Shown here in pieces: positions 1-64,000 of a stretch of 64,000 bases of DNA. Position 1 is the first letter of the stretch, and each line of letters starts with the position of its first letter. Location of the stretch: contig NZ_JAINWA010000001.1 in assembly GCF_021021555.1 (NCBI RefSeq), positions 1,054,001 through 1,118,000 of the forward strand, given 5' to 3'. The notes under the pieces are model-generated. The model was not told the DNA's origin and did no database searches. It saw only the letters and a list, made by a program, of their open reading frames with translations. The stretch comes from Teretinema zuelzerae (lineage in GTDB: Bacteria > Spirochaetota > Spirochaetia > Treponematales > Treponemataceae). A program made the position numbers and the translations under genes.

Positions 1-203
1 AAATACGCGCCGAACGCTTCCTTTTTCGCCAGTTCCTTCAAAACCGGAGCCTTGAAGGGAAGCCCGCAAACGCCGACGGCTGAATCGCAGCGGCTGCTCA
101 GGAAGAGCGCGTCGGACGCGCCTTTAAAATGCGAAGAAAACAGCCCGCTTAAAAAGCTTTCAGGCTGTTTCTTTCCGGTTCTTGCCGAAATGTACTGACT
201 CAT
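1..203 (-). CDS. Partial gene, N-terminal 67 residues, unknown function
   Basis: The minus strand reads ATG at 203-201 and stays open to the window edge, so this is the N-terminal part of a gene running off the left end. It begins MSQYISARTGKK and includes a stretch FLSSRCDSAVGVCGLPF. An AAGGAT Shine-Dalgarno-like sequence lies about 8 bases upstream of the ATG. There is no signal peptide or membrane segment, so a cytoplasmic protein is likely. I do not recognise the family. It lies about 100 bp downstream of the GH16 gene on the same strand and could be cotranscribed with it. Confidence 0.6.
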   Translation of the reverse strand, partial: MSQYISARTGKKQPESFLSGLFSSHFKGASDALFLSSRCDSAVGVCGLPFKAPVLKELAKKEAFGAY

Positions 204-303
204 GACTCAATCCTTATCTTATGTATTCTACGCGATCCGGGAAGAAGCAGCGCCCCTTCCCGGAATTAAACCAAATAAGTCTACGCCGTATGCGGGCGAC
301 GCC

Positions 304-1083
304 TTATTTCGGCGTGAATTTCACGTAGTCGTAATACGCGTACAGGGGGCTGGAGTACCTGAAGGGTCCGAGCCAGCTGTCGACGCCGGTTCCCGGCCAC
401 AGGTTCACCATGATCTGCATGGGGTGGCTCGGCATGGCGGCTCCCTTGGGTGCGTTCATGCCGTTATTGTTTACGCCCCATTTCCACTTGCCGTCGACAT
501 ACCAGTTGATGTAGCCGTTGCCGTATTCGATGGCGTATTTGTGGAAGCCGTAGGCCGAGTCGAAGCCGAGGTCAACGATCTTCTCATGGCCGCCGACTCC
601 GTTGACGTAATAGTTGAACTGGACCTTCGTCGTGTCCTTACCGAGGATTTCCACGTCGATTTCGTCCCAGGGGCTTCCGGTGTAGAGAAAGAACGAGGTG
701 ACGGTTCCCGAGGCTTTGGCAGCCTTCATGTTGACTTCGAAGGTTCCGTAGGAAAAGGTGTTGTTCGTGCGGTATTCTCCGCTCGAATAGGGCTTGCCGG
801 AGCTCGCGACGTTGTCGAGCTTGAGCACGAGCTGTCCGTTCTGGAAATAACCATGATCGGCCTTGAAGCCGCAGTTGAACATGCCGCCGTTCGACCAGGT
901 CGCCTTGTTCCAGACGCCGGTATTAAAGCTGTTCATAGGCTCCCACAGAGACCAGTTCTGAACCGCCCGTTCTACGGAATTAGGTTCTGTTTCCTCAACC
1001 GCGTCCACATTCATCCCGCACGACAAAAAAAGAGTCCCCGCGATAAGAGACGTCAACAGCAGAATCGTGAATTTCTTGTTCAT
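304..1083 (-). CDS. GH16 beta-glucanase, licheninase-type lipoprotein
   Basis: Secreted endo-beta-glucanase of glycoside hydrolase family 16, 259 aa. The N-terminus has a hydrophobic segment ending in lipobox LFLSC, so it is probably lipid-anchored outside the cell. The catalytic motif DEIDVEILG places nucleophile E141, D143 and acid/base E145. The E-x-D-x-E spacing is the non-bulged form typical of licheninases (1,3-1,4-beta-glucanases), unlike the bulged laminarinase form at 31921-33354. The jelly-roll pattern (WNKATWSNGG, YRTNNTFSYGTFEVNMK) covers the full domain and the length is normal for the family. It lies 118 bp downstream of the PBP-LuxR regulator on the same strand, which may control it. 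The exact substrate is inferred from the motif. Confidence 0.9.
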   Translation of the reverse strand: MNKKFTILLLTSLIAGTLFLSCGMNVDAVEETEPNSVERAVQNWSLWEPMNSFNTGVWNKATWSNGGMFNCGFKADHGYFQNGQLVLKLDNVASSGKPYSSGEYRTNNTFSYGTFEVNMKAAKASGTVTSFFLYTGSPWDEIDVEILGKDTTKVQFNYYVNGVGGHEKIVDLGFDSAYGFHKYAIEYGNGYINWYVDGKWKWGVNNNGMNAPKGAAMPSHPMQIMVNLWPGTGVDSWLGPFRYSSPLYAYYDYVKFTPK

Positions 1084-1155
1084 GATTCATCCTCCTCTAC
1101 AGTCATGCTACAACCTCGGGGAGAATGCAAAAGATACCGGCGGTCGTCATTTCTC

Positions 1156-1179
1156 CAGTACTAAAAGTACTGCTTTTTT
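1156..1179 (+). terminator. Small perfect hairpin with T run between the GH16 and regulator genes
   Basis: CAGTACT at 1156-1162 pairs with AGTACTG at 1166-1172 across an AAA loop, and six T follow at 1174-1179 on the plus strand. As an intrinsic terminator it points along the plus strand, against both flanking minus-strand genes. It could block antisense transcription into the regulator gene or act as an mRNA hairpin. The stem is only 7 bp and AT-rich. Confidence 0.35.
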
Positions 1180-1201
1180 GCCGATCGCGCCGGGAGCCTG
1201 G

Positions 1202-3565
1202 CTACGAGGGGTCTTCTATCGACAATAAACGGTTCACGAGGGAAAGAACGTAGGCGCTGAAGCCGTAGCGGCCTCCCTGCTCGTCTTTGAGAAGCCGCAG
1301 GAGCTCTCCCTTGCCGGTGATTCCCAGCTTGTTGTAGACCTGGGTCAGGTGCCCCTTGACCGTGCTTTCCGCGATGAACAGTTTCTCCGCGATGTCCTTG
1401 ATCCGGTAGCCCTGCAGCTGCAGCTCGATTATTTCCTTCTCGCGCTTCGTAATGTTGCGGTTCGCGAAGAAATCGCTGTCCGGAAGGAGGCCGTCTCCCA
1501 GGAAGGTCAGCGGATCGAGGGCGTTCCACCGGATGCTCCGCAGATTTCCCTTGCGGTCCACGATGCCGGATATCCGCGCAACCGGAATGTAGCGCTTATG
1601 TTCCGGACAGATGAGCCTCAGCCCCGGATAGTCGAGTATCCGCTCTCGATCGAGCCGGTGAACGAGCTCGTCGACGGCGGACGCGTCGTCGGCCTCAAGG
1701 AATTTCTTCAGAGAGGTCAAGCCTCCCGCCTCTTGCAGGCAGAGGCCTTTAAGCGCGCTCGGGTTCGCGTAGGTGATCCTGAGAAGCGTGTCCGTCTCTA
1801 AAATCATGACAGGTACGGCGGCGGCGATATCGCGGTAGCGTTCCTCGCTTTCGCGCAAAGCCAGGTCCGCGGAATCCCGCTCCCTTCGGAGAGAAAGCGA
1901 TTCGAGGGCCTGAGAAATCTGGTCCCGCAGGGACTCGAACACCACCGGGTCGACTCCCGATCCTTCCAGAATAATGTAGCCGTACGACTCCCTGTTTCCG
2001 AGCAGCGGCATCCGGACGGAATCCCGTCCTCCCCCGGCGTCGAAACAGGGAAACAGTTCCGCGTCGTCGTAGAAGCCGCCCTCCTCGTCCTGCGTTTTCA
2101 GAGCCTTTGCTCCGTTCCGGTGGAGGGCCAGGACGACTCGGGTAAAACCCATCAGGGGAACGATCGCGGCGAGGGTTTCGCGCAGAGCCGCTTCGTCGGC
2201 GACGGAGCCGAGCTTGAAAGACAGATCGCGGAAGAGGTACTGCGTGTCGCGGAGGAAGGAAAGCTCACGGGCGTGATGCTCGCCCGACTTCTGGGTAAGC
2301 AGGGCGAAAGCGCTCGCGAACAGGTCCTCCAGGTAGCGCAGAGTACGCATATCGGAAGGAGAATCCGAAAGGCTTCTGCGCACGAGGGACAGCAGCACAT
2401 GCCAGCGGTTCGAGAAATCGCTCCAGCCGCCGGTCGAATCCAGAAGACCCGAGAACACCTGAAGGAACAGCGGACGCTCGACGAACTTTCGCAAGTCGAG
2501 GGAAGCCGAGTTGCACAGCGAGGTGTAGGCGTCCAGAGCCTGGCTTTGCGCCGAGCCGGTCAGCTGCAGCTCGCGCGTCAGCCACTCGGACACGGCGGCT
2601 CTTTCCGCACGGCCGGCGGCAGGAGAGAGGTCTTCCCCGGCAGGACGCCGCGTACGGATTAGAGGAACCGGTGAGCAGCCGCAAGACTCGCGGAAGACCG
2701 GCGCGCACCGCAGGCGATTTTCCGCCGGCGCCTCGAAGGATGGATCGGCTATCTTCATGAGCAGAATGCGGCCCGCATTGAAAGCCTGTTCGTACAACGG
2801 CTGATGCACAGTCGTCAACAGCGGCGTGAGAAAGCCGGCTTCCGGTATATCGTCGAAGCCCGTTATCGCGTAGTCGCGGGGACAAAGGAGCCCCCTCCTG
2901 CTCATCGCTTCTATGAAACCGAGGGCCATGTCGTCGTTGGCGCAGGAAAGGATGTCGAAGGGCAGCGGACCCGAAACGTCCAGCCGGGAGGCGATTGCCT
3001 GGCCGCAACGGTAGCTCAGATCGCCCCGATATACGATTCTCCGGCTCTCCGGAATTCCGTGCCGGTCGAGGGCCGCCTTCCATGAATCGAAACGCATCGC
3101 GGCGTCCTGGCTCTGGTCCGGGCCGGAGAGAAAGGCGAAACGCTCGAAGCCGTGGACTGTCGCCGCATGATCGACGAGGGCGGCCATGCCGAGCGAGTTG
3201 TCGGTTTCTACCGACGGAAACCCGGAAAGGCTCATCCCGATGGTAACGAGGGGAATGTTTCCGAAAGATTCGAGGAACTCGCGGTTTTTCAGCGGTTCGA
3301 GAAAGCTGCCGATGGAGCCTGCGGTGACAACCAGGCCCTGGGGAGCGCTTTCATGCAGGGAGCCCCGGGCGAGGCTGTATATTTCGTTGAAGGAGTCCTC
3401 GTTCCCGTACGGTGACCCCAGGGACCTGCCGACATAGGTTTTCAGCGAAACCCCGGCGTCCTCCGCGAAATCGGAAAGCCCCTTGCGTATGAGGGACTGA
3501 TAGCGGCCTTCTATTTGGTTGATTAATACGCCTATTACAGGACGGCGGGATTCAGAGTGTTTCAT
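1202..3565 (-). CDS. One-component regulator: periplasmic-binding-like sensor, PAS and C-terminal LuxR HTH
   Basis: Predicted transcriptional regulator of about 787 aa. From the N-terminus it has a LacI/periplasmic-binding-protein type sugar sensor (VIGVLINQIEGRYQ through FDDIPEAGFLTPLLTTVHQP, roughly residues 10-300), an alpha-helical/GAF-like middle, a PAS domain (ESEERYRDIAAAVPVMILET) and a C-terminal LuxR-type helix-turn-helix (ITKREKEIIELQLQGY and AESTVKGHLTQVYNKLGI). There is no N-terminal LacI HTH, so DNA binding must use the C-terminal domain. The ATG at 3565 was chosen because GGAG lies just upstream; ATG 3574 is an alternative, and the frame is open to 3667 with unlikely extra residues. 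With no membrane segment it should sense a cytoplasmic sugar. Adjacency suggests control of the GH16 gene. Confidence 0.8.
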   Translation of the reverse strand: MKHSESRRPVIGVLINQIEGRYQSLIRKGLSDFAEDAGVSLKTYVGRSLGSPYGNEDSFNEIYSLARGSLHESAPQGLVVTAGSIGSFLEPLKNREFLESFGNIPLVTIGMSLSGFPSVETDNSLGMAALVDHAATVHGFERFAFLSGPDQSQDAAMRFDSWKAALDRHGIPESRRIVYRGDLSYRCGQAIASRLDVSGPLPFDILSCANDDMALGFIEAMSRRGLLCPRDYAITGFDDIPEAGFLTPLLTTVHQPLYEQAFNAGRILLMKIADPSFEAPAENRLRCAPVFRESCGCSPVPLIRTRRPAGEDLSPAAGRAERAAVSEWLTRELQLTGSAQSQALDAYTSLCNSASLDLRKFVERPLFLQVFSGLLDSTGGWSDFSNRWHVLLSLVRRSLSDSPSDMRTLRYLEDLFASAFALLTQKSGEHHARELSFLRDTQYLFRDLSFKLGSVADEAALRETLAAIVPLMGFTRVVLALHRNGAKALKTQDEEGGFYDDAELFPCFDAGGGRDSVRMPLLGNRESYGYIILEGSGVDPVVFESLRDQISQALESLSLRRERDSADLALRESEERYRDIAAAVPVMILETDTLLRITYANPSALKGLCLQEAGGLTSLKKFLEADDASAVDELVHRLDRERILDYPGLRLICPEHKRYIPVARISGIVDRKGNLRSIRWNALDPLTFLGDGLLPDSDFFANRNITKREKEIIELQLQGYRIKDIAEKLFIAESTVKGHLTQVYNKLGITGKGELLRLLKDEQGGRYGFSAYVLSLVNRLLSIEDPS

Positions 3566-3683
3566 GGGCTCCATCGGAAATTGCAAAATATGATAGACAG
3601 TATGCCCCTCACAAACCGTATTTGTCCAGAATTTCCTTGTAAAGTCCGTTCGACCTGATGGCGGCAAGACCGTCCAAGAAAGC

Positions 3684-4589
3684 TCAGCGGAAAATCAGGG
3701 CGAGCCCCAGCATGGCGAGCACCGCGCCTCCGGCCTGGGAGGCGGTGACCTTACGCTTCAGGATGAAAGCGGTAGGAGGCAGCAGAAACACCGGGGACAG
3801 AGAACTTAGCGTCGAGACGATGCCCGCTCCGGCGTGTTGTATCGCGAACAACAGGAGGCCGACCCCGATGAAAGGGCCGAATACGGCGCCCAGGCTGATG
3901 ATTCCCAGGGCCTTTCGATCGAGAATAGCCGCGCGGACGTCGCAAAGCTTGCGGGAGAACGCCGCCACCAGGAAAAAACCGGCGAAAGCGCTGCCGATGC
4001 GGATCTGGGTGGCCGCTACCGAATCGACGCCCGCGGCGCCCGCTTTGGTGAGCAGGGTGCCGGCTGCCATGGAGACGGCGGACAGCACGCCGAACGCCAC
4101 GCCTTTGACATAAAAACGCCGCTCGGCCGAAGACTCGTTCTGAGGAGCGTTTCTTTCACGGCCTCCCGCTATCGTAACCGAAATGCCGGAAACGCAGAGG
4201 GCCATGCCCGCCAGGGACCAGGGGCCGAGTCGCTCTCCGTATAGTAAAAAGGCTGCGGCGGCGGTCAGGGGAACCGACAAGGACATGAGGAGCATGGCGG
4301 TTGCCGAACCGATATACACGTACGCATTTAATAGAAAATAATCGCCTATCACGAAGCCGACGAAGCCCGAAGCGCCCAGAAAAAGCCATGACGAGGCGGC
4401 GACGCCCTGAGGAAGGAAATGGCCGGTAAGAGCGAAGGAGACGAGGGCGAGATAGAGGGTGCCGAAGGCAACCTTCAGAGTGTTCACCGGCAGAACGCCG
4501 ACCCGGGAAACGGCGTTCTCCATAAAAAGGGCGGCGAGAGTCCACGACAGAGCCGTGCCGAGCGCGGCGATTTCTCCGATATACGTCAT
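3684..4589 (-). CDS. EamA/DMT-superfamily transporter
   Basis: Integral inner-membrane protein of about 301 aa with ten hydrophobic segments in two repeated halves, the layout of drug/metabolite transporter (EamA) proteins. The first half starts MTYIGEIAALGTALSWTLAA and the second after ERRFYVKGVAFGVLSAVSMAAG. Such proteins export or import small metabolites; the substrate cannot be read from the sequence. The ATG at 4589 starts directly at the first helix. An upstream ATG at 4736 would add a hydrophilic tail running through the divergent promoter region and is less likely. It is divergent from the cheX relic, with about 100 bp between them. Confidence 0.85.
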   Translation of the reverse strand: MTYIGEIAALGTALSWTLAALFMENAVSRVGVLPVNTLKVAFGTLYLALVSFALTGHFLPQGVAASSWLFLGASGFVGFVIGDYFLLNAYVYIGSATAMLLMSLSVPLTAAAAFLLYGERLGPWSLAGMALCVSGISVTIAGGRERNAPQNESSAERRFYVKGVAFGVLSAVSMAAGTLLTKAGAAGVDSVAATQIRIGSAFAGFFLVAAFSRKLCDVRAAILDRKALGIISLGAVFGPFIGVGLLLFAIQHAGAGIVSTLSSLSPVFLLPPTAFILKRKVTASQAGGAVLAMLGLALIFR

Positions 4590-4692
4590 ACCGAAATATA
4601 TCTTTTTTCCCGCGCCGTGTCTCCCGGAAATTTGGCATTCTTCTATCCGTTGAGCATCGCTATTCGCGTAAAAATACGTTATTCTCGGAGGT

Positions 4693-5180
4693 ATGAACGT
4701 GCGCCTGATAAACCCCTTTCTCTCCTCGACAATCACGGTTTTCGAACAAATGTTCCAGGTTCAGCCGATGCCCGGAGAGGTGCATCTGGACGAGCGGGCG
4801 CACACGCACCGCTGGGATATTTCCGCGGTCATGGTGCTCACGGGGAACGCAATCGGCGTGGTCGCGATTCGCTTGACGCGGGTGCTCACCGACAAGCTCC
4901 TGACGCGATCCTGAGTCACCTGGGTTACTCAGGAAGAACGGGAAAACCTGATCAACAGACTGGTAGGGGAACTCGTCAACGTAATAGCGGCTCAGGCCTC
5001 GAACAAGCTCGAAGAATACCGCATAGAGATATCCGTGCCCATCGTCGTGCAGGGGCAAAACCACAAGTAGCCTGGCCGGACAAGCAGCCCATCATCGCCA
5101 TTCCCTTCGCAACGCCGTTCGGCCCGTTCACCGTCAACGTCAGCCTGTTCGAGCTTCCGAAAGCCTACCGCCAGAGATGA
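4693..5180 (+). pseudogene. cheX: cheX-like CheY-P phosphatase, disrupted by a nonsense codon and a frameshift
   Basis: Reads as a CheX-family chemotaxis phosphatase (MNVRLINPFLSSTITVFEQM, then GELVNVIAAQASNKLEEYRI containing the E-L-x-N active-site pattern of CheX). The frame is broken twice. A TGA at 4912-4914 sits where a glycine codon would fit (one G-to-T change). Near 5065-5069 one base is missing, so NHK is followed by TAG in frame, while the C-terminal part (VAWPDKQPIIAIPFATPFG to AYRQR) continues one frame back to the TGA at 5178-5180. Repaired, it would be about 162 aa, normal for CheX. GGAGG abuts the ATG, so the GTG at 4699 may have been the real start. There are no other chemotaxis genes beside it. 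Confidence 0.8.
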
Positions 5181-5290
5181 CCCGCGGCCGGAATGCCGGA
5201 AAATACTGACTGAAAGTACCACAGATCATGCTTGTTAATGCAGGCGCCGATTCCGAGCCGCGTCTATACTGGCGGAGAGAGGTGCGGAAC

Positions 5291-7309
5291 ATGAAACGAA
5301 CATCGTCTGCGTTGCTTTTTTTTCTGGCCGCTTTCCTTGCGAAGGCCTTCTCCTCGCCGGTCGCAGTCCTCCATAACTGGGAAGACAGGCTCGCCCTGGA
5401 CAACAGAGAAGCCGTACGGTTCTCTTCCGGCGATTCTCCCGAATACGCGGCGCCCGGCTTCGACGACTCGCTCTGGCCGCTGCTTTCCCTTCCGCTCTCC
5501 CCCGGAGACTTGAAGCGCCTTGAAAGAAGCGAAGGCGCGGTGTACTGGTACCGCGTCCGAATCAGGCTTCCGGAAGGCTATCCGCAAAAGGCCCTCGGCA
5601 TACAGCTCGGGAAGATCGCCGACGTCGATGAAACCCGCTGGAACGGAACGCTTATCGGCACGTCCGGGTCTATCGACGACCCGAGTTCGCACGCGAGCAA
5701 CCGGCTCAGACAATACGAGATCCCCGCGCACGCCCTGCGCCCGGGAGAGGAAAACGTGCTCGCGGTCAGAGTTCGAAACACTTGGCGAGCCGACGAGCTG
5801 CCCGGGCGCGGAAACTATTTCATCGGGGACTACGACGCGATGCGGTCCGCCTTTTTCCGTAGAGGAATGAGGGAGCTCGCCTTCCCGGTAGTGTATTTCG
5901 TTTTCTTCGCGTATTTTCTCCTGCTTTACTCCAAGCGGACCAGGCAGAAGGAAAATCTCCTGTACAGCCTCTTTTCGATCGCCTTCGCGCTTTACTCGGC
6001 ATGCCGGACCGACATCAAATACGAGTTCATCTCGAATTTCAGGTTATTGCAGAAGCTTGAATTCGGCAGCATGTACGCGGCCATACCGCTGTTAATGGCC
6101 TTTGTTCTATCTTTTTTCCGGGAAAAACAGACGCGTTTCCATTACGGATACTACGTTTTTTCGGCGGTCTGCCTTGCGGCCCTGGCCGCGATGCGAAACC
6201 ATCTGCACTGGTACAACCTGAACGTCTATTTCATTCAATACACCTGGATTTTTCCGTTCTTCGAACTCTTCCGCACCCTCGTCAAAAACTACCGCAAATC
6301 CGCCGACGCGCGCATCATGTTCTCAACCTTCGCCTTCGTATGCGCGGCGATCGCCCACGACATCCTGCTTTCGCGGGGAATACGGATGGTTCTGTTCATC
6401 GGATTCTGGCTCACTCCCTTCGCGATGTTCGCCTATGTCAGCGGCATCGCGACGATTCTTTCGGTTCGCTTCGCGAAATCAATGAACCAGATAGAAGAAC
6501 TGAACGCGACGCTCGAGCGCAAGGTGGAAGAGCGAACCGCGGCCCTGGACAAGTCTCTGCAGGAAATAAGCCTCCGCGACGAAAAAATCCAGAGAGAACT
6601 CGTGATGGCCGGATCTGTCCAGCAAGCCCTGCTCCCGGAGCGCATTCCCGACTGGCCGGTGCGGATCGCTGTGCGGTACAAGCCTCTGCGCGAAGTAAGC
6701 GGAGATTTTTACCACTTCGCCAAAACGCTCGACGGCGGCTATCTGATGTACATCGGAGACGTATCCGGCCACGGCATGCCTGCGGCGCTCTACGCCATAC
6801 TGGCGGTTAAGGCGTACTCCGAGGCCGCCCGCAGCGAAACCTCGCCGGCCGCCATCCTCTCCCGCGTCAACGACGATCTGTGCCGCCTCGACACGACGCA
6901 TTACCTGACGTCTTTCATGGTAAAATACGACGGAGAAGGCCGTCTTCATTTCAGCAACGCCGGCCATCCGCGGGCGATTTTGCTCAGCAGAAGAAAGAAA
7001 AAGATCACGATGCTCGACACGGCCGGAACCGTCATCGGCATCCGGGACGACGCGCGCGATATGCTTCAGGACGCGGAGATTCCCTTCGAACAGGGAGACC
7101 GCATCCTTCTCTATACGGACTGCCTGGTCGAACGCGCCAACGCGGAGGGTGAGCAGTTCGGCGAAACGAGGCTGGTCGATACGTTGAAAAAATTCTTTTT
7201 CGAAGATCTCGACGCCCTTATCGATAAAACGCTGGAAACTTTTTTCGCGTTTGCAGGGGGCGCGGAAAATAAGGACGATCTGACGATAGCCGCTATGGAA
7301 ATAGAGTGA
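5291..7309 (+). CDS. 7TM sensor with SpoIIE/PP2C serine phosphatase output
   Basis: Membrane sensor of 672 aa. It has a signal peptide (to about residue 21), an extracellular jelly-roll-like region with 7TMR-DISM character (residues about 25-190, including the FDDSLWPLLSLPL stretch), about seven membrane helices (residues about 200-390), a coiled coil (IEELNATLERKVEERTAAL) and a C-terminal PP2C-type phosphatase of the SpoIIE/RsbU class. Metal-binding motifs VSGDFYHF (about residue 469) and GDVSGHGMPAALYA are present. Such enzymes usually dephosphorylate an anti-sigma-factor antagonist; no such partner is encoded nearby. The start is ATG 5291 with GGAGAG upstream; the frame is open from 5228 but those codons look non-coding. 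A paralogous sensor layout with a cyclase output occurs at 58678-60894. Confidence 0.85.
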   Translation: MKRTSSALLFFLAAFLAKAFSSPVAVLHNWEDRLALDNREAVRFSSGDSPEYAAPGFDDSLWPLLSLPLSPGDLKRLERSEGAVYWYRVRIRLPEGYPQKALGIQLGKIADVDETRWNGTLIGTSGSIDDPSSHASNRLRQYEIPAHALRPGEENVLAVRVRNTWRADELPGRGNYFIGDYDAMRSAFFRRGMRELAFPVVYFVFFAYFLLLYSKRTRQKENLLYSLFSIAFALYSACRTDIKYEFISNFRLLQKLEFGSMYAAIPLLMAFVLSFFREKQTRFHYGYYVFSAVCLAALAAMRNHLHWYNLNVYFIQYTWIFPFFELFRTLVKNYRKSADARIMFSTFAFVCAAIAHDILLSRGIRMVLFIGFWLTPFAMFAYVSGIATILSVRFAKSMNQIEELNATLERKVEERTAALDKSLQEISLRDEKIQRELVMAGSVQQALLPERIPDWPVRIAVRYKPLREVSGDFYHFAKTLDGGYLMYIGDVSGHGMPAALYAILAVKAYSEAARSETSPAAILSRVNDDLCRLDTTHYLTSFMVKYDGEGRLHFSNAGHPRAILLSRRKKKITMLDTAGTVIGIRDDARDMLQDAEIPFEQGDRILLYTDCLVERANAEGEQFGETRLVDTLKKFFFEDLDALIDKTLETFFAFAGGAENKDDLTIAAMEIE

Positions 7310-7337
7310 TGCACGAAAATCGATGAAGGAGAAAGAC

Positions 7338-8309
7338 ATGGACAAAACGGAACACAAGGCGACGATGAAGGAAGAAAGAATCCGCTCGGGCGACGGAACG
7401 GAATTATATTGTTCTCAATGGATCCCGGCCGCTGATACGCCGGTGAAAGGCTGCGCGCTCGTGCTTCACGGCATGGCGGACCACGCGGCGAGGTTCTCGA
7501 GTCTCGCCGCCGCGCTCTCGGAAGCGGGATACGCGGTCTATGCCTACGACCAGCGGGGACACGGAAGGACAGCCGGTTCGGACGAGGCAATCGGAATCAT
7601 CGCCGATTCGGACGGCATGGACCTCCTCGTCGAAGATGCCCGTCTGATGATCTCGAAGCTGCGCGAGGACTTCGGCGCAGTTCCGGTCTTTCTTATCGCC
7701 CACAGCATGGGCTCGTTCGTAGCCCAGGGCTTCGCGCAGAGATACGGAGATTCCATCTCCGGCATGGTGCTCTCGGGAAGCAACGGCTCGATCGGCGTCA
7801 TGGCCGACCTCGCGAAGCTCGTCGCAAAAAGCGAGATCAAAAAGCACGGCAGAAACCGGCGGAGCGAAAAGCTCAATACGCTTTCCTTCGGTTCATTCAA
7901 TAACAGCTTCCGGCCGAACCGCACCGCCTTCGACTGGCTGTCGAGCGTGGACGCCGAGGTGGACAAGTACGTCGGGGATCCCTGGTGCGGAGGAGTCTTC
8001 ACCGCCGGATTCTTCTACGATCTTGCCGATTTTCTCAAGCGCATCCACCAGAAGCGCAACCTCGAAAAAGTTCCGGCGAACCTCCCGATCGCCCTGTTCT
8101 CGGGCGACGTCGATCCCGTCGGCGGCCGCAAAGGCGCGGGAAAACTCTACAGGGAATACAAGAAAAGAGGAGTCGCAGACCTCTCGCTCAAGCTCTATCC
8201 GAATGCACGCCACGAAATTCTCAATGAACAGAATCGCGAGGAAGTCGAACAGGATATTCTGGGCTGGATCTCCGCGCGCTCGGGTTCTGCAAGGCGAAGC
8301 GGACAATGA
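7338..8309 (+). CDS. Alpha/beta hydrolase, lysophospholipase/monoacylglycerol-lipase family
   Basis: Cytoplasmic serine hydrolase of 323 aa. The oxyanion-hole region is LVLHGMADHAARFSSL, the nucleophile elbow is AHSMGSF, the acid is probably the Asp in FSGDVDPVGG and the base the His in NARHEILNE, giving the full catalytic triad of the hydrolase_4 family. The substrate is probably an acylglycerol or lysophospholipid (family inference). The ATG at 7338 has AAGGAGAA at good distance; the ATG at 7323 lies before that site and is less likely. It follows the SpoIIE gene by 28 bp and overlaps the next gene by 4 bp (ATGA), so the two hydrolases are translationally coupled. Confidence 0.85.
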   Translation: MDKTEHKATMKEERIRSGDGTELYCSQWIPAADTPVKGCALVLHGMADHAARFSSLAAALSEAGYAVYAYDQRGHGRTAGSDEAIGIIADSDGMDLLVEDARLMISKLREDFGAVPVFLIAHSMGSFVAQGFAQRYGDSISGMVLSGSNGSIGVMADLAKLVAKSEIKKHGRNRRSEKLNTLSFGSFNNSFRPNRTAFDWLSSVDAEVDKYVGDPWCGGVFTAGFFYDLADFLKRIHQKRNLEKVPANLPIALFSGDVDPVGGRKGAGKLYREYKKRGVADLSLKLYPNARHEILNEQNREEVEQDILGWISARSGSARRSGQ

Positions 8310-9388
8310 AACGCGTGTTGAACATCCTTCGCCGCGCATCCGCTACCGCGGCCGCGGTCCTTCTGCTCGCCGCGGGAGTCTTTTATCTATCGACCTATCA
8401 TCCCCGCGATATCGAAGAACAAAAGATCGTGTCGACGGGAGAAGAGCCTGTCCTGAAACAGGGGCAGAAGATAAAAATTTTGTGCTGGAACGTGCAGTTC
8501 ATGGCGGGAAAGAACTACGTCTTTTTCTTCGACGAATGGGACGGATCCGGGCCGGACGAAAGGCCGTCGAAGCAGGACATAGCCGTTACCTTCGGCGAAG
8601 CTGCGCGGATCATCGCTGAAGAAAACCCGGACATCGTTCTTTTACAGGAGCTGGATTCGGGCGCGAAACGCACGGACGGCGATGATCAGCTTGAACGCCT
8701 CATGAAGCTGCTTCCGAAAGAGTATTCGGCCAGAACCGCTGCCTGGTACTGGAAGGCGTCTTTCGTTCCGCATCCGAAAATCATGGGAAGCGTCGGGATG
8801 AAGCTCGCGGTGATCTCCAAATACCGGATGACCCGCTCGGTCAGGCGCCAGCTCCCCCTGATGCCCAATAATCCGGTCATGAGGAATCTCCAGTTCAAAC
8901 GGGCGGTTTTGGAAGCGGTGTTCCCGGTCGAAGGCGGCGCGCCTTTTTCCGCGTTCAGCGTGCATATGGACGCCTTCGCCCAGGGAACCGATACGATGCA
9001 ACGGCAGGCGGAAAAGGTTTCCTCCATGCTCGCAGAGAAGGAAGAGACGGGAGGTTCGTGGGTAATCGGGGGAGATTTTAACCTGCTGCCGCCCGGCGAG
9101 GCGTATTCTCGTCTGCCGGAAAACGAAAAACCGTATTTCCAGACCGAGTCCGAGATCAAACGGCTGTACGAAGAATTCGCAGGATTCCCGCCGCTCGAGG
9201 CCGTCGACGGACAGGAAGCGGAAAGATGCTTCACGCATTGGCCGAATTACGGTTCAAAGCCGGACCGGACGCTCGACTATTATTTTACCGGCAAGAACAT
9301 CACCGTCAGCGACTACCGCGTCCGTTCCCGGGGAACGCTCGCGATATCGGATCATCTGCCGATTATCATCGAGTGCTCTCTGCCGTGA
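8306..9388 (+). CDS. Endonuclease/exonuclease/phosphatase family protein, membrane-anchored
   Basis: 360 aa. An N-terminal hydrophobic anchor (about residues 10-28) is followed by an EEP domain with its diagnostic motifs in order: ILCWNVQFM, VLLQELDSG, GGDFNLLPPG and SDHLPIIIE. This fold cleaves phosphodiester or phosphomonoester bonds (DNase I-like nucleases, sphingomyelinases, inositol phosphatases). The membrane anchor and coupling to a lipase-like gene make a lipid or extracellular phosphodiester substrate plausible, but that is inference. It starts inside the stop of the upstream gene (ATGA overlap) and ends 16 bp before the convergent CoA-binding gene. Confidence 0.85.
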   Translation: MKRVLNILRRASATAAAVLLLAAGVFYLSTYHPRDIEEQKIVSTGEEPVLKQGQKIKILCWNVQFMAGKNYVFFFDEWDGSGPDERPSKQDIAVTFGEAARIIAEENPDIVLLQELDSGAKRTDGDDQLERLMKLLPKEYSARTAAWYWKASFVPHPKIMGSVGMKLAVISKYRMTRSVRRQLPLMPNNPVMRNLQFKRAVLEAVFPVEGGAPFSAFSVHMDAFAQGTDTMQRQAEKVSSMLAEKEETGGSWVIGGDFNLLPPGEAYSRLPENEKPYFQTESEIKRLYEEFAGFPPLEAVDGQEAERCFTHWPNYGSKPDRTLDYYFTGKNITVSDYRVRSRGTLAISDHLPIIIECSLP

Positions 9389-9404
9389 GATAGACGCCTT
9401 GCCC

Positions 9405-9764
9405 TTAGAACTGGCCGGTCGAAAGAAGCACGAGGGTGCAGGCTTCCACGTAGCGGATGCCCGCGTTTTGAAAGCGCCGGGCGAACTCGGAATTTTCTGT
9501 TCCCGGGTTCGCGATGACGCGGCTGGGCGAAAGCGCGATGATCGAATCGATCAGGGGCTCCAGGTGCCGAGGAGAGACGTAGAGAGTAACGGTGTCGATA
9601 GGGCCCGAAACCTGCGCCAGATCGCGGTGCACCGGCATGCCGTCTATTTCGTCGATCCCCGGATTGAACAGGAGAGCCTCGTGGCCTGCGGCGATAAGCC
9701 GATTCATCGCCATATTCGAATACCGTTCGGGATTCCGGCTCGCGCCGATTATCAACACCCTCAT
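9405..9764 (-). CDS. CoA-binding protein (YccU-like Rossmann fold)
   Basis: Small cytoplasmic protein of 119 aa with a single CoA-binding Rossmann domain. It shows the glycine-rich VLIIGASRNPERYSN start, LFNPGIDEIDGMPVHRDLAQ in the middle and RVIANPGTENSEFARRFQNA near the end, as in the YccU family. Family members bind CoA; the cellular role is not defined. The start is supported by a strong AAGGAGG about 8 bases upstream of ATG 9764. It converges with the EEP gene across 16 bp, with no clear terminator. Confidence 0.85.
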   Translation of the reverse strand: MRVLIIGASRNPERYSNMAMNRLIAAGHEALLFNPGIDEIDGMPVHRDLAQVSGPIDTVTLYVSPRHLEPLIDSIIALSPSRVIANPGTENSEFARRFQNAGIRYVEACTLVLLSTGQF

Positions 9765-9886
9765 AGCTTAACCTCCTTTCTACTTTAATCTTAATCTTAA
9801 TCTCATTCTCGATTATACACCGGAATGATTAAAGAAATGATGATACACTCGTGGGAGCGAATCAAAAATCAAGGAGTACATAACCG

Positions 9887-12715
9887 ATGAAATTAAGACA
9901 TTTCCTGTTGGCGGCTGCGGCCGGAGCGGGGCTTTTTGCGGCGGGATGCGGATCGACCGCGGGTACCGTCCAGAAAAGCGCGACAGAGAGCATCGAAGCG
10001 GCGGCGAAGCGCGGAACTCTTCCGAACGGGATGGAGTATGTGATTCTCCGCAACTCGAATCCGCCGGGAAAGCTCGAACTCCGCCTCTCGGTGCGGACGG
10101 GAAGTTTGCAGGATCGGGAGGGACTGGAGGGCACCGCCCACTTTCTGGAACACCTTCAGTTTTTAGGAACATCGCGCTACAAAGCCGGAGACATAGTGCA
10201 TTTCGCCGAATCGATCGGCATGGCGTTCGGACCTGAAGTGAACGCTTATACGAGCTACGGCGAAACCCAGTACAAGCTGAGCCTGCCGGCGGACGATCCG
10301 GCGGCGATAGAGAAGGGAATCGACATATTGGAAGACTGGGCGCAGGGCCCCGTCGTCGATCAGGCGCAGATGGACCGCGAGCGGAACGTCGTGCATGAAG
10401 AAATCAGACTCAGCAGGGAGTCCATGCAGGGCCGTCTCCAGGACGCGCTCATGGAAGAGCTGACCAGGGGATCGCCATACGAGGGCAAAACGGTAATCGG
10501 CACCCATGAAAGCCTCGACAGGATCACCGCCGCCGATATCGAACAATTCGCCGAGGCCGGATATACGGCCGATCGGATGACGATCATAGCCGTGGGCGAC
10601 TGCGACGAAGACGAGCTGATCCGCTTGCTGGAAAAAAAGTTCGTTTCCGGCTTCGGCGGAACGGCGGGCGCACGCAACACGGAAACCTCGATTCCTCGCT
10701 TCAAAAACGTGAAAAAGGATTCTTGGCGCGTCCACGAAGACTCGAGCCTCGGCCAGGATTTTTACATGTGGATGAACGTAGAAAACGCGGTTCCCTCCGG
10801 CATTCTTGAACAGCAGCTGCTCGACGCAAGGGCCTCCATCGCCGCGCAGGCGGTGAACCAGCGGCTGGGAGCCCTTGAACGGGATACGGACACCGGCGTA
10901 CAGAAGGCGTTCATGTATTGGGCGACCTCTCTCGGCAACGCACGGGAATACGGGATTCAGCTGCTGCCCCGGAAGGGAATGGACGAAAAAGCGCTGGAAA
11001 GCCTCTTCGTCGAACTGAGAAAAATCGAAGAACACGGCATTACCGATCAGGAATACGAACTCGGAATCAAAACGCTCACGGACAGGCACGGAGCCTGGCT
11101 TACGCAAAAAATGAACGTAACCAGCGACCAGAAGGCAAACGCGATCGCCCAGACGCTGGCCATGGGAGTCATGTATCCGTTCGGCGAAAGCGCATGGGAT
11201 TCGCTCCTCGCTTCCGCAAAAAAAACGAAGAAAAAAGACGTGGACGGCTGGATACAGAAGTATGCGTACCCCTCTCCCTCCGCCGTCGTTTCGGTCGCCC
11301 AGAACGCCTCCGATTCAGGCAAGATCGACGGACAAAAAATGGAAGAACTGACGGCGCGGTACCGCAAGACGGCAACGCAGGCCGGAGAGGAAATCGCCAT
11401 GAAGGAACTCGTTCCGAATCCTCCCGCGCCGGGCACGATCGCGTCAAAGGAAAGCGTGAGCGGAACGCCCTTCATGAAGTGGACTCTTTCGAACGGAATC
11501 GTTCTCTATACATACCGCAACAATCTCACCAAAAACGATTTCAGGATGAAGGCTGTCGCTCCCGGCGGCCTTTCGATCCTCGCCGACGACGAATACTGGA
11601 ACGGCGTAATGGCCTCCAGCATCCTGGGAAACAACGGAGCAGCCGATCTGTCTCTCGAGGAGCTGGGCGCCTACCTCACCGGGAAAAGAGCCCGCGTTTC
11701 TTTTACGTACAAGCTCGCCGATGTCCAGCTGACAGGGGAGACCGATCCCGCGGATCCCGACGATATGGAGCGCTTCTTCAAACTCGTCCATGCGCATCTC
11801 GCGATGCCCCGAAGGGACGACAAAGCAGAGAAAGCGGTCGTCGAAAACGTACAGGCCTGGTACCGGGCAAACGCTCAAAATCCCGAATACCTGTATTCAA
11901 AGGAGATTCAGGACGCCCTCGTCGGCTTCGATCCGCGGATGGCTCAACCCGGAAGCGGCGGAATCCCCTCGCTCTCAGGAGACCGGGCAGCCGCGGTAAA
12001 AGCCCGACTCTTCGGCAACCCCGCCGACCTCACATTCATTGTCTGCGGAGACTATCTCGAATCCCGGCTCGAAGACCTGGTATGCAGATGGATAGCGTCG
12101 CTCCCGGCCCAGGAAGCAAAGCAGGAAAAACCGCGCGATCCGGGAATCAGAACCGTAGCCGGCCCCTACGAAAAAGTCCTCGCCGGGGGAAAAGACGCTT
12201 CCGCCAAAGCCGCTCTGGTATTGGTCGAGGAAGGCCCCTGGAAATACGAATACCGCCACTACGCCTCCGTGCTCGCCGAGGTTTTAAAGATCAGGTTGAG
12301 AGAAGTCCTGAGGGAGGACAAGGGCGGCGTCTACGGATGGCAGGTAACGGTCAATCAATTTAAACAGCCCTTTTCGCGAACCCTCATTACGATCGATTTT
12401 ACCTGCGCTCCTGAAAAACGCATAGAGCTTGAAGAAGCCGCCAAGGCCGAGCTGGCCGCCATCGCAAGCGGAAAAATCGATGAGCGGGCATGGGAAGCGG
12501 CTCTCGCCATCCATCAAAAGCAGCTTGAAGAAAACATGCGGACCAACGAAGCGTGGCCCGATCTCTTGACCGAGGCTGTCCTGAACGACGTGCCTTTGAG
12601 CGAACTGACGATGCTCAAAGACAAGGCGAAAGATCTTTCCCGCGAGGAATTCAACGCCTGGACCGCTTCAGTCCTGAAGCCGGGAAAGGTTCTGTCTTTC
12701 GCCCTGGAGCCCTGA
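9887..12715 (+). CDS. M16 (insulinase/pitrilysin) family zinc metallopeptidase, lipoprotein
   Basis: 942 aa. A signal sequence ends in lipobox FAAGC, so it is a lipid-anchored periplasmic or surface protein. The inverted zinc motif HFLEH is at residues 85-89, and the third ligand is probably the Glu of the downstream VVHEEI segment. Four M16 half-domains follow; the C-terminal pair is catalytically inert, as is normal for the family. It is expected to degrade peptides in the envelope. The start has AAGGAG upstream of ATG 9887. The gene heads a pair with the metallophosphoesterase 21 bp downstream. Confidence 0.9.
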   Translation: MKLRHFLLAAAAGAGLFAAGCGSTAGTVQKSATESIEAAAKRGTLPNGMEYVILRNSNPPGKLELRLSVRTGSLQDREGLEGTAHFLEHLQFLGTSRYKAGDIVHFAESIGMAFGPEVNAYTSYGETQYKLSLPADDPAAIEKGIDILEDWAQGPVVDQAQMDRERNVVHEEIRLSRESMQGRLQDALMEELTRGSPYEGKTVIGTHESLDRITAADIEQFAEAGYTADRMTIIAVGDCDEDELIRLLEKKFVSGFGGTAGARNTETSIPRFKNVKKDSWRVHEDSSLGQDFYMWMNVENAVPSGILEQQLLDARASIAAQAVNQRLGALERDTDTGVQKAFMYWATSLGNAREYGIQLLPRKGMDEKALESLFVELRKIEEHGITDQEYELGIKTLTDRHGAWLTQKMNVTSDQKANAIAQTLAMGVMYPFGESAWDSLLASAKKTKKKDVDGWIQKYAYPSPSAVVSVAQNASDSGKIDGQKMEELTARYRKTATQAGEEIAMKELVPNPPAPGTIASKESVSGTPFMKWTLSNGIVLYTYRNNLTKNDFRMKAVAPGGLSILADDEYWNGVMASSILGNNGAADLSLEELGAYLTGKRARVSFTYKLADVQLTGETDPADPDDMERFFKLVHAHLAMPRRDDKAEKAVVENVQAWYRANAQNPEYLYSKEIQDALVGFDPRMAQPGSGGIPSLSGDRAAAVKARLFGNPADLTFIVCGDYLESRLEDLVCRWIASLPAQEAKQEKPRDPGIRTVAGPYEKVLAGGKDASAKAALVLVEEGPWKYEYRHYASVLAEVLKIRLREVLREDKGGVYGWQVTVNQFKQPFSRTLITIDFTCAPEKRIELEEAAKAELAAIASGKIDERAWEAALAIHQKQLEENMRTNEAWPDLLTEAVLNDVPLSELTMLKDKAKDLSREEFNAWTASVLKPGKVLSFALEP

Positions 12716-12736
12716 TAGTAAACGGAGGAAACGAGC

Positions 12737-13963
12737 ATGAACGGAAGAGACGCGCGCAAAGGCAGAGATATGGAATCCGAAGAACAGAAACCCTCGGCCA
12801 GATTCAAACAGACGGCGCTGCTGCTGAGCTGCTACTCGGCCTTACTCGGAACGGGAATAACGCTCTGGATATCCCGCTCACACGGAAGCCCGGGACTGCT
12901 GGCCTGGAACCCCGTCTACCGGACCTATTTTCTCGTTCCGGCCCTCTTCGCCTCGTTTCCTCTGGTACTCGCGCTTTTCATCGCGCTTGTTCGCGGCCTG
13001 TTTTTCCGCGGTACAAGCGAGGGAAGAGCTTGCCGCTTTTTCAGGGCGCTTCAATTCGCCCTCGCCTGCGCGTCGAGCGGGCTTCTCATGCTCGCGTGCG
13101 GCATGCTCATCGCGGGGACGAACCGCGTTGGCGGCTACGAACAGCCGCATCTCCTGACGACGCCCGCCCCGCCCCACCCGCTCGACAGAATCGCGCTCTC
13201 CTCCGATCCGCACTTCGGAAGCCCAAAGCGGAAAGCCGAAGCGACCGAGCGGATTCTCGACTCGATCGGTAAAGGCGGCTACGACGCCTTCGTCTGCCTC
13301 GGCGACATGGCCGAAACGGGATTTCCGGGAAGCTATCTTGAAGAGGCGGCGACTGCGTTCGCTCAGGGGCTGGGCGGCACGCCGGCGGCGACCCTCATGG
13401 GAAACCACGACGCGATAGTCGGCGGAGCCGGCCGCTACAAAAGCATTTTTTCGCGCGACCGGTACTGGAGGGCTGATTCCGGGAAGGTCCATCTGATAGC
13501 CCTCGACCTTTCCTGGGGCACGGAGGAATTCGACGGCGAGCAGAAACGATGGCTCGAAGAAACGCTCTGTTCGATTCCCCGCGAAGAACTGGTTATCGTG
13601 CTGACCCATTGCTTTTTCTATTCGTCGGGATACGTGGACGCCCACACCGGAAAAAACTGGTTCGACCACCCCGACATGATCGAAACGGTTAGCCCGATTC
13701 TGGAAGAAGCGGGGGTCGATCTCGTGGCGAGCGGCCACAACCACTACATGGAGTTTCTGGAACACGGAAAAACCGCGTACGCCGTCATCGGGGCCATGGG
13801 CGGAAAGCCAGACCCCGAGCCGGAATACGAGTCGCCTCAGTCCCGATGGTTCCGCGCAAGGGAGTTCGGATTTCTCGACATCGCCAGAGGCGACGGCTTT
13901 TACGACCTGACCTTCCGCGATGTTTCCGGAAACGCGCTCTGGAGCACGCGCCGCGGCTATTGA
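12737..13963 (+). CDS. Membrane-anchored metallophosphoesterase
   Basis: 408 aa. The N-terminal 130 residues carry about three hydrophobic segments (LLLSCYSALLGTGITLWI and two more). A calcineurin-like phosphoesterase domain follows with its metal motifs: SSDPHFGSP (about residue 156), VCLGDMAETG, LMGNHDAIVG, VLTHCFFY and ASGHNHYME. The layout resembles the YaeI/YkuE group of membrane phosphoesterases, some of which act on lipid A precursors or teichoic acids; the substrate is not known here. GGAGG lies 9 bases before ATG 12737. A bidirectional terminator follows at 14041-14074. Confidence 0.85.
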   Translation: MNGRDARKGRDMESEEQKPSARFKQTALLLSCYSALLGTGITLWISRSHGSPGLLAWNPVYRTYFLVPALFASFPLVLALFIALVRGLFFRGTSEGRACRFFRALQFALACASSGLLMLACGMLIAGTNRVGGYEQPHLLTTPAPPHPLDRIALSSDPHFGSPKRKAEATERILDSIGKGGYDAFVCLGDMAETGFPGSYLEEAATAFAQGLGGTPAATLMGNHDAIVGGAGRYKSIFSRDRYWRADSGKVHLIALDLSWGTEEFDGEQKRWLEETLCSIPREELVIVLTHCFFYSSGYVDAHTGKNWFDHPDMIETVSPILEEAGVDLVASGHNHYMEFLEHGKTAYAVIGAMGGKPDPEPEYESPQSRWFRAREFGFLDIARGDGFYDLTFRDVSGNALWSTRRGY

Positions 13964-14040
13964 GCGCGCCCGTACGCGGGGCAATCTCCGCATGCACAGA
14001 GAGGAACACCGCAGGCGGAGCCGCGCTGAAATGAAAAAAA

Positions 14041-14074
14041 AGACCGGACGGCGAATGGCCGTCCGGTCTTTTCA
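14041..14074. terminator. Bidirectional intrinsic terminator
   Basis: AGACCGGACGGC at 14041-14052 pairs perfectly with GCCGTCCGGTCT at 14058-14069 across a 5-base loop. An A run (14034-14041) precedes it and a T-rich tail follows, so it can terminate both the plus-strand phosphoesterase gene and the convergent BI-1 gene. Confidence 0.9.
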
Positions 14075-14094
14075 TTAGAGTGCGCGGCTTAGAA

Positions 14095-14787
14095 TCAGTT
14101 TCTCTTTCCGAAAAGTCGGATGAGGGCGAGGAAGATGTTGATGAAATCGAGATAGAGTTCCAAAGCTCCGATGATCGCAACCTTTTTGTAGGTGTCCGAG
14201 CCGTCGGCGCGGTCGGCGAGAAGCATGAGCTTCTGGGTGTCCCAAGCGGTAAGACCGGTGAACACGACCACGGTTACGATTGAAATGAGGATGTCGAAGG
14301 CGCTCGAGCGGAGGAACATGTTCACCGCGATGGCAATCACGATTCCGATGACGGCCATCGACAGGTAGCGGCCCATCGAGCGGAGGTCGGACTTTGCTTT
14401 CATGCCGTAGAGGCTCATGGCTCCGAAGGTCAGGGCGGTTACGCCGAAAATCTGCACGACTGACTGTCCGGTGTAGACGAGAAAGACGCTCGCGAGGGTC
14501 GCGCCGTTGAGCAGGGAGTAGGCGAGGAAGGCGGTAACCGCCGCGCTCGCGCTGATTTTGCGAATGGAAGCGGAAAGCCACCAGACCAGGGCGAGCTCGC
14601 CGATGATAAGTCCGAAAAACACAAAGGTATTCCCGAAAATGATGCGCTGCAGGGGGACGGAGTTCGCCACGAACCACGCGGACACGCCGCTGAGCGAAAG
14701 GGCGGCGACCATCCAGCCGTAGACTCCGGTCATAAAGGCCTGGCGGGTTGATTCCCGCTCGGGGTTGATGCTTATGTCGTATTCCAT
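14095..14787 (-). CDS. Bax inhibitor-1/YccA family membrane protein
   Basis: 230 aa integral membrane protein with seven hydrophobic helices and the family's usual length. It shows AFMTGVYGWMVAALSLSGVS at the first helix, YGMKAKSDLRSMGRYLSMA in the middle and FTGLTAWDTQKLMLLADRA before the last helix, all typical of bacterial BI-1 proteins. Members are pH-sensitive calcium-leak or protease-modulating proteins; the physiological role here is unknown. AAGGAG lies upstream of ATG 14787. It stands alone between a bidirectional terminator and the HD gene. Confidence 0.9.
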   Translation of the reverse strand: MEYDISINPERESTRQAFMTGVYGWMVAALSLSGVSAWFVANSVPLQRIIFGNTFVFFGLIIGELALVWWLSASIRKISASAAVTAFLAYSLLNGATLASVFLVYTGQSVVQIFGVTALTFGAMSLYGMKAKSDLRSMGRYLSMAVIGIVIAIAVNMFLRSSAFDILISIVTVVVFTGLTAWDTQKLMLLADRADGSDTYKKVAIIGALELYLDFINIFLALIRLFGKRN

Positions 14788-14871
14788 ATTTTTTCTCTCC
14801 TTATACCTTATAATACAACCATTGGGGGACAGAGGAAACAGGCGAAAAGCGAAAATCGGGATAAAACCGGC

Positions 14872-15492
14872 TCACTGCTGAGCCGCGGCCGGGGCAAGAT
14901 ATCCCCGCCTGACGGAATCGTTGATGAGCCATTCGAGAAAAGCCCAGATCTCGGCAGATCCGGCGGCGATGTGGCGGTTCATTTCCAAAACCCGGTCGGC
15001 TGTTATGCCGAACTGCTTCCAGGTATGCCCCTTCGTCGCGTAATTCTGAAGCAGGGGCTCGAAACGGTCGAATACCGAGGCGAATTGCGCCTCCGGGGTT
15101 TCGCGGGCCTCGAATTCCTCCCAGACGGCGAGGCAGAAATCGCGTTGGCTTGAATCGAGGATGCCGAACACCCGTTCCGCAGATTTCCGCTCCTTTTCAT
15201 GGGCGTCCGCGCGCGCGGCCGCGTACAAAAAGGTGTCTCCGGCGTCCACTTCCACGATATCGTGAATGAGGAGCATGAACATGACACGCTCGATGTCCAC
15301 TTCCGCGTTCGCGTACTCGCGGAACAAATAGGCCATAAGGGCGATGGTCCAGGAGTGCTCCGCGTCGTTCTCGCAGCGGCTGTCGTCGAAAAGCCGGCTT
15401 TTCCTCAGGATGGACTTGATTTTATCGGCTTCCATAATGAACTCGATTTTTTTCATGAGGCCGGGATTTCCCTGATATTCGATTTTTTCCAT
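14872..15492 (-). CDS. HD-domain phosphohydrolase (YfbR/HDDC2-like)
   Basis: 206 aa cytoplasmic metal-dependent phosphohydrolase. The HD signature is complete: H in CENDAEHSWTIALMAYL, HD in LLIHDIVEVDAGDTFL, and a distal Asp in SVFDRFEPLLQN. The closest characterised relatives (YfbR, HDDC2) remove phosphate from deoxynucleoside 5'-monophosphates; that activity is inferred. AAGGAG precedes ATG 15492. It is divergent from the MATE gene, with a 247 bp spacer that holds an A-rich, TATACT-containing promoter-like stretch near 15672-15710. Confidence 0.85.
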   Translation of the reverse strand: MEKIEYQGNPGLMKKIEFIMEADKIKSILRKSRLFDDSRCENDAEHSWTIALMAYLFREYANAEVDIERVMFMLLIHDIVEVDAGDTFLYAAARADAHEKERKSAERVFGILDSSQRDFCLAVWEEFEARETPEAQFASVFDRFEPLLQNYATKGHTWKQFGITADRVLEMNRHIAAGSAEIWAFLEWLINDSVRRGYLAPAAAQQ

Positions 15493-15739
15493 TATGCGCG
15501 CTCCTTTTTTGTTTGTCTCGGGCGAGAGTACCGCCTGGATTGTAACACGTCGCGGCGTCAGGGGGACAGAGCATGGCGGCAGGCGGGGGCGTTGACGAAG
15601 GGGTCGGGATTTTCGGACGCGCCGGCTGCGCGGAGAGGATTGCGAGCCTGCAAAGACTCCCGGCCTCGGTCTTGTTCCTATAAAAAAACAAATTGAGTAT
15701 ACTTATGATATGCGCCGAATGCGGGGCGAAGGATGGACC

Positions 15740-17086
15740 ATGAAAGATTTGACAGAGGGGAACGAGGCGCGGCTGCTCGTTTCGTTTTCGATTCCGATGC
15801 TGTTCGGGAATCTGTTTCAGCAGTTGTACAATATGGTCGACAGCGTGGTCGTCGGAAACTGGGTGGGCAAGGAGGCGCTGGCTGCCGTCGGCGCGAGTTT
15901 TCCGGTCATTTTTCTGCTGTTGTCGCTGTTCATGGGCCTCTCGATGGGCGCGAACATTCTGATTTCCCAGTTTCACGGGGCGCGCGATTCGGAGCGGGTC
16001 AGACTTTCGATCGAGACGAATTACCTTTTTACCTTTTGGGCGGGACTGGTTCTGACGGCGGTCGGGTTTTTCGGCGCAGAACCGATCATGATGCTGCTGC
16101 AGAGCCCGCCGGAAGTGCTTCCCCAGGCGGCCTTGTATTTGAGGCTCTATAGTCTGGGCATGCTCTTTTTCCTGGGGTTCAATACCGTCAGCGGAATTTT
16201 GCGGGGGCTCGGTGATTCGAAAAACCCTTTGTGGATGCTCGCGATTTCCACCGTGCTCAACATCGCGCTCGATCTCCTTTTTGTGATCGTGTTTCATTGG
16301 GGAGTGATGGGAGTCGCCGTGGCGACCATCATCAGCCAGGGGGTCGCGCTCGGCCTCGCGCTTGCATATCTCAACAGGACGCACGAGCTGTTGCGCGTCG
16401 ATTTCCGCAAGCTCAGGTTCGACCGCGAGATTTTCATGTCCAGCGTCAGGATCGGGATTCCTTCCGGGATACAGCAGTCGCTCGTGGCGCTCGGGATCAG
16501 CACTATGACGGGAATCGTCAACGGTTTCGGCACCGACGCGATCGCCGGCTACGCCGCAGCGACGAGGATCGAGAGCATCGCGTCTCTTCCGGCGATGACG
16601 ATCGGCATGGCGCTTTCCACCTTCGTCGGGCAGAACCTGGGAGCCGGCAAGCCGGAACGGGTCAGGCGCGGGTTGAACGCGGCTTTGATCTTTTCCGTAA
16701 GCATATCGATCGCGGCCGCGGCGGTTTTCCATTTCGCCGGAGACGCGCTGGTAGCCATGTTCAATTCCGATCCGGGCGTTCTGGAGGCGGGCGCGGGGTA
16801 CCTGCGGATCATCGGCCCGTTCTTCGTCGTATTTTCCGTTATGTTCATGCTCAACGGCGTAATCCGCGGCGCGGGAGAAACCCTGATTCCGCTCGCGAGC
16901 ACGCTGGTCGCCATGTGGCTGGTCCGCGTGCCGACAGCCTTCGCGCTTTCCCGGCTGCTGGGACTGCAGGGCGTCTGGTTCGCCTTCCCCACCGGCTGGA
17001 TAGTCGGCACCCTGGTCGCCTTCGTCTATTACCGCACCGGCCGCTGGATGAAAACCTTCGAACGCATCCACTCGCGCAGAGGCTGA
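15740..17086 (+). CDS. MATE family efflux transporter
   Basis: 448 aa inner-membrane protein with twelve hydrophobic helices in two halves. The first half has FSIPMLFGNLFQQLYNMVDS and the second FDREIFMSSVRIGIPSGIQQ, as in MATE antiporters that export cationic drugs or metabolites using sodium or protons. The ATG at 15740 is preferred because GGATGGACC precedes it and the family's usual DLTEG start follows; the open frame begins at 15710. The stop at 17084-17086 is followed at once by the first 20-bp repeat array. Confidence 0.9.
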   Translation: MKDLTEGNEARLLVSFSIPMLFGNLFQQLYNMVDSVVVGNWVGKEALAAVGASFPVIFLLLSLFMGLSMGANILISQFHGARDSERVRLSIETNYLFTFWAGLVLTAVGFFGAEPIMMLLQSPPEVLPQAALYLRLYSLGMLFFLGFNTVSGILRGLGDSKNPLWMLAISTVLNIALDLLFVIVFHWGVMGVAVATIISQGVALGLALAYLNRTHELLRVDFRKLRFDREIFMSSVRIGIPSGIQQSLVALGISTMTGIVNGFGTDAIAGYAAATRIESIASLPAMTIGMALSTFVGQNLGAGKPERVRRGLNAALIFSVSISIAAAAVFHFAGDALVAMFNSDPGVLEAGAGYLRIIGPFFVVFSVMFMLNGVIRGAGETLIPLASTLVAMWLVRVPTAFALSRLLGLQGVWFAFPTGWIVGTLVAFVYYRTGRWMKTFERIHSRRG

Positions 17087-17090
17087 GCGG

Positions 17091-17672
17091 ACGCGCGAAG
17101 ACCGTGAGTGCTAGCGGGCACCGTGTTGCGTGGGCGAAGACCGTGACTGCAAGCGGTCACCGTGGTGCGCGGGCGGTCACCGTGATGCGCTAGCGGTCAC
17201 CGTGATGCGCGCGCGAAGACCGTGAGCTCTAGCGGTCACCGTGATGCGCGGGCGGTAAGCGTGAGTGCTAGCGACCACCGTAATTCGCGCGCGAAGACCG
17301 TGAGTGCTAGCGGGCACCGTGATGCGCGCGCGAAGACCGTGAGCGCTAGCGGTAAGCGTGAGTGCTAGCGGGCACCGTGTTGCGCGGGCGCGCGAAGACC
17401 GTAACAGATAGCTATCACCGTGATGCGTGCACGGTAAGCGTGAGCGCTAGCGGGCACAGTGGCGCGCGGGCGCGCGAAGACCGTAACAGATAGCTATCAC
17501 CGTGATGCGTGCACGGTAAGCGTAAGCGATAGCTATCACCGTGACCCGCGAACGGTAAGCGTGAGTGTTAGCTGTCACCGTGATGCGCGGGCGCGCGAAG
17601 ACCGTAACAGCTAGCTGTCACCGTGATGCGCGAACGGTAAGCGTGAGTGCTAGCGGGCACCGTGATGCGCGG
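17091..17672. repeat. Tandem array 1 of 19-20 bp units between convergent genes
   Basis: About 30 head-to-tail, degenerate units fill this whole gap. Two unit types tend to alternate: AGTGCTAGCGGGCACCGTG (19 bp) and ATGCGCGCGCGAAGACCGTG (20 bp). Variants include GGTCACC or GGTAAGC in the middle, and an expanded 24-bp unit with an extra GCGC (near 17390, 17469 and 17588). Nearly every unit ends in GTG or GTA. Units contain short inverted repeats (GTGC with GCAC, GCTAGC, TCACCGTGA), so RNA from either strand could fold. There are no unique spacers, so it is not CRISPR. It runs from 4 bp after the MATE stop to the LacI stop codon. The same unit family recurs at 37682-38153. Confidence 0.9.
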
Positions 17673-18668
17673 TCAGCTTGAGGCGCGAACGATGAGTTTC
17701 GGTTTATAGAGGATGGTTTTTTCTTCGAACACGCAAGATTTGAGAAGCGCGAGGGTTTCCTGATAGGCGCACTTTCCGATGTGGGAAAGGGGCTGATTGA
17801 CGGTGGTCAGGGCGGGAGTAACGAGAGCCGCGCCCGAAATGTCGTCGTAGCCGACCAGGGACAGTTCGGAAGGAATGTCCAAACCGCGGTTCTTCGCGGC
17901 GAACAGAATGCCCATTGCGACCTCGTCGCCGGCGGCGCAGAACAGCGAATCCATGCCGAGCTCGAGCGCTTTATCGAGGACGGCCTTTCCTTCTTCGAAA
18001 TAATAGTTTTCGATCGAGAGAATCATCGAAGGATCGTAGGAAATATTTCTCTCCACCAGCGCTTGAATAAACCCGCGTTTTCGTTCTCTCTGGCTGAGGT
18101 GGTAGTACTCACCGACCGAACCGATTACAAGCCCGGGCTTTTTCCTGCCGCGAGAGAGCAGATGCTCCGTCCCCGCATATCCGCCCTGAAAATTATCCAG
18201 CTGGATGCCAAGGGTGCCCGGCGCGTTTTCGTCGATCACGACAAGCGGAATTTTATTCTTCTGGTACAGCGCCACGGTTTCCTCGGACGGACAGATGCTC
18301 AGGGCGATCGCCGCGTCGGCTCTGCGGCCGTGCACGATCTCCTTCAGGACCCGCTCATCCTCGTTCAACGTGGAATACAAGGTGATCAGATAACCGGAGG
18401 GAGTTTCGACGATGGCCTGCTCGATGCCCTTCATCACTTCCATCTCGTAGGGAGACGAAAAGAACGACGCGACGACGGCGATGGTATGTGTCTTGCCGCT
18501 CACCAAACTTCTGGCAAGATAGTTGGGATGATAATCGAGTTCCTCAATAGCCTTGAGGACCCTGGCCTTTGTCTCTTCCGTGATTCCCGGATGCCCATGG
18601 ATTGTCCATGAGACCGTTGTATGGGAGACGCCGGCCGCTTTCGCCACATCATGAATCGTTACTGCCAT
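17673..18668 (-). CDS. LacI-family transcriptional repressor
   Basis: 331 aa. N-terminal LacI helix-turn-helix TIHDVAKAAGVSHTTVSW, hinge region YHPNYLARSLVSG, then a periplasmic-binding-like sugar domain with typical end motifs (LVGYDDISGAALVTPALTTV). It is the last gene of the minus-strand sugar-ABC operon, 36 bp after gene 18705-19676. By position it is the likely repressor acting on the palindromes at 24348-24361 and 24479-24490 and responding to an oligosaccharide (inference). A local TACTAT promoter-like element and GAGGA precede ATG 18668. Its stop codon touches repeat array 1. Confidence 0.9.
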   Translation of the reverse strand: MAVTIHDVAKAAGVSHTTVSWTIHGHPGITEETKARVLKAIEELDYHPNYLARSLVSGKTHTIAVVASFFSSPYEMEVMKGIEQAIVETPSGYLITLYSTLNEDERVLKEIVHGRRADAAIALSICPSEETVALYQKNKIPLVVIDENAPGTLGIQLDNFQGGYAGTEHLLSRGRKKPGLVIGSVGEYYHLSQRERKRGFIQALVERNISYDPSMILSIENYYFEEGKAVLDKALELGMDSLFCAAGDEVAMGILFAAKNRGLDIPSELSLVGYDDISGAALVTPALTTVNQPLSHIGKCAYQETLALLKSCVFEEKTILYKPKLIVRASS

Positions 18669-18704
18669 TGAGGATTCCTCTTCATAACAATCATAGTATC
18701 AAAA

Positions 18705-19676
18705 CTATTGAGCACTGTTAACAGGAACGCCTCTGCGGGCCATCATTTTGCGCAAGGTGAAATCCACCCATATTATAGAAAGACTTTGATCGTCAGGAAG
18801 GCCGGCGGCAAGATGCATGCCGAGATCCTTCAAGGGATTCTCCAATGCGCCCCAATAATGTTCATCGGATTCATAGCCGATTTGGTACATCACCGGATTC
18901 GGATAAAAATGACGGGACCAGGCGTCGAAGGTTTCCTTCATAGCCTCCAGGCTCCCGTTGTACTGGCTATCGTTCACAAAGATGATGTCGCTGCGGTACG
19001 TCGGCGGCATCCACGCCGGATCCCAGTGCTTCAAAAAAAGAGAAAAGCGCTTGTCGACTTTTTTGATTCTCCGGTCGATGTCCTTCGCAAGATCGTCGGT
19101 AATAGCGGTACCCCAGCCGTCGGTGCCGGCGGACTTATACCACTCGACGTCGACCCCGAAACCGCGCACCGACGGATGATGCTTGTAAAGCTTCATGGTT
19201 TCCTCAGCCAGCGCGGCAAGGTCGGCCGTGTCGCCGGGCTCGACTTGAATCCAGACCGCATAGCCGCGACGGTCGCAGAGCTCGAGAAAATCCGCGTTCA
19301 TATCGACGGGAAAGTCGTTGACTCCCGCCGCTTTATTTCCCAGCGGATAATTGACGGTACAGATTCTGTTCGATGGAGTTCCGGTTACGGTCCCGGCGAT
19401 CCACACGAATGAGCCGACGCTTCCGGGATACAGCTCTTCCATCTCCGCCGCGTACAGATCCCACAGCTCGTTGTCAGGAAACGGCTTGATCCCGTAATTC
19501 GAGGCGCGCAAACCCGCAAAGTGAACGCGAGCTCCGCTTTCGGGCATTCGCGCGCGATCGCGTATTTGAGATCCTGAAAAAGCGCATAGAAAACCTAAGA
19601 ATACCAGGGCCGCGGCAGCGGCGAAGACAATTCCAACTATCAGCATGCGATTCGATCCTTTTGTAAAATGCGGCAT
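18705..19676 (-). CDS. Uncharacterised membrane-anchored protein, barrel-like, in sugar-ABC operon
   Basis: 323 aa with an N-terminal hydrophobic anchor (LIVGIVFAAAAALVFLGFL), so it is probably exposed on the outer face of the inner membrane. The rest has alternating strand-helix blocks rich in Trp, Tyr and Asp (VRGFGVDVEWYKSA, RFSLFLKHWDPAWMPP, SDIIFVNDSQYNG), suggesting a TIM-barrel glycoside-hydrolase-like fold with acidic residues at strand ends. I do not recognise a named family. The start has GGAGG 7 bases upstream of ATG 19676. It sits between another barrel-like gene and lacI in the importer operon, so a role in glycan processing or sensing is inferred. Confidence 0.7.
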   Translation of the reverse strand: MPHFTKGSNRMLIVGIVFAAAAALVFLGFLCAFSGSQIRDRARMPESGARVHFAGLRASNYGIKPFPDNELWDLYAAEMEELYPGSVGSFVWIAGTVTGTPSNRICTVNYPLGNKAAGVNDFPVDMNADFLELCDRRGYAVWIQVEPGDTADLAALAEETMKLYKHHPSVRGFGVDVEWYKSAGTDGWGTAITDDLAKDIDRRIKKVDKRFSLFLKHWDPAWMPPTYRSDIIFVNDSQYNGSLEAMKETFDAWSRHFYPNPVMYQIGYESDEHYWGALENPLKDLGMHLAAGLPDDQSLSIIWVDFTLRKMMARRGVPVNSAQ

Positions 19677-19697
19677 GAAAGACCTCCGATAAAAGAG

Positions 19698-20759
19698 CTA
19701 CGGCTCGGTTCGCCCCGCAAGGCAGGACGCGACAATTTCTATTTTTTCCGGCTGGCGGAAAAGAGTTTCGTGAGAGTATACGGCCAGACCACCCGATGGA
19801 CTTTCGAGCGCGTTCATCACAGACGCATGAAACTCGTCGGCAGCCAAGCTTCGCTCCGTATAACAGGGCGAAGCCTGAATGCAGGGAACGACGGGAACGA
19901 GGCCTCCGCTTCGCTCCCGCTGATCGTGCACAACCCGGGCTATCCAGTCAGGCTCTCTGCCTGTCATATGATGATAGGCCATCGGCGTCAGATAATCGAC
20001 CAGGGAAGACAGGGTTTCAATCTCCTGTCCCAGGAGAGACGCGACAGCGCCTCCGTACTCGTCCGCTGTCCAGGGAACCGTATGCAGGCCGATCCTGATG
20101 TTCGGACAGCGGCGTCGAGCGAATTCCGCTGCCGACGCCAATCGGGATCGCACCTTTTCGGTTCGCCACAGGCCGGGATCGCGCGAAACGGAAGCCCCGG
20201 ACTTTCCAAACGAATCGAAAAAATCATCCTGGTCGGCTTTGCAGGAAGGACAACCGCACGTCGCTTTTATCCTGTCGAGGGCAGAGAGACTTCCGGCACG
20301 CGGCGACCGACCGCCGCCGGTTTCGCGTTCCGGTCCGATCATCTCCCAGAAGCCGAAAAAACGCGCAAAATCGAAGCTGATTCCGTCCGGAAACCAGGAA
20401 AGACGGCGCTCAAACCGTTCGAAAAAACGCCTGCGAGGACCGTCCCTGGTCGGACAGACGAAGCGCACCCAGTCGTCTACCGCGGGAGCCCCCTCCATCG
20501 TACGGGCGAGATCGGCATCGGCGTCGCCCTCCATGGCGAGAAACACCGGCTCGATCGCGCTCCATAAAAGCCCCGCGTTTTTTATCGCCGCGATGAAATG
20601 CAGAAACGCGTCTTTTCCGGGTTGCGCCTCGTTGCCGTCTGCCCGTCCCGGCGGAACGCAATCAGGGCCGACCATAACCCAGTCGAATCCGGTTTTTTTC
20701 CAGCTGTGCGCTGCCTGGACCGGGTTCTCCGGAATCGCGTAGACCTTTATCGCGTACAT
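19698..20759 (-). CDS. Uncharacterised putative TIM-barrel glycosidase-like protein
   Basis: 353 aa with no signal peptide, so cytoplasmic. Barrel-like motifs include TGFDWVMVGPD near the N-terminus, DGISFDFARFFGFWEM, a Cys pair CGCPSC, RIGLHTVPWTADEYGG and VDYLTPMAYHHM, resembling the strand ends of glycoside hydrolase barrels (D-F-x-R and P-M-x-Y-H patterns). I cannot name the family. It lies 4 bp after the stop of the permease gene, so it is translated with the importer. It probably acts on imported saccharides (inference). Confidence 0.7.
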   Translation of the reverse strand: MYAIKVYAIPENPVQAAHSWKKTGFDWVMVGPDCVPPGRADGNEAQPGKDAFLHFIAAIKNAGLLWSAIEPVFLAMEGDADADLARTMEGAPAVDDWVRFVCPTRDGPRRRFFERFERRLSWFPDGISFDFARFFGFWEMIGPERETGGGRSPRAGSLSALDRIKATCGCPSCKADQDDFFDSFGKSGASVSRDPGLWRTEKVRSRLASAAEFARRRCPNIRIGLHTVPWTADEYGGAVASLLGQEIETLSSLVDYLTPMAYHHMTGREPDWIARVVHDQRERSGGLVPVVPCIQASPCYTERSLAADEFHASVMNALESPSGGLAVYSHETLFRQPEKIEIVASCLAGRTEP

Positions 20760-20763
20760 CGGC

Positions 20764-21828
20764 CTAGCCCTTCACGCCCGAAACGACCGTCCCCTGTATG
20801 AAGTAGCGCTGGAAGATGAAAAAGAGAATGATCGGAGGCATCATCATCATGGTCGTCGCGGCCGCTTTCAGGGAATTATTGTTGAAGTACAGGGCGTCGA
20901 AAGACTGCAGGCCCAAAGCCACCGTGAATTTCACCTGGTCGTGCAGATAAATCAGCGAGTAGTAATATTCATTCCACCAATACACGATGGCGAAAACGGT
21001 GATGGTGACCAGCACAGGAGTCGATTGCGGAATGATGACGTTCCACAAAATTCTGATCGGCCCGCAGCCGTCGATTTTGGCGGCGTCGTCGAGTTCCCGC
21101 GGAAGGCCCATCAGGAACTGGCGGACCAAAAACACGTTGTAGGCGCTCACCGCGAAAAAAGACGGAACGATCAGCGGGAGCCAGGTATTATACCATCCCA
21201 GTTTCTGGAAGACGATGAAACTGGGAATGAGCGAAACCTGAGCCGGCAGCATCATGGTCGAGAGCAGAATGATGAACACGATATTCCTGCCCGGAAAATA
21301 AAACCGGGAGAAACCGTACGCGACGAGGGTCGTGGATATAAGCGTTCCGAGAACCGCGAACACCATGATGAACAGAGTGTTCGCAATAAAGCGGGGAAAG
21401 GGCGATTTGGTCAAAGCCTCCGGATAGTTGGACCAGTTTAAGCGCACGGCGGCGACCCGATCGTCCGGAGTCGCAGGAGGGGCCGAATACCGCTCGTCGG
21501 GATTGTCGGGATTCGCGTACACCCACATCCGGTTTTCCTTTCCCACGTACGCGAGCTCGCGTTTCGCGCCGTCGATCTCAACCATGTATACGAAATACTT
21601 GTTTCGGGGAATTCCCTCGCCTTCAAGCACGACCTGTTTTCCCTCAAGGGGAATGATGGAAGTCGGAACGGTGCGGATGACCTGCTTCGACGAAAGCGAT
21701 CCGCCTATCATATAGAGCATCGGGATGAGAACTCCGACGCAGGCGACGAGAATGATCGCAAGCGATATCGAACGGTACCGGGCGTCGATCTTTTCCTTTG
21801 AGCGATACAACGATTTTGCGGTTTTCAT
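20764..21828 (-). CDS. Carbohydrate ABC transporter permease (MalG-like) with enlarged periplasmic loop
   Basis: 354 aa inner-membrane permease of the MalG/CUT1 class. The EAA loop that docks to the ATPase reads ELDDAAKIDGCGPIRILW. Six membrane helices are visible. The loop between helices 1 and 2 is unusually long, about 100 residues (from about VIRTVPTSIIPL to RLNWSNYPEAL) with a small beta-rich insert, whereas family members are usually near 280 aa. It overlaps the upstream permease gene by 4 bp (ATGA). No ATPase gene is in the operon, so a shared MsmX-type ATPase elsewhere is expected. Confidence 0.9.
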   Translation of the reverse strand: MKTAKSLYRSKEKIDARYRSISLAIILVACVGVLIPMLYMIGGSLSSKQVIRTVPTSIIPLEGKQVVLEGEGIPRNKYFVYMVEIDGAKRELAYVGKENRMWVYANPDNPDERYSAPPATPDDRVAAVRLNWSNYPEALTKSPFPRFIANTLFIMVFAVLGTLISTTLVAYGFSRFYFPGRNIVFIILLSTMMLPAQVSLIPSFIVFQKLGWYNTWLPLIVPSFFAVSAYNVFLVRQFLMGLPRELDDAAKIDGCGPIRILWNVIIPQSTPVLVTITVFAIVYWWNEYYYSLIYLHDQVKFTVALGLQSFDALYFNNNSLKAAATTMMMMPPIILFFIFQRYFIQGTVVSGVKG

Positions 21829-22733
21829 TTGCCTTTCACCTCGCCTTCATAAAAGACCCACATGCTGGAGCTTCTGAAAACCAGCAGAGTCAGAACCATC
21901 ACAAGAAGAAAAAGCACCCAGGCAAGAGCCGAGGCATAGCCCATCGACTGATACTTGAACGCATTGTTATAGAGATACAGATTATAGAACATGGTGGATT
22001 CGGCAGGGCCGCCCTTAGTCAAAATCATCGGTTCGGCAAAATACTGGAAGGTTCCGATTATGCCCATGACCAGATTGAAAAAAATGATCGGGGTCATATG
22101 GGGGATGGTGATATGGACGAGCTGCTGAATGCGGTTGCAGCCGTCGAGCTCCGCCGCTTCGTAGTACGATGTCTGGATTCCCTGAAGCCCCGCGAGATAG
22201 ATGATCATGCCGCCGCCGACTCCCCATATGGAAAGAAAGATAAAGCAATACAGCGTGTATTTCGGATCGAGAAGCCATTGCGGTCCGGGAAGGCCGACCT
22301 GGCGAAGCAGATAATTGACGAGTCCGTAGCGGTCGTCGAAGAGGCCCCGCCACAGCATGGCGACGACTACTCCGGAAAGCATTGCCGGAAGATACAGCAC
22401 AGTCCGCCACACCTTCATGCCTCTGACGTTTTGATTCAGCAGATACGCGAGGAAGAACCCGGCGACCAGATTGAGCGGTATCGAAATAAGCGCGAATTTA
22501 AATGTGACCTTCAGACTGTTCCAGACCTTGGGATCCGTAAACAGGGTTGTAAAATTATGAAAGCCGATCCATTCGGGGCTGTTGCGGCCGCTGTAGCGGG
22601 TGAAGGAAAAAAAGAGAGACGCGATCATCGGTATGAAAGTGAACACCATGAAGCCGATGATCCAGGGCGAAATGAACAGAATTCCCCAGCGCGATTCTGT
22701 ACGGGCCTGAACGGAAAGTCGTGTAGTCGACAT
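21825..22733 (-). CDS. Carbohydrate ABC transporter permease (MalF-like)
   Basis: 302 aa CUT1-family permease with six membrane helices. The N-terminus has the usual GILFISPWIIGFMVFTFIPM and the EAA loop is SYYEAAELDGCNRIQQLVH. It pairs with the MalG-like protein encoded next. It is separated from the upstream binding-protein gene by an 84 bp gap holding a strong hairpin with a T run, which should lower permease expression relative to the binding protein. Confidence 0.92.
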   Translation of the reverse strand: MSTTRLSVQARTESRWGILFISPWIIGFMVFTFIPMIASLFFSFTRYSGRNSPEWIGFHNFTTLFTDPKVWNSLKVTFKFALISIPLNLVAGFFLAYLLNQNVRGMKVWRTVLYLPAMLSGVVVAMLWRGLFDDRYGLVNYLLRQVGLPGPQWLLDPKYTLYCFIFLSIWGVGGGMIIYLAGLQGIQTSYYEAAELDGCNRIQQLVHITIPHMTPIIFFNLVMGIIGTFQYFAEPMILTKGGPAESTMFYNLYLYNNAFKYQSMGYASALAWVLFLLVMVLTLLVFRSSSMWVFYEGEVKGK

Positions 22734-22752
22734 GAAAACCTCCGAAGAAAAA

Positions 22753-22803
22753 AGCGGTGCGCGCCGGAGCTCGGCGAATGCCGCCGCCGGCGCGCGCTCC
22801 GCT
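22753..22803 (-). terminator. Intercistronic hairpin and T run between binding protein and permease genes
   Basis: On the minus strand, nested arms AGCGG (22799-22803 with 22753-22757) and GCGCGCCGG with CCGGCGCGC (22759-22767 with 22787-22795) form a long GC-rich stem. Five to six T follow in the direction of transcription (complement of 22748-22753). This fits a leaky intrinsic terminator or mRNA-stabilising hairpin that sets the binding protein:permease ratio. Confidence 0.75.
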
Positions 22804-22817
22804 ACAGAAAAGAAGAG

Positions 22818-24272
22818 CTATTTTTTCGCCGCCCAGTACTCGTCGAGATATCCCTGGACTTCCGTATTCAGTTTTTCAGCCAGATCGTCTATCGAACTGT
22901 ACTGGCCGGAAATGATGTTGGACATCGCGAGCTCCATCGCGTCCCAGACCTTGCCGTAATTGGGAACCCAGGCTTCGTTGTTGGGATTATCCGCATAGGC
23001 GCCGGCATCGAGGAAAACCTGCCAGTTGATGTCGGGGCGGGGATAGGAATTCCAGGCCCATTCGCCGGATTCGTCTTTCACTCCGTTCACGCGGTCGGAA
23101 AGCCAGCTTGCCTGGAGGGATTTCATCGCGGGGATGCAGCCGTAATTTTTGGCCAATGTATCGTAGTTCTTTTCGGCGAACAGCCATTTGTATACTTCCC
23201 ATGCCTTGTCGCGGTTTTTGCCGGTCTTGGGAATAACGAAGGTATCGCTGTTGGTCGCGGAAACGACCTTGCCGTTCATGCTCGGAATCGCCGCGACATT
23301 CCATTTGAAGTTGGCGTCCCAGCCTTCGAAGGCGTAGCCGATCCAGGAAAAAATTTCCCACATGCCGAGCTTGTTCGATCCCATCGGATCGCTGTCGCCG
23401 AAGATCGACGCGGCGTTGCTGGAATCGGCTCGGGGGCGGAGCATATCCGTGTAGACCATCCGCTCGAGCTCGCGGAACGCGGCCTTCCACTCAGGGGTAT
23501 TCATCCGGGCGGTTTTGTAGTCCTCGCTCACGCCGAGCGCTACAGACTTGCCGTTCTTATCGAAGAACTTTCCGATGAAGGCGCGCCAGGGAGCCCAGTC
23601 GGTGCCGGCGTATCCGTACTGAACGATCGCGTCTTTGTTGAAGCCGCTGTCGTCGGGATTCTTTCCGGACTCGTCGATCGTGAGCTTTCTCCCCGCTTCA
23701 TAGAGCTTTTCGTAGGTCCAGTCCTTCGTCCCCCATTGAGTCGGAGGATAGTCCAAACCGGCCCGGTCGAAAATATCTTCGTTGTAGAACAATACGGACG
23801 GATAGAAACCGATGGGAAGTCCGACCTGGACTGATTTTCCGTCGATCGTATAGTTGTGCGCGTTGACAAGTGCCTGATCGTAGACGGACAAATCGATTTT
23901 ATCCCTGGCGATGAGGGGGGAAATGTCGGACCATTCATCGATGAACTTCGCGACCCCCGAGATGCCGATGGGGCCGACGATATCCGGCGTCATTCCGGCG
24001 GCGAGAAGCGTGGTGAATTTTTGGGCGGCTTCTGCATATTGAACAGTGACGAATTCGAGCTCTATGCCCTTTTCCTTTCCGACAGTCTCATTGAAGTTTT
24101 TCTGCAAAGATTCATGAATCGCCATTTGAGACGGATCGGTTCCGCCTCCGAATCCCACCATAACCTGGATTTTAACAGTCTCTTTCGAGGCCTTTGCTCC
24201 TCCGCACGATGCGAAGCCAAGCGCAAGCACAGCGCACAACGCCGCGCATACAACAGAATACCCTTTACGCAT
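22818..24272 (-). CDS. Extracellular sugar-binding lipoprotein of ABC importer (family 1)
   Basis: 484 aa. A signal sequence ends in lipobox GFASC, so it is anchored to the outer face of the inner membrane. The mature protein has the family 1 solute-binding fold (VKIQVMVGFGGGTDPSQ, FTTLLAAGMTPDIVGP, GLPIGFYPSVLFYNEDIFD, FVIPKTGKNRDKAWEVYKWL). It is expected to capture an oligosaccharide and deliver it to the MalF/MalG pair. Context with GH94 phosphorylases points to a beta-linked gluco-oligosaccharide. AGGAGG precedes ATG 24272. The promoter region carries an operator-like palindrome at 24348-24361. Confidence 0.92.
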   Translation of the reverse strand: MRKGYSVVCAALCAVLALGFASCGGAKASKETVKIQVMVGFGGGTDPSQMAIHESLQKNFNETVGKEKGIELEFVTVQYAEAAQKFTTLLAAGMTPDIVGPIGISGVAKFIDEWSDISPLIARDKIDLSVYDQALVNAHNYTIDGKSVQVGLPIGFYPSVLFYNEDIFDRAGLDYPPTQWGTKDWTYEKLYEAGRKLTIDESGKNPDDSGFNKDAIVQYGYAGTDWAPWRAFIGKFFDKNGKSVALGVSEDYKTARMNTPEWKAAFRELERMVYTDMLRPRADSSNAASIFGDSDPMGSNKLGMWEIFSWIGYAFEGWDANFKWNVAAIPSMNGKVVSATNSDTFVIPKTGKNRDKAWEVYKWLFAEKNYDTLAKNYGCIPAMKSLQASWLSDRVNGVKDESGEWAWNSYPRPDINWQVFLDAGAYADNPNNEAWVPNYGKVWDAMELAMSNIISGQYSSIDDLAEKLNTEVQGYLDEYWAAKK

Positions 24273-24347
24273 TTTCTCCTCCTGATATCAGCCGGTTTGA
24301 GGCTTACCCCATGTTTGCACTGCTTCTTTCATCTGTCAAGTTTTTAT

Positions 24348-24371
24348 TTTCTCGTGAAAACACTATTTTAC
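24348..24371 (-). promoter_or_regulatory. Promoter -10 and LacI-type operator for the sugar-ABC operon
   Basis: On the minus strand TAAAAT (24371-24366) can serve as a -10 element. It is followed after 4 bp by the imperfect palindrome TTTTCACGAGAAAA (24361-24348). This matches the site at 24479-24490 in 11 of its 12 positions, and both occupy the start-site region just after a -10. No good -35 was seen. The symmetric placement at both divergent promoters supports joint repression by the operon's LacI protein. Confidence 0.6.
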
Positions 24372-24448
24372 AAACAAATAATCGCACATATTATCGTAAA
24401 AAGCCTGTTTTCATTAAAATATACCTAAAACATTCCCGTATTTTCACG

Positions 24449-24476
24449 TTGACTTCACACAGTAACCAGGTATATT
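24449..24476 (+). promoter_or_regulatory. Sigma-70-like promoter of the phosphorylase operon
   Basis: TTGACT at 24449-24454 (five of six to the -35 consensus) and TATATT at 24471-24476 (five of six to the -10 consensus) are 16 bp apart. The -35 overlaps a further operator-like half site TTTTCACGTT at 24441-24450. Transcription should start near 24483, inside the palindrome that follows. Confidence 0.7.
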
Positions 24477-24478
24477 GT

Positions 24479-24490
24479 TTTCACGTGAAA
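24479..24490 (+). promoter_or_regulatory. Perfect palindromic operator TTTCACGTGAAA
   Basis: A perfect 12-bp palindrome with central CG, the geometry of LacI-family operators. It lies directly downstream of the -10 of the phosphorylase promoter, where a bound repressor would block initiation. A near copy lies at 24348-24361 before the divergent importer operon. Confidence 0.7.
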
Positions 24491-24521
24491 GCATAAATAA
24501 TGACACAGGAGATACAATACA

Positions 24522-27011
24522 ATGACGATCAAAAGAAACAATGGGTCTTTTACCTTTTTAGAGACTGGAGAAGCGAGGCTCTCGGAAGCTCCCGGAAACT
24601 GCGCACGCGAACCATGGCTCATGCTCATGGCCAGAAGAAACCAGAAACCTCTGGAGACCCTCTGCTGGGGTCTCACGAACAGCGGCGCGTCCTTTGCGCG
24701 GATAGGCACCCAGGAGGGAGACCTCCTCAACGGCTTCGTGCATGAAGATCCGTACAAAACCCGCCTGCTCGGTCCGTATCTGTGGATTGCCGAAGACGGC
24801 CAGCAGCCGTTCACCAACCGATGGTATCCCCTTCTTCGCGACGACCAGAAGCTTACGACGACCTACGGTTTCGGCTTTCTCGAATCGGAAACCTCCTGCA
24901 ACGGAATCGATGTGACTACCGAAGCCTTCATTTCAGAATCCTTCGACGGCATGCTGCAGATCGCTTCATTCTCCAATGCCTCGGACAGAACGAGAACCCT
25001 CAGGATATACAACACGAATCCCGTCAACATCGGAGACGCCCGCGACATCCAGTTCGCAGGCTTCAACACGCTGATGATGGGAGGCGGCCGCTTCGACGCG
25101 GACAGGGACGCCCTCGTATGGAGATGCCACTACGGCATTCCCTTCACGGACGATCCGGACGCATTGAACGGAATGTTCGGGAAAGTCCTGGTTCATACGA
25201 CCTCGGAAGGCTGCGCGTCGTGGTCCACGCGGTACGAGGATTTTTACGGCCAGTACGCGGCCGCGAGCGCGGGCAAGACTCCTGCGGGACTTGATGAACA
25301 GCGATTAGCGGAACGCGACTGCGAAGACCTCTCCAGCTCGCTGTCTACCGTCATGATCGAACTGACGCTGCGGCCCGGCGAAACGAAAAAAGCGGTATTT
25401 TCCCTCATCGCGGCGTCGACAGAGGATTACTACGCGCGCGGAGGAAAGAAGCTCGTCGAAGCCCTCGAGATCGTCCGCTCGCCCGAAAAGGCCGAACAGG
25501 AGCTCGCCGCGGTGAAAAAGGCGTGGGAAGACGAGATGGCGCTTCTCGCCCTCGGCATACCGGGAGAGCAGACGCTCTGCAGTTCTTTCAAATGGCTGCA
25601 ATACCAGTGCGCGATGGTAGCCGCGCTCAACCGCATGAAAAGCCGCTTTCATTCGGGATTCGAATACGGCTACGGCTTCCGCGATATTTTGCAGGATCTG
25701 GGAGCCCTCCTGCCCTACAATCCGGAGCGCGTACGGGACATGATCCTCTATGTTTCGACCCAGATGTTTTCGGACGGAACGGTATACCACAACTTCTTCG
25801 CCTCCGCTCCCGGAAACAGGGATTTCGCCGCTTGCGACGACCCCCTGTGGCTCGTGTTCGCAGTTTGCGACTATATCCGCGAAACCGGCGATTCAGGAAT
25901 TCTGAAAGAAACGGTCGCCTATGCGGATGAAAAAGAAGGAATGGCTCCGGCGCAGGGAACCGTTCTCGGCCGCCTCCACGCCGCGCTCGACCGCGTTTGG
26001 GGCCAGTCTTCCGAAGGATTGCCGGTCATGTTCGACGCCGACTGGAACGACGACCTGGGAAGCTATCCCGAACACTATTCGACGATGACCGCTCAAATGC
26101 TGTACAAAGCCCTGCTCGACGCCGCGGAACTCCTGGACTTCATCGGGGAATCCCCCGCAAAGGCCGCTGAGTACCGGGACAAGGCCGAGCGAACGAAAAA
26201 ATCCGTTCGCGAGCGCTGCATCGACCGCGACGGCCGCTACATCCGCCTTCTCAGCCCGGATCCCGCATCCGTTCCCCATCTGGGATCGGCCGAGGGCGAC
26301 GGACTCGTGTTCTTCGAGCCGGTCGCATGGGCGGGCTACAGCGGAATCGCGACCCGGGAAGAATTTGAAACCGCTAGCCGGATCGCCGAGCGCGAGCTTG
26401 CGGATTCTTCCGGCTACATCATCTGCCGCGCGTCAACCGATCTTGCACAAGGAAAACTGCCTGCGGACAAGGCTCCCTGGAAGCGGAACGCTCCGGGAAA
26501 AAAAGAAAACGGCGGCGCGTTCAAGCATCTTGAATCCTGGTACATCGCGTCCCTGTGCGCCTTCGGCTACGGAAAGCGGGCGGCGGACATATACCGCAGA
26601 ACGCTTCCGGCAGTCTGCAGCGAAGCGGATCCCTGGAACTACGCGGCTGAACGCTTCGTGTATCCGGAGTATGTATCCGGACCGGACAGCAACGAACACG
26701 GGCGGGCGGGTCACACCTGGCTCACAGGAACCGCACCGACCCGGCATCGCGTGCTCGTCGAATCAATGCTCGGCCTCCAGCCCTCGTTCTCCGGACTCAA
26801 CGTAGCTCCCTGCGTCGACCCTTCATGGAAAGAATTCTTCATCGTGCGCGCATACCGGGGAACGAAGTTCTCGTTCCGCTTCGAAAATCCTAAAGGACTG
26901 GAAAAGGGGACAATCAGGCTCGCGATAGACGGAAAGGAAATCGACGGTTCGCTGATTCCGTCCGAATACTACGATAAAGGCACCCATTCAGTCCGGGCGA
27001 TAATGGAGTAA
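24522..27011 (+). CDS. GH94 glycoside phosphorylase (cellobiose/laminaribiose phosphorylase family)
   Basis: 829 aa cytoplasmic enzyme of the former glycosyltransferase 36 / GH94 family, which splits a beta-linked gluco-disaccharide or oligosaccharide with phosphate to give alpha-glucose 1-phosphate. An N-terminal beta-sandwich is followed by an (alpha/alpha)6 barrel with HSGFEYGYGFRDILQDLG, catalytic-region DADWNDDLGS (D507-D511) and the C-terminal HTWLTGTAPTRHRVL and NVAPCVDPSW signatures. The length matches disaccharide phosphorylases (about 800-900 aa). Linkage specificity cannot be read, though two GH16 beta-glucanases nearby make beta-1,3 or beta-1,4 substrates likely. AGGAG lies 9-10 bases before ATG 24522. 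It is first of three genes. Confidence 0.9.
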   Translation: MTIKRNNGSFTFLETGEARLSEAPGNCAREPWLMLMARRNQKPLETLCWGLTNSGASFARIGTQEGDLLNGFVHEDPYKTRLLGPYLWIAEDGQQPFTNRWYPLLRDDQKLTTTYGFGFLESETSCNGIDVTTEAFISESFDGMLQIASFSNASDRTRTLRIYNTNPVNIGDARDIQFAGFNTLMMGGGRFDADRDALVWRCHYGIPFTDDPDALNGMFGKVLVHTTSEGCASWSTRYEDFYGQYAAASAGKTPAGLDEQRLAERDCEDLSSSLSTVMIELTLRPGETKKAVFSLIAASTEDYYARGGKKLVEALEIVRSPEKAEQELAAVKKAWEDEMALLALGIPGEQTLCSSFKWLQYQCAMVAALNRMKSRFHSGFEYGYGFRDILQDLGALLPYNPERVRDMILYVSTQMFSDGTVYHNFFASAPGNRDFAACDDPLWLVFAVCDYIRETGDSGILKETVAYADEKEGMAPAQGTVLGRLHAALDRVWGQSSEGLPVMFDADWNDDLGSYPEHYSTMTAQMLYKALLDAAELLDFIGESPAKAAEYRDKAERTKKSVRERCIDRDGRYIRLLSPDPASVPHLGSAEGDGLVFFEPVAWAGYSGIATREEFETASRIAERELADSSGYIICRASTDLAQGKLPADKAPWKRNAPGKKENGGAFKHLESWYIASLCAFGYGKRAADIYRRTLPAVCSEADPWNYAAERFVYPEYVSGPDSNEHGRAGHTWLTGTAPTRHRVLVESMLGLQPSFSGLNVAPCVDPSWKEFFIVRAYRGTKFSFRFENPKGLEKGTIRLAIDGKEIDGSLIPSEYYDKGTHSVRAIME

Positions 27012-27014
27012 GAA

Positions 27015-28475
27015 ATGGTAATCTACATTGATCAGGACTTCGAGCCTGCGGCGAAAACGGCGCAAGATCCGGCATTTGCGGAAATGAATTCCTTCGCGGA
27101 ATCGCTGTTCGCCGGATCGGAAGTTCTTCTCGACGTCGATCGAGCGGCGATGCTTTTTTCGCTCGCAGACTCGAACGAGTCCCGAACGCAGGCGCTGCTG
27201 GCCGCTCGGGTCAACTTCATGGGCACGGACGGAATTCGCGGAAAAATCGAATTCGAAAATCAGGACGGACCCGCCGCGGGCGTCGACGATGCACAAGAGG
27301 GGAATCCCTTCCGCCTGCTTGCGCGCGAACACAGGCTCGCTCGAGGCCTTGTCGAATGCGCGGCGGAGGCCTTCGCGTCGCTCTTGATCGAAGAAGAAAT
27401 TCTGAAAGCGGACGACCGCGCAGCCGCCGGCTCGGACGGACGGGACGCCGCCAATAACCGCGCGTACGAAAAAGCGATGTGCGAAGGTTTTCTGAAACAG
27501 GGGCTCAGGGTCGATTTTCTGGGAACCCTCCCAACTCCCTATGTCCCGCTCTACATGCTGGAAAACGGCATTCGGGGAGGGGCGATGCTCACGGCGAGCC
27601 ACAATCCCGCGAATCAGAACGGCATCAAATTTTTCCTCGACGGACGAAAACTCCTTCCGGAAGGAAGGCTCGGAGAGTACGCGCTTTCCGCGAGAATGTT
27701 CGCGATGCGCCCGGCGGCGAATCTCGAAGCGCGTCCGCGAGAACAACAGATTCCGCGCAAGGCACGCGAAGTACGCTACGAAACCGGGGCGCTTAAATTT
27801 CTCGACCGGCTGCTCCGCGGAGAAGACTATCGCCGCCTCGGAGGAATGCCCTTCCTTCTGGATACGGCGAACGGGGCCTATCACGACATCGCCTCGGAAT
27901 GGCTTCGACGTTCCGGCATCCCGCACATCTGCATTAACGAAAAGCCGAACGGCTCGAACATAAACCGTCACTGCGGCGTTGCGGAAATCGAAGGCCTGCG
28001 CGCGCTTTCCGGCGCAGAAGCCCTCGAAGGAGCAGCCGTTCTGCGCTCGCTCGTGCTGGAAAGCCGAAAAGCGGGACTCGACGGATTCGCGGCCGCGCTC
28101 GACGGCGACGGCGACAGGGGATTCGTCCTGCACTACTCGCTCGAGCGCGACACGGTAACGGTGCTCGACGGAGACATGTGCGGAATCCGCATCGCCGAGC
28201 TGGAATACCGCAGACGCGAAAAAGACGGCAGCCTTCCCCGAACTCAGCAGTGCGTGTTCACCGTGGAATCGGACATCATGGCGAGCGTATCGCTCAAGGA
28301 GAGGCTTCCCGTCGAAACGGCTACCGTCGACGTGGGAGACAAATGGATCTGCAACCATCCTGGAGAATCGATGATAGCCGGCATGGAATCATCGGGCCAC
28401 GTCATCATTCCCGTCCAGGTAAAAACTCCGGATGGAACGAAAACGCTGCGCGCCGGAAACGGCTTCCTCTCCTGA
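27015..28475 (+). CDS. Phosphohexomutase, N-terminal part ending at an in-frame TGA
   Basis: Start of an alpha-D-phosphohexomutase that should convert glucose 1-phosphate from the GH94 enzymes into glucose 6-phosphate. The active-site serine loop GAMLTASHNPANQNG, the metal loop DGDGDRG and the sugar-binding loop ESSGHVIIP are intact. The frame stops at TGA 28473-28475 inside domain 3 (after GNGFLS), but the same frame continues with ATG at 28476 and carries domain 4. A TGG-to-TGA change would explain this. The upstream GH94 stop is 3 bp away, so it is operonic. As written, this part lacks the phosphate-binding domain 4 and would be inactive alone. Confidence 0.8.
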   Translation: MVIYIDQDFEPAAKTAQDPAFAEMNSFAESLFAGSEVLLDVDRAAMLFSLADSNESRTQALLAARVNFMGTDGIRGKIEFENQDGPAAGVDDAQEGNPFRLLAREHRLARGLVECAAEAFASLLIEEEILKADDRAAAGSDGRDAANNRAYEKAMCEGFLKQGLRVDFLGTLPTPYVPLYMLENGIRGGAMLTASHNPANQNGIKFFLDGRKLLPEGRLGEYALSARMFAMRPAANLEARPREQQIPRKAREVRYETGALKFLDRLLRGEDYRRLGGMPFLLDTANGAYHDIASEWLRRSGIPHICINEKPNGSNINRHCGVAEIEGLRALSGAEALEGAAVLRSLVLESRKAGLDGFAAALDGDGDRGFVLHYSLERDTVTVLDGDMCGIRIAELEYRRREKDGSLPRTQQCVFTVESDIMASVSLKERLPVETATVDVGDKWICNHPGESMIAGMESSGHVIIPVQVKTPDGTKTLRAGNGFLS

Positions 28476-29087
28476 ATGCTCGCCCTCAAACACATTCTCG
28501 AAGAGAACGACCCCGACGCTATCGCGCCGTTCTCGCCGGGCTGTTCGAAAACCGTCTACACCTATTTCGTTGACAAGTCGAAATTCTCACCCGGAAGCGC
28601 CGTCTGGAAAAAGGATATCGAAACCGCGGAAGCGTTCTTCGCCGAAAGGAAGGCGGCCGGCGACCCGGCGTTCGACGGTCTCGAGATCCGCCGCGAAGAA
28701 AAGGAAACCCGGGACATTCTTTTCTGGGGAATCTACGGCAGGAACGGACTCGCGGCCGCCCTCTTCAGCCGCAATTCAGGAACCGAAAACAAGAACGCGG
28801 TCTACCTCAAATGCCTTGCCTCTCTCGAAGCTCCGCTTTCGGAAGCGCTGTCCCGGCTGAAGGAAATACACCGCAAGGGGCTCCGCGACGAAGCTTCGCA
28901 CGAAAACGCGCTCTCGGAACTAATACTCGCGCGCATAGAAGAACGCGGATCCGCAACGCAAAAGGAACTCAACTCCTTCGCGGAAAACGCGAAACTCGAC
29001 CCCGTTCTCCACGCGCTGAAAAAGGAAGAACGAATCGCAGGAAAAGGAGGATCCGATGAAGAATGCGTATGGACGATTCGCGGATAA
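28476..29087 (+). CDS. Phosphohexomutase, C-terminal part after the in-frame TGA
   Basis: Continues the frame of the preceding gene with an ATG directly after the TGA. It carries domain 4 with the phosphate-binding loop SRNSGTENKNA, plus a C-terminal extension of about 65 residues (ELILARIEERGSATQKEL) that looks like a small winged-helix-like module. There is no Shine-Dalgarno sequence before ATG 28476, so translation would depend on reinitiation or readthrough. The pieces together would be about 690 residues, longer than the usual 450-580. It could be a true split gene, a recent nonsense mutation or a sequence error. The next gene starts within its last 32 bp. Confidence 0.7.
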   Translation: MLALKHILEENDPDAIAPFSPGCSKTVYTYFVDKSKFSPGSAVWKKDIETAEAFFAERKAAGDPAFDGLEIRREEKETRDILFWGIYGRNGLAAALFSRNSGTENKNAVYLKCLASLEAPLSEALSRLKEIHRKGLRDEASHENALSELILARIEERGSATQKELNSFAENAKLDPVLHALKKEERIAGKGGSDEECVWTIRG

Positions 29088-31713
29088 CAAGAAATTCACC
29101 GTCACGAACCCCGCGACGCCCGAGCCATGGCTCCACTATCTGATACGCCCGGAACAGGGAGGCACGGAAACATTCTGCTGCGGGATCACCGCGACCGGCG
29201 GCGGCTTCGACGCGAAGGGAACCCACGAAAATACCTTCGTCGACACGAGAGTGCACCTCAACGACTCGGACGAACTGTCGAGAACGGTCTACGTAAAAGA
29301 CGCTGAAACTGGAGAAGCGTTCTCCACTTCCTGGCAGCCGGTACGCCATGAAAAACAAAAATACGAAATATCGTTCGCGCCCGGATACGCGGAAAGCCGC
29401 TCGAGCTGCCTCGAACTGGAAATAGAAGAAAAGTTCTTCGTTCCGATGGACTTCGACGGATGGATACGCGAGATCAGCGTGCGGAACGCGAGCGAGCGCA
29501 ATCGAACGCTGGAACTCTACCCCTTCGTCCCCATGCACATGGGCGACGCCCTCGTCAGGCTGCTCGCCGGAGACAACGACGCGTTCTTCGGCGGAGCCGC
29601 CTTCGACCCCGCCCTGCAGGGAATCGTGTTCAGACGAAACCACGGAATCCCCGCCGGATCCGATCCCGAGCGCATACAGGGAATGCTCGGAAACGTCGCC
29701 CTCTTCAAATCGACGCTCAACGACGAGCATGTTGAATACGAAACCGATATGGAACGCTTTCTGGGAACCCGCTTCCACAGCCTCTCGGCGCCGCGATCGA
29801 TCCTCGAATCCCGACTTTGCTCCCGGAATACGGTCATGCTGCGCCGGCCCTGCGGAGCATTCAAAAACAGAATCGAACTCGAACCGGGAGAGACTATAGA
29901 ATTCGCGGTCTTTCTCGCAGTCGGAAAGACGGACGACTACTACCTCAACGGCGCGCGGGAGCTTGCAGCCATATGCGGCAAAGCTGAAGATCCGCGGAAA
30001 CGAAAGGAAATGTTCTCCGCCGTGACGGACTGGTGGAACAAACGCCTGGGCCTTCTCGAACTATCCTGCCCGGAAGAAAAAATCAACCGCGCCTTCCCCT
30101 GGATTCAATATCAATGCGAAATCGTTTTGAAAATGAACCGAATGAAATCCCGCTTCCACACCGGCTACGAATACGGCTGGGGCTTCCGGGACATCCTGCA
30201 GGACATCCTCTACCTCCTGCCCTATCGCAGCGCCGACATGAAAGACCTCTTCATCCGGATCGCGGCTCAGATTTTCCCCGACGGCCGGACATACCACAAC
30301 TTCTTCATCGATCAGCCGGGAAATCTTTCGGTGGAAGCCTCGGACGATCCGCTCTGGTTCCCGCAGGCGATTATCGCCTGGTGCAAGGAAACCGGAGACC
30401 TCTCCTTCCTCGACCAAGAAGCTCCCTGGGCCAGGGACGAACGACGAACTCCGCCCGGCGGAAAAACCGGCGGAAAATCCGATGCGGAAAACGCCCCGGA
30501 ATCCGGCACGATCCTCGAACACTGCGAAGCGTGCATCGCCCGGGTCCTCGAAGACAGGAGCCCGCGCGGACTCCCCTACATGAAGGACTGCGACTGGAAC
30601 GACGACCTCAACGAAAAACGGATTAACGGCAAGCCCTCGCGCGAAATGGAATCGGTAATGGTCGCCCAGCAGCTCGTCGGCCTCCTTCCGGATTTCGCCG
30701 AACTTCTCGACCGCCGCGCCGGAAAATCCGCCGGCAATCAGGCCGCAGCCGGCAAACCCGCCGGCGAACGCGCAGGCAACCAGACCGCCGCCAAGCCTGA
30801 CGCCGCCGATCAACCCGCTAACCTCGCAGCCCGCCCGGCGAACTTTTATCGGGCCGAAGCCGAAAAAATCCGCGCGACCCTGCTCTCCTGCGCGATGGAC
30901 GAAAAAGGCTGGTTCAAGCGCGCCCTCGCCGCCGTCCCCGGCCGAGCCGACCTCGGATCAAGCGTCAACCGCGAAGGAAAAATCTTCCTCGAACCCCAGG
31001 CCTTCGCCGTAAACACCGGCACCGTGCCGAGCGACCAGGCCGCCTCCCTCCTCGAAAAAACGGCGGAAGAGCTCGACACCGGCTGGGGAGCGATGCTCTG
31101 CTACCCCTACTTCTCGGGCCTCGCCGAACGGAAAGAGCTGCCCGAAAAAAGCTGGAACATCGAAAAAGAGCCCCCGGGAATCAAGGAAAACGGCGGAATC
31201 TTCATGCATCTGAACGCCTGGCTGGTCGAAGCCTGGTGCCGCGCCGGAAAAGGAAAAAAGGCCGCGGAACTCTTCGTCAGAACTCTCCCCGAATCCATGA
31301 GCGCAGACCAGGACCGCTACCGCTGCGAGCCCTGGGTCTACCCCGAATACGTCAGAGGCAAGGGACTCGAAGAACACGGCCGCGGCGGACACACCTGGCT
31401 CACCGGCACCGCCCCGACCATGCACCGCGCCCTCGCGCAATTCATCTTCGGCCTCCAAGCCGAATACGACGGCCTCAAGCTCGACCCCTGCGTCGCCCCC
31501 TCGTGGAAACGCTTCTCAATTTCCCGCGCCTTCCGCGGCGCCCGCTACGAAATCGAATTCCTCAATCCAGACGGCGCCGAACGCGGCATCGCCTCGATCA
31601 GCATCGACGGAACGCCATTCGACGGCTGCGTCCTCCCCGCCTTCCCGGACGGAAAAACGCACCGCGTAACGGCTGTCATGGGAAAGAAAAAGACTGAGGC
31701 AGGAAGGGCCTGA
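29056..31713 (+). CDS. GH94 glycoside phosphorylase, second paralogue with low-complexity insert
   Basis: 885 aa GH94 enzyme related to 24522-27011: HTGYEYGWGFRDILQDIL, KDCDWNDDLNEKRI (D513-D517), HTWLTGTAPTMHRAL and LDPCVAPSWKRF are all in place. It probably differs in acceptor or chain-length preference from its neighbour, since paired GH94 genes often split such roles (inference). Around residues 555-596 there is an Ala/Gly/Asn/Pro-rich insert (AGKSAGNQAAAGKPAGE) absent from the first paralogue. AAGGAGG inside the mutase gene precedes ATG 29056. It is the last gene of the operon; a strong convergent hairpin follows. Confidence 0.9.
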   Translation: MKNAYGRFADNKKFTVTNPATPEPWLHYLIRPEQGGTETFCCGITATGGGFDAKGTHENTFVDTRVHLNDSDELSRTVYVKDAETGEAFSTSWQPVRHEKQKYEISFAPGYAESRSSCLELEIEEKFFVPMDFDGWIREISVRNASERNRTLELYPFVPMHMGDALVRLLAGDNDAFFGGAAFDPALQGIVFRRNHGIPAGSDPERIQGMLGNVALFKSTLNDEHVEYETDMERFLGTRFHSLSAPRSILESRLCSRNTVMLRRPCGAFKNRIELEPGETIEFAVFLAVGKTDDYYLNGARELAAICGKAEDPRKRKEMFSAVTDWWNKRLGLLELSCPEEKINRAFPWIQYQCEIVLKMNRMKSRFHTGYEYGWGFRDILQDILYLLPYRSADMKDLFIRIAAQIFPDGRTYHNFFIDQPGNLSVEASDDPLWFPQAIIAWCKETGDLSFLDQEAPWARDERRTPPGGKTGGKSDAENAPESGTILEHCEACIARVLEDRSPRGLPYMKDCDWNDDLNEKRINGKPSREMESVMVAQQLVGLLPDFAELLDRRAGKSAGNQAAAGKPAGERAGNQTAAKPDAADQPANLAARPANFYRAEAEKIRATLLSCAMDEKGWFKRALAAVPGRADLGSSVNREGKIFLEPQAFAVNTGTVPSDQAASLLEKTAEELDTGWGAMLCYPYFSGLAERKELPEKSWNIEKEPPGIKENGGIFMHLNAWLVEAWCRAGKGKKAAELFVRTLPESMSADQDRYRCEPWVYPEYVRGKGLEEHGRGGHTWLTGTAPTMHRALAQFIFGLQAEYDGLKLDPCVAPSWKRFSISRAFRGARYEIEFLNPDGAERGIASISIDGTPFDGCVLPAFPDGKTHRVTAVMGKKKTEAGRA

Positions 31714-31871
31714 ATCGGCGAAGGCGGGAATTTCGGAGCCCCCTCAAACGAAGGTCCTTGCAGGGGCGCGTCGCCCCGGTCGACGGCGGCGGCAAACGGA
31801 CACGCTGTGCCGCAGCGCACTCGGTCGAACGCCGATCCCGGACGAGCCGTCTTTCGCCGGACGGGCCTACG

Positions 31872-31905
31872 GCGAAAGGCTGGGGGTAATACCCCGGCCT
31901 TTCGC
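31872..31905. terminator. Long hairpin between convergent genes
   Basis: GCGAAAGGC (31872-31880) pairs with GCCTTTCGC (31897-31905) and GGGG (31882-31885) with CCCC (31892-31895), giving a 14-bp stem with a 6-base loop. It lies between the convergent GH94 and GH16 genes and has no strong T run, so it may be a weak bidirectional terminator. The rest of the 207 bp spacer shows nothing recognisable. Confidence 0.6.
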
Positions 31906-31920
31906 ACTGCCGCGCGAACG

Positions 31921-33354
31921 CTACTCGAAGCGAACCTTGCTTACCAGAACATCGCCCGAGGCGGCCGAACCGTCGCCGTCAGTCGGATTCCACAGCGAAA
32001 AGGGAACCGTAACCGCGGAATAATCGACCGCGGTAAAGTCCGCGAGCGGGATTTCATAACGGACAAACCCGTTCTCTCCGGGTTCCGCGGCGTAGTCGGC
32101 GGTTTGTACAGAGGTTGCTCCGGACGAGCTTTCCATCTTTATTTCGATGGAGGAGATCGAGTCGGGAATCTGTATTTCAAAACTCAACACTCCGTCTGCG
32201 GCGGAAAAAGAACTCATATCCTTCGGAGCGGGAAGCTTGAAATACACGCCGCCCCAGTTTCCGCCGGGAAAAGCCGCATTCATGCTTATCGAGCCGGTCC
32301 AAACCGCCTCGGAGCGGGTCAGAGCAGGAAGATTCGTTCCGCCGAAACGCATCGTCAACCCGGTCTCGAGTCCGGGAACGGAAACATCCATCGCCGCGTC
32401 GTAAAAATTAGCGACCGGAACTTCTGAATCGCCCGCGGGTTTTTCTATCGGCGCGGACAAGGAATCGTCGGAGTAGTATCTGATCCAGTCGACGAGCATT
32501 TTTTGAGGGAACGCCGTAGCATCGTCCGGAGATCCGGGCCAGTTCCCTCCCACCGCCACATTCAGGATCAAAAAGAAGCTCCGTGTGAACTCTTTCATGT
32601 GCGACGCGGAAATGTCGGCGCTATGGAATTGTTCGCCGTCAAGGTACCAGCGAATTTCGCCGGGATCCCATTCAAGGCCGTAGACATGAAACTCGTCGGC
32701 AAGCTTGCCGGATTCAAGAGCAAGGGACTTGCCGTTCGAGGTCTTCGCTCCCGCTGTTTCGTCGAACCAATGGATCGTGCCGTGAGTTACGCCGTCGCCT
32801 CTCGGAGAGTCATCCGAAGCGGAACCCCCGACCATTTCCATTATGTCGATTTCCCCGCAGAACGGCCAATCGACCTTCGAAACATTGTTGCCCAGCATCC
32901 AGAACGCCGGCCACAGACCTTGTCCTTCGGGAACCTTAATGCGCGCCTCGATCTTTCCGTACCGGAAAGACGCGAGGTCCCCGGTCTTCAGGCGGGCGGA
33001 CGTATAGTCCATGCCCTGCCAGGATTCTTTTTTCGCCTCGATAACAAGGCACCCGTCTTCGATCCGGGCGTTTTCGCTCCTGTCGGTGAAGAACTGAAGT
33101 TCATTATTTCCCCAGCCGTTGCCGTTCGTACCCAGATCGAATCCCCATTTTTCGCTGTCTATGCCGGTTCCGTCGAATTCATCAGACCAGGAAAGACTCC
33201 ATTCGGGTCCGTCCGCAGATTCGGAGGAAGAAGAATCGCAGGAAGCCAACAGAAAGGCGGCCGAAAAAACCAGACCCAGGGCGAATAGCCGCGAAATCGA
33301 GCGAAAAAATCCGCCGCTCGAAAGATTATCCACACTGAAAGAAAACGAATACAT
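31921..33354 (-). CDS. GH16 beta-glucanase, laminarinase-type lipoprotein with C-terminal domain
   Basis: 477 aa. A signal sequence ends in lipobox LLASC, so it is a lipid-anchored extracellular enzyme. The GH16 domain (about residues 50-295) has WSLSWSDEFDGTGIDSEKW at its start and GEIDIMEMVG with catalytic E168 and E173; the E-x-D-x-x-E spacing is the bulged form of beta-1,3-glucanases. Residues about 320-477 form a separate beta-rich region (ETGLTMRFGGTNLPALTR, IPDSISSIEIKMESSSGA) that looks like a carbohydrate-binding module. AAAGGGGT precedes ATG 33354. It probably supplies oligosaccharides to the neighbouring importer and phosphorylases. Confidence 0.9.
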   Translation of the reverse strand: MYSFSFSVDNLSSGGFFRSISRLFALGLVFSAAFLLASCDSSSSESADGPEWSLSWSDEFDGTGIDSEKWGFDLGTNGNGWGNNELQFFTDRSENARIEDGCLVIEAKKESWQGMDYTSARLKTGDLASFRYGKIEARIKVPEGQGLWPAFWMLGNNVSKVDWPFCGEIDIMEMVGGSASDDSPRGDGVTHGTIHWFDETAGAKTSNGKSLALESGKLADEFHVYGLEWDPGEIRWYLDGEQFHSADISASHMKEFTRSFFLILNVAVGGNWPGSPDDATAFPQKMLVDWIRYYSDDSLSAPIEKPAGDSEVPVANFYDAAMDVSVPGLETGLTMRFGGTNLPALTRSEAVWTGSISMNAAFPGGNWGGVYFKLPAPKDMSSFSAADGVLSFEIQIPDSISSIEIKMESSSGATSVQTADYAAEPGENGFVRYEIPLADFTAVDYSAVTVPFSLWNPTDGDGSAASGDVLVSKVRFE

Positions 33355-33388
33355 ACAATAAAACCCCTTTAGATGCAGTTATATTGTT

Positions 33389-33417
33389 ATTCTTGACCTG
33401 TATCTTTCGAATGTCAA
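33389..33417 (-). promoter_or_regulatory. Promoter of the laminarinase-type GH16 gene
   Basis: On the minus strand a perfect TTGACA -35 (33417-33412) is 17 bp from AAGAAT (33394-33389), a four-of-six -10. This gives a leader of about 30 bases before ATG 33354. No copy of the TTTCACGTGAAA operator is present here. Confidence 0.6.
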
Positions 33418-33453
33418 CAATAAAATGCAATCGTATACATATTAAAGGAAGAT

Positions 33454-33488
33454 AAACGCCGGACTATCAAAGATCCTGTCCGGCGTTT
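33454..33488 (-). terminator. Intrinsic terminator of the chemoreceptor gene
   Basis: AAACGCCGGAC (33454-33464) and GTCCGGCGTTT (33478-33488) form a perfect 11-bp stem just after the stop of the minus-strand chemoreceptor gene. The tail in that direction is TTTATCTTCCTTT. Confidence 0.85.
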
Positions 33489-33513
33489 GCCCCGATGCGC
33501 TGGGCTTCGCGCG

Positions 33514-35601
33514 TCACACGATAAACTGGCCGATCTTTTCGTTCATCGAACCGACGTGCTCGCCGGTTTCGTTCGCGAGATTCGCGACGACTTGCGCTGC
33601 AGTCCGGATTTGGGTCGCGCCGGCAAGCATTTCGTCCATCGAATTGCGGATTTCCGCCGAAAGATCGGAAAGCTCCTTCATAGACTCCAGAGACTCGGAA
33701 GCCGAGCGCTTCATCGAGGAAGCGTTTTCCTTAACATCGGCGCCGACGGCGTTCATGTCGCGCAGGGCGTCCAGTATCTGTCGAGATCCTTCGCGCTGTT
33801 CGGACATGGCGCTTTCGATCTGATTGACGAGAGATCCGGTAGCCTGAACCCCTTCCGCTATCTCCGCGAAAACCGTCGCGGATTCGCTGGAAGCCGCGAC
33901 GACGCCCTGAATGCTGCTGCTGATATTTGAAAGCTGTTTGCCGATCGTATTGCTCTGCTCGGAGGCGTTCTCCGACAGCTTGCGTATCTCGTCCGCCACG
34001 ACGGAAAAGCCCTTTCCCGCGTCGCCCGCGTGCGCCGCTTCGATCGCGGCGTTCATGGCGAGAAGGTTCGTCTGAGCGGCTATCGATGAAATCGCCTCGT
34101 TCGCTTCCATCAGCTCGACTGACTGCCGGGATATCGCGGCTACGCTTTCGTTGACGGCTTCCTGCCTGACGCGTCCGTCGTCGGCGCTTCCCAAAAGCAC
34201 CTTGAAACGGTCCGCCATGCGGTTTACCGATTGAGTGACGGACGCGATGTTTCCGACCATCTGCTCGACGGAAGCCGCCACTTCGGTATTTCCGGAAACC
34301 TGGGTTTCCACCAATTCGTCGAGCTTACTCATGCCGATCGATATGTAATTCACGGCCTCGGCGACCGCAATAGCGCGTTCGGATTGGCGGGCCGCCTGCT
34401 TTCTGCTGCTTTCGATGTTGGACGAAATTTCATGAACGGCGCTTGCAGACTCCCGAGCGTTCGCCACCAGTTCGGAACTGATGGAGCCCAGGCCTTCCTG
34501 GGATTTCCGCATGGTCAGGATTATTCCATGAAGGCGTTCGATAAAGGTATTGAATCCATAGATTGCGGTGCCGATTTCGTCTTTTCGTCGGTATTCTATC
34601 CGATGAGTGAGGTCCGCTTCTCCGGAAGCGATCGCGGAGAACCGATCAGAAAGAAGCATAATCGGTTTTGTAAACGCCGTCCCGAATAGCGAAGACACGA
34701 TGAAACTCACAATCAGCGAAATAAGGATCGCGATGACCGTCATCCGTTTCAGCGAATCGAGCGGGGCCTCCGCGATCCGGGAGGGCACGGTCACTACCGC
34801 GACCCAGTCGAGGCGAGGAATCCGGGCAAAGCCGGCGATCAGGGGTTCTCCCGCGTACTCGTACTGCACGATTCCGGATTGGTTCTCGAGCATGGTTTGC
34901 GTGGCCCGGGCACGGGATGCGAACGCGGGGTCGGTTTCGGCCGCTTTCAGAACATCGAGCCGATCGACCACTTCGCTCACATCGGTGTGGGCAACCGGAA
35001 TGCCGGCGGACGTCAGAACATAATTGGCGGTTCCCTCGCCGTAGCTGATTTTGGATATGGTGGAACTCAAAAACTCGGCGTTCCGCTGTGCGACGAGGGT
35101 GCAGAAGAGTTTCCCCTCGCGGAACACGGGAACGGCGAACAATACGGTGAAGAGGTTCTCCTCTCCCGGAACATTGCTGAACACCGGATCGGAAATAGCG
35201 GGCGTCGAGGTGGTCAACACCTTCTGCAGATAGGCACGGCTGGAAAGATCCGCTTTGCGGCCTCCTCCGAGATGGAGAATTCCGCTCAAATCCGTCGGAG
35301 CCATCGAATTATACCCGAGCCGTTTATATTCGGCTGAAAGGAGGGCGTAAAAATCGTCGTCCCATTCGGAAAAATCAACCGTAGCGGCGATCGTTTCAAG
35401 CTGGGCTATTTGAATATCGAGCCAGGCTGAATAGGTTTCAGACAGCCTGAGAGCGTCCGAGGTGAGACGTTCCTGCACTTCGCCGCGGAGCAGCCGTGAG
35501 GAAAGAAGATACGAGGCGGTGCTGACCACCACCGTGCCTACGAGCGACAAAACAACGAAACCGACGATCAGTTTTGCGCGAAAACTTGACAAGAGCTTCA
35601 T
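33514..35601 (-). CDS. Methyl-accepting chemotaxis protein
   Basis: 695 aa transmembrane chemoreceptor. Helix 1 is at about residues 10-34 ([20 protein letters not shown]), a periplasmic dCache-type ligand domain lies at about 38-275 ([37 protein letters not shown]), helix 2 is at about 281-305, then a HAMP linker and the signalling domain with conserved hairpin tip [20 protein letters not shown]. It should couple to CheA/CheW. The extreme C-terminus has no clear pentapeptide CheR tether. GGAGG precedes ATG 35601. It is monocistronic with its own terminator. The ligand is unknown. Confidence 0.93.
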
Positions 35602-35782
35602 AATGAAGCCTCCGATATTTTGACTTAGGCCAAATGTAGTTCATGAAACACCGGCTGTCCAGAGAGAATAATGGAGATTTCTGCAACTCATGCTAACAAT
35701 TAGTAAAATAACGTGCTTTTTTTACTGAAATAAAATTGACTTTAAATACTGAAACTCATAGAGTCGGAGGCAAGGAGTTATC

Positions 35783-37582
35783 ATGAAAGCCAAACACAGC
35801 TTTGCACACATCTTTAGAGCCTTCGCGGCAATCAGCGCGCTGACTCTGCTCATCTCGTGCGGCGGAAAAGCCGCCCCGACAGGACAGACATACGCGCCGG
35901 GTACGTACACAGCAAGCGCGAAAGGATATCACGGAGACGTTACCGTCGCCGTTAAAGTCACCAAGAACAAGATCGCGAGCGTCCGCGTGCTCAAGCACGG
36001 AGAGACCCCCGGAATCAGCGATCTGGCGATTTCAGGCATTCCGAAGGCCATCGTAGACAGCCAGAGCCTCGCGGTCGACAGCGTTTCCGGAGCTAGCTTC
36101 TCCAGCAAAGCCGTCATCGAAGCGACGACCGCAGCCTTGAAAGAAGCGGGAGCCGACATCGAAAAACTGATGGTTCCCGGAGCCGCGGCAGAGAAAGAAG
36201 CCGATGTCGAGCTTTCTGCCGACGTCGTCGTAATCGGAGCGGGCGGAGCCGGAATGGCGGCCGGAGTTTCGGCTCACCAGAACGGAGCGACCGTCGTCAT
36301 CCTTGAAAAAATGGCAAAAGTGGGCGGAAACACCATCAGCGCCGGCGGCGCCATGAACGCGGTAGACGAAGGAAGCGAAACCGCGATCAAAAACAAGGAC
36401 TCGGTAGCCCTCCACTTCAAGCAAACCTATGAAGGCGGAGACAAGAAGGGAGACGAAGTCCTCGTTAAAACCCTGGTTGAAAACGCCTGGGCGTCTGTCG
36501 AATGGCTTCAGTCCATGGGAATGAAATTCCTCCCCGAACCCTTCACCGTCACCGGCGGCCTCTGGCCCCGCGCGCACAAACCCGTCGATCCGGTCGGAAC
36601 AGGATTCTTCAAAACCTATAACGCTTATATCGAAGCGAACAAGGGAATCGAAGTCCGCCTGAATACTAAAGCAGAGAAGCTCATCGTCGAGAACGGAAAG
36701 GTCGTCGGAGTAATAGCCACGGGCAAAACCGGCAACAAGATCACCGTCAAGGCGAACAAGGGCGTCGTTATCGCCTCCGGCGGATTCGGACAGAACGTCG
36801 CGATGCGCCAGGAATTCAACAAGCAGTGGCCCACCCTCGATGAAACCATCAAGAGCACAAACCATCCCGGAGCGACCGGCGACGGAATCATGATGGGACG
36901 CGAAGTTAACGCGGCGATCGTACAGATGGAAAACATCCAGCTCCTCCCCCTCGGAGACCCCGAAACCGGAAGCCTGAGCGGAAACATCGAAACCGACGTC
37001 GAGAAGCGCATCTACGTGAACATCGAAGGAAACAGGTTCGTAGACGAAGGAGCCCGCCGCGACACCATGACGCTGGCGCTCTTCAACCAGCCCCAGAAGA
37101 AACTCTGGATCGTCGTCGACGCGCACTCCTATCCCGAAGGAACCGTTAAAAACAACTTCAACGAAACCATCGACGGCCTGGTCGCCGACGGACGCGCATT
37201 CAAGGGCGAAACCGTGGAAGAACTGGCAGAGAAGATCGGCGTGCCTCCCGCGAACCTCGCGGCGACCGTTGCCGAGTTCAACAAGCACGTCGCTTCAAAA
37301 ACGCCGGACGCCTTCGGACGCACGCTCTACTCTGTGCCGCTCGACAAGGGTCCCTACTATGCCGGAGCCCGCGTTCCCACCGTCCACCACACCATGGGCG
37401 GAATCAAGATCGACGCTGAAACCCATGTCATCGACGTAAACGGAAACGTCATCCCCGGACTCTACGCCGCAGGCGAAGTAACCGGCGGAATCCACGGATC
37501 CAACCGCCTCGGCGGAAACGCGCTGACCGACATCACCGTCTTCGGCCGCATCGCCGGAGCGAATGCCGCTCAGGGCAAGTAA
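35783..37582 (+). CDS. Periplasmic FMN/FAD lipoprotein reductase (fumarate/urocanate reductase family)
   Basis: 599 aa. A signal sequence ends in lipobox LLISC. An FMN-binding domain follows (about residues 38-120) with the covalent FMN attachment motif DSVSGASFSS, the target of the ApbE flavin transferase. Then comes a fumarate-reductase-type FAD domain (VVVIGAGGAGMAAGVS, LEKMAKVGGNTISAGGAMNA). Active-site elements match flavocytochrome c: ARRD (catalytic Arg region), VHHTMGG (His) and GSNRLGGNALTD (Arg). It should reduce fumarate or a related unsaturated acid, drawing electrons through FMN instead of haem. No electron-donor gene adjoins it. GGAG precedes ATG 35783, and terminators follow at 37590-37676. 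Confidence 0.9.
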   Translation: MKAKHSFAHIFRAFAAISALTLLISCGGKAAPTGQTYAPGTYTASAKGYHGDVTVAVKVTKNKIASVRVLKHGETPGISDLAISGIPKAIVDSQSLAVDSVSGASFSSKAVIEATTAALKEAGADIEKLMVPGAAAEKEADVELSADVVVIGAGGAGMAAGVSAHQNGATVVILEKMAKVGGNTISAGGAMNAVDEGSETAIKNKDSVALHFKQTYEGGDKKGDEVLVKTLVENAWASVEWLQSMGMKFLPEPFTVTGGLWPRAHKPVDPVGTGFFKTYNAYIEANKGIEVRLNTKAEKLIVENGKVVGVIATGKTGNKITVKANKGVVIASGGFGQNVAMRQEFNKQWPTLDETIKSTNHPGATGDGIMMGREVNAAIVQMENIQLLPLGDPETGSLSGNIETDVEKRIYVNIEGNRFVDEGARRDTMTLALFNQPQKKLWIVVDAHSYPEGTVKNNFNETIDGLVADGRAFKGETVEELAEKIGVPPANLAATVAEFNKHVASKTPDAFGRTLYSVPLDKGPYYAGARVPTVHHTMGGIKIDAETHVIDVNGNVIPGLYAAGEVTGGIHGSNRLGGNALTDITVFGRIAGANAAQGK

Positions 37583-37630
37583 AAAAAGCCCGCCTGATAA
37601 AAGGCGGACTCGTTTGCTGAAAACTGAAAA

Positions 37631-37676
37631 AACCTTCCGCCGAACGGCTTTTGCCCGAAGCGGAAGGTTTTTTTTT
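37631..37676 (+). terminator. Intrinsic terminator after the flavoprotein gene
   Basis: AACCTTCCGC (37631-37640) and GCGGAAGGTT (37660-37669) form a perfect 10-bp stem followed by a run of T to 37676. A weaker hairpin (GCCCGCC with GGCGGAC, about 37589-37611) precedes it. Repeat array 2 starts only a few bases later. Confidence 0.92.
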
Positions 37677-37681
37677 CGCGC

Positions 37682-38153
37682 TCAGGGTGAGCGCGAGCGG
37701 TCACCGTGCTACGCGAGCAGTCACCGTGCGGCGCTGGCGGTAAGGGTGAGCGCGAGCGGTCACCGTGTTGCGCTGGCGATCACCGTTTTGAGCGAGCGGT
37801 AAACGTGCTGCGCTGGCGATCACCGTGATGCGCGAGCGGTCACCGTGCGGCGCTGGCGGTAAGGGTGATGCTCGCGCGGTCACCGTGTTGCGCTGGCGAT
37901 CACCGTGATGCGCGAGCGGTAAGCGTGAGCGCGAGCGGTCACCGTGTTGCGCGAGCGGTCACCGTGTTGCGCTGGCGGTAAGCGTAAGTGCTAGCTATCA
38001 CCGTGTTGCGCTGGCGGTAAGCGTGATGCGCGAGCGGTAAGCGTGATGCGCGAGCGGTAAGCGTGATGCGCTGGCGATCACCGTGTTGCGCTGGCGGTCA
38101 CCGTGTTGCGCGAGCGGTCACCGTGATGCGCTGGCGATCACCGTGATGCGCGG
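37682..38153. repeat. Tandem array 2 of 19-20 bp units between convergent genes
   Basis: About 24 contiguous units with a 20-bp period, mixing a few module variants: ATGCGCGAGCGGTCACCGTG, TTGCGCTGGCGATCACCGTG and ATGCGCGAGCGGTAAGCGTG. The left half varies between GCGCGAGCG and GCGCTGGCG, the right half between GTCACC, ATCACC and GTAAGC. TCACCGTGA across unit junctions is a near palindrome. It has the same unit logic as array 1 (17091-17672) with a different mix. The last bases code for the C-terminal RASR and stop of the amidohydrolase gene on the minus strand, so the array has grown into, or donated, the end of that gene. There are no unique spacers. Confidence 0.9.
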
Positions 38154-38941
38154 GAGTGTTTCTGCATGAGGGCGCGGGCGTTGCCGGAAAAGACGAGAGA
38201 TTCTTGAGCGGCGGACAAGCCGATCGAGAGGACCGCTTCTATTTGCTTCCGCTGATCCTTCCAGGGCGAGTCGCTCCCGAACAGGATCCGCTCTGCTCCG
38301 CAGCGTTCTATGATCGCGTCGCGTACGGCAGGATCGGCTTCGTCGATGAAGGACGTATCGAAATAGCAAGGCGAACCGGCCAGCTGTTCGAGAACATCTT
38401 CCCAGGCCAGCCACCCGCCCAGATGCGCCGCGATGATATCAAGGTCAGGGAAGCGGTCTATGAGCTTCCGCATCCTTCGGGGATGGGCGTTGTCCGCGCC
38501 GGCGAAGGCAATGTCGTATCCTGAGTGAAGAAGAACGAACATGCCGCTTTCCTGTATCGCGCGGAAAAACGGCGCAAGGGACGAATCGTCTACGTTGAAA
38601 CGCTGATAGAGAGGATGCAGCTTGAGCCCTGCAAAGCCGGCTTCGCGGAAGGCATATATCTCCTCTTCGAAAACCGGACTCTCGGGATGAACCGAACCCA
38701 GAAACACAAAGCGATCCGATGAAACGGAACGGGACCATTCCAGTATCGCGCCCGCTTGAGCCGGTTTGGTGGCAATATTCGCTATCCACGAAAGCTCTAC
38801 GCCGGACGCATCCATGGAGGAAGCAAGGCCGGCGAGAGTTCCGTCGGAACAGGGCGTATAGTCTCCTGAATCGGCCGTCAGCGAAGCCATGGCCCGCTCG
38901 GCAAGAAAATCGGGAAACGCGTGGGCATGTACGTCTATCAT
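38138..38941 (-). CDS. Amidohydrolase family metal-dependent hydrolase
   Basis: 267 aa cytoplasmic protein of the amidohydrolase_2 (TIM-barrel) family. The N-terminal metal site is MIDVHAHAFPDFL. Further barrel strands are FAGLKLHPLYQRF, FVLLHSGYDIAF, IIAAHLGGWLAW and, with the last Asp ligand, ERILFGSDSPWKDQRKQIE. The substrate is unknown; relatives include decarboxylases and lactonases. ATG 38941 was chosen because it begins the metal motif and has GGAG about 11 bases upstream; the frame is open to 39046. Its last four codons and stop lie in repeat array 2. It is last in a minus-strand run with the next two genes. Confidence 0.85.
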   Translation of the reverse strand: MIDVHAHAFPDFLAERAMASLTADSGDYTPCSDGTLAGLASSMDASGVELSWIANIATKPAQAGAILEWSRSVSSDRFVFLGSVHPESPVFEEEIYAFREAGFAGLKLHPLYQRFNVDDSSLAPFFRAIQESGMFVLLHSGYDIAFAGADNAHPRRMRKLIDRFPDLDIIAAHLGGWLAWEDVLEQLAGSPCYFDTSFIDEADPAVRDAIIERCGAERILFGSDSPWKDQRKQIEAVLSIGLSAAQESLVFSGNARALMQKHSRASR

Positions 38942-38964
38942 CGGGTCATGCTCTCCGCGAATAG

Positions 38965-39729
38965 TCAATCCGCATAATCGTATACAATTTCGACAGTTTG
39001 AATTTTGCCGCGATCGTCCTGTATATTGGACAGACCCTTGTACCACAGCATCCGTCTTTTCCCGATGTCGTACCGAACCTCGAGCTTCGGAGCGAACAGC
39101 CTGAGAAAACGGTTTTGAATATGTATCGTGAGCTCGGCGACTCCGTTCCGCTCTCCGCGCACTTCAAGCTCGAAGTCGTACACTTCCCTTGTTCCGGTGA
39201 TCAGGAGTTTCAGAGGAACGCGGCCCTTGAGCTTGGCTTCCTGATAGTATTCCTGCAGATAATAGAAAAGACCCTGGCAGCCGACCATCAGAATCTCGCC
39301 GTCTCCCGTCAGAGCAACCTCTTTCCGGTTTTCTTTTTCGTCCGTTCCCGGATCGAAGGAGAAAAGAACCGCGGCTCCCTTTTCGTAGCGAACGCCGTGG
39401 CGGAATCCGTTTCGGTAATCTTCGAACACGTGAGCGGGCGCCGCGAGCGATTCGGTAAAGTAGGATTCGATGTAGGCCAGAGGCTCGCCGTTCTCCCTCA
39501 GATAATCGGTTCTCGCGCGGTATATCTTTCCGTCGCGATATTCCGACTCGTGCTTTTCGACGTAGGAGACCTTTCCGCCCCGAGTCGCTACGGACGAAAA
39601 TCTCAAGATCTTGTTTTCTGCAGCAGAACCGGCGGACTGGGCGGCGAGCGATCCGGAGGTTCCTGCCAACAAAGCGACTGACAGAGCCGCTGCGATTTTG
39701 CGGGTTCCGGTAATTGAGGCGTTCATCAC
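38965..39729 (-). CDS. Secreted protein of unknown function
   Basis: 254 aa with a cleavable signal peptide (ALSVALLAGTSGSLAAQS), so probably periplasmic. The mature part is beta-rich with repeated charged strand patterns (VSYVEKHESEYRDGKIYRAR, GEILMVGCQGLFYYLQEYY, FAPKLEVRYDIGKRRMLWYK), suggesting a lipid-binding or barrel-like fold. I do not recognise a family. It overlaps the lipocalin gene by 4 bp (ATGA), so the two are coupled and a shared envelope or lipid role is plausible. The start may be ATG 39729 or 39726. Confidence 0.75.
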   Translation of the reverse strand: MMNASITGTRKIAAALSVALLAGTSGSLAAQSAGSAAENKILRFSSVATRGGKVSYVEKHESEYRDGKIYRARTDYLRENGEPLAYIESYFTESLAAPAHVFEDYRNGFRHGVRYEKGAAVLFSFDPGTDEKENRKEVALTGDGEILMVGCQGLFYYLQEYYQEAKLKGRVPLKLLITGTREVYDFELEVRGERNGVAELTIHIQNRFLRLFAPKLEVRYDIGKRRMLWYKGLSNIQDDRGKIQTVEIVYDYAD

Positions 39730-40280
39730 AAACCTCCCGCAGGCCGCTGGGGCACGGTTTCAAGCAGAGCTATATCAAAGCCGAGCCGATCGGCCTCTGC
39801 CGTCAACCTGTCGTATACGGCCGAATCAAGCAGGGGCGCGCGGGCCATCACCCACAAGTAGTTCATCGTCCCGCTGGTAATGAGCATGGTTTCGTCTTCT
39901 GCGTTCCAGTACACGATGCGGTAGGGCATCCACACGAAAGGGAACGGCTTGGCTTCCATCTCTCCCTGAATTACAGGATCGACGGCCCGGAGCCGTTGTC
40001 CGAGGGAGCCCTTTTTGCCGTCGAAGCCGCCCTTCCAGCCCTCGTACAACACATTCCAGTCGCCGTCCGCTCGTCGAATATAGGTGTCCGTCGTGCCCAC
40101 CCAGTCGCCTGCGATCGGAATGGGTATCCTCGCGATTTCATACCAGGGTCCTTCGAAAAGACCGAAATCAATGGACGCCACCGCCGGAATATTCTTCGTC
40201 GACGGAGCGCTTGCGCATCCTGCCGCGGTGAAAGCCAGAATTGCTGATAACACAACTGCTGAATAACGCGCGGCTTTCAT
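39726..40280 (-). CDS. Lipocalin-family lipoprotein (Blc-like)
   Basis: 184 aa. A signal peptide ends in lipobox TAAGC. The lipocalin signature GLFEGPWYEIARIPIP contains the conserved G-x-W, and YLWVMARAPLLDSAVYDRL near the C-terminus matches bacterial Blc proteins (the usual Y-x-W-I-L-x-R-x-P block). Family members store or transport lysophospholipids or fatty acids at the outer membrane. It is coupled to the secreted unknown downstream (4-bp overlap) and follows a small unknown gene by 3 bp. Confidence 0.9.
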   Translation of the reverse strand: MKAARYSAVVLSAILAFTAAGCASAPSTKNIPAVASIDFGLFEGPWYEIARIPIPIAGDWVGTTDTYIRRADGDWNVLYEGWKGGFDGKKGSLGQRLRAVDPVIQGEMEAKPFPFVWMPYRIVYWNAEDETMLITSGTMNYLWVMARAPLLDSAVYDRLTAEADRLGFDIALLETVPQRPAGGL

Positions 40281-40283
40281 ACA

Positions 40284-40706
40284 TCAACCTCCAAGAGATC
40301 TCAACTTTTCATCCAGGACCGTAAGGCGCTGTCTAAGCTCCCGCACCTGATCAAGGCTTGCGTGAATTTTCGACTGCATATAGACGTCAGCGATAATCCC
40401 GTCGAACAGGAAATCTGCCAGAGTGGAAAAGGTTCCGATGTTCATGGAATAATCCGTCGCTGATTCTACGGAAGACAGTTCCCGTCCGAGATGTTCGAGC
40501 TTCTGCTGAATGAGGTTCATAACGTCGGAGGCCCGGCCCAGCTGGGAATGCTTGATGAGATCGGTGATGAGACCGCCTCCGAAGATGTCGACGAATCCCC
40601 AGGCACGCGCGTTCTTGAACTTGCGCTCGGCCTCGTCGGTGAGAGCGAGAAGCTCCGAGATAATGCCGCGCGAACGTGTCAAGCTTAAAAATTGAGTTTC
40701 GGTCAT
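40284..40706 (-). CDS. Small helical protein of unknown function
   Basis: 140 aa, cytoplasmic, with no signal peptide. It is largely helical: ELLALTDEAERKFKNARAWG, a Gly-rich turn FVDIFGGGLITDLIKHSQLG, then a C-terminal coiled-coil-like segment (DQVRELRQRLTVLDEKLRS). The GGG-L-I-T-D-L-I-K-H pattern occurs in small uncharacterised bacterial proteins of this type, but no function is known to me. ATG 40706 is preferred over 40730 because GGGGAG lies 5 bases before it. It is 3 bp upstream of the lipocalin gene. Confidence 0.8.
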   Translation of the reverse strand: MTETQFLSLTRSRGIISELLALTDEAERKFKNARAWGFVDIFGGGLITDLIKHSQLGRASDVMNLIQQKLEHLGRELSSVESATDYSMNIGTFSTLADFLFDGIIADVYMQSKIHASLDQVRELRQRLTVLDEKLRSLGG

Positions 40707-40804
40707 CGGTCTCCCCTGTTCCATATGCACATCGTCCCTCCGTTGCTGTTCAACGAAGGCATGAATTCAATATACGAAAAAAGGGTCAGAAAAGCGAAAC
40801 AGAA

Positions 40805-41221
40805 TTACTCTTCTTCGACCCCGTAGGCGGAAAGGCTCAAACTTAAATGAGTGACTCCCGCGAAGGCTTTCAGGGTAGAAGCGAGATTTTCAACATCCAG
40901 AGCCTTTCCGCGGACTGCGATGATCTCAAGGCAGTGGTCGTGGTCGAGATGGATATGCTGCGTGGAAATGATCGAATCCTGAAAGTCGTGCTGCACATGC
41001 ATAAGGCGCTCGGCCAGATCGCGGCGGTGATGATCGTAGGTCATCACCACGGCTCCGGCGACCAGTCCGTTGTCGTCCCGCTTCTTTTTGATGAGGGTTT
41101 CCCGGATCAAGTCGCGAATGGCTTCCGAGCGGTTCTGATATTGTTCGCGCTCGATGAAGGCGTCGAAGGCGTCTATCAGTTTTTTGTCCAGCGAAACACC
41201 GAAGCGGTACAACGAACTCAT
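40805..41221 (-). CDS. nikR: NikR nickel-responsive transcriptional regulator
   Basis: 138 aa. An N-terminal ribbon-helix-helix DNA-binding domain (YRFGVSLDKKLIDAFDAFIE, RSEAIRDLIRE) is followed by an ACT-like nickel-binding domain. The four high-affinity nickel ligands of E. coli NikR (H76, H87, H89, C95) align with H78, H89, H91 and C97 here with exactly the same spacing. It should bind DNA when nickel is plentiful. AAGGAG precedes ATG 41221. It lies 11 bp after the methyltransferase gene, in one operon with the ECF transporter genes, which it probably controls. Confidence 0.95.
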   Translation of the reverse strand: MSSLYRFGVSLDKKLIDAFDAFIEREQYQNRSEAIRDLIRETLIKKKRDDNGLVAGAVVMTYDHHRRDLAERLMHVQHDFQDSIISTQHIHLDHDHCLEIIAVRGKALDVENLASTLKAFAGVTHLSLSLSAYGVEEE

Positions 41222-41232
41222 ACAGCTGCTCC

Positions 41233-41829
41233 TTACGCCCGCGCGCCGGAAACGATGAACCGGTCGTGCGTTGAAATCTTTATATCGACGGCGAGCTTGC
41301 GTCCCATGAGGGTGGCCAGTTCGTCCTCGTGCATAAGGCCCACCGACACCCCGCTCGCCGCGCCGCTGTGATGCCGGTCCAGCTGAGCGCGGCTCATGCT
41401 GTGGGCGATCGTAAGCCGTCCTCCGGGAGAGAGCACGCCGCAGAGGCGTTCGATCAACGCGGCCGGATCGGGAAAATGAGGAAACGCGTTATAGACCACA
41501 ACCCGATCGAAGCAAGCGCTCAGGTCCGTTTCCATAATGTCGGCGCACAACACATCGACGCCCGTTCGAGCGAATTTGTTCCTCGCGATTTCTACCATGG
41601 ACGAAGAAATATCGACTCCGAGCACGGAGGCTGTTTTCCGCTTCAGATAGTCGGGAAACAGCACTCCCGTTCCGCAGGCAACGTCCAGCACCCGCACGCC
41701 TTCGGTTATGCCGGCGGCGTCGAGAATATACGAGATTGCCGCTTCGTTGCGCACGAGGCGGGCGTCCCACTCGCTGGCGCGCTCGTTGAAGAAATCGATA
41801 ATGTCTTCTTTCCGGATAAGGGCTTCCAT
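41233..41829 (-). CDS. Class I SAM-dependent methyltransferase in NikR/ECF operon
   Basis: 198 aa cytoplasmic Rossmann methyltransferase. Motif I VLDVACGTGVLFPDY, motif II acidic VLGVDISSSMVEIARNKF, motif III VLCADIMETDLS and the post-motif LSPGGRLTIAHSMSRAQLD are clear. The substrate is unknown. It lies 9 bp after the ECF S-component gene and 11 bp before nikR, so its role is tied to the imported compound or to nickel use. ATG 41829 is preferred because AGGA sits about 8 bases before it; ATG 41835 is the alternative. Confidence 0.88.
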   Translation of the reverse strand: MEALIRKEDIIDFFNERASEWDARLVRNEAAISYILDAAGITEGVRVLDVACGTGVLFPDYLKRKTASVLGVDISSSMVEIARNKFARTGVDVLCADIMETDLSACFDRVVVYNAFPHFPDPAALIERLCGVLSPGGRLTIAHSMSRAQLDRHHSGAASGVSVGLMHEDELATLMGRKLAVDIKISTHDRFIVSGARA

Positions 41830-41838
41830 CGGCATATC

Positions 41839-42384
41839 CTATGCGTTACGGGCTGATCGGCTGCGGGAAGGTACAAGACCGGCGCGCATGAGGGAAAGGA
41901 CGATCGCGGGAATTAGCACAAGCTGGATGACGATGCCCGGAAGGGCGGTAACGAAGTATCCGGAAAACCAGATGGTCATAGTGATTTTTCCGGGAGCGAA
42001 CACGAAGGCCCGCGCAAGTCCGGCGACGACGCGGCCGATCAGCATGGCGGGAATCAGGGCGGCGTACACATCGACGAGAAACACGCCGGTTCGGATGAAG
42101 CGGGAGAGAAGCCCGATCATAAGCCCGTACACGGAAAGTTCGATCATCATCATCGGAAGGAAGGCGGCGGGAGGCATTCCTGTCAGCATCGAGGAAACGA
42201 GGGGACCGGCAAGTCCGCACAAGAGTCCGAACGGCCAGCCGCACACGAGGCCGCAGACAAGAACGGGCAGATGCATCGGAAGATAGATGCTGCCGGCGTT
42301 CGGCACGGCGTGAAAGGCCATGGGAAGCACGACGCAAAGGGCGATGGACACGGCGGTTACAACGGATTTCTTTACAGCAGTCAT
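41839..42384 (-). CDS. ECF transporter S component, substrate unassigned
   Basis: 181 aa, five to six membrane helices, no soluble domain: the size and layout of an energy-coupling-factor substrate-binding (S) component. A conserved-looking segment YLPMHLPVLVCGLVCGWPFG is followed by a glycine-rich SSMLTGMPPAAFLPM. It is not CbiM/NikM, which begin with an N-terminal metal-binding His and are longer. In its operon are EcfA, fused EcfA-EcfT and NikR, so nickel, a nickel chelate or a nickel-linked cofactor precursor is the best guess (inference). GGAGT lies 7 bases before ATG 42384; the open frame extends to 42471. Confidence 0.85.
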   Translation of the reverse strand: MTAVKKSVVTAVSIALCVVLPMAFHAVPNAGSIYLPMHLPVLVCGLVCGWPFGLLCGLAGPLVSSMLTGMPPAAFLPMMMIELSVYGLMIGLLSRFIRTGVFLVDVYAALIPAMLIGRVVAGLARAFVFAPGKITMTIWFSGYFVTALPGIVIQLVLIPAIVLSLMRAGLVPSRSRSARNA

Positions 42385-42434
42385 TTCGACACTCCAAAAC
42401 AGATATTTGTACAATCCGCAATACGCGGATTCGT

Positions 42435-44402
42435 TCACCAATGAAAAAAACATATAAGGGCAGGAACGCACAGCGAAAACGCAAGAGCGGCGTAGTCGCG
42501 GAACGCGAGCGCCTTCATGCGCTTGCGCCTCTTGACGGCGCCCTGGAAACCGCGCGCTTCCATCGCCTGCGAAAGCTCGTCCGCGCGCGTAAAGGCCACC
42601 AGAAAAACGGGAACCGTCAGCGCGAGAACGCTCAGCGTTTTAACGGCGATGTTCCGGGAATCGAAGCGGGCGCCTCGCGCCGTCTGCGCCTTGCGGATGC
42701 AGTCCGCTTCGTCGCGGAGCAGCGGAACGAATCGCAGCGCGATTCCCAGAATCAGGGCAATCTCCGCCGCCGGAAGGCGAAGCAGAGACAGGGGAGAAAT
42801 CGCGCGCTCGATCGCGCCGGTCAATTGAGGCGGAGAAGTAGTCTCTATCAGCGCGTTTCCCAAAAGGGTCAGAATCAGCACGCGGAAGGCGATCGAAGCT
42901 CCCTGCGCCGCGCCCGCGCGGGAAGGCGTAAATATCCACCAGGACCATCCTCCGGAAGACTCGAAAAAAAGAAAGTTCAAAACGAATACGAAAAACACGA
43001 ACCAACCCAGGCCGCCCAGATAGCGCGCCAAGGCAGAAGGGCGCAACCCCGACGCCGAGAATACGGCTGCCGCCGCTCCGGCGACGAGGAGAAATCCCGC
43101 GAGCGTGTCTGCGAACAGCACCGCCGCGAGCAAAAGACAAAACGAGGCCAGCTTCGCGCCGGCATTCATCCGCTCGAGAAAAGACGGCCGGGGCGGCAGA
43201 CTGCGATTATCGTCCTGTGCAGGCTGCGCGAGCCCCCCGCCGTGTGCGAGCCCCTCGCCCTGTGCGAGCCCCCCGCCCTGTGCAGGCTGCGCGCCCTGTG
43301 CGAGCCCCCCGCCGTGTGCGAGCCCCTCGCCCTGTGCGAGCTCCCCGCCCTGTACGAGCCCCCCGCCCTGTGCACGCTCGCCGCCCTGTGCAAGCCCCCC
43401 GCCCTGTGCGAGCTCCCCACCCTGTACGAGCCCCCCGCCCTGTGCGAGCTCCCCACCCTGTACGAGCCCCCCGCCCTGTGCGAGCTCCCCACCCTGTACG
43501 AGCCCCCCGCCCTGTGCAGGCTGCGCGGCCTGTGCGAGCCCCCCGCCCATCCCTTTCAGCCTTTCCGTCAACGCTGTGCGCAGCTCCCCGCCCATGCCTT
43601 TCAGCCTTTTCGCCAACGCTGTGCGCAGCTCCTCGTAACGGAACACGCCCTCGCCGACGTCGATTCCCGCCTCGCGCAAAGCAGCGGCGACGCTTCGCAC
43701 CGGACTCGCCGGCATCAGAACAGACTCGCGGACGGGAGAATCTTCCGCAACGGCGCCCTCTTCAAGAACAATTACCCTGGAGCAATGCTCGCACACGGCG
43801 TCCGCGTCGTGGGTCGCCATGAGTATCGAAACGCCCCGGCGGTTGAGCCGGTCCAAAAGAAACAGAAAATCGCGCCGTCCCGCGGGGTCCAATCCCGCCG
43901 TCGGCTCGTCGAGCAGCAGATAATCCGGACGCGAAGCGAGTATTCCCGCGATCGCGACGCGGCGCTTCTCTCCGCCTGAAAGTACTAAAGGCGATACGTC
44001 GGCATACTCGCCGTACTCAAGGCCGACCGCATCGAAGGCCTCTCGAATCCTGGCCTCCCGTTCCGCATCCGGAAGTCTCTTCCGCTTCAGCGCGAAGCCG
44101 ACGTCCGCCGCGGCGGTGAGCGCGAAAAGCTGAGTCTCCGGATATTGAAACACGATCCCGATTTTTTCGTTCCCCGCCTTCCGGAGCTCTTCCCCGTCCA
44201 GGAAGACCGCCCCGCTCGAAGGAGAGGCGAGGCCCGCGGCGATTTGCAGCAGCGTGGATTTTCCGCACCCCGTCTTTCCCATGAGGGCGACGAACTCGCC
44301 CCGGCCCACGGAAAACGACGCTCCCCGGAGCGCGCTTTTGGCAGCCGGCCCGCGGTGAAAAGACGGATACGCGTACCAGGCGTTTCTTACTTCAAGCGGC
44401 AT
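42435..44402 (-). CDS. Fused ECF ATPase and EcfT transmembrane protein with repeat linker
   Basis: 655 aa. Residues 1-245 are an ECF-type ABC ATPase: Walker A MGKTGCGKSTLL, signature VLSGGEKRR, Walker B DYLLLDEPTAGLDP. Residues about 255-283 hold a duplicated block (RTALAKRLKGMGG, RTALTERLKGMGG). Residues about 284-392 are 18 hexapeptide repeats of GGGLVQ/GGELAQ type. Residues about 405-655 are EcfT: four to five membrane helices and both coupling-helix motifs with ARG (AQTARGARFD and AMEARGFQG). EcfA and EcfT are normally separate proteins, so the fusion is unusual, although ATPase-T fusions exist. It overlaps the upstream ecfA by 16 bp and is followed 50 bp later by the S component. Confidence 0.88.
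   Translation of the reverse strand: MPLEVRNAWYAYPSFHRGPAAKSALRGASFSVGRGEFVALMGKTGCGKSTLLQIAAGLASPSSGAVFLDGEELRKAGNEKIGIVFQYPETQLFALTAAADVGFALKRKRLPDAEREARIREAFDAVGLEYGEYADVSPLVLSGGEKRRVAIAGILASRPDYLLLDEPTAGLDPAGRRDFLFLLDRLNRRGVSILMATHDADAVCEHCSRVIVLEEGAVAEDSPVRESVLMPASPVRSVAAALREAGIDVGEGVFRYEELRTALAKRLKGMGGELRTALTERLKGMGGGLAQAAQPAQGGGLVQGGELAQGGGLVQGGELAQGGGLVQGGELAQGGGLAQGGERAQGGGLVQGGELAQGEGLAHGGGLAQGAQPAQGGGLAQGEGLAHGGGLAQPAQDDNRSLPPRPSFLERMNAGAKLASFCLLLAAVLFADTLAGFLLVAGAAAAVFSASGLRPSALARYLGGLGWFVFFVFVLNFLFFESSGGWSWWIFTPSRAGAAQGASIAFRVLILTLLGNALIETTSPPQLTGAIERAISPLSLLRLPAAEIALILGIALRFVPLLRDEADCIRKAQTARGARFDSRNIAVKTLSVLALTVPVFLVAFTRADELSQAMEARGFQGAVKRRKRMKALAFRDYAALAFSLCVPALICFFHW
43219..43545 (-). 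repeat. Intragenic 18-bp tandem repeat coding for hexapeptide linker
   Basis: About 18 in-frame 18-bp units inside the ECF fusion gene; on the plus strand a unit reads near CGCCCTGTGCGAGCCCCC. They code for GGGLVQ, GGELAQ and variants (AAQPAQ, GEGLAH). The alternating unit pairs suggest expansion by duplication of 36-bp dimers. Copy number is likely to vary between strains. Confidence 0.92.
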
Positions 44403-45241
44403 GCTTCCTCCGCGAACTCGGCAACCGTCAGCGGACAGCGGGATAATTCGATTCCCGCCTCGCGAAGATCCAGATACAGCTTCACCGGAACCGGCGGCTC
44501 GAGCCGCGCGCGCGCTAGCAGGGCGCGGTCCTGAAAAATCTCCCGCGGGCTTCCCGACGCTATCGCCTCTCCGCGATCCATTAAAATGACGCGGTCCGCA
44601 AGCGCCGCCTCGTCTACCTGATGGGTTACCATCACCAGGGCGCGCCCCTCGCGGTTCTTCAGCGAAACAAGGGCGTCGAGGATTTCCCGCCGGCCCTCCG
44701 GATCGAGCATGGAGGTCGCCTCGTCGAAAACCAGCACCTCAGGATCGGCGGCAAGCACTCCGGCAAGCGCGATCCGCTGCTTCTGCCCGCCGGACAACGC
44801 ATACGGAGACCGTTCCTCGTAGCCGGACATTCCGACAGCCGCAAGGGACTCTCGCACCCGATTTCTCGCAACCTCTTCGGCGCAGCCCCGGTTCGTCAAC
44901 GCGAACGCGACATCCTCGTATATTATAGAAGAAACAAATTGAGTATCCGGATTCTGGAACACCAAACCGACCCGCCTGCGCGCTTCGATCTGATCCCCGG
45001 TCAACGGCCCCGCTGCGTTCCCCGCCGGCAGATTCAGCCCCGCGACAGAAAGCCTCCCCGAATCGGGAATCAGCAGCGCGTTCAAATGCCGCGCGAACGT
45101 GGACTTCCCCGAACCGTTCGCCCCGAGAATCGCCGCGAATTCCCCGCGCCCGACGGCAAGGCTCGCACTCCTCAGGGCCGGCCGCTCCCGATCCTCCACG
45201 CGATAGGTAAATGTCAGATTTTCAGCTTCAACGACGTTCAC
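44387..45241 (-). CDS. ECF transporter ATPase (EcfA)
   Basis: 284 aa ABC ATPase of the energy-coupling-factor type: Walker A LGANGSGKSTFARHLN, Q-loop VFQNPDTQFVSSIIYEDVAF (typical of ECF/CbiO ATPases), signature ALSGGQKQR, Walker B VLVFDEATSMLDPEGR and H-loop VMVTHQVDEA. It should pair with the ATPase half of the next protein. It begins with GTG at 45241 and has only a weak Shine-Dalgarno sequence. An inverted repeat ATAACACGTTAT lies at 45254-45265, close to the start. First gene of the nikR operon. Confidence 0.92.
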   Translation of the reverse strand: MNVVEAENLTFTYRVEDRERPALRSASLAVGRGEFAAILGANGSGKSTFARHLNALLIPDSGRLSVAGLNLPAGNAAGPLTGDQIEARRRVGLVFQNPDTQFVSSIIYEDVAFALTNRGCAEEVARNRVRESLAAVGMSGYEERSPYALSGGQKQRIALAGVLAADPEVLVFDEATSMLDPEGRREILDALVSLKNREGRALVMVTHQVDEAALADRVILMDRGEAIASGSPREIFQDRALLARARLEPPVPVKLYLDLREAGIELSRCPLTVAEFAEEACRLK

Positions 45242-45253
45242 AGGAAGTGCATG

Positions 45254-45265
45254 ATAACACGTTAT
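45254..45265 (-). promoter_or_regulatory. Inverted repeat before the ECF/nikR operon, candidate operator
   Basis: ATAAC and GTTAT flank AC (12 bp) just 13-24 bp upstream of the GTG start of ecfA. TATCAT on the minus strand here could be a -10. A looser repeat GCATGA (45249-45254) with TCGTGC further up resembles the GTATGA-N16-TCATAC NikR operator but the spacing is 18. A NikR site is possible, not shown. Confidence 0.35.
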
Positions 45266-45444
45266 TCCATTTTCGTGCTACCGCCTTTCTCCGGATTTAT
45301 GAGAAAAACAATCAAGGACGAGGCCGAAAAAAGCATCAGGGGAGAGAGCCGTTCCGCGCAGCCGGCGCGTGCGAAGGTCCCCGCAGGGGCGGAATCTCCA
45401 TCGGCTGAACTTGACAGACGGCCGAACCGGGGAGACAATAGCGA

Positions 45445-46365
45445 ATGCCTTTTACCGCTCCGAACCTCGACTACATCATCAACGCGCACAACTACCAGAA
45501 GATTCAGGACTGCCTTTCGGAGGCGTCCGACATGGCGATGCTCATCGTCGACTTTCAGGGAACTCCCGTCACCGAACACAGCAGATGCAGCGCCTACTGC
45601 TCGCTCGTCCGCTCGAATCCCGAACTCAACAACCTGTGCAGAAAATGCGACGCGCGCGGCGGGCTCGAAGCCGCCCGGCTTTCCAAACCCTACATCTACC
45701 GCTGCCACATGGGAATTCTCGATCTCGCCGTTCCCATCGTTCTGGGAGGCGTCTACGCCGGGGCCATCATGGCAGGACAGGTAGTTCCCGCCGACGAGGA
45801 CGCTCAGGAGCTCGAAACGATAGCGGAAGGAAGGCTGTCCGCGATCGACGGAGATTTCTTCGCCGAACTGGAGAAACAGAAAAAACTCCTTCCGGTCATG
45901 TCGCGGGACAGGGTGCAGATCATCGCCAACATGCTCTTCCAGATCAACAACTACATGATCGAAGAAGCCCTGCTCAAGATAGAACTGAACGACCGGCTCG
46001 AGGCGAGCGGATCGCAGGACGGACGCGCCGCAGAAGGAAGGCCGGCGTACAACAGCTTCATCATCAGGCCCGCCCTCGACTACATCGCGTCGCATTACCA
46101 CGAACGGATCACCCTGGACGAAATGGCGTCGAGGTGCAACATCAGTTCGAGCTACTTCAGCAAGCTCTTCAACAAAATCACCGGAGAGACCTTCGCGAAT
46201 TACGTGAACACGCTCAGGATACGCAAGGCCTGCGAGTACCTCGACCAGGAAGACATTCCCATCACGACCATCGCTTTCAACCTCGGCTTCGACGACATCA
46301 GCTACTTCGACAAGGTGTTCAAGAAGATCGCGGGAACGACGCCTTCGGCCTACAAGAAAAACTGA
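45445..46365 (+). CDS. PocR-domain AraC-family transcriptional regulator
   Basis: 306 aa. The N-terminal PocR sensor domain has a cysteine cluster (HSRCSAYCSLVRSNPELNNL followed by CRKC) and GGVYAGAIMAGQVVP. The C-terminal AraC DNA-binding domain (about residues 205-306) has two helix-turn-helix units (LDEMASRCNISSSYFSKLFN and ITTIAFNLGFDDISYFDKVF). PocR domains sense small hydrocarbon derivatives such as 1,3-propanediol or glycerol. It is directly upstream of the glycerol dehydrogenase and dihydroxyacetone kinase genes and very probably activates them. GGAG precedes ATG 45445. Confidence 0.92.
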   Translation: MPFTAPNLDYIINAHNYQKIQDCLSEASDMAMLIVDFQGTPVTEHSRCSAYCSLVRSNPELNNLCRKCDARGGLEAARLSKPYIYRCHMGILDLAVPIVLGGVYAGAIMAGQVVPADEDAQELETIAEGRLSAIDGDFFAELEKQKKLLPVMSRDRVQIIANMLFQINNYMIEEALLKIELNDRLEASGSQDGRAAEGRPAYNSFIIRPALDYIASHYHERITLDEMASRCNISSSYFSKLFNKITGETFANYVNTLRIRKACEYLDQEDIPITTIAFNLGFDDISYFDKVFKKIAGTTPSAYKKN

Positions 46366-46551
46366 TCCGGGCTCCGCTCGGCCGAGTGCTGAAAAATGCA
46401 ATTCCTTTTTACCGCTTCTGCGCGAAGTTACGGAAAATCATCCTGATTACTACCAGCGAATATCCCCTCGCAGAGCCATACTGGAATCAAGGCAGGAGCG
46501 GCGCCTGACAGCGCGCGGACGTTCCGCCTCATTCAGTTCAAGGAGGCACAT

Positions 46552-47655
46552 ATGAGAAAGGCATTCATCTCCCCGGTCAAATACATTCAATGCGAGGGGG
46601 CTCTCAGGGATCTGGGAGCCTACGTCAAGCTGTACGGAAAATCCGCCCTGCTGATCGCCCATCGCGACGACGCCGCCCGCGTCAAGGAAGCGCTCGATTT
46701 CACCGCGAAAGAATACGGAATCGCATTCGTCGCGTCGGACTTCGGCGGCGAATGCTCGCGCCAGGAAATCGCGCGGCTGAAGGAAAAAGCGGCGCAGGCG
46801 AATTGCGACGCTGTAATCGGACTCGGCGGAGGAAAGGCCATCGACACCGCCAAGTGCGTAGCGGACAGCGTCAAGCCGGTCATCATCTGCCCCACCATCG
46901 CCGCCACCGACGCGCCCACGAGTTCCTCCGCGGTGCTCTACACTCCCGAAGGAGCCTTCGACGACTACGCCTACTTCGTCAGCAATCCGAACGTCGTCCT
47001 CGTCGACACCGCGGTGGTCGCCCAGGCGCCCGCGCGCTTTCTCGTCTCAGGCATGGGCGACGCGCTTTCCACCTGGTTCGAAGCCCGCTCCTGCATGAGA
47101 TCCTTCGCGCGGGTTAACGCGAGCGGACACGGAAGGCCGGATGCCTGCGGAACCCGCGCTGCTCTCGCGCTCGCCGAACTCTGCTATAACACCCTGCTCG
47201 AAGACGGCGTCAAGGCAAAACTCTCCTGCGAAGCGAAGTCCGTAACTCCCGCCCTCGAAAACATCGTCGAAGCGAACATTCTTCTTTCGGGGCTCGGCTT
47301 CGAAAGCGGCGGACTCGCCGCCGCCCACGCCGTCCACAACGGATTGACCGTCCTCGAGGAAACCCACAAGTTCTACCACGGAGAAAAGGTCGCCTTCGGA
47401 ACCATCGTCCACCTCGTGCTCGAAAACGCGCCGACCGCGGAGCTTCATGAAGTCATCGCGTTCTGCAAGTCGGTCGGCCTCCCCGTCTGCCTCGCTGACC
47501 TCGGCGTAACGGAAGCATCGAAGGAAAAAATCGCCGCCGTCGCCAAGGCCGCCTGCGCGCCGGGAGAAAGCATCCACAACATGCCCTTCCCCGTTACCGA
47601 AGCAGCCGTTTGCGCGGCGATTCTCGCAGCGGACAAAATCGGGAGCCGGGCATGA
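46552..47655 (+). CDS. gldA: Glycerol dehydrogenase
   Basis: 367 aa iron/zinc-type alcohol dehydrogenase that oxidises glycerol to dihydroxyacetone with NAD. The NAD-binding region has VIGLGGGKAIDTAKCVADS. Metal ligands are Asp in GMGDALSTWFEAR, His in LAAAHAVHNGLT and His in KFYHGEKVAFGT. The length is normal. AAGGAGG lies 6 bases before ATG 46552. It overlaps dhaK by 4 bp (ATGA), so dihydroxyacetone is made and phosphorylated by coupled genes under the PocR regulator. Confidence 0.95.
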   Translation: MRKAFISPVKYIQCEGALRDLGAYVKLYGKSALLIAHRDDAARVKEALDFTAKEYGIAFVASDFGGECSRQEIARLKEKAAQANCDAVIGLGGGKAIDTAKCVADSVKPVIICPTIAATDAPTSSSAVLYTPEGAFDDYAYFVSNPNVVLVDTAVVAQAPARFLVSGMGDALSTWFEARSCMRSFARVNASGHGRPDACGTRAALALAELCYNTLLEDGVKAKLSCEAKSVTPALENIVEANILLSGLGFESGGLAAAHAVHNGLTVLEETHKFYHGEKVAFGTIVHLVLENAPTAELHEVIAFCKSVGLPVCLADLGVTEASKEKIAAVAKAACAPGESIHNMPFPVTEAAVCAAILAADKIGSRA

Positions 47656-48647
47656 AAAAGATCATCAATGCTCCCGAGACGCTGGTCATGGAAATGTGCG
47701 AAGGAATGCAGCGCGCCCATCCGGACAAGCTGGTTTTCATCGCCAAGAGCAAGATTATCCGCCGCAAGACGCTTAATGCTGACAAGGTCAGCCTCATCTC
47801 CGGCGGCGGAAGCGGCCACGAGCCGGCGCACGCGGGATTCGTCGGAGAGGGAATGCTGGACGCGGCGGTGTGCGGCGACGTGTTCGCCTCGCCGTCGACG
47901 ATCCAGGTGTACAACGCGATCAGGGAAACCAAATCAAACAAGGGAACCCTGCTCATAATCAAGAACTACTCAGGCGACTGCATGAACTTCGACGCCGCCG
48001 CGGAGATGGCTGAAGAAGACGACGGAATCGTCGCCGAACGGGTGTACGTGAACGACGATGTCGCGGTGAAGGACAGCCTCTACACCGTCGGACGCCGCGG
48101 CGTCGCGGGAACGGTGCTGGTGCACAAGGCAGCAGGAGCGGCCGCGGAAAAGGGGCTCAGCCTCGCCGAGGTGAAAGCCGTCGCTGAAAAAGCAATCGCC
48201 AACGTCCGCTCGATGGGATTCGCCCTCACCTCTTGCACGGTGCCCGCCAAGGGAACCCCGACCTTCGTCTTAAGCGAAGACGAAATGGAGTTCGGCGTCG
48301 GCATCCACGGAGAGCCGGGCACGCGGCGCGAGGAAACCGTCACGGCAGACGAGCTAGCGGAAAAGCTTCTCGACTGCATCTGTCCCGATCTTCCCTTTAC
48401 CGCGGGCTGCGAAACTGCCGTGCTCGTGAACGGATTCGGCTCGACTCCCCTTCAGGAGCTCTACCTTCTGTTCAACTCGGCCGCGAAGTCCCTCGAGAAG
48501 CGCGGCATCAAGATCGCGAAAAGCTATGTGGGCAACTACATGACCTCGATCGACATGGCGGGAGCCTCGATCACGCTGATGAAGCTCGACGAAGAACTCA
48601 AAGAACTGCTTTCCGCTCCGGCAGACGCCTGCGGATTCAAATGCTGA
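47652..48647 (+). CDS. dhaK: Dihydroxyacetone kinase subunit DhaK
   Basis: 331 aa. It binds dihydroxyacetone covalently through a histidine and presents it for phosphorylation by DhaL. The N-terminal MKKIINAPETLVMEMCEGM, substrate loop SGGGSGHEPAH and covalent-binding GIHGEPGTRRE (H219) are all present, and the length matches the PTS-type DhaK. ATG 47652 overlaps the gldA stop. No dhaM lies in the window, so the phosphodonor protein must be elsewhere or differ. Confidence 0.95.
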   Translation: MKKIINAPETLVMEMCEGMQRAHPDKLVFIAKSKIIRRKTLNADKVSLISGGGSGHEPAHAGFVGEGMLDAAVCGDVFASPSTIQVYNAIRETKSNKGTLLIIKNYSGDCMNFDAAAEMAEEDDGIVAERVYVNDDVAVKDSLYTVGRRGVAGTVLVHKAAGAAAEKGLSLAEVKAVAEKAIANVRSMGFALTSCTVPAKGTPTFVLSEDEMEFGVGIHGEPGTRREETVTADELAEKLLDCICPDLPFTAGCETAVLVNGFGSTPLQELYLLFNSAAKSLEKRGIKIAKSYVGNYMTSIDMAGASITLMKLDEELKELLSAPADACGFKC

Positions 48648-48664
48648 ACGATCAGGAGAAACAC

Positions 48665-49309
48665 ATGAACACGCTGACAACGACGGATATGGCCGGACTC
48701 GTCGCCCGCATGGCAGACATCATCATTGAAAACGAAAAACCCTTCTGCGAGCTCGATTCCGCGGCGGGCGACGGCGACTTCGGCATGTCGGTCGCCAAGG
48801 GCTTCAAGGTCCTGAAATCAGAATGGAATGCTCTCGACAGAGCTGACATCGGAAGCTTTCTCAGGGACTGCTCGCTGATCATCACCGAACACTGCGGAGG
48901 AGCCTCTGGCCCGATCTGGGGCTCGGCCTTCAGAGCCGCCGGCAAAAACGCCGCGGGGAAAGCCCTCGTCGATCTGGGAGAGTTCGCTTCTCTCATGCAA
49001 GCGGCAGTCGAGGGAATCCAGAAGCGGGGCGGCGCGAAGCTCGGAGATAAAACCCTTCTCGACGCCCTCATCCCTACCGTAGAATCGCTTTCGGCAAGCG
49101 CCAGGGCCGGGCTTCAAATCGAAGCGGCCTTCGAAAAAGCGGCGGCGGCGGCCCGCGAAGGCGCCGAAAAAACCCGCGAATACTCAGCGTCCAAAGGACG
49201 CGCGAGCTACGTAGGCGACCGAAGCTTGAGCCACCCCGACGCCGGAGCCATGGCCCTCGGCATCATCTTCACGCAAATCGCGGAGACGACGGCCGCGGGC
49301 GCGGTGTAA
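48665..49309 (+). CDS. dhaL: Dihydroxyacetone kinase subunit DhaL
   Basis: 214 aa nucleotide-binding subunit that phosphorylates DhaK-bound dihydroxyacetone. Magnesium-binding aspartates are in LDSAAGDGDFGMSVAKGF, where the family usually has D-G-D-H-G, so His is replaced by Phe. Other motifs are HCGGASGPIWGSAF, LGDKTLLDAL and SKGRASYVGDRSLSHPDAGA. GGAGA precedes ATG 48665, 17 bp after dhaK. Its stop TAA directly abuts the stop of the convergent FemAB gene with no spacer. Confidence 0.93.
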   Translation: MNTLTTTDMAGLVARMADIIIENEKPFCELDSAAGDGDFGMSVAKGFKVLKSEWNALDRADIGSFLRDCSLIITEHCGGASGPIWGSAFRAAGKNAAGKALVDLGEFASLMQAAVEGIQKRGGAKLGDKTLLDALIPTVESLSASARAGLQIEAAFEKAAAAAREGAEKTREYSASKGRASYVGDRSLSHPDAGAMALGIIFTQIAETTAAGAV

Positions 49310-50469
49310 TCACCGGATTCCCCCGAGATTCTCCGCGTTGCGCTGATGCTCATAGCGGTCCGAATCGAGGGGGAAATCCCAACACCCGGCATAGTGAATT
49401 ATTTTTCCGCCCAGTCCGGTTTTGAATGTATACAAGCCGTACATCGAATGTCCGGGGTCTCCGTTCGGCGGCACACCCATCAAATCGTATTCAAGGCATC
49501 CCATGCTTTTCAACAGCTTGATAGCCTCCCACTGAAGCCCGTAGTTCGGCATGGCGTCCCGCCGCTCCAAACTCGATCCGGCGTACAGGTAATACCCGCG
49601 CGTTCCGCATACGCCCAGAATAATTCCGGCCAGCGGAACGCCCTCGAGTTCCGCGAGCAGAACAAAAAACCGCGGAACGGGATTCCCACCCGCCGGCGAA
49701 TCGCCGATGGTCGACGAACAATCTGAAACGGCCGCGCTTGCTGGGCTGCCGGATTCGCGCGAAAGATCGGCGAACTTCTCCGCATCGCGAAACAGCTTCT
49801 CAAAATACGCTAGGCCCTCGAAATAAAAGCCCTTCCGCCTCGCCGTCTCCGAATACAGCTCATGCCAAACGGGAAGAGACTCTGCGCCGGCGACCCTGAA
49901 CGAAAGACCGCTCTTCAACGATTTTCTGACGCAGTTCCGCGTCGTCTGCCTCATGCGTGAAAGAATAACCTCTTCCGCTTCCCTCAAGCTGATGATCACT
50001 GTATCGGGGCTGAAATGATCCAAGGGCGCCTTGCGCAGCTGGCGGAAACGGGTACCGTAATTCATGCGCAGCTCGCGGAGTTCCGGACGGGGAGCGCCCT
50101 TCCACTGGCCGGCGGATGTCCAGAATCGGCTGTCTGTATACGGAGATAGAAAGGGGAGGTCGTAGCGGATGCAGGACAAGCCCGGGGGAAGAACTTTCTG
50201 CAAGGAGAGGGAGAGCTCTTCAAGAAAAAGCCCGCGATCCCCTTCGTCGAGCGGAAGATCCGGGCCGTGGGGCGCGTACGCGTACCGATTATCGGAAACG
50301 CCGCCGCGCGCGATGAGAACCAGGGGAAACGACGGACGCCCTCCCCCGGATCAACGATGAATGCGAAAGATCGATTCGTTCCGCCGTTTCTGAAAAAAGC
50401 CCAAAAACCGCTTTGGAAAAGATTGAACCTCTGCGGAAGAGTCGAAAACTCCGCGGGGGCGAGCAACAT
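49310..50469 (-). pseudogene. FemAB/FemX-like peptidyltransferase (GNAT fold), frameshifted
   Basis: Two overlapping frames together make one FemX-type protein of about 387 aa that would add amino acids to peptidoglycan precursors. The N-terminal frame (MLLAPAEFSTLPQRFNLFQS, GFWAFFRNGG) runs from ATG 50469 to about 50326. The homology-like text then continues one frame over as FPLVLIARGGVSDNRYAYAP, HGPDLP and on through MRQTTRNCVRKSLKSGL, NYGLQWEAIKLLKSMG and EYDLMGVPPNGDPGHSMYGL to 49310. The switch falls at the G tract 50323-50326 on the plus strand; one extra base there restores a single frame. It could be a homopolymer sequencing error, phase variation or decay. The downstream part has a TTG-start open frame from 50203. 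Confidence 0.78.
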
Positions 50470-50576
50470 GGCACTGTCCTGGATTTTGAAGGCGTCGCGC
50501 ACCGCCCTGTCGCGGTTCCGTTTCTTCGCGCTTCTGCAAAGAAAAGCCTTCGTATATTTTGCCGAAGCAATGCCCT

Positions 50577-50605
50577 ATTCTACCCCGTATTACGGAACAG
50601 GGCAA
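50577..50605 (-). promoter_or_regulatory. Promoter of the FemAB-like gene
   Basis: On the minus strand TTGCCC (50605-50600) and TAGAAT (50582-50577, five of six to consensus) are 17 bp apart, about 100 bp upstream of ATG 50469. A retained good promoter suggests the frameshift is recent or not real. Confidence 0.55.
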
Positions 50606-50650
50606 GGCCTCGCTCGGATCAGCACTAAGTATACCCGTACATGCGAATAA

Positions 50651-50678
50651 AGCCTTCCGCCACGCAAGACGGAAGGCT
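50651..50678 (-). terminator. Intrinsic terminator after the FGE-like gene
   Basis: AGCCTTCCG (50651-50659) pairs with CGGAAGGCT (50670-50678); on the minus strand TTTATT follows. It lies 56 bp after the stop of the minus-strand FGE-like gene. Confidence 0.75.
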
Positions 50679-50733
50679 GACAGTATTCGACCAGAACTCA
50701 ATACCGCAGGGCATCAACAATGCGTGAGACCGA

Positions 50734-51954
50734 TCACCGGCTCCTGACCAAACGGAATCCTATCTCGGATTCACGTTTCTCAGGATGATATCCGGTTATC
50801 GTACCGACATTCAGGTACATACGGGGATTACTGTAATACGTTCCGCCTCGAGTCGACCTGACATATCCGGGCATCGCTAGGTCAAAACACCACTGAGCAG
50901 CGTTTCCGCACATATCGTACAGTCCCAAATGATTTGCCAGTTTCCCCTTTACGGGCATTAATTCCGCAAATGTACTCATATCCGGATCATTAGTGTACCA
51001 TGCGACAGCCCTCGTCGCGCTTTCCACGCTCGTTGAACCCGATGCGCCGCTGGCAGAATTGCCCTTTGTCCATTTCAGAGGCTGGATGGAAAAGTCGATA
51101 GTCTTTATCTCCGTTACGACTGAATTCGCCGCATCCAAACCGCGATACCTTGCCGCGTATTCCCACTCGATATCACTCGGTATTCGATAGCCGTTTTTTG
51201 TAATATCAACAACCGTATCCTGAACAAGCCAGGATTCGGCTATTCCTGAATACACGACATTATCCGTATTGCCGTCTCTCATCTCGGTCAACCAGTTGGA
51301 GAACATAACAGCGCCATGCCAGGAAACATAGACAGCAGGATAGTTCTCGAGACCCGCGTCGACAGCGAATTGCTTTGTATCTTCATTAAAGGTAATGGGT
51401 AAATACTTGTTCGATGATCCATTATAAAAAGATAGTAGCGTTTTTGTACCAAACTTTGCCCCGTATTTGCTTATAGCATTATGATCTGTAACGGTTTCGG
51501 AAAATTTGCCCTCGTCATATGCCCACTGGAGAATATTCCGCACAACTGCATTCGTTACAGTTGTTTCACCAATGAAAAAGGAATGGTCAAGGCTCGCAGT
51601 ACTCGTATCGGATTTTCCAGTCGGAAATACCTTCTCTGCTCCATCGTTGGCAAGAATCATTTTATATGGTATCTCGCCGATGGTTGATACAGCAGAACTG
51701 CCGATGACCAAAGATGAATTAAAGTCTGTTTCAGTCAGAGCCAGATTACTTCCGCCAGGGGTTGGCGTCCTTGGGTCGGTCGGCGTCGTTGGGTCGGTCG
51801 GCGTGGTGGGATCAGTCGGCGTCGTGGGATCGGTCGGCGTGGTCGGCGTCTCCCCGGAATCATCAGGGGTATTCGTAGGACTATCGCACGATTGGAACGA
51901 AAGCAAAAGAACTATACACAAAAGGTATGCTGCTTTCCAGAGATTTTTCTTCAT
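50734..51954 (-). CDS. FGE-sulfatase (SUMF1)-domain lipoprotein with TPTDPT repeat linker
   Basis: 406 aa. A signal peptide ends in lipobox FQSC, followed by a repeat linker of TPTDPT units (about residues 30-65) that would hold the domain off the membrane. The C-terminal domain has the formylglycine-generating-enzyme fold: FFIGETTVTNAVVRNILQWA, YPAVYVSWHGAVMFSNWLTE, YRIPSDIEWEYAARYRGLD, LGLYDMCGNAAQWCFD and IGFRLVRSR. Most such bacterial lipoproteins are non-catalytic binding or structural versions; no sulfatase gene is near. ATG 51954 is preferred over 51969 because AAAGGAG lies 6 bases before it. A terminator follows. Confidence 0.88.
   Translation of the reverse strand: MKKNLWKAAYLLCIVLLLSFQSCDSPTNTPDDSGETPTTPTDPTTPTDPTTPTDPTTPTDPRTPTPGGSNLALTETDFNSSLVIGSSAVSTIGEIPYKMILANDGAEKVFPTGKSDTSTASLDHSFFIGETTVTNAVVRNILQWAYDEGKFSETVTDHNAISKYGAKFGTKTLLSFYNGSSNKYLPITFNEDTKQFAVDAGLENYPAVYVSWHGAVMFSNWLTEMRDGNTDNVVYSGIAESWLVQDTVVDITKNGYRIPSDIEWEYAARYRGLDAANSVVTEIKTIDFSIQPLKWTKGNSASGASGSTSVESATRAVAWYTNDPDMSTFAELMPVKGKLANHLGLYDMCGNAAQWCFDLAMPGYVRSTRGGTYYSNPRMYLNVGTITGYHPEKRESEIGFRLVRSR
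51765..51850 (-). repeat. 18-bp coding repeats for TPTDPT linker
   Basis: Four to five 18-bp units (plus strand near GTCGGCGTCGTTGGGTCG) lie inside the FGE-like gene and code for a Thr-Pro-Asp linker after the lipid anchor. Copy number may vary among strains. Confidence 0.85.
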
Positions 51955-52114
51955 ACGGTCTCCTTTCATTTCTCTTTACGTCTTTGTATAGCATCACAAT
52001 ATATATGTTGATAAGCTCTTACAAACCGAGTGTAGCACCATAAAATAAAAAAAGGAAAACTGAGAAAATGGATATTTTCGAGATTTTTTTATCCGACAAA
52101 CACCGGTTATCTGT

Positions 52115-52147
52115 AAAAAAAAGAGCTGTCCGTAAGAAGAACAGCTC
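52115..52147 (-). terminator. Intrinsic terminator after the esterase lipoprotein gene
   Basis: GAGCTGT (52123-52129) and ACAGCTC (52141-52147) form a 7-bp stem; on the minus strand eight T follow (complement of 52115-52122). It lies 38 bp after the stop of gene 52185-53195. Confidence 0.88.
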
Positions 52148-52184
52148 CCGCATACCATCAGCCTGCCGACGTTGCCGAAGAAAA

Positions 52185-53195
52185 CTAGTTTAACGTCGCA
52201 TCGAACAGCGGCTTCAGATGGTCGGTTAAAATGACAGCAAATGATTTTTCCAGTCCATGGCCGTCCTCTGCGCCTTCATAATAGGTCGCGGAAACACCCT
52301 CGATATCATTCAACTCTTCGTAAAAAGCCTTGCCCTGGGTAGCGTACGGAACGAACTCGTCGAGCGCGCCCCAGGCCAGAAACCACTGCACGCGGGTGAT
52401 CGCCTCAGGCGACGCGTCGTACAGATTCTTCAACCTCCACAACGGACTCGAGAGCTTCCATGCGGACTGGGAATCTTCATCCTCCGGATCGTAGGCGCCG
52501 CCGAGTATGAGACTGAGCCCGTCGCCGACGGTAATAGCCGGCGTTCCGGCCTCCGCGTCCGCGGACGTGACGACATAATTCAAAAAAGTCTGATCCATCA
52601 AGTCGGTCGGCCCGGAAAGAGAGGCGCAGGCCACGATTGAACTGTCGCTGTTCTGGAGCGTTTCAAGCAGCCCCAGATGGGCGCCCGCGGATAAGCCGAC
52701 CACCGCAATCTTCTGGGGATTAAAGCCCCAATCTGCGGCTTTCTTCGCCATAGCGAGGCGGGCCGCGTGCACGTCCGCGAGCATCTCGGGGAAGCCCGCG
52801 CTTTCTCCCGCGGGAGCTTCAGGATCAAACAGGCGGTAATTAATCGAAACGGTCACATACCCGATATTCGCGAAGGTCTGCATAATTAAGGAAGGAAAAA
52901 TCAATTTGTCGCCGCCGGTCCACGAACCTCCGTGAATCAGAAGGACGGCGCCGCGCGTTTCATCCTGTACAGCGGGAAACCACACATCCATTTTCTGTAG
53001 CGGATCGTCACCGTACGCGAAATCGAAAATCGTCTCGCGTTTTTCATCAACCGGATCCTCGATAATCGGATCCTCTACCGCGGGATCCTCATCTCCCGAA
53101 CCGGACGGATTCGAACACCCGGCAACAAGAATTGCCGCGAAAAGCAGGGCGAATAACAAACGAAACACCGAAGCCCCTGAAATACTCTTCTTCAT
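52185..53195 (-). CDS. Alpha/beta hydrolase (esterase/lipase-like) lipoprotein
   Basis: 336 aa. A signal peptide ends in lipobox LVAGC, followed by a short acidic linker (EDPIIEDPVDEKRETIF). The hydrolase domain has the oxyanion motif LLIHGGSWTGGDKL, the nucleophile elbow VGLSAGAHLG, a probable acid in LAWGALDEFVPY and a base His in GAEDGHGLEKSF. This matches BD-FAE-type and carboxylesterase-like enzymes that remove acetyl or feruloyl groups from polysaccharides; the substrate is inferred. It has its own terminator and may be cotranscribed with the unknown lipoprotein gene 53 bp upstream. Confidence 0.88.
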   Translation of the reverse strand: MKKSISGASVFRLLFALLFAAILVAGCSNPSGSGDEDPAVEDPIIEDPVDEKRETIFDFAYGDDPLQKMDVWFPAVQDETRGAVLLIHGGSWTGGDKLIFPSLIMQTFANIGYVTVSINYRLFDPEAPAGESAGFPEMLADVHAARLAMAKKAADWGFNPQKIAVVGLSAGAHLGLLETLQNSDSSIVACASLSGPTDLMDQTFLNYVVTSADAEAGTPAITVGDGLSLILGGAYDPEDEDSQSAWKLSSPLWRLKNLYDASPEAITRVQWFLAWGALDEFVPYATQGKAFYEELNDIEGVSATYYEGAEDGHGLEKSFAVILTDHLKPLFDATLN

Positions 53196-53248
53196 GCTTG
53201 AAACTCCTTATTCATTGGAAAGCGGCGGCTCGCCGTCGACAATCCAGC

Positions 53249-54169
53249 CTACTGCGCCTCGCGCGCAAGGGCCGCGAACAGATTCCACGCCGCGTACGCC
53301 TTCCGGTTCGAGTTCACCGGCTGGGAATGCTCGGCTCCGCACTCGTACCACTCGCCCGGATGAGAGTCCTGCCATTCCAAAGCCCAGTTCCGCGTCACGG
53401 GACCGGTCCCGGTCTCGTCCTCGTAGTCGCAGGCGTCGGTTACGTGTTTATCTCCGTAGTACGCGCCGTCGCTGTCATAGCACTCGATATCGTAAAAATC
53501 GAAAAGCCAGGAGCCCCGCTCGGCGCACCAAGCGCGGATAATCTGATTATTCCGGTGAAGCGCGCCCTCAAGGCCCGAGCCGTCCGCGTGGCCGGTCATA
53601 TATACGAAGGCGATTCCCGGATATTCGGCCTCGAATTCCGCCATCGGTTCAAGATACTGCGTGCGCACATCTTCCGCCGAACGGGAAGAAAGCTGCCCGC
53701 ACCAGGACCACATGATCACGTTGAATTCAGGGTGCGCCGACCCCCTGCCGTCGGGATTCGCCGGTCCCAGAAACGCTTCCGTTTCGGCGGTCCAGTCCGG
53801 ATAATACCCGGCGTCATGGTCGAGATCGCCCGAGCCGTAGCCGTCCCCTTCATACAAATGAAGCGCCCCGCCCGCGCCGCTCGAATTCGTCGAATAGAGC
53901 CCGGTCCCGCCCATAAAAGCGTCGAGCGAATTAAGTCCGTCGGTAATCTGGCTCCCGTGGGAGGTATGCCCGTACCCGATATGCAGGGCGTCTTTCGCGA
54001 GCAGGATGTCCGCATCGGACAACGCAGTCAGCGCCGACCGCGTCGCATGAACATGATCGAAAATCCGCGAATCCCCGTCCGCGGGAAGGCTCGAACCGTC
54101 TCCGCAGGACGAAAGCGCCGCGCCCAGGACAAGACCGAAAAAAGCAAGAACGACATCGTTTCTTTTCAT
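53249..54169 (-). CDS. Uncharacterised lipoprotein with GHTSHGSQ motif
   Basis: 306 aa. A signal peptide ends in lipobox ALSSC, so it is surface- or periplasm-exposed. The mature part has motifs that look catalytic: HIGYGHTSHGSQITDGL near the N-terminus, EFNVIMWSWCGQLSSRS in the middle, AFVYMTGHADGSG and a C-terminal DSHPGEWYECGAEHSQPVNS. The pattern of strand-end His, Ser and Gly residues recalls SGNH/GDSL-type esterases, but I cannot assign the family. It may act with the esterase-like lipoprotein encoded next. The start has GGAGATCGCC just before ATG 54169. Confidence 0.75.
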   Translation of the reverse strand: MKRNDVVLAFFGLVLGAALSSCGDGSSLPADGDSRIFDHVHATRSALTALSDADILLAKDALHIGYGHTSHGSQITDGLNSLDAFMGGTGLYSTNSSGAGGALHLYEGDGYGSGDLDHDAGYYPDWTAETEAFLGPANPDGRGSAHPEFNVIMWSWCGQLSSRSAEDVRTQYLEPMAEFEAEYPGIAFVYMTGHADGSGLEGALHRNNQIIRAWCAERGSWLFDFYDIECYDSDGAYYGDKHVTDACDYEDETGTGPVTRNWALEWQDSHPGEWYECGAEHSQPVNSNRKAYAAWNLFAALAREAQ

Positions 54170-54475
54170 GGCGATCTCCTCGGCTTACAGCATACACCAC
54201 AGCCGGCGGGATTTCCGCCCCTGAACCGACTCCCGCGCGAGGGGGCTCCGAGCGGCCGAGAACCGCCCCTGCAGGGTCTTTCTGCCTCAGTCTTGTTTTG
54301 AATTCGTACAGAAAAAAAAGGGGAAGCGGCGGGAAACCGAAGGGCGGAATCTATATCCCGCAACGCCTCAGCGAATCCCCGCGACTCCCCCTGTCTCCGA
54401 AACCCGCCGGACCTCTATACCTACCGGTAGGTATAGAGATCGGTCGTTTTTCTCCGCCACCCCCGCGTCCCTCTA
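54170..54475. other. 306 bp spacer containing a perfect 26-bp palindrome
   Basis: No gene is visible in this spacer. At 54413-54438 a perfect 26-bp palindrome has the half site CTCTATACCTACC. The core ACCTACCGGTAGGT resembles TetR-type operators. No good promoter lies on either side. As RNA it would fold into a hairpin with almost no loop, and GTTTTTC follows on the plus strand. An A8 run is at about 54311-54319. The rest of the spacer shows nothing recognisable. Confidence 0.75.
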
Positions 54476-56329
54476 TCAGGACGCGGCAGAGGGAACAGCG
54501 GACTCGGACGGTGCCGGCTCCTCGCGAGCGGCTTCCAAAATGGCCTCGGAATCCAGGAACTGCCGGTTGTACAAATCGCGATACCGGCCGGCCCGGCTCA
54601 TCAGCTCGTCATGGGTTCCGTCCTCGATGACGCGGCCGGCGTCCATCACGATGATGCGGTCTGCGTTCCTGATCGTCGACAAACGATGCGCGATTACCAC
54701 GCTCGTCCTTCCCGCCAACAACCGGTCGACCGCGTTCTGGACGAGCACCTCGGTTTCCGTATCCACCGAGCTCGTCGCCTCGTCCAGAATCATGATGCGC
54801 GGATCAGCCACCAGGGCGCGCGCAAGGCTGATGAGCTGCTTCTGCCCGGTGGACAAAAGCACTCCGCCCTCGCCCACCATCGTTTCGTAGCCGTGCTCCA
54901 AACCTTCTATAAAGTGCGCGGCGTTCGCTTCGGACGCGGCCTTTTCTATTTCAGCGTCCGTCGCGTCCAGCCGGCCGTAGCGGATGTTCTCCCTGATCGT
55001 TCCGGAGAACAAAAGCGGCGTCTGAAGCACGTAGCCGAGCCGGCTATGCAGCCAGTGGCAGGTGCGCTCGCGGTACTCGCGCCCGTCGATATTTACCTCG
55101 CCGGATATGGGCTCGTAAAAGCGGCACAGGATATTCACGAGCGTCGACTTTCCGCAGCCCGTCTCGCCCACGATCGCCACCGTCTGTCCGGCGGGAATCG
55201 AAAGCGAAAAGTGTTCGAATATCCACTTGCCGTCTCCGTAGTGGAAACTTACGTCCTTCAGTTCGACGCTTCCCAGGATGTCGACGTCGTCCCGGGCGTC
55301 CGCCCTGTCGAGGATTTCAGGCTCCGTCCCGATCAGCGAAAGAAGGCGCTCCGCGCTGGCCTGGGCCGCCTGGAATTCCGAAAGCACCCGGGCGAACTCG
55401 CGCGCCGGATCGAAGAACATCATCGCGTAGTTGACGAAGGCGACCAGGGTTCCGAAGCTCAGCGTCTTCCCCAGAACCATCGTGCCGCCCGCGCCGAGCG
55501 CTACGGCCGCTCCGGTCGCCGCGAGAAACACGACGATCGGCATGAAGAGGGCGGAAATCCTGGCGGAGCGCAGCGCGTAGCGCCTGAGCGTCGAGCTCTG
55601 CTTCGCGAATTCCGCCTTGTGGAAATCCTCGGCGTTTAGAACCTTCGAAGTCCGCGCTCCCTGCAGGCCTTCGTTGAATACGCCGGAAAGCAGGGAGTTC
55701 GCCTTTCGCGCTTTACGCTGGGCGGCCAGCAGCTTTTTCTGGAACCAGAAGGTCGCGACAAGCAATATGGGCGTAAAAAACAGCGTCATGGCGGCGAGGG
55801 GCGGATGCATGGCCGTCATGAATATGATGATGACGATCATCATCGTGCCGCCCCACACAAGGTCGACTATTCCCCAGGCGATCGTGTCGCCGAGCTTCTG
55901 CGCGTCGCTCGTCATGCGGGACATGATCCAGCCCGCCGGCGTTTTGTCGTAATACGAGAAGCTCAGTTTCTGCAGCTGCCTGAACGCGAGGTACCGCAGC
56001 CTGTGGCATACGCGAACCTCGATCATTCCGGCGATCAAAATAAAGAGGAATACGTTCAAGCCCTGCGTTACGGCGAGCACCGCGTACTTCCGCACGAAGG
56101 ACCACACCGGATCCATCGAGTTTCCCGCGCTCAGCACGGGAACAAGAGAGTCGATCGCGTACCGGGTCATGAGCGGAAAGATTCCGTCGACCACGGCGAC
56201 CGCGATCATGAACGCAGCAAGCACTCCCAGCCACGGAAACAGTTTTTTGTTCAGACTGAAAATCTTCTTCCACGTCTTGAAATCGAAGCCGTTCCCGAAT
56301 TCCGTTTCCTTAAATGAATTTTCTTCCAT
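54476..56329 (-). CDS. ABC exporter half-transporter (ATPase-permease), canonical catalytic site partner
   Basis: 617 aa. Six membrane helices at about residues 25-320, then an ATPase domain: Walker A VGETGCGKSTLVN (about residue 385), signature LLSTGQKQL with Thr instead of the usual second Gly, Walker B RIMILDEATSSVD with catalytic Glu, and H-loop SVVIAHRLSTI. It pairs with the protein encoded just upstream on the same strand to form a TM287/288-like heterodimeric exporter. ATG 56329 is 13 bp after the partner's stop; the frame is open to 56422 without a plausible start. The substrate is unknown. Confidence 0.92.
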   Translation of the reverse strand: MEENSFKETEFGNGFDFKTWKKIFSLNKKLFPWLGVLAAFMIAVAVVDGIFPLMTRYAIDSLVPVLSAGNSMDPVWSFVRKYAVLAVTQGLNVFLFILIAGMIEVRVCHRLRYLAFRQLQKLSFSYYDKTPAGWIMSRMTSDAQKLGDTIAWGIVDLVWGGTMMIVIIIFMTAMHPPLAAMTLFFTPILLVATFWFQKKLLAAQRKARKANSLLSGVFNEGLQGARTSKVLNAEDFHKAEFAKQSSTLRRYALRSARISALFMPIVVFLAATGAAVALGAGGTMVLGKTLSFGTLVAFVNYAMMFFDPAREFARVLSEFQAAQASAERLLSLIGTEPEILDRADARDDVDILGSVELKDVSFHYGDGKWIFEHFSLSIPAGQTVAIVGETGCGKSTLVNILCRFYEPISGEVNIDGREYRERTCHWLHSRLGYVLQTPLLFSGTIRENIRYGRLDATDAEIEKAASEANAAHFIEGLEHGYETMVGEGGVLLSTGQKQLISLARALVADPRIMILDEATSSVDTETEVLVQNAVDRLLAGRTSVVIAHRLSTIRNADRIIVMDAGRVIEDGTHDELMSRAGRYRDLYNRQFLDSEAILEAAREEPAPSESAVPSAAS

Positions 56330-56342
56330 TATAAAATCCTTG

Positions 56343-58289
56343 TCAGGCTCCCTGAGCCTCGACGGCGCGCTGCAGTTCCGCAAGGCGCCGGTACAATCCT
56401 TCTTTCTGCGACAGTTCGGCATGAGTGCCGACCGCCGTGATTCTTCCTTCCTCGAGCACGATGATCCGGTCCGCGGAGGCGAGCGTCGTAAGCCGGTGGG
56501 CGATCACGATCATGCCCGCGCGGTCCCGCGAATCTCCGCCGTGGGCGTCGAGCGCTTCCCTGATCCTGGCGTCGGTTTCCGTATCCACCGCGCTCAAGCT
56601 GTCGTCGAGCACAAGCAGCGAAGCGTCGCGTATGATTCCGCGTGCCAAGGCGAGCCGCTGGCGCTGTCCGCCTGAAAGCGTCACGCCCCGCTCGCCGACC
56701 ATCGTATCGTAGCCGGCGGCGAATCCTTCGATCACCGGATGCAATGACGCGGCGCGCGAAGCTTCGAAAATCCGTTCTTCGTCAGCGTCCTCGGATCCTA
56801 TCCGGATATTCTCGCGGATCGTCTTCCCGTACAAAAAGCCTTCCTGCAGAACCAGCGAAATATTCCGCCTCAGCTCGCGCTTCGGAATGCTGTTCAAGTC
56901 GCGGCCTCCGATCGTAATGCGGCCGGAAGTCGGCTCGTACAATCTGAGCAAGAGATGCACGAGGGTCGACTTTCCGCTTCCCGTCGGCCCGACTATCGCG
57001 AGCCTTTCGCCGCTCTCCATTCTGAACGACACGTTTGACAGAACTTCCGTGCCGTCCGGATAGGCGAACGAAACGTCGCGGAATTCCACGGCGGCGCGCT
57101 TCCAGAACATCGGGCTCAAGTCCTCCGCTCCCGGCTCCGCGTCCAGATCTTCTTCCCGTTTAAGCGCGAGAAGCTCAGCCATGCGGCCCAGCGCGACCTT
57201 CGTCTTGCCTGTGTCCGCGAGGACGCGGCCGAACTGGCGCACGGGCCAGAGAGTCTGATGCTCGTACGATAAAAACAGAACGATCATCCCGACGGATATT
57301 TCCCCCTGGGCGAAGAAGTACAACCCCGCGCCGAGGACTATGCCGATCTGCAGAATCCCGAGCAAACTCGAAAAGCCCCAGAACACGCCGAGCCACGCGA
57401 TGAGTTTGAAGACCTGATCGCGGTAGCGTCCGTTCGCGCGGTCGAACCGTTCCTGCTCGTATTCCTGCCGGGCGAATGCCCTGACTACGCGCACCCCGGT
57501 CACGTTTTCCTGCACGATGCCGGAAAGCACGCCCTCCCGCTCGTCCGCTCCCAGAAAGATCCGCTCCACCAGTTTATGGAAACCGAAGGAATACAGAAGA
57601 ATAAGCGGTATCACCAGCGTTCCCCAGAACGTCATCCTGGGGCTCAGGGAATACATCGACGGAATCGAAAGAGAAACGAGAAACAGGGTGCGCAGAATTT
57701 CCATGAACTCCTGCGCCAAAAAACGGCGAGAGGTGTCCACGTCGGAAGTGCAGCGCTGGAGCCAGTCTCCCGAATGCGCGCGAAGCAAGGTTTCATACGG
57801 CAAGTCCTGAACGCAGGAATACAGCGTATCACGCATGCGCTTCGCCGCGTGCTCCGCCGAAGCGTTCGCGCACAGCGACGCGCAAAAGCTCGCCGCTCCC
57901 TGAAGCAGAATCACCAGGACGAAAAAGAGAGCGACCATCCAGAGCCGGCTCTGCAGAAACGCGCGCCATGCCCAGCCCGCGGATTCCGCCGCGATTGCCG
58001 GAAGCGGCAGAGCGCCGCCGCCGTTGTAATCGGGGCCGAAAAAGAGCCGTCCGAAGCCCTCCAGAAACACCGGAAGCGCCAGAGGGGATTCCCCGATGAT
58101 GCTGTCTATCGTGGTCTTGACGATGACCGGCGATACGAAGACGCAGAACGTTTCTACCGCCATGGCGAGAATGCCCGCAAAGTACGCGAGCTTCATTCCG
58201 CCCAGCGAAGTCCACAGCAAGCGGATGCGGCCGAATTTTCCCCATCCGTTTTTTTGAATTACATAAGAACTGAGATTAGAGACAGACAT
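56343..58289 (-). CDS. ABC exporter half-transporter (ATPase-permease), degenerate-site partner
   Basis: 648 aa. Six membrane helices at about residues 30-330 with an enlarged first extracellular loop (SPLALPVFLEGFGRLFFGPD), then an ATPase domain: Walker A VGPTGSGKSTLVH (about residue 435), canonical signature TLSGGQRQRLALARG, and Walker B LLVLDDSLSAVD, where Asp replaces the catalytic Glu. One degenerate and one competent site is the hallmark of heterodimeric exporters, and the partner is encoded next. ATG 58289 was chosen at the start of the conserved region; the frame is open to 58334. Confidence 0.92.
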   Translation of the reverse strand: MSVSNLSSYVIQKNGWGKFGRIRLLWTSLGGMKLAYFAGILAMAVETFCVFVSPVIVKTTIDSIIGESPLALPVFLEGFGRLFFGPDYNGGGALPLPAIAAESAGWAWRAFLQSRLWMVALFFVLVILLQGAASFCASLCANASAEHAAKRMRDTLYSCVQDLPYETLLRAHSGDWLQRCTSDVDTSRRFLAQEFMEILRTLFLVSLSIPSMYSLSPRMTFWGTLVIPLILLYSFGFHKLVERIFLGADEREGVLSGIVQENVTGVRVVRAFARQEYEQERFDRANGRYRDQVFKLIAWLGVFWGFSSLLGILQIGIVLGAGLYFFAQGEISVGMIVLFLSYEHQTLWPVRQFGRVLADTGKTKVALGRMAELLALKREEDLDAEPGAEDLSPMFWKRAAVEFRDVSFAYPDGTEVLSNVSFRMESGERLAIVGPTGSGKSTLVHLLLRLYEPTSGRITIGGRDLNSIPKRELRRNISLVLQEGFLYGKTIRENIRIGSEDADEERIFEASRAASLHPVIEGFAAGYDTMVGERGVTLSGGQRQRLALARGIIRDASLLVLDDSLSAVDTETDARIREALDAHGGDSRDRAGMIVIAHRLTTLASADRIIVLEEGRITAVGTHAELSQKEGLYRRLAELQRAVEAQGA

Positions 58290-58421
58290 TTTCTTCTCCC
58301 GAATAGTGGGTGAACAAAGCCCGCAGGGATGCAACGAACCCTGCAGGATTTTCCGTTGAACAGAGAACTGTCTTGATTTGTCTGGGAGTCGCCGCGCCGC
58401 GGACGAAAGAACCCCGAAACG

Positions 58422-58451
58422 AAAAAAGGCCAGCCCTCTGCGGCGCTGACC
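58422..58451 (-). terminator. Intrinsic terminator after the 30-residue small ORF
   Basis: On the minus strand GGTCAGC (58451-58445) pairs with GCTGGCC (58434-58428) and six T follow (complement of 58422-58427). It separates the small ORF from the ABC exporter genes and could act as a terminator or attenuator. Confidence 0.85.
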
Positions 58452-58482
58452 TGCTTTTCAAAAAGAATCGGGTGGTACGGTT

Positions 58483-58575
58483 CTATTGAATAAGGGCCTG
58501 AAGAGCGCCGGATACGGTGGATGCGACAAGCGCGTCCGCGACAAAGAACGCGGTATCGTATTTTCGATTATCCAT
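58483..58575 (-). CDS. 30-residue small ORF with strong RBS, possible leader or signalling peptide
   Basis: ATG at 58575-58573, stop TAG at 58485-58483. A perfect AGGAGG (58587-58582) lies 6 bases before the start, the best ribosome-binding site in this stretch. The peptide begins MDNRKYDTAFFVADALVAST and ends GALQALIQ: a short charged N-terminus and then a largely hydrophobic, Ala-rich segment that could be an amphipathic or membrane helix. It has its own promoter upstream and terminator downstream, making a transcript of roughly 200 bases before the ABC exporter pair. It may be a leader peptide controlling the exporter, an exported peptide or a small membrane protein; no family is recognised. 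Confidence 0.65.
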   Translation of the reverse strand: MDNRKYDTAFFVADALVASTVSGALQALIQ

Positions 58576-58594
58576 GTACGGCCTCCTGGTTAGA

Positions 58595-58610
58595 TTCGAT
58601 GCGCATCGAA
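58595..58610 (-). promoter_or_regulatory. Perfect 16-bp palindrome between promoter and small ORF
   Basis: TTCGATGCGCATCGAA is fully palindromic and is followed by a further half-like copy GCGCATCGCG (58611-58620). It lies between the predicted transcription start and the ribosome-binding site of the small ORF, where a bound repressor would block elongation or initiation. The regulator is unknown. Confidence 0.65.
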
Positions 58611-58629
58611 GCGCATCGCGTATGCTGTA

Positions 58630-58659
58630 ACTGTACTCCCGCAATCGACGGCTTGTCAA
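58630..58659 (-). promoter_or_regulatory. Promoter of the small ORF (and possibly ABC exporter)
   Basis: On the minus strand a perfect TTGACA -35 (58659-58654) and TACAGT -10 (58635-58630, four of six) are 18 bp apart. Transcription would start near 58623, just before the palindrome at 58595-58610. Confidence 0.7.
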
Positions 58660-58677
58660 CAGCCTTGGAAAAAAAAA

Positions 58678-60894
58678 TTATTTCGCGGGAGTGTCGATCC
58701 CGTCCCACTCGTCGACGAGGCCGGATGTCATCAGCCGGTGTATCTGGGTAATAAAGGTGAATACGGCCGGATCGTCCGGCGTTTCGACGGCGAGGGCGCG
58801 GAACGAATGCATCGCGGCTTCGTAGTCTCCGTTCCGATAGGCATGCAGAGCTTCCTCGAATTTCGTCTTCGACGAATCGAACATCGCGTACGTCTCGTCT
58901 TCCAAACCATCGTAGATATGCACCGTCTCGACCGGCTTCTTTCTTCCCTGCACGCGGATCAATCCCAGATAGCGCCAGTGGTAGGCTGCCGGGTCCTCCA
59001 GGAGATCAAGGAATTCGAAGGGCACGATGATGCCTTTGCCGTAATGCTTGCACAGGCCTTCGAGCCTGCTGCAGAGGTTCACCGAATCCGCGATGACGGT
59101 CGTGTCCATGCGGTGCTCCTCTCCGACGGTTCCGAGAATCAGCGGCCCGTAGTTTAGCCCGATCCCGACCTCGATGGGAGGAAGCGATTCTGCGGCGCGC
59201 GCCGCGTTGAACTCGGTAACGACGCGCTGTATGCCTATCGCCGTCTTCAGCGCCGCGTCCGGGGATACGGGGAAAAGCGCGATGAAGCCGTCTCCCAGAT
59301 ATTTGTCGATGAAGCCTCCGTTCGCGCGGATGACGTCTCCGATCCTTCCGAAATAGTCGTTGAGAAACTCGAAGGTCTTCGCCGCCCCAAGCTGTTCGGC
59401 GAGCAAGGTGAATCGGCGGATGTCGGAGAACATGATGGTCATGTTCTTTTCCACCTGGTCTCCCAGCCGGATTTCGGCGACCTCTTCACGCTTGAGGAGC
59501 ATGAAAAACTCCTGCGGGATGAACCTGCGGAGCGATTCGTTCAGATTAAGAAGAGATCGGCCCAGATGCTCCGACTCGTCGAAGGCTTTGGAAAACCGCA
59601 TGGCGATCAGCACCGATTGCGCGAACAGAAACAGGACAAGGCCGATCGAAAGCGAATTGAAGGTATTGATCATTCCCATATTGAACAGAATCTCGTTGAT
59701 CCCGAAGCACAGGAAAATGAAGATTCCGATCATGGTCGTCAGCGCGCCCTCGCGCCTTCTGAACAGCGCACGGAGAATGATGAAGAGCAGATACAGCACG
59801 TATACGCCGGTGATCAGTTCGTACCACACCACCGTGACATTGAAAACAGTCGGCGGAAAGAAGAGCATGAGAGCGAACGCGAGCCCGAGTATCTGATACG
59901 CGTTCATCGCGATGCGCGAAATGTCGCGGTCGAAGATATGCATGATGTATGCGCTGAACACCGGTATTCCGATGTAGAAGGTCAGATGATCGAGCCGGTT
60001 GAATACTTCCCAGGGAACGCCGCCGAAAAGATCGAAGGCGAACCGCTCGCCGTAGAGAAGGCTTCTCGCCGCGATGATGATGCAGAAAATGCCGAACCAC
60101 AGGGGAGAGCGGTCCTTGCGCCTGATCCCGAAGAGGAAGAGATGGTAGATGCCGATGGTCAACAGAGAACCGAACACGATCAAGTCCATCGCGAGGCTTC
60201 TGATATAGGACGTTTGAACGGACATGACCGAGCCGATCCACAAACTCCGGTTGATGCCGCCCCGTCGCTCGCCGAAGTTCGCCGCCTGAATGACGAGCTC
60301 ATGAACGCCGGGAGTCGAGTCGATCCTGACTACCCCGGTACGGTACCAGGGGACGGTATCCTCTTTCGTCGCCGCCGGTACGCCGGCGGAAAACGCGAGT
60401 TCTCCGTCCAGGAAAACGCGGGAGGCGGAAAAAATTTCCGGGATGCGGATGGCGGCGTCTCCCGATCCGGGGGGCAAGACGAAGCGGAGCCGCCAGGTTG
60501 CGCAGCCGTAGGGCGATAGCGGCTTTCCGTCGACCTTCAGGGACGACCATACGCCTGAATCAGGCATTTCGATAAACCAGGGATTCGCGCCCGCGCTTGC
60601 TATGCCGCCCGAACCGCCGGCGACCGGAATCGCCGAAGCGTCGCCCTCCGAAACTTCCGCGCCGCTGAAAAAGCCGGGATCAAGCAGCCGGCCGGGATAA
60701 AACTCCCATTCCCCGTCCATGGCGGCGGGAACCGGTCCGGAAAAGCTCCACTTGGTCAAATCGAGCATGCCCTGAACGGCGCGGGGTATGAATAAATCGG
60801 GATTTACGCAGGAGCCGAGCAACGCGAACATAAGCGCGACAAAGGCGGCGATCGGCAAAACAGTGCCCGGGAGAGTGTGCTTCTTAAGGTTCAT
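58678..60894 (-). CDS. Class III adenylate/guanylate cyclase with 7TM (7TMR-DISM-like) sensor
   Basis: 738 aa. The N-terminal signal or lipobox region is MFALLGSC. An extracellular jelly-roll-like domain follows (about residues 40-220, with TKWSFSGPVPAAMDGEWEFY and ATWRLRFVLPP), then about seven membrane helices (225-430), a linker helix and a class III cyclase domain (about 480-660): MTIMFSDIRRFTLLAEQL with the metal Asp, KYLGDGFIALFP with the second Asp, and VGIGLNYGPLILGTVG. A tail of about 80 helical residues (FEEALHAYRNGDYEAAMHSF) resembles a TPR. It should make cAMP or cGMP in response to an external signal. No effector is encoded nearby. Confidence 0.9.
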   Translation of the reverse strand: MNLKKHTLPGTVLPIAAFVALMFALLGSCVNPDLFIPRAVQGMLDLTKWSFSGPVPAAMDGEWEFYPGRLLDPGFFSGAEVSEGDASAIPVAGGSGGIASAGANPWFIEMPDSGVWSSLKVDGKPLSPYGCATWRLRFVLPPGSGDAAIRIPEIFSASRVFLDGELAFSAGVPAATKEDTVPWYRTGVVRIDSTPGVHELVIQAANFGERRGGINRSLWIGSVMSVQTSYIRSLAMDLIVFGSLLTIGIYHLFLFGIRRKDRSPLWFGIFCIIIAARSLLYGERFAFDLFGGVPWEVFNRLDHLTFYIGIPVFSAYIMHIFDRDISRIAMNAYQILGLAFALMLFFPPTVFNVTVVWYELITGVYVLYLLFIILRALFRRREGALTTMIGIFIFLCFGINEILFNMGMINTFNSLSIGLVLFLFAQSVLIAMRFSKAFDESEHLGRSLLNLNESLRRFIPQEFFMLLKREEVAEIRLGDQVEKNMTIMFSDIRRFTLLAEQLGAAKTFEFLNDYFGRIGDVIRANGGFIDKYLGDGFIALFPVSPDAALKTAIGIQRVVTEFNAARAAESLPPIEVGIGLNYGPLILGTVGEEHRMDTTVIADSVNLCSRLEGLCKHYGKGIIVPFEFLDLLEDPAAYHWRYLGLIRVQGRKKPVETVHIYDGLEDETYAMFDSSKTKFEEALHAYRNGDYEAAMHSFRALAVETPDDPAVFTFITQIHRLMTSGLVDEWDGIDTPAK

Positions 60895-60986
60895 GATATC
60901 CTTCTACTTTCCGAATCGACTCGAGTTTATTGTAACATGAAGAAAACTCAATTGCCAGCAAGGAAATACAATCTCCGGGATATTAC

Positions 60987-61649
60987 TCAGCTCGCGTTCT
61001 TTCCAAGGATGAAATAGTGCCAGGAGCCGTAGTCTGCGCCGTTCACAATGAGATCCTGAGTATGCTTGACGAACACGAGTTCCTCTCGCCGGAAAAGCGA
61101 GTCGATGGTCCTGTCGTCCGCGAAGAAATGAGGAATTCCGTACTCCGGACCCTCTTCGGTTTTCATGACCGTATTATCGTCGATTTTCGGAAAGCCGGCC
61201 TCCGCGAAGCTCCACGCCTTCTTGGAACACAAACTCAGAAAAAACTCGCCCGAGGGTCGAAGCACCCGGCGTATTTCCGCAAGCGTTTTTGTAATGCCCG
61301 CGGTGTCCGTGTGCGAAACGACATGATACGCCAACAGGCAGTCGAAAGACTCGGCGGCGTAGGGCAGCGAGTTCATATCCCCGGCGGCCGCGCGGAGGGA
61401 TACGCCTGAGTCCTGAGCCTTTTTTCGGGTCTCGGCCACCGCGACGGGAGAAAGATCGAAGGAATCGACGCTGAAGCCCGCCAGCGCGAACTGAAGCGAA
61501 TGACGGCCGAGTCCGCATCCGAGATCCAGAAACCGGTTAAAGCCGGCCGCCTTCCAGCGGTTCAACAAAAAAAAGGATTCTTCGCAGGGGACATGCCATA
61601 TATCGCTCGCGTTCTTATTCCAGTCCCAGGCCCTGTGCTCAACGCTCAT
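60987..61649 (-). CDS. Class I SAM-dependent methyltransferase
   Basis: 220 aa cytoplasmic methyltransferase. Motif I FLDLGCGLGRHSLQFALAG, acidic loop VDSFDLSPVAVAETRKKAQD, motif III AAAGDMNSLPYAAESFDCLL and the post-motif RRVLRPSGEFFLSLCSKKAW are complete. The C-terminal part (FADDRTIDSLFRREELVFVK, ADYGSWHYFILGK) matches small-molecule methyltransferases of the UbiE/tellurite-resistance type; the substrate is unknown. ATG 61649 overlaps the stop of the upstream sensor gene by 4 bp and has GGAG 8 bases upstream. The open frame extends to 61802 inside the sensor gene. Confidence 0.88.
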   Translation of the reverse strand: MSVEHRAWDWNKNASDIWHVPCEESFFLLNRWKAAGFNRFLDLGCGLGRHSLQFALAGFSVDSFDLSPVAVAETRKKAQDSGVSLRAAAGDMNSLPYAAESFDCLLAYHVVSHTDTAGITKTLAEIRRVLRPSGEFFLSLCSKKAWSFAEAGFPKIDDNTVMKTEEGPEYGIPHFFADDRTIDSLFRREELVFVKHTQDLIVNGADYGSWHYFILGKNAS

Positions 61650-62578
61650 TTCGGGTTCTCCGGAGCCGACCCGGCAAGCGAGCCTCCGGCCGCAGGAGCG
61701 TTTCCGGCCGTCGGACCTGCCGGCGCGTTCCCTGCGGCGGCGGCCTTCAACCGCTGTTTTCTCACATAATCGGGGAAGTTCTTTTCCATGCAATCGGGAC
61801 AAATCCCGTGACTGAACTGGGATTGAGTGCGGTCTTCAAAGTAGGTTTCCACCGGCTGCCACTGATTTTCCTTGTCGCGGATTTTCTTGCAATACGCGCA
61901 AATAGGAAGCAGCCGCTCCAGCTGATAAATGCGGGTTTCCTTCTCCTCGTTCCTGATCCGCATGCGGTCGGTCAGCATCACCATCAGGCCGAAAGCCGAC
62001 AGCACCTGGAAGCCCGTCAAAATTCCGAAAAAAAGATCGGTCAGAATCTCTATCCTGATAAACCCGTACACCAAATTATAGGCGCCCCAAAGAAGGAAGC
62101 AGATGCCGGTCAAGAGTCGGCCCCGTATTTCCTTCTTCGGCGACCGGACGAGAACCAGAAATCCCCCGGCAAAGAAAAGGGCTGAACGGAGTGTGCGGAC
62201 GGCTGCTGTAGCCGCCGAAGGATTGAAAAAGAAAAGCGCGACGCCGGAAATCCAGGCAAAAATGATTACAGACAGGGCGAAAAAAAGCTTGATTGAACGC
62301 TGATGGCCGGTAAACAGATACACGCCGCACAGCAAAACCAGAAAGCCGCTGAAATGGCAGACTTCTCCCACCAGATAATACGCAATCGGCCGCAAAGGCA
62401 GCACGCCGGACCAGAAAACGAATCCGAGCGTGTTCAGGAGAAATGCTATCGCCCAATGCCCCGGACCGGTTTGTTCCTTCTGCACAGCCTTCAAGAACAA
62501 CAATCCTATTCCAATGCAGAGAAAAATCGCCGCGAAGCCGAGATGGTTAACCTTTGTCGTACTCACATACATGGGCAT
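61646..62578 (-). CDS. Membrane sensor-like protein with C-terminal zinc-ribbon-type CxxC domain
   Basis: 310 aa. About seven membrane helices at residues 8-215 (FAAIFLCIGIGLLFLKAV, WAIAFLLNTLGFVFWSGVLP), a short coiled segment, then a compact domain ICAYCKKIRDKENQWQPVET, FSHGICPDCMEKNFPDYV with two CxxC pairs that probably bind zinc. This small domain is common at the C-terminus of PAS or response-regulator sensors, where it replaces a kinase. The tail is Ala/Gly/Pro-rich (AGNAPAGPTAGNAPAAGG). ATG 62578 is the first start fitting the first helix; the frame is open to 62734. It is coupled to the methyltransferase by ATGA. Confidence 0.78.
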   Translation of the reverse strand: MPMYVSTTKVNHLGFAAIFLCIGIGLLFLKAVQKEQTGPGHWAIAFLLNTLGFVFWSGVLPLRPIAYYLVGEVCHFSGFLVLLCGVYLFTGHQRSIKLFFALSVIIFAWISGVALFFFNPSAATAAVRTLRSALFFAGGFLVLVRSPKKEIRGRLLTGICFLLWGAYNLVYGFIRIEILTDLFFGILTGFQVLSAFGLMVMLTDRMRIRNEEKETRIYQLERLLPICAYCKKIRDKENQWQPVETYFEDRTQSQFSHGICPDCMEKNFPDYVRKQRLKAAAAGNAPAGPTAGNAPAAGGSLAGSAPENPK

Positions 62579-62745
62579 ATCCGCGTTACATCCTTTTAAG
62601 CCGATATTTCCGCTGTTTAAACGGTCCGTATTCCAGTATATATCGAAACTGGTTTCCGCCGCCATGAAAAAGTGTCTCAAAGGCAGTATAAATGCTTCGC
62701 TTACAGGAACCTGCGTTGTGGGAGTATTCTGCAAAAACGAACAAC

Positions 62746-62922
62746 ATGACGACGCAAACAGTCAATTTTTTGATAGCAATTTTCGGGGTCTCCGTAGCCG
62801 GAATTTCGGCGCTCATCTACCGCGACTCGAAAGGAAGAGTCGCAGGCTCGGCTCATTGGATAGCGGCGAACCTCTGCGACTTCGTCGACGCTGCAATCAG
62901 AATCAAATTGTGGGAACTATAG
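62746..62922 (+). pseudogene. Possible truncated N-terminal relic of a membrane sensor paralogue
   Basis: A 58-codon open frame (MTTQTVNFLIAIFGVSVAG, then LIYRDSKGRVAGSAHWIAAN) encodes one membrane helix and a following loop that resemble the first helix and GPGHWAIA loop of the divergent sensor gene at 61646-62578. There is no good ribosome-binding site. It may be the remnant of a duplicated sensor, a small membrane protein or chance. Apart from it, the 62579-63060 spacer holds only the hairpin at 63023-63038. Confidence 0.35.
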
Positions 62923-63022
62923 CGCCAGGGTCGGCAAAGCTAATAACACCCTCTTCTTAAAACAATCTCACCTCCTCCACATACAATCCTCATATTGGAC
63001 TGCTATACCAATGTCAGCACGT

Positions 63023-63038
63023 GCGGGGAACGCCCCGC
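63023..63038 (+). other. GC hairpin in the leader of the porin-like gene
   Basis: GCGGGG (63023-63028) and CCCCGC (63033-63038) form a 6-bp stem with loop AACG, ending 13 bp before the GGAGG of the porin-like gene. It may stabilise the mRNA or modulate translation. No clear promoter consensus was seen upstream. Confidence 0.5.
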
Positions 63039-63060
63039 GGAAAAAAACTCGGAGGATATT

Positions 63061-63984
63061 ATGAAGAAGACTGCCACTGTCTTTATCGCGGTACTTGCAA
63101 TCGCCGGAGCGCTGAGCGCGCAGGAAGCTCCCAAGGTCGGAGTGGAATTCAGCCAGAGAATGGACTCTGAATTCGTAGACTACGATGTAGCCAAAACCTC
63201 GATGGGAAACGACGCCGTCTATTCCCGCACCGAAATCAAGGCGTCCGCAGAAATCAAACTCGCCGACAACATGAGCCTGACGACCTCGGTTAAAGACCGC
63301 CTCGAAGGCCGCTTCAATCCCAAGTCGGACGCTTCCGGAATGCGCGAACGCAACAGACTCTACCTCAACGCCGACCTCGGCATGAAGGCATCAGACCTCG
63401 CCAACCTCGGATTCGGACTCGAATACCGCCTGGAAAGCGACGTAAAGGGCGGAACAGCCTCTCCCGTCCTCCCCGCCAACCGCATAACCCCGACCTTCAG
63501 CGTCAAGGGAAAAGCGGGAGACGTCTCCTACGGAATCGCCCAGAGCGTCCCCCTCTACCTTGACGCTACCCCGACTGACGACGCCAACGACCTCGTAGTC
63601 GAATTCGACGGCGTCTACTCGGCCGGCTACGGAATGAAGCTCAGCGAAACCGCCAAGCTCTCCTTCGCCTTCAACACCAACCTCATCGTCACCCTCCCCA
63701 AGGAAGACGCGCCCAGCAGCGACAAGGCGACCATCCTCAACTACGGAACGCTCACCGCCACGCTCGGACTCGGAGACTTCTCTCCCTTCCTCGGCGCCTT
63801 CATGAACACCTCCGTCGATAAAGCCGGAGACACCGCCGCCAACATCGTCGGCGCGACCTTCGGAGCCGCCTTCGCCAGCGGAAAAACCTCGCTCTCCTTC
63901 GCCTACAACAAGGGATATAACACCGCCGAAGGCATGGACAACCGCAGCGAAGACACCCTCTCCGTAGCCGTCAAAATCAAGTAA
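63061..63984 (+). CDS. Putative outer-membrane beta-barrel (porin-like) protein
   Basis: 307 aa. A cleavable signal peptide (MKKTATVFIAVLAIAGALSA, cut before QEAP) is followed by alternating amphipathic beta strands throughout (KASAEIKLADNMSLTTSVKD, FGLEYRLESDVKGG, TLTATLGLGDFSPFLGAFM) and a C-terminal strand LSVAVKIK. This is the pattern of spirochaete outer-membrane barrels or porins of this size; the transported substrate is not known. GGAGG lies about 6 bases before ATG 63061 and the codon choice is strongly biased to C-ending codons, suggesting high expression. The stop TAA is at 63982-63984, near the window end. Confidence 0.8.
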   Translation: MKKTATVFIAVLAIAGALSAQEAPKVGVEFSQRMDSEFVDYDVAKTSMGNDAVYSRTEIKASAEIKLADNMSLTTSVKDRLEGRFNPKSDASGMRERNRLYLNADLGMKASDLANLGFGLEYRLESDVKGGTASPVLPANRITPTFSVKGKAGDVSYGIAQSVPLYLDATPTDDANDLVVEFDGVYSAGYGMKLSETAKLSFAFNTNLIVTLPKEDAPSSDKATILNYGTLTATLGLGDFSPFLGAFMNTSVDKAGDTAANIVGATFGAAFASGKTSLSFAYNKGYNTAEGMDNRSEDTLSVAVKIK

Positions 63985-64000
63985 ATCTAAAAAAGATTTC

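Follow-up and report, generated by a model that had tools for sequence, protein, structure and literature searches.

What is the GC-rich tandem array that lies between two convergent genes at positions 37687-38152 of the window (the whole stretch of 64,000 nucleotides that was analysed), and does it serve the ends of these genes or is it only tolerated there? The preliminary description suggested that it belongs, together with a second array, to a BIME-like family that may act on supercoiling or mRNA 3' ends. The relevant features of the window are as follows.

35783-37582, plus strand: left flanking gene, FAD_binding_2/FMN_bind flavoprotein (fumarate-reductase-like)
37586-37611, minus strand: hairpin with a T tail on this strand, possible distal terminator of the amidohydrolase transcript
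37648-37666, plus strand: hairpin stem with a T9 tail, terminator of the flavoprotein gene (dG about -21)
37687-38152, no strand: about 23 tandem units of 19-20 bp, with a higher-order duplication of 238 bp (84% identity)
38138-38941, minus strand: right flanking gene, Amidohydro_2 family (PF04909)
38138-38152, minus strand: last four codons and stop codon (RASR*) of the amidohydrolase gene, array sequence
17092-17671, no strand: sister array 1, units of 19/20/24 bp, taking up the gap between a MatE gene (plus strand, stop at 17086) and a LacI-family gene (minus strand, stop at 17673)

Unit structure of the array

TRF reports a period of 20 and 23.5 copies over 37687-38152, and manual splitting yields 22 full units of 19-20 bp with partial units at the edges. 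Most units are 20 bp long, a few are 19 bp, and all are direct head-to-tail repeats. The unit consensus is about WTGCGC[GA/TG]GCGGT[CAC/AAG]CGTG, with two main alleles at the variable positions (GAGCGG or TGGCGA/G; TCACC or TAAGC) and with positions C6, G9, C10, T13, A15, G18 and T19 invariant across the array. The higher-order period of 238 bp at 84% identity indicates duplication of whole blocks, each about 12 units long. The 12-mer GCGGTCACCGTG, with one mismatch allowed, has 25 matches in the window (0.4 expected from shuffles), 23 of which fall inside this array and array 1. Thus the preliminary description, which gave about 24 units at 37682-38153 and a vocabulary shared by two arrays 20 kb apart, is borne out, and at least ten more arrays exist in the genome.

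Both arrays contain stop codons in all six frames. As the unit length, moreover, is not a multiple of three, a coding function is rejected for the array at 37687-38152. Some other arrays of the family have open frames on one strand; several lack the six-frame stops, and thus a universal translation stop was discarded as a family trait.

Ends of the flanking genes

The array begins about 105 bp past the stop codon of the flavoprotein gene and overruns the stop codon of the amidohydrolase gene by 15 bp. The T-tailed terminator that had been described to the left of the array, at 37631-37676, was confirmed, its stem occupying 37648-37666. Given the T-tailed hairpin on the minus strand at 37586-37611, the array lies between the amidohydrolase stop codon and a possible distal terminator. 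An intrinsic terminator was also considered as the identity of the array itself and rejected: inside 37687-38152 there is only a weak five-pair candidate, at the right edge.

The 3' end of the amidohydrolase gene, CGC GCA TCA CGG TGA, encodes RASR* and matches the array units, in agreement with the earlier placement of the last four codons and the stop inside the array. The C-termini of relatives, a comparison proposed at the same time, have other residues in this place and lack RASR: three homologues from sister species end in ...KRHGD, ...ARHAV and ...ARHGAGEKVSGSR. The gaps behind these three genes, each facing a convergent gene, contain no tandem array. As both the ends and the gaps differ, the last residues of the amidohydrolase were probably supplied by the array; that is, its C-terminal RASR is probably array-derived.

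No DNA match to the arrays was found in 11 other genomes of the genus, mostly fragmented drafts that lose tandem arrays. A pattern search gave a hint of a three-unit array with a spacing of 37-38 bp in the sister genome G006 (C88:4061-4147). A weak match in the sister genome G004 (L046) is coding and was dismissed as chance. A complete genome of the same family, which we take to be probably that of Treponema brennaborense, has arrays of a different vocabulary that likewise begin at stop codons. They are located at L134:9252-9514, between convergent genes, and at L149:17081-17182, with a 19-bp unit. Thus GC-rich repeats at gene ends may extend beyond the family described here. No arrays of such kind in treponemes were found in the literature searched.

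A family of related arrays

DNA searches of the same genome (3.6 Mb, about 53% GC, Treponemataceae type) revealed at least 12 related GC-rich arrays, as the preliminary description had anticipated in suggesting a genome-wide family. The blastn search with the array at 37687-38152 produced seven other array segments at E < 1e-11, and the total of at least 12 comes from a composite query. Their positions are:

C1: 48k, 606k, 731k, 1034k, 1071k (array 1), 1092k (the array at 37687-38152), 1127k, 1310k
C3: 751k, 848k, 907k, 1325k

In blastn, alignments between several of the arrays exceed 300 bp, with 67-75% identity, and each array has its own consensus. The family arrays show two-allele mosaic units and higher-order periods of 238, 276 and 121 bp, and the unit length stays at about 19-20 bp in most of them despite the differing sequence. 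Eight of 12 arrays contain the 9-mer CGGTAAGCG, the maximum in 200 column-permuted controls being 5; the 12 arrays of this test include C1:677k and C3:1622k, added by form, and leave out the sequence-matched C1:1127k and C1:1310k. This excess over the controls indicates that the arrays are related to each other and are not chance products of composition. In the systematic sample of the genome introduced below, 47 copies of CGGTAAGCG lie in arrays, 11 in coding sequences and none in any other gap. Hence solo units were not seen there, and the possibility of solo binding sites that sometimes amplify was ruled out.

Several other repeats and islands were seen. A gene in the window (42435-44402, minus strand) encodes an ABC_tran and CbiQ fusion; a coding minisatellite with an 18-bp unit specifies its linker (repeats GGGLAQ/GGELAQ, TRF 43224-43632). 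An array of a different kind, with 19-bp units of lower GC content and 97% homogeneity, lies in a co-directional gap at L101:12470-12709 (G000 C3:1692470-1692709), and a 138-bp unit is repeated 4.6 times between co-directional genes at L072:9274-9901. Islands of 32-41% GC, compared with about 53% for the genome, are located at about 1.74-1.88 Mb of C3 and at the ends of C1.

Placement at convergent junctions

The sample comprised 59 segments of 20 kb (1.18 Mb, a third of the genome), in which genes were predicted by a home-made caller; single gene starts may be wrong, and stop codons are firm. It contains 120 convergent (14%), 116 divergent and about 607 co-directional junctions. Among gaps of at least 80 bp, those with more than 40% of tandem repeat make up 6/40 convergent, 2/91 divergent and 5/177 co-directional ones (convergent against all others, 6/40 versus 7/268, p = 0.003). 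Arrays of 19-20-bp GC-rich units, typed by eye, were found in 5/40 convergent gaps versus 2/268 others (p = 0.0005). The neighbours are readable for 10 of the 12 family arrays, C1:1127k (1126875-1127108) and C1:1310k (1309683-1310216) being left out: seven arrays are convergent, three co-directional and none divergent (p = 9.5e-5). When the two arrays of the window are set aside, five of eight are convergent (p = 0.002). The enrichment at convergent junctions, on which the preliminary description had made its case depend, is thus seen both in the sampled gaps and in the family. The co-directional arrays start 3' of the stop codon of the upstream gene, at a distance of 34 bp (C1:48k), 19 bp (C3:751k) and, less tightly, 120 bp (C3:907k).

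At 12 of 14 convergent ends the start of array-like sequence lies close to the stop codon, at a distance of -15 to +11 bp. The two others are left ends: that of the array at 37687-38152, which is separated from the stop codon by terminators, and that of the short array C3:1325k. Most arrays extend over the entire interval between the two convergent stop codons. Convergent gaps elsewhere in the sample have a median length of about 38 bp, and thus only short remnants between stop and array are to be expected anyway. At the array edges at position 17673 of the window and at L059:11483, the stop codon of the right neighbour is set in the same context (CTGACCGC); this neighbour is a LacI-family regulator in the window and resembles one, by eye, in L059.

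Terminators at array ends

In a 150-nt scan, intrinsic terminators were detected at 1/14 array ends versus 106/238 other ends, and in a 200-nt scan at 3/14 versus 42/72 (p = 0.018). At the level of gaps, 4/7 array gaps and 12/36 others have a terminator at neither end, a difference that is not significant. At most convergent ends, no terminator survives between the stop codon and the array. The terminator beside the array at 37687-38152 had earlier been taken as evidence against a terminator-only role; this holds for the left side of this array, but not for the other arrays, which mostly have no terminators. Given that most array-filled ends lack an intrinsic terminator, the array may act as a passive bidirectional spacer or terminator.

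RNA and DNA structure

The fold z-scores against shuffled sequences are -2.1/-2.3 for the array at 37687-38152 and +3.4/+0.3 for the related array C1:1034k. They vary from -3.9 to +3.4 among the convergent arrays of 19-20-bp units, and RNA structure was therefore rejected as a conserved feature. No Rfam match above the gathering score was found in 36500-39000. The only Y1 transposase (Y1_Tnp) of the genome has no array units near it. Thus, of the features of REP/BIME elements, the palindromic stem-loop unit is absent, folding being inconsistent between arrays; unit orientation does not alternate, as all units are direct; many scattered single copies are not found, as CGGTAAGCG is absent from the non-array gaps of the sample; and no RAYT transposase flanked by units is present. 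Lacking a consistent RNA fold, a palindrome and a linked RAYT, the arrays do not belong to the REP/BIME class, and the BIME-like assignment of the preliminary description has to be withdrawn. The Y1 transposase gene itself (L099:15300-16000, G000 C3:1575.6k) is adjacent to a REP-like hairpin, GGAATCAGGCTCGC...GCGAGCCGACGATTCC, unrelated to the arrays.

Purine-pyrimidine alternation is 0.57-0.70 in 11 of 12 arrays versus 0.456 +/- 0.042 in GC-rich non-array gaps. Either descent together with the core or selection may account for this trait. The alternating runs reach no more than 6-13 bp, too short for classical Z-DNA, and long Z-DNA tracts were thus rejected. The same applies to G-quadruplexes, as GGG runs are few or absent in most family arrays.

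Origin and possible function

Judging from the DNA of one genome of the species, the array at 37687-38152 is probably a member of a dispersed, locally homogenised family of non-coding minisatellites, or satellites, at the 3' ends of genes. It has the properties of a satellite family: head-to-tail units in the range of 10-100 bp, related arrays at several loci and no coding function. The relatedness of the arrays, the private consensus of each, their placement and their edges are shown by the analysis. As for the origin, we infer that pieces of arrays reached new loci through recombination or some other form of copying; neither a transposase nor a target duplication that could account for the dispersal was found. 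The copies may then grow and be homogenised in situ by replication slippage and unequal exchange. Confinement to 3' ends could result if arrays that harm promoters or coding sequence are selected against: growth would halt at stop codons and promoter-bearing gaps would be purged of arrays, leaving 3'-3' junctions as a refuge. More weakly, a GC-rich untranslated array of 300-600 bp might be tolerated as a passive bidirectional spacer where converging transcripts end, ordinary terminators being mostly missing at such ends. On the other hand, the nearly constant units of 19-20 bp and the high alternation could mean selection on a property of the DNA, although common descent explains them as well.

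The main rival of satellite turnover is a substitute for terminators. The array would be a functional bidirectional terminator or insulator, in which polymerases arriving from either side would pause and dissociate, through Rho or on colliding, so that antisense transcription of the opposing gene is prevented. The low number of array ends with an intrinsic terminator (1/14 or 3/14 versus 106/238 or 42/72), the stop-to-stop extent of the arrays at nearly all convergent ends and the position of co-directional arrays after an upstream stop agree with this. However, the absence of T runs is partly due to composition, and the amidohydrolase homologues of sister species have no array at their 3' ends. 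The transcript of a Rho site is expected to be rich in C and poor in G, while the co-directional arrays yield G-rich transcripts and a convergent array could favour one side only. The case is weakest for the very array at 37687-38152, which already has a terminator on one side, that of the flavoprotein gene, while the minus-strand hairpin past the array could terminate the amidohydrolase transcript. On balance such a function is rather unlikely, and it is less likely still that the arrays are a class of 3'-end elements replacing intrinsic terminators by a DNA property (alternating purine-pyrimidine steps, period of about 20 bp) and acting as bidirectional insulators of transcription or supercoiling.

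One could also suppose that each array was born independently from a local gene end, the shared core reflecting composition and stop context (TAAGCG, TGACCG). The private consensus of each array, the units that in many cases adjoin or overlap the stop codon of the gene itself and the analogous arrays of other vocabulary at stops in the apparent T. brennaborense (L134, L149) would fit, but the stop contexts of the genome are diverse, CGGTAAGCG is common to 8/12 arrays, far above permuted controls, and alignments of more than 300 bp at 67-75% identity make independent births improbable. A BIME-like supercoiling element, with repeated sites for gyrase or a nucleoid protein that relieve positive supercoils at convergent genes, seems from the sequences highly improbable: the enrichment at convergent junctions, the unit length (nearly constant, at about two turns of the helix) and the alternating steps common to the arrays are as it would predict, but the units are not palindromic and do not alternate in orientation, 19-20 bp is out of phase with 10.5 bp per turn, and the sample has no solo sites.

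Comparison with known systems

REP and BIME elements resemble the arrays in being extragenic, in the length of their units and in lying on the 3' sides of genes: their units of 20-40 bp lie mostly downstream of genes, between convergent or co-directional ORFs (PMC3733652, PMC2817692). However, REPs are palindromes that often occur singly or in opposite orientation, and the GTAG types are accompanied by RAYT genes (PMC3733652, PMC2817692), whereas the units here are directly repeated, do not fold consistently, were not seen singly and have no RAYT linked to them. The heptamer arrays GGGAATC/GGGGATT of Xanthomonas and Nostoc are likewise numerous dispersed intergenic tandem arrays, located in Xanthomonas near the upstream ORF, but they consist of 7-bp G-quadruplex units and only 11-16% lie between convergent ORFs (PMC4692102); the present family has 19-20-bp units with few G runs and is mostly convergent. 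The tandem repeats of Borgs also form many fast-evolving arrays, some intergenic, and one with 20-nt units is cited; however, Borg units are perfect, essentially unique to each region and in many cases coding (PMC9879509), whereas those considered here are degenerate and related between loci.

The closest parallel is Leptospira interrogans, described as the sole bacterium with families of transposed non-coding satellites, which are called rare (PMC6749651). There too, one family of non-coding tandem arrays occupies several loci of a spirochete chromosome; the units, compared by description, are 37, 46 and 69 bp rather than 19-20 bp, and a word search of that paper gave no statement on convergent junctions (PMC6749651). 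The present family adds a case of non-coding satellites from a different spirochete lineage; its units are shorter and it is clearly placed at 3' ends. Against a background in which dispersed bacterial satellite families are described as rare (PMC6749651), it follows a sharp stop-to-stop rule at convergent genes. It thus bears on the question of whether such arrays are tolerated junk, housed where a compact genome has its only room to spare, or whether they stand in for terminators.
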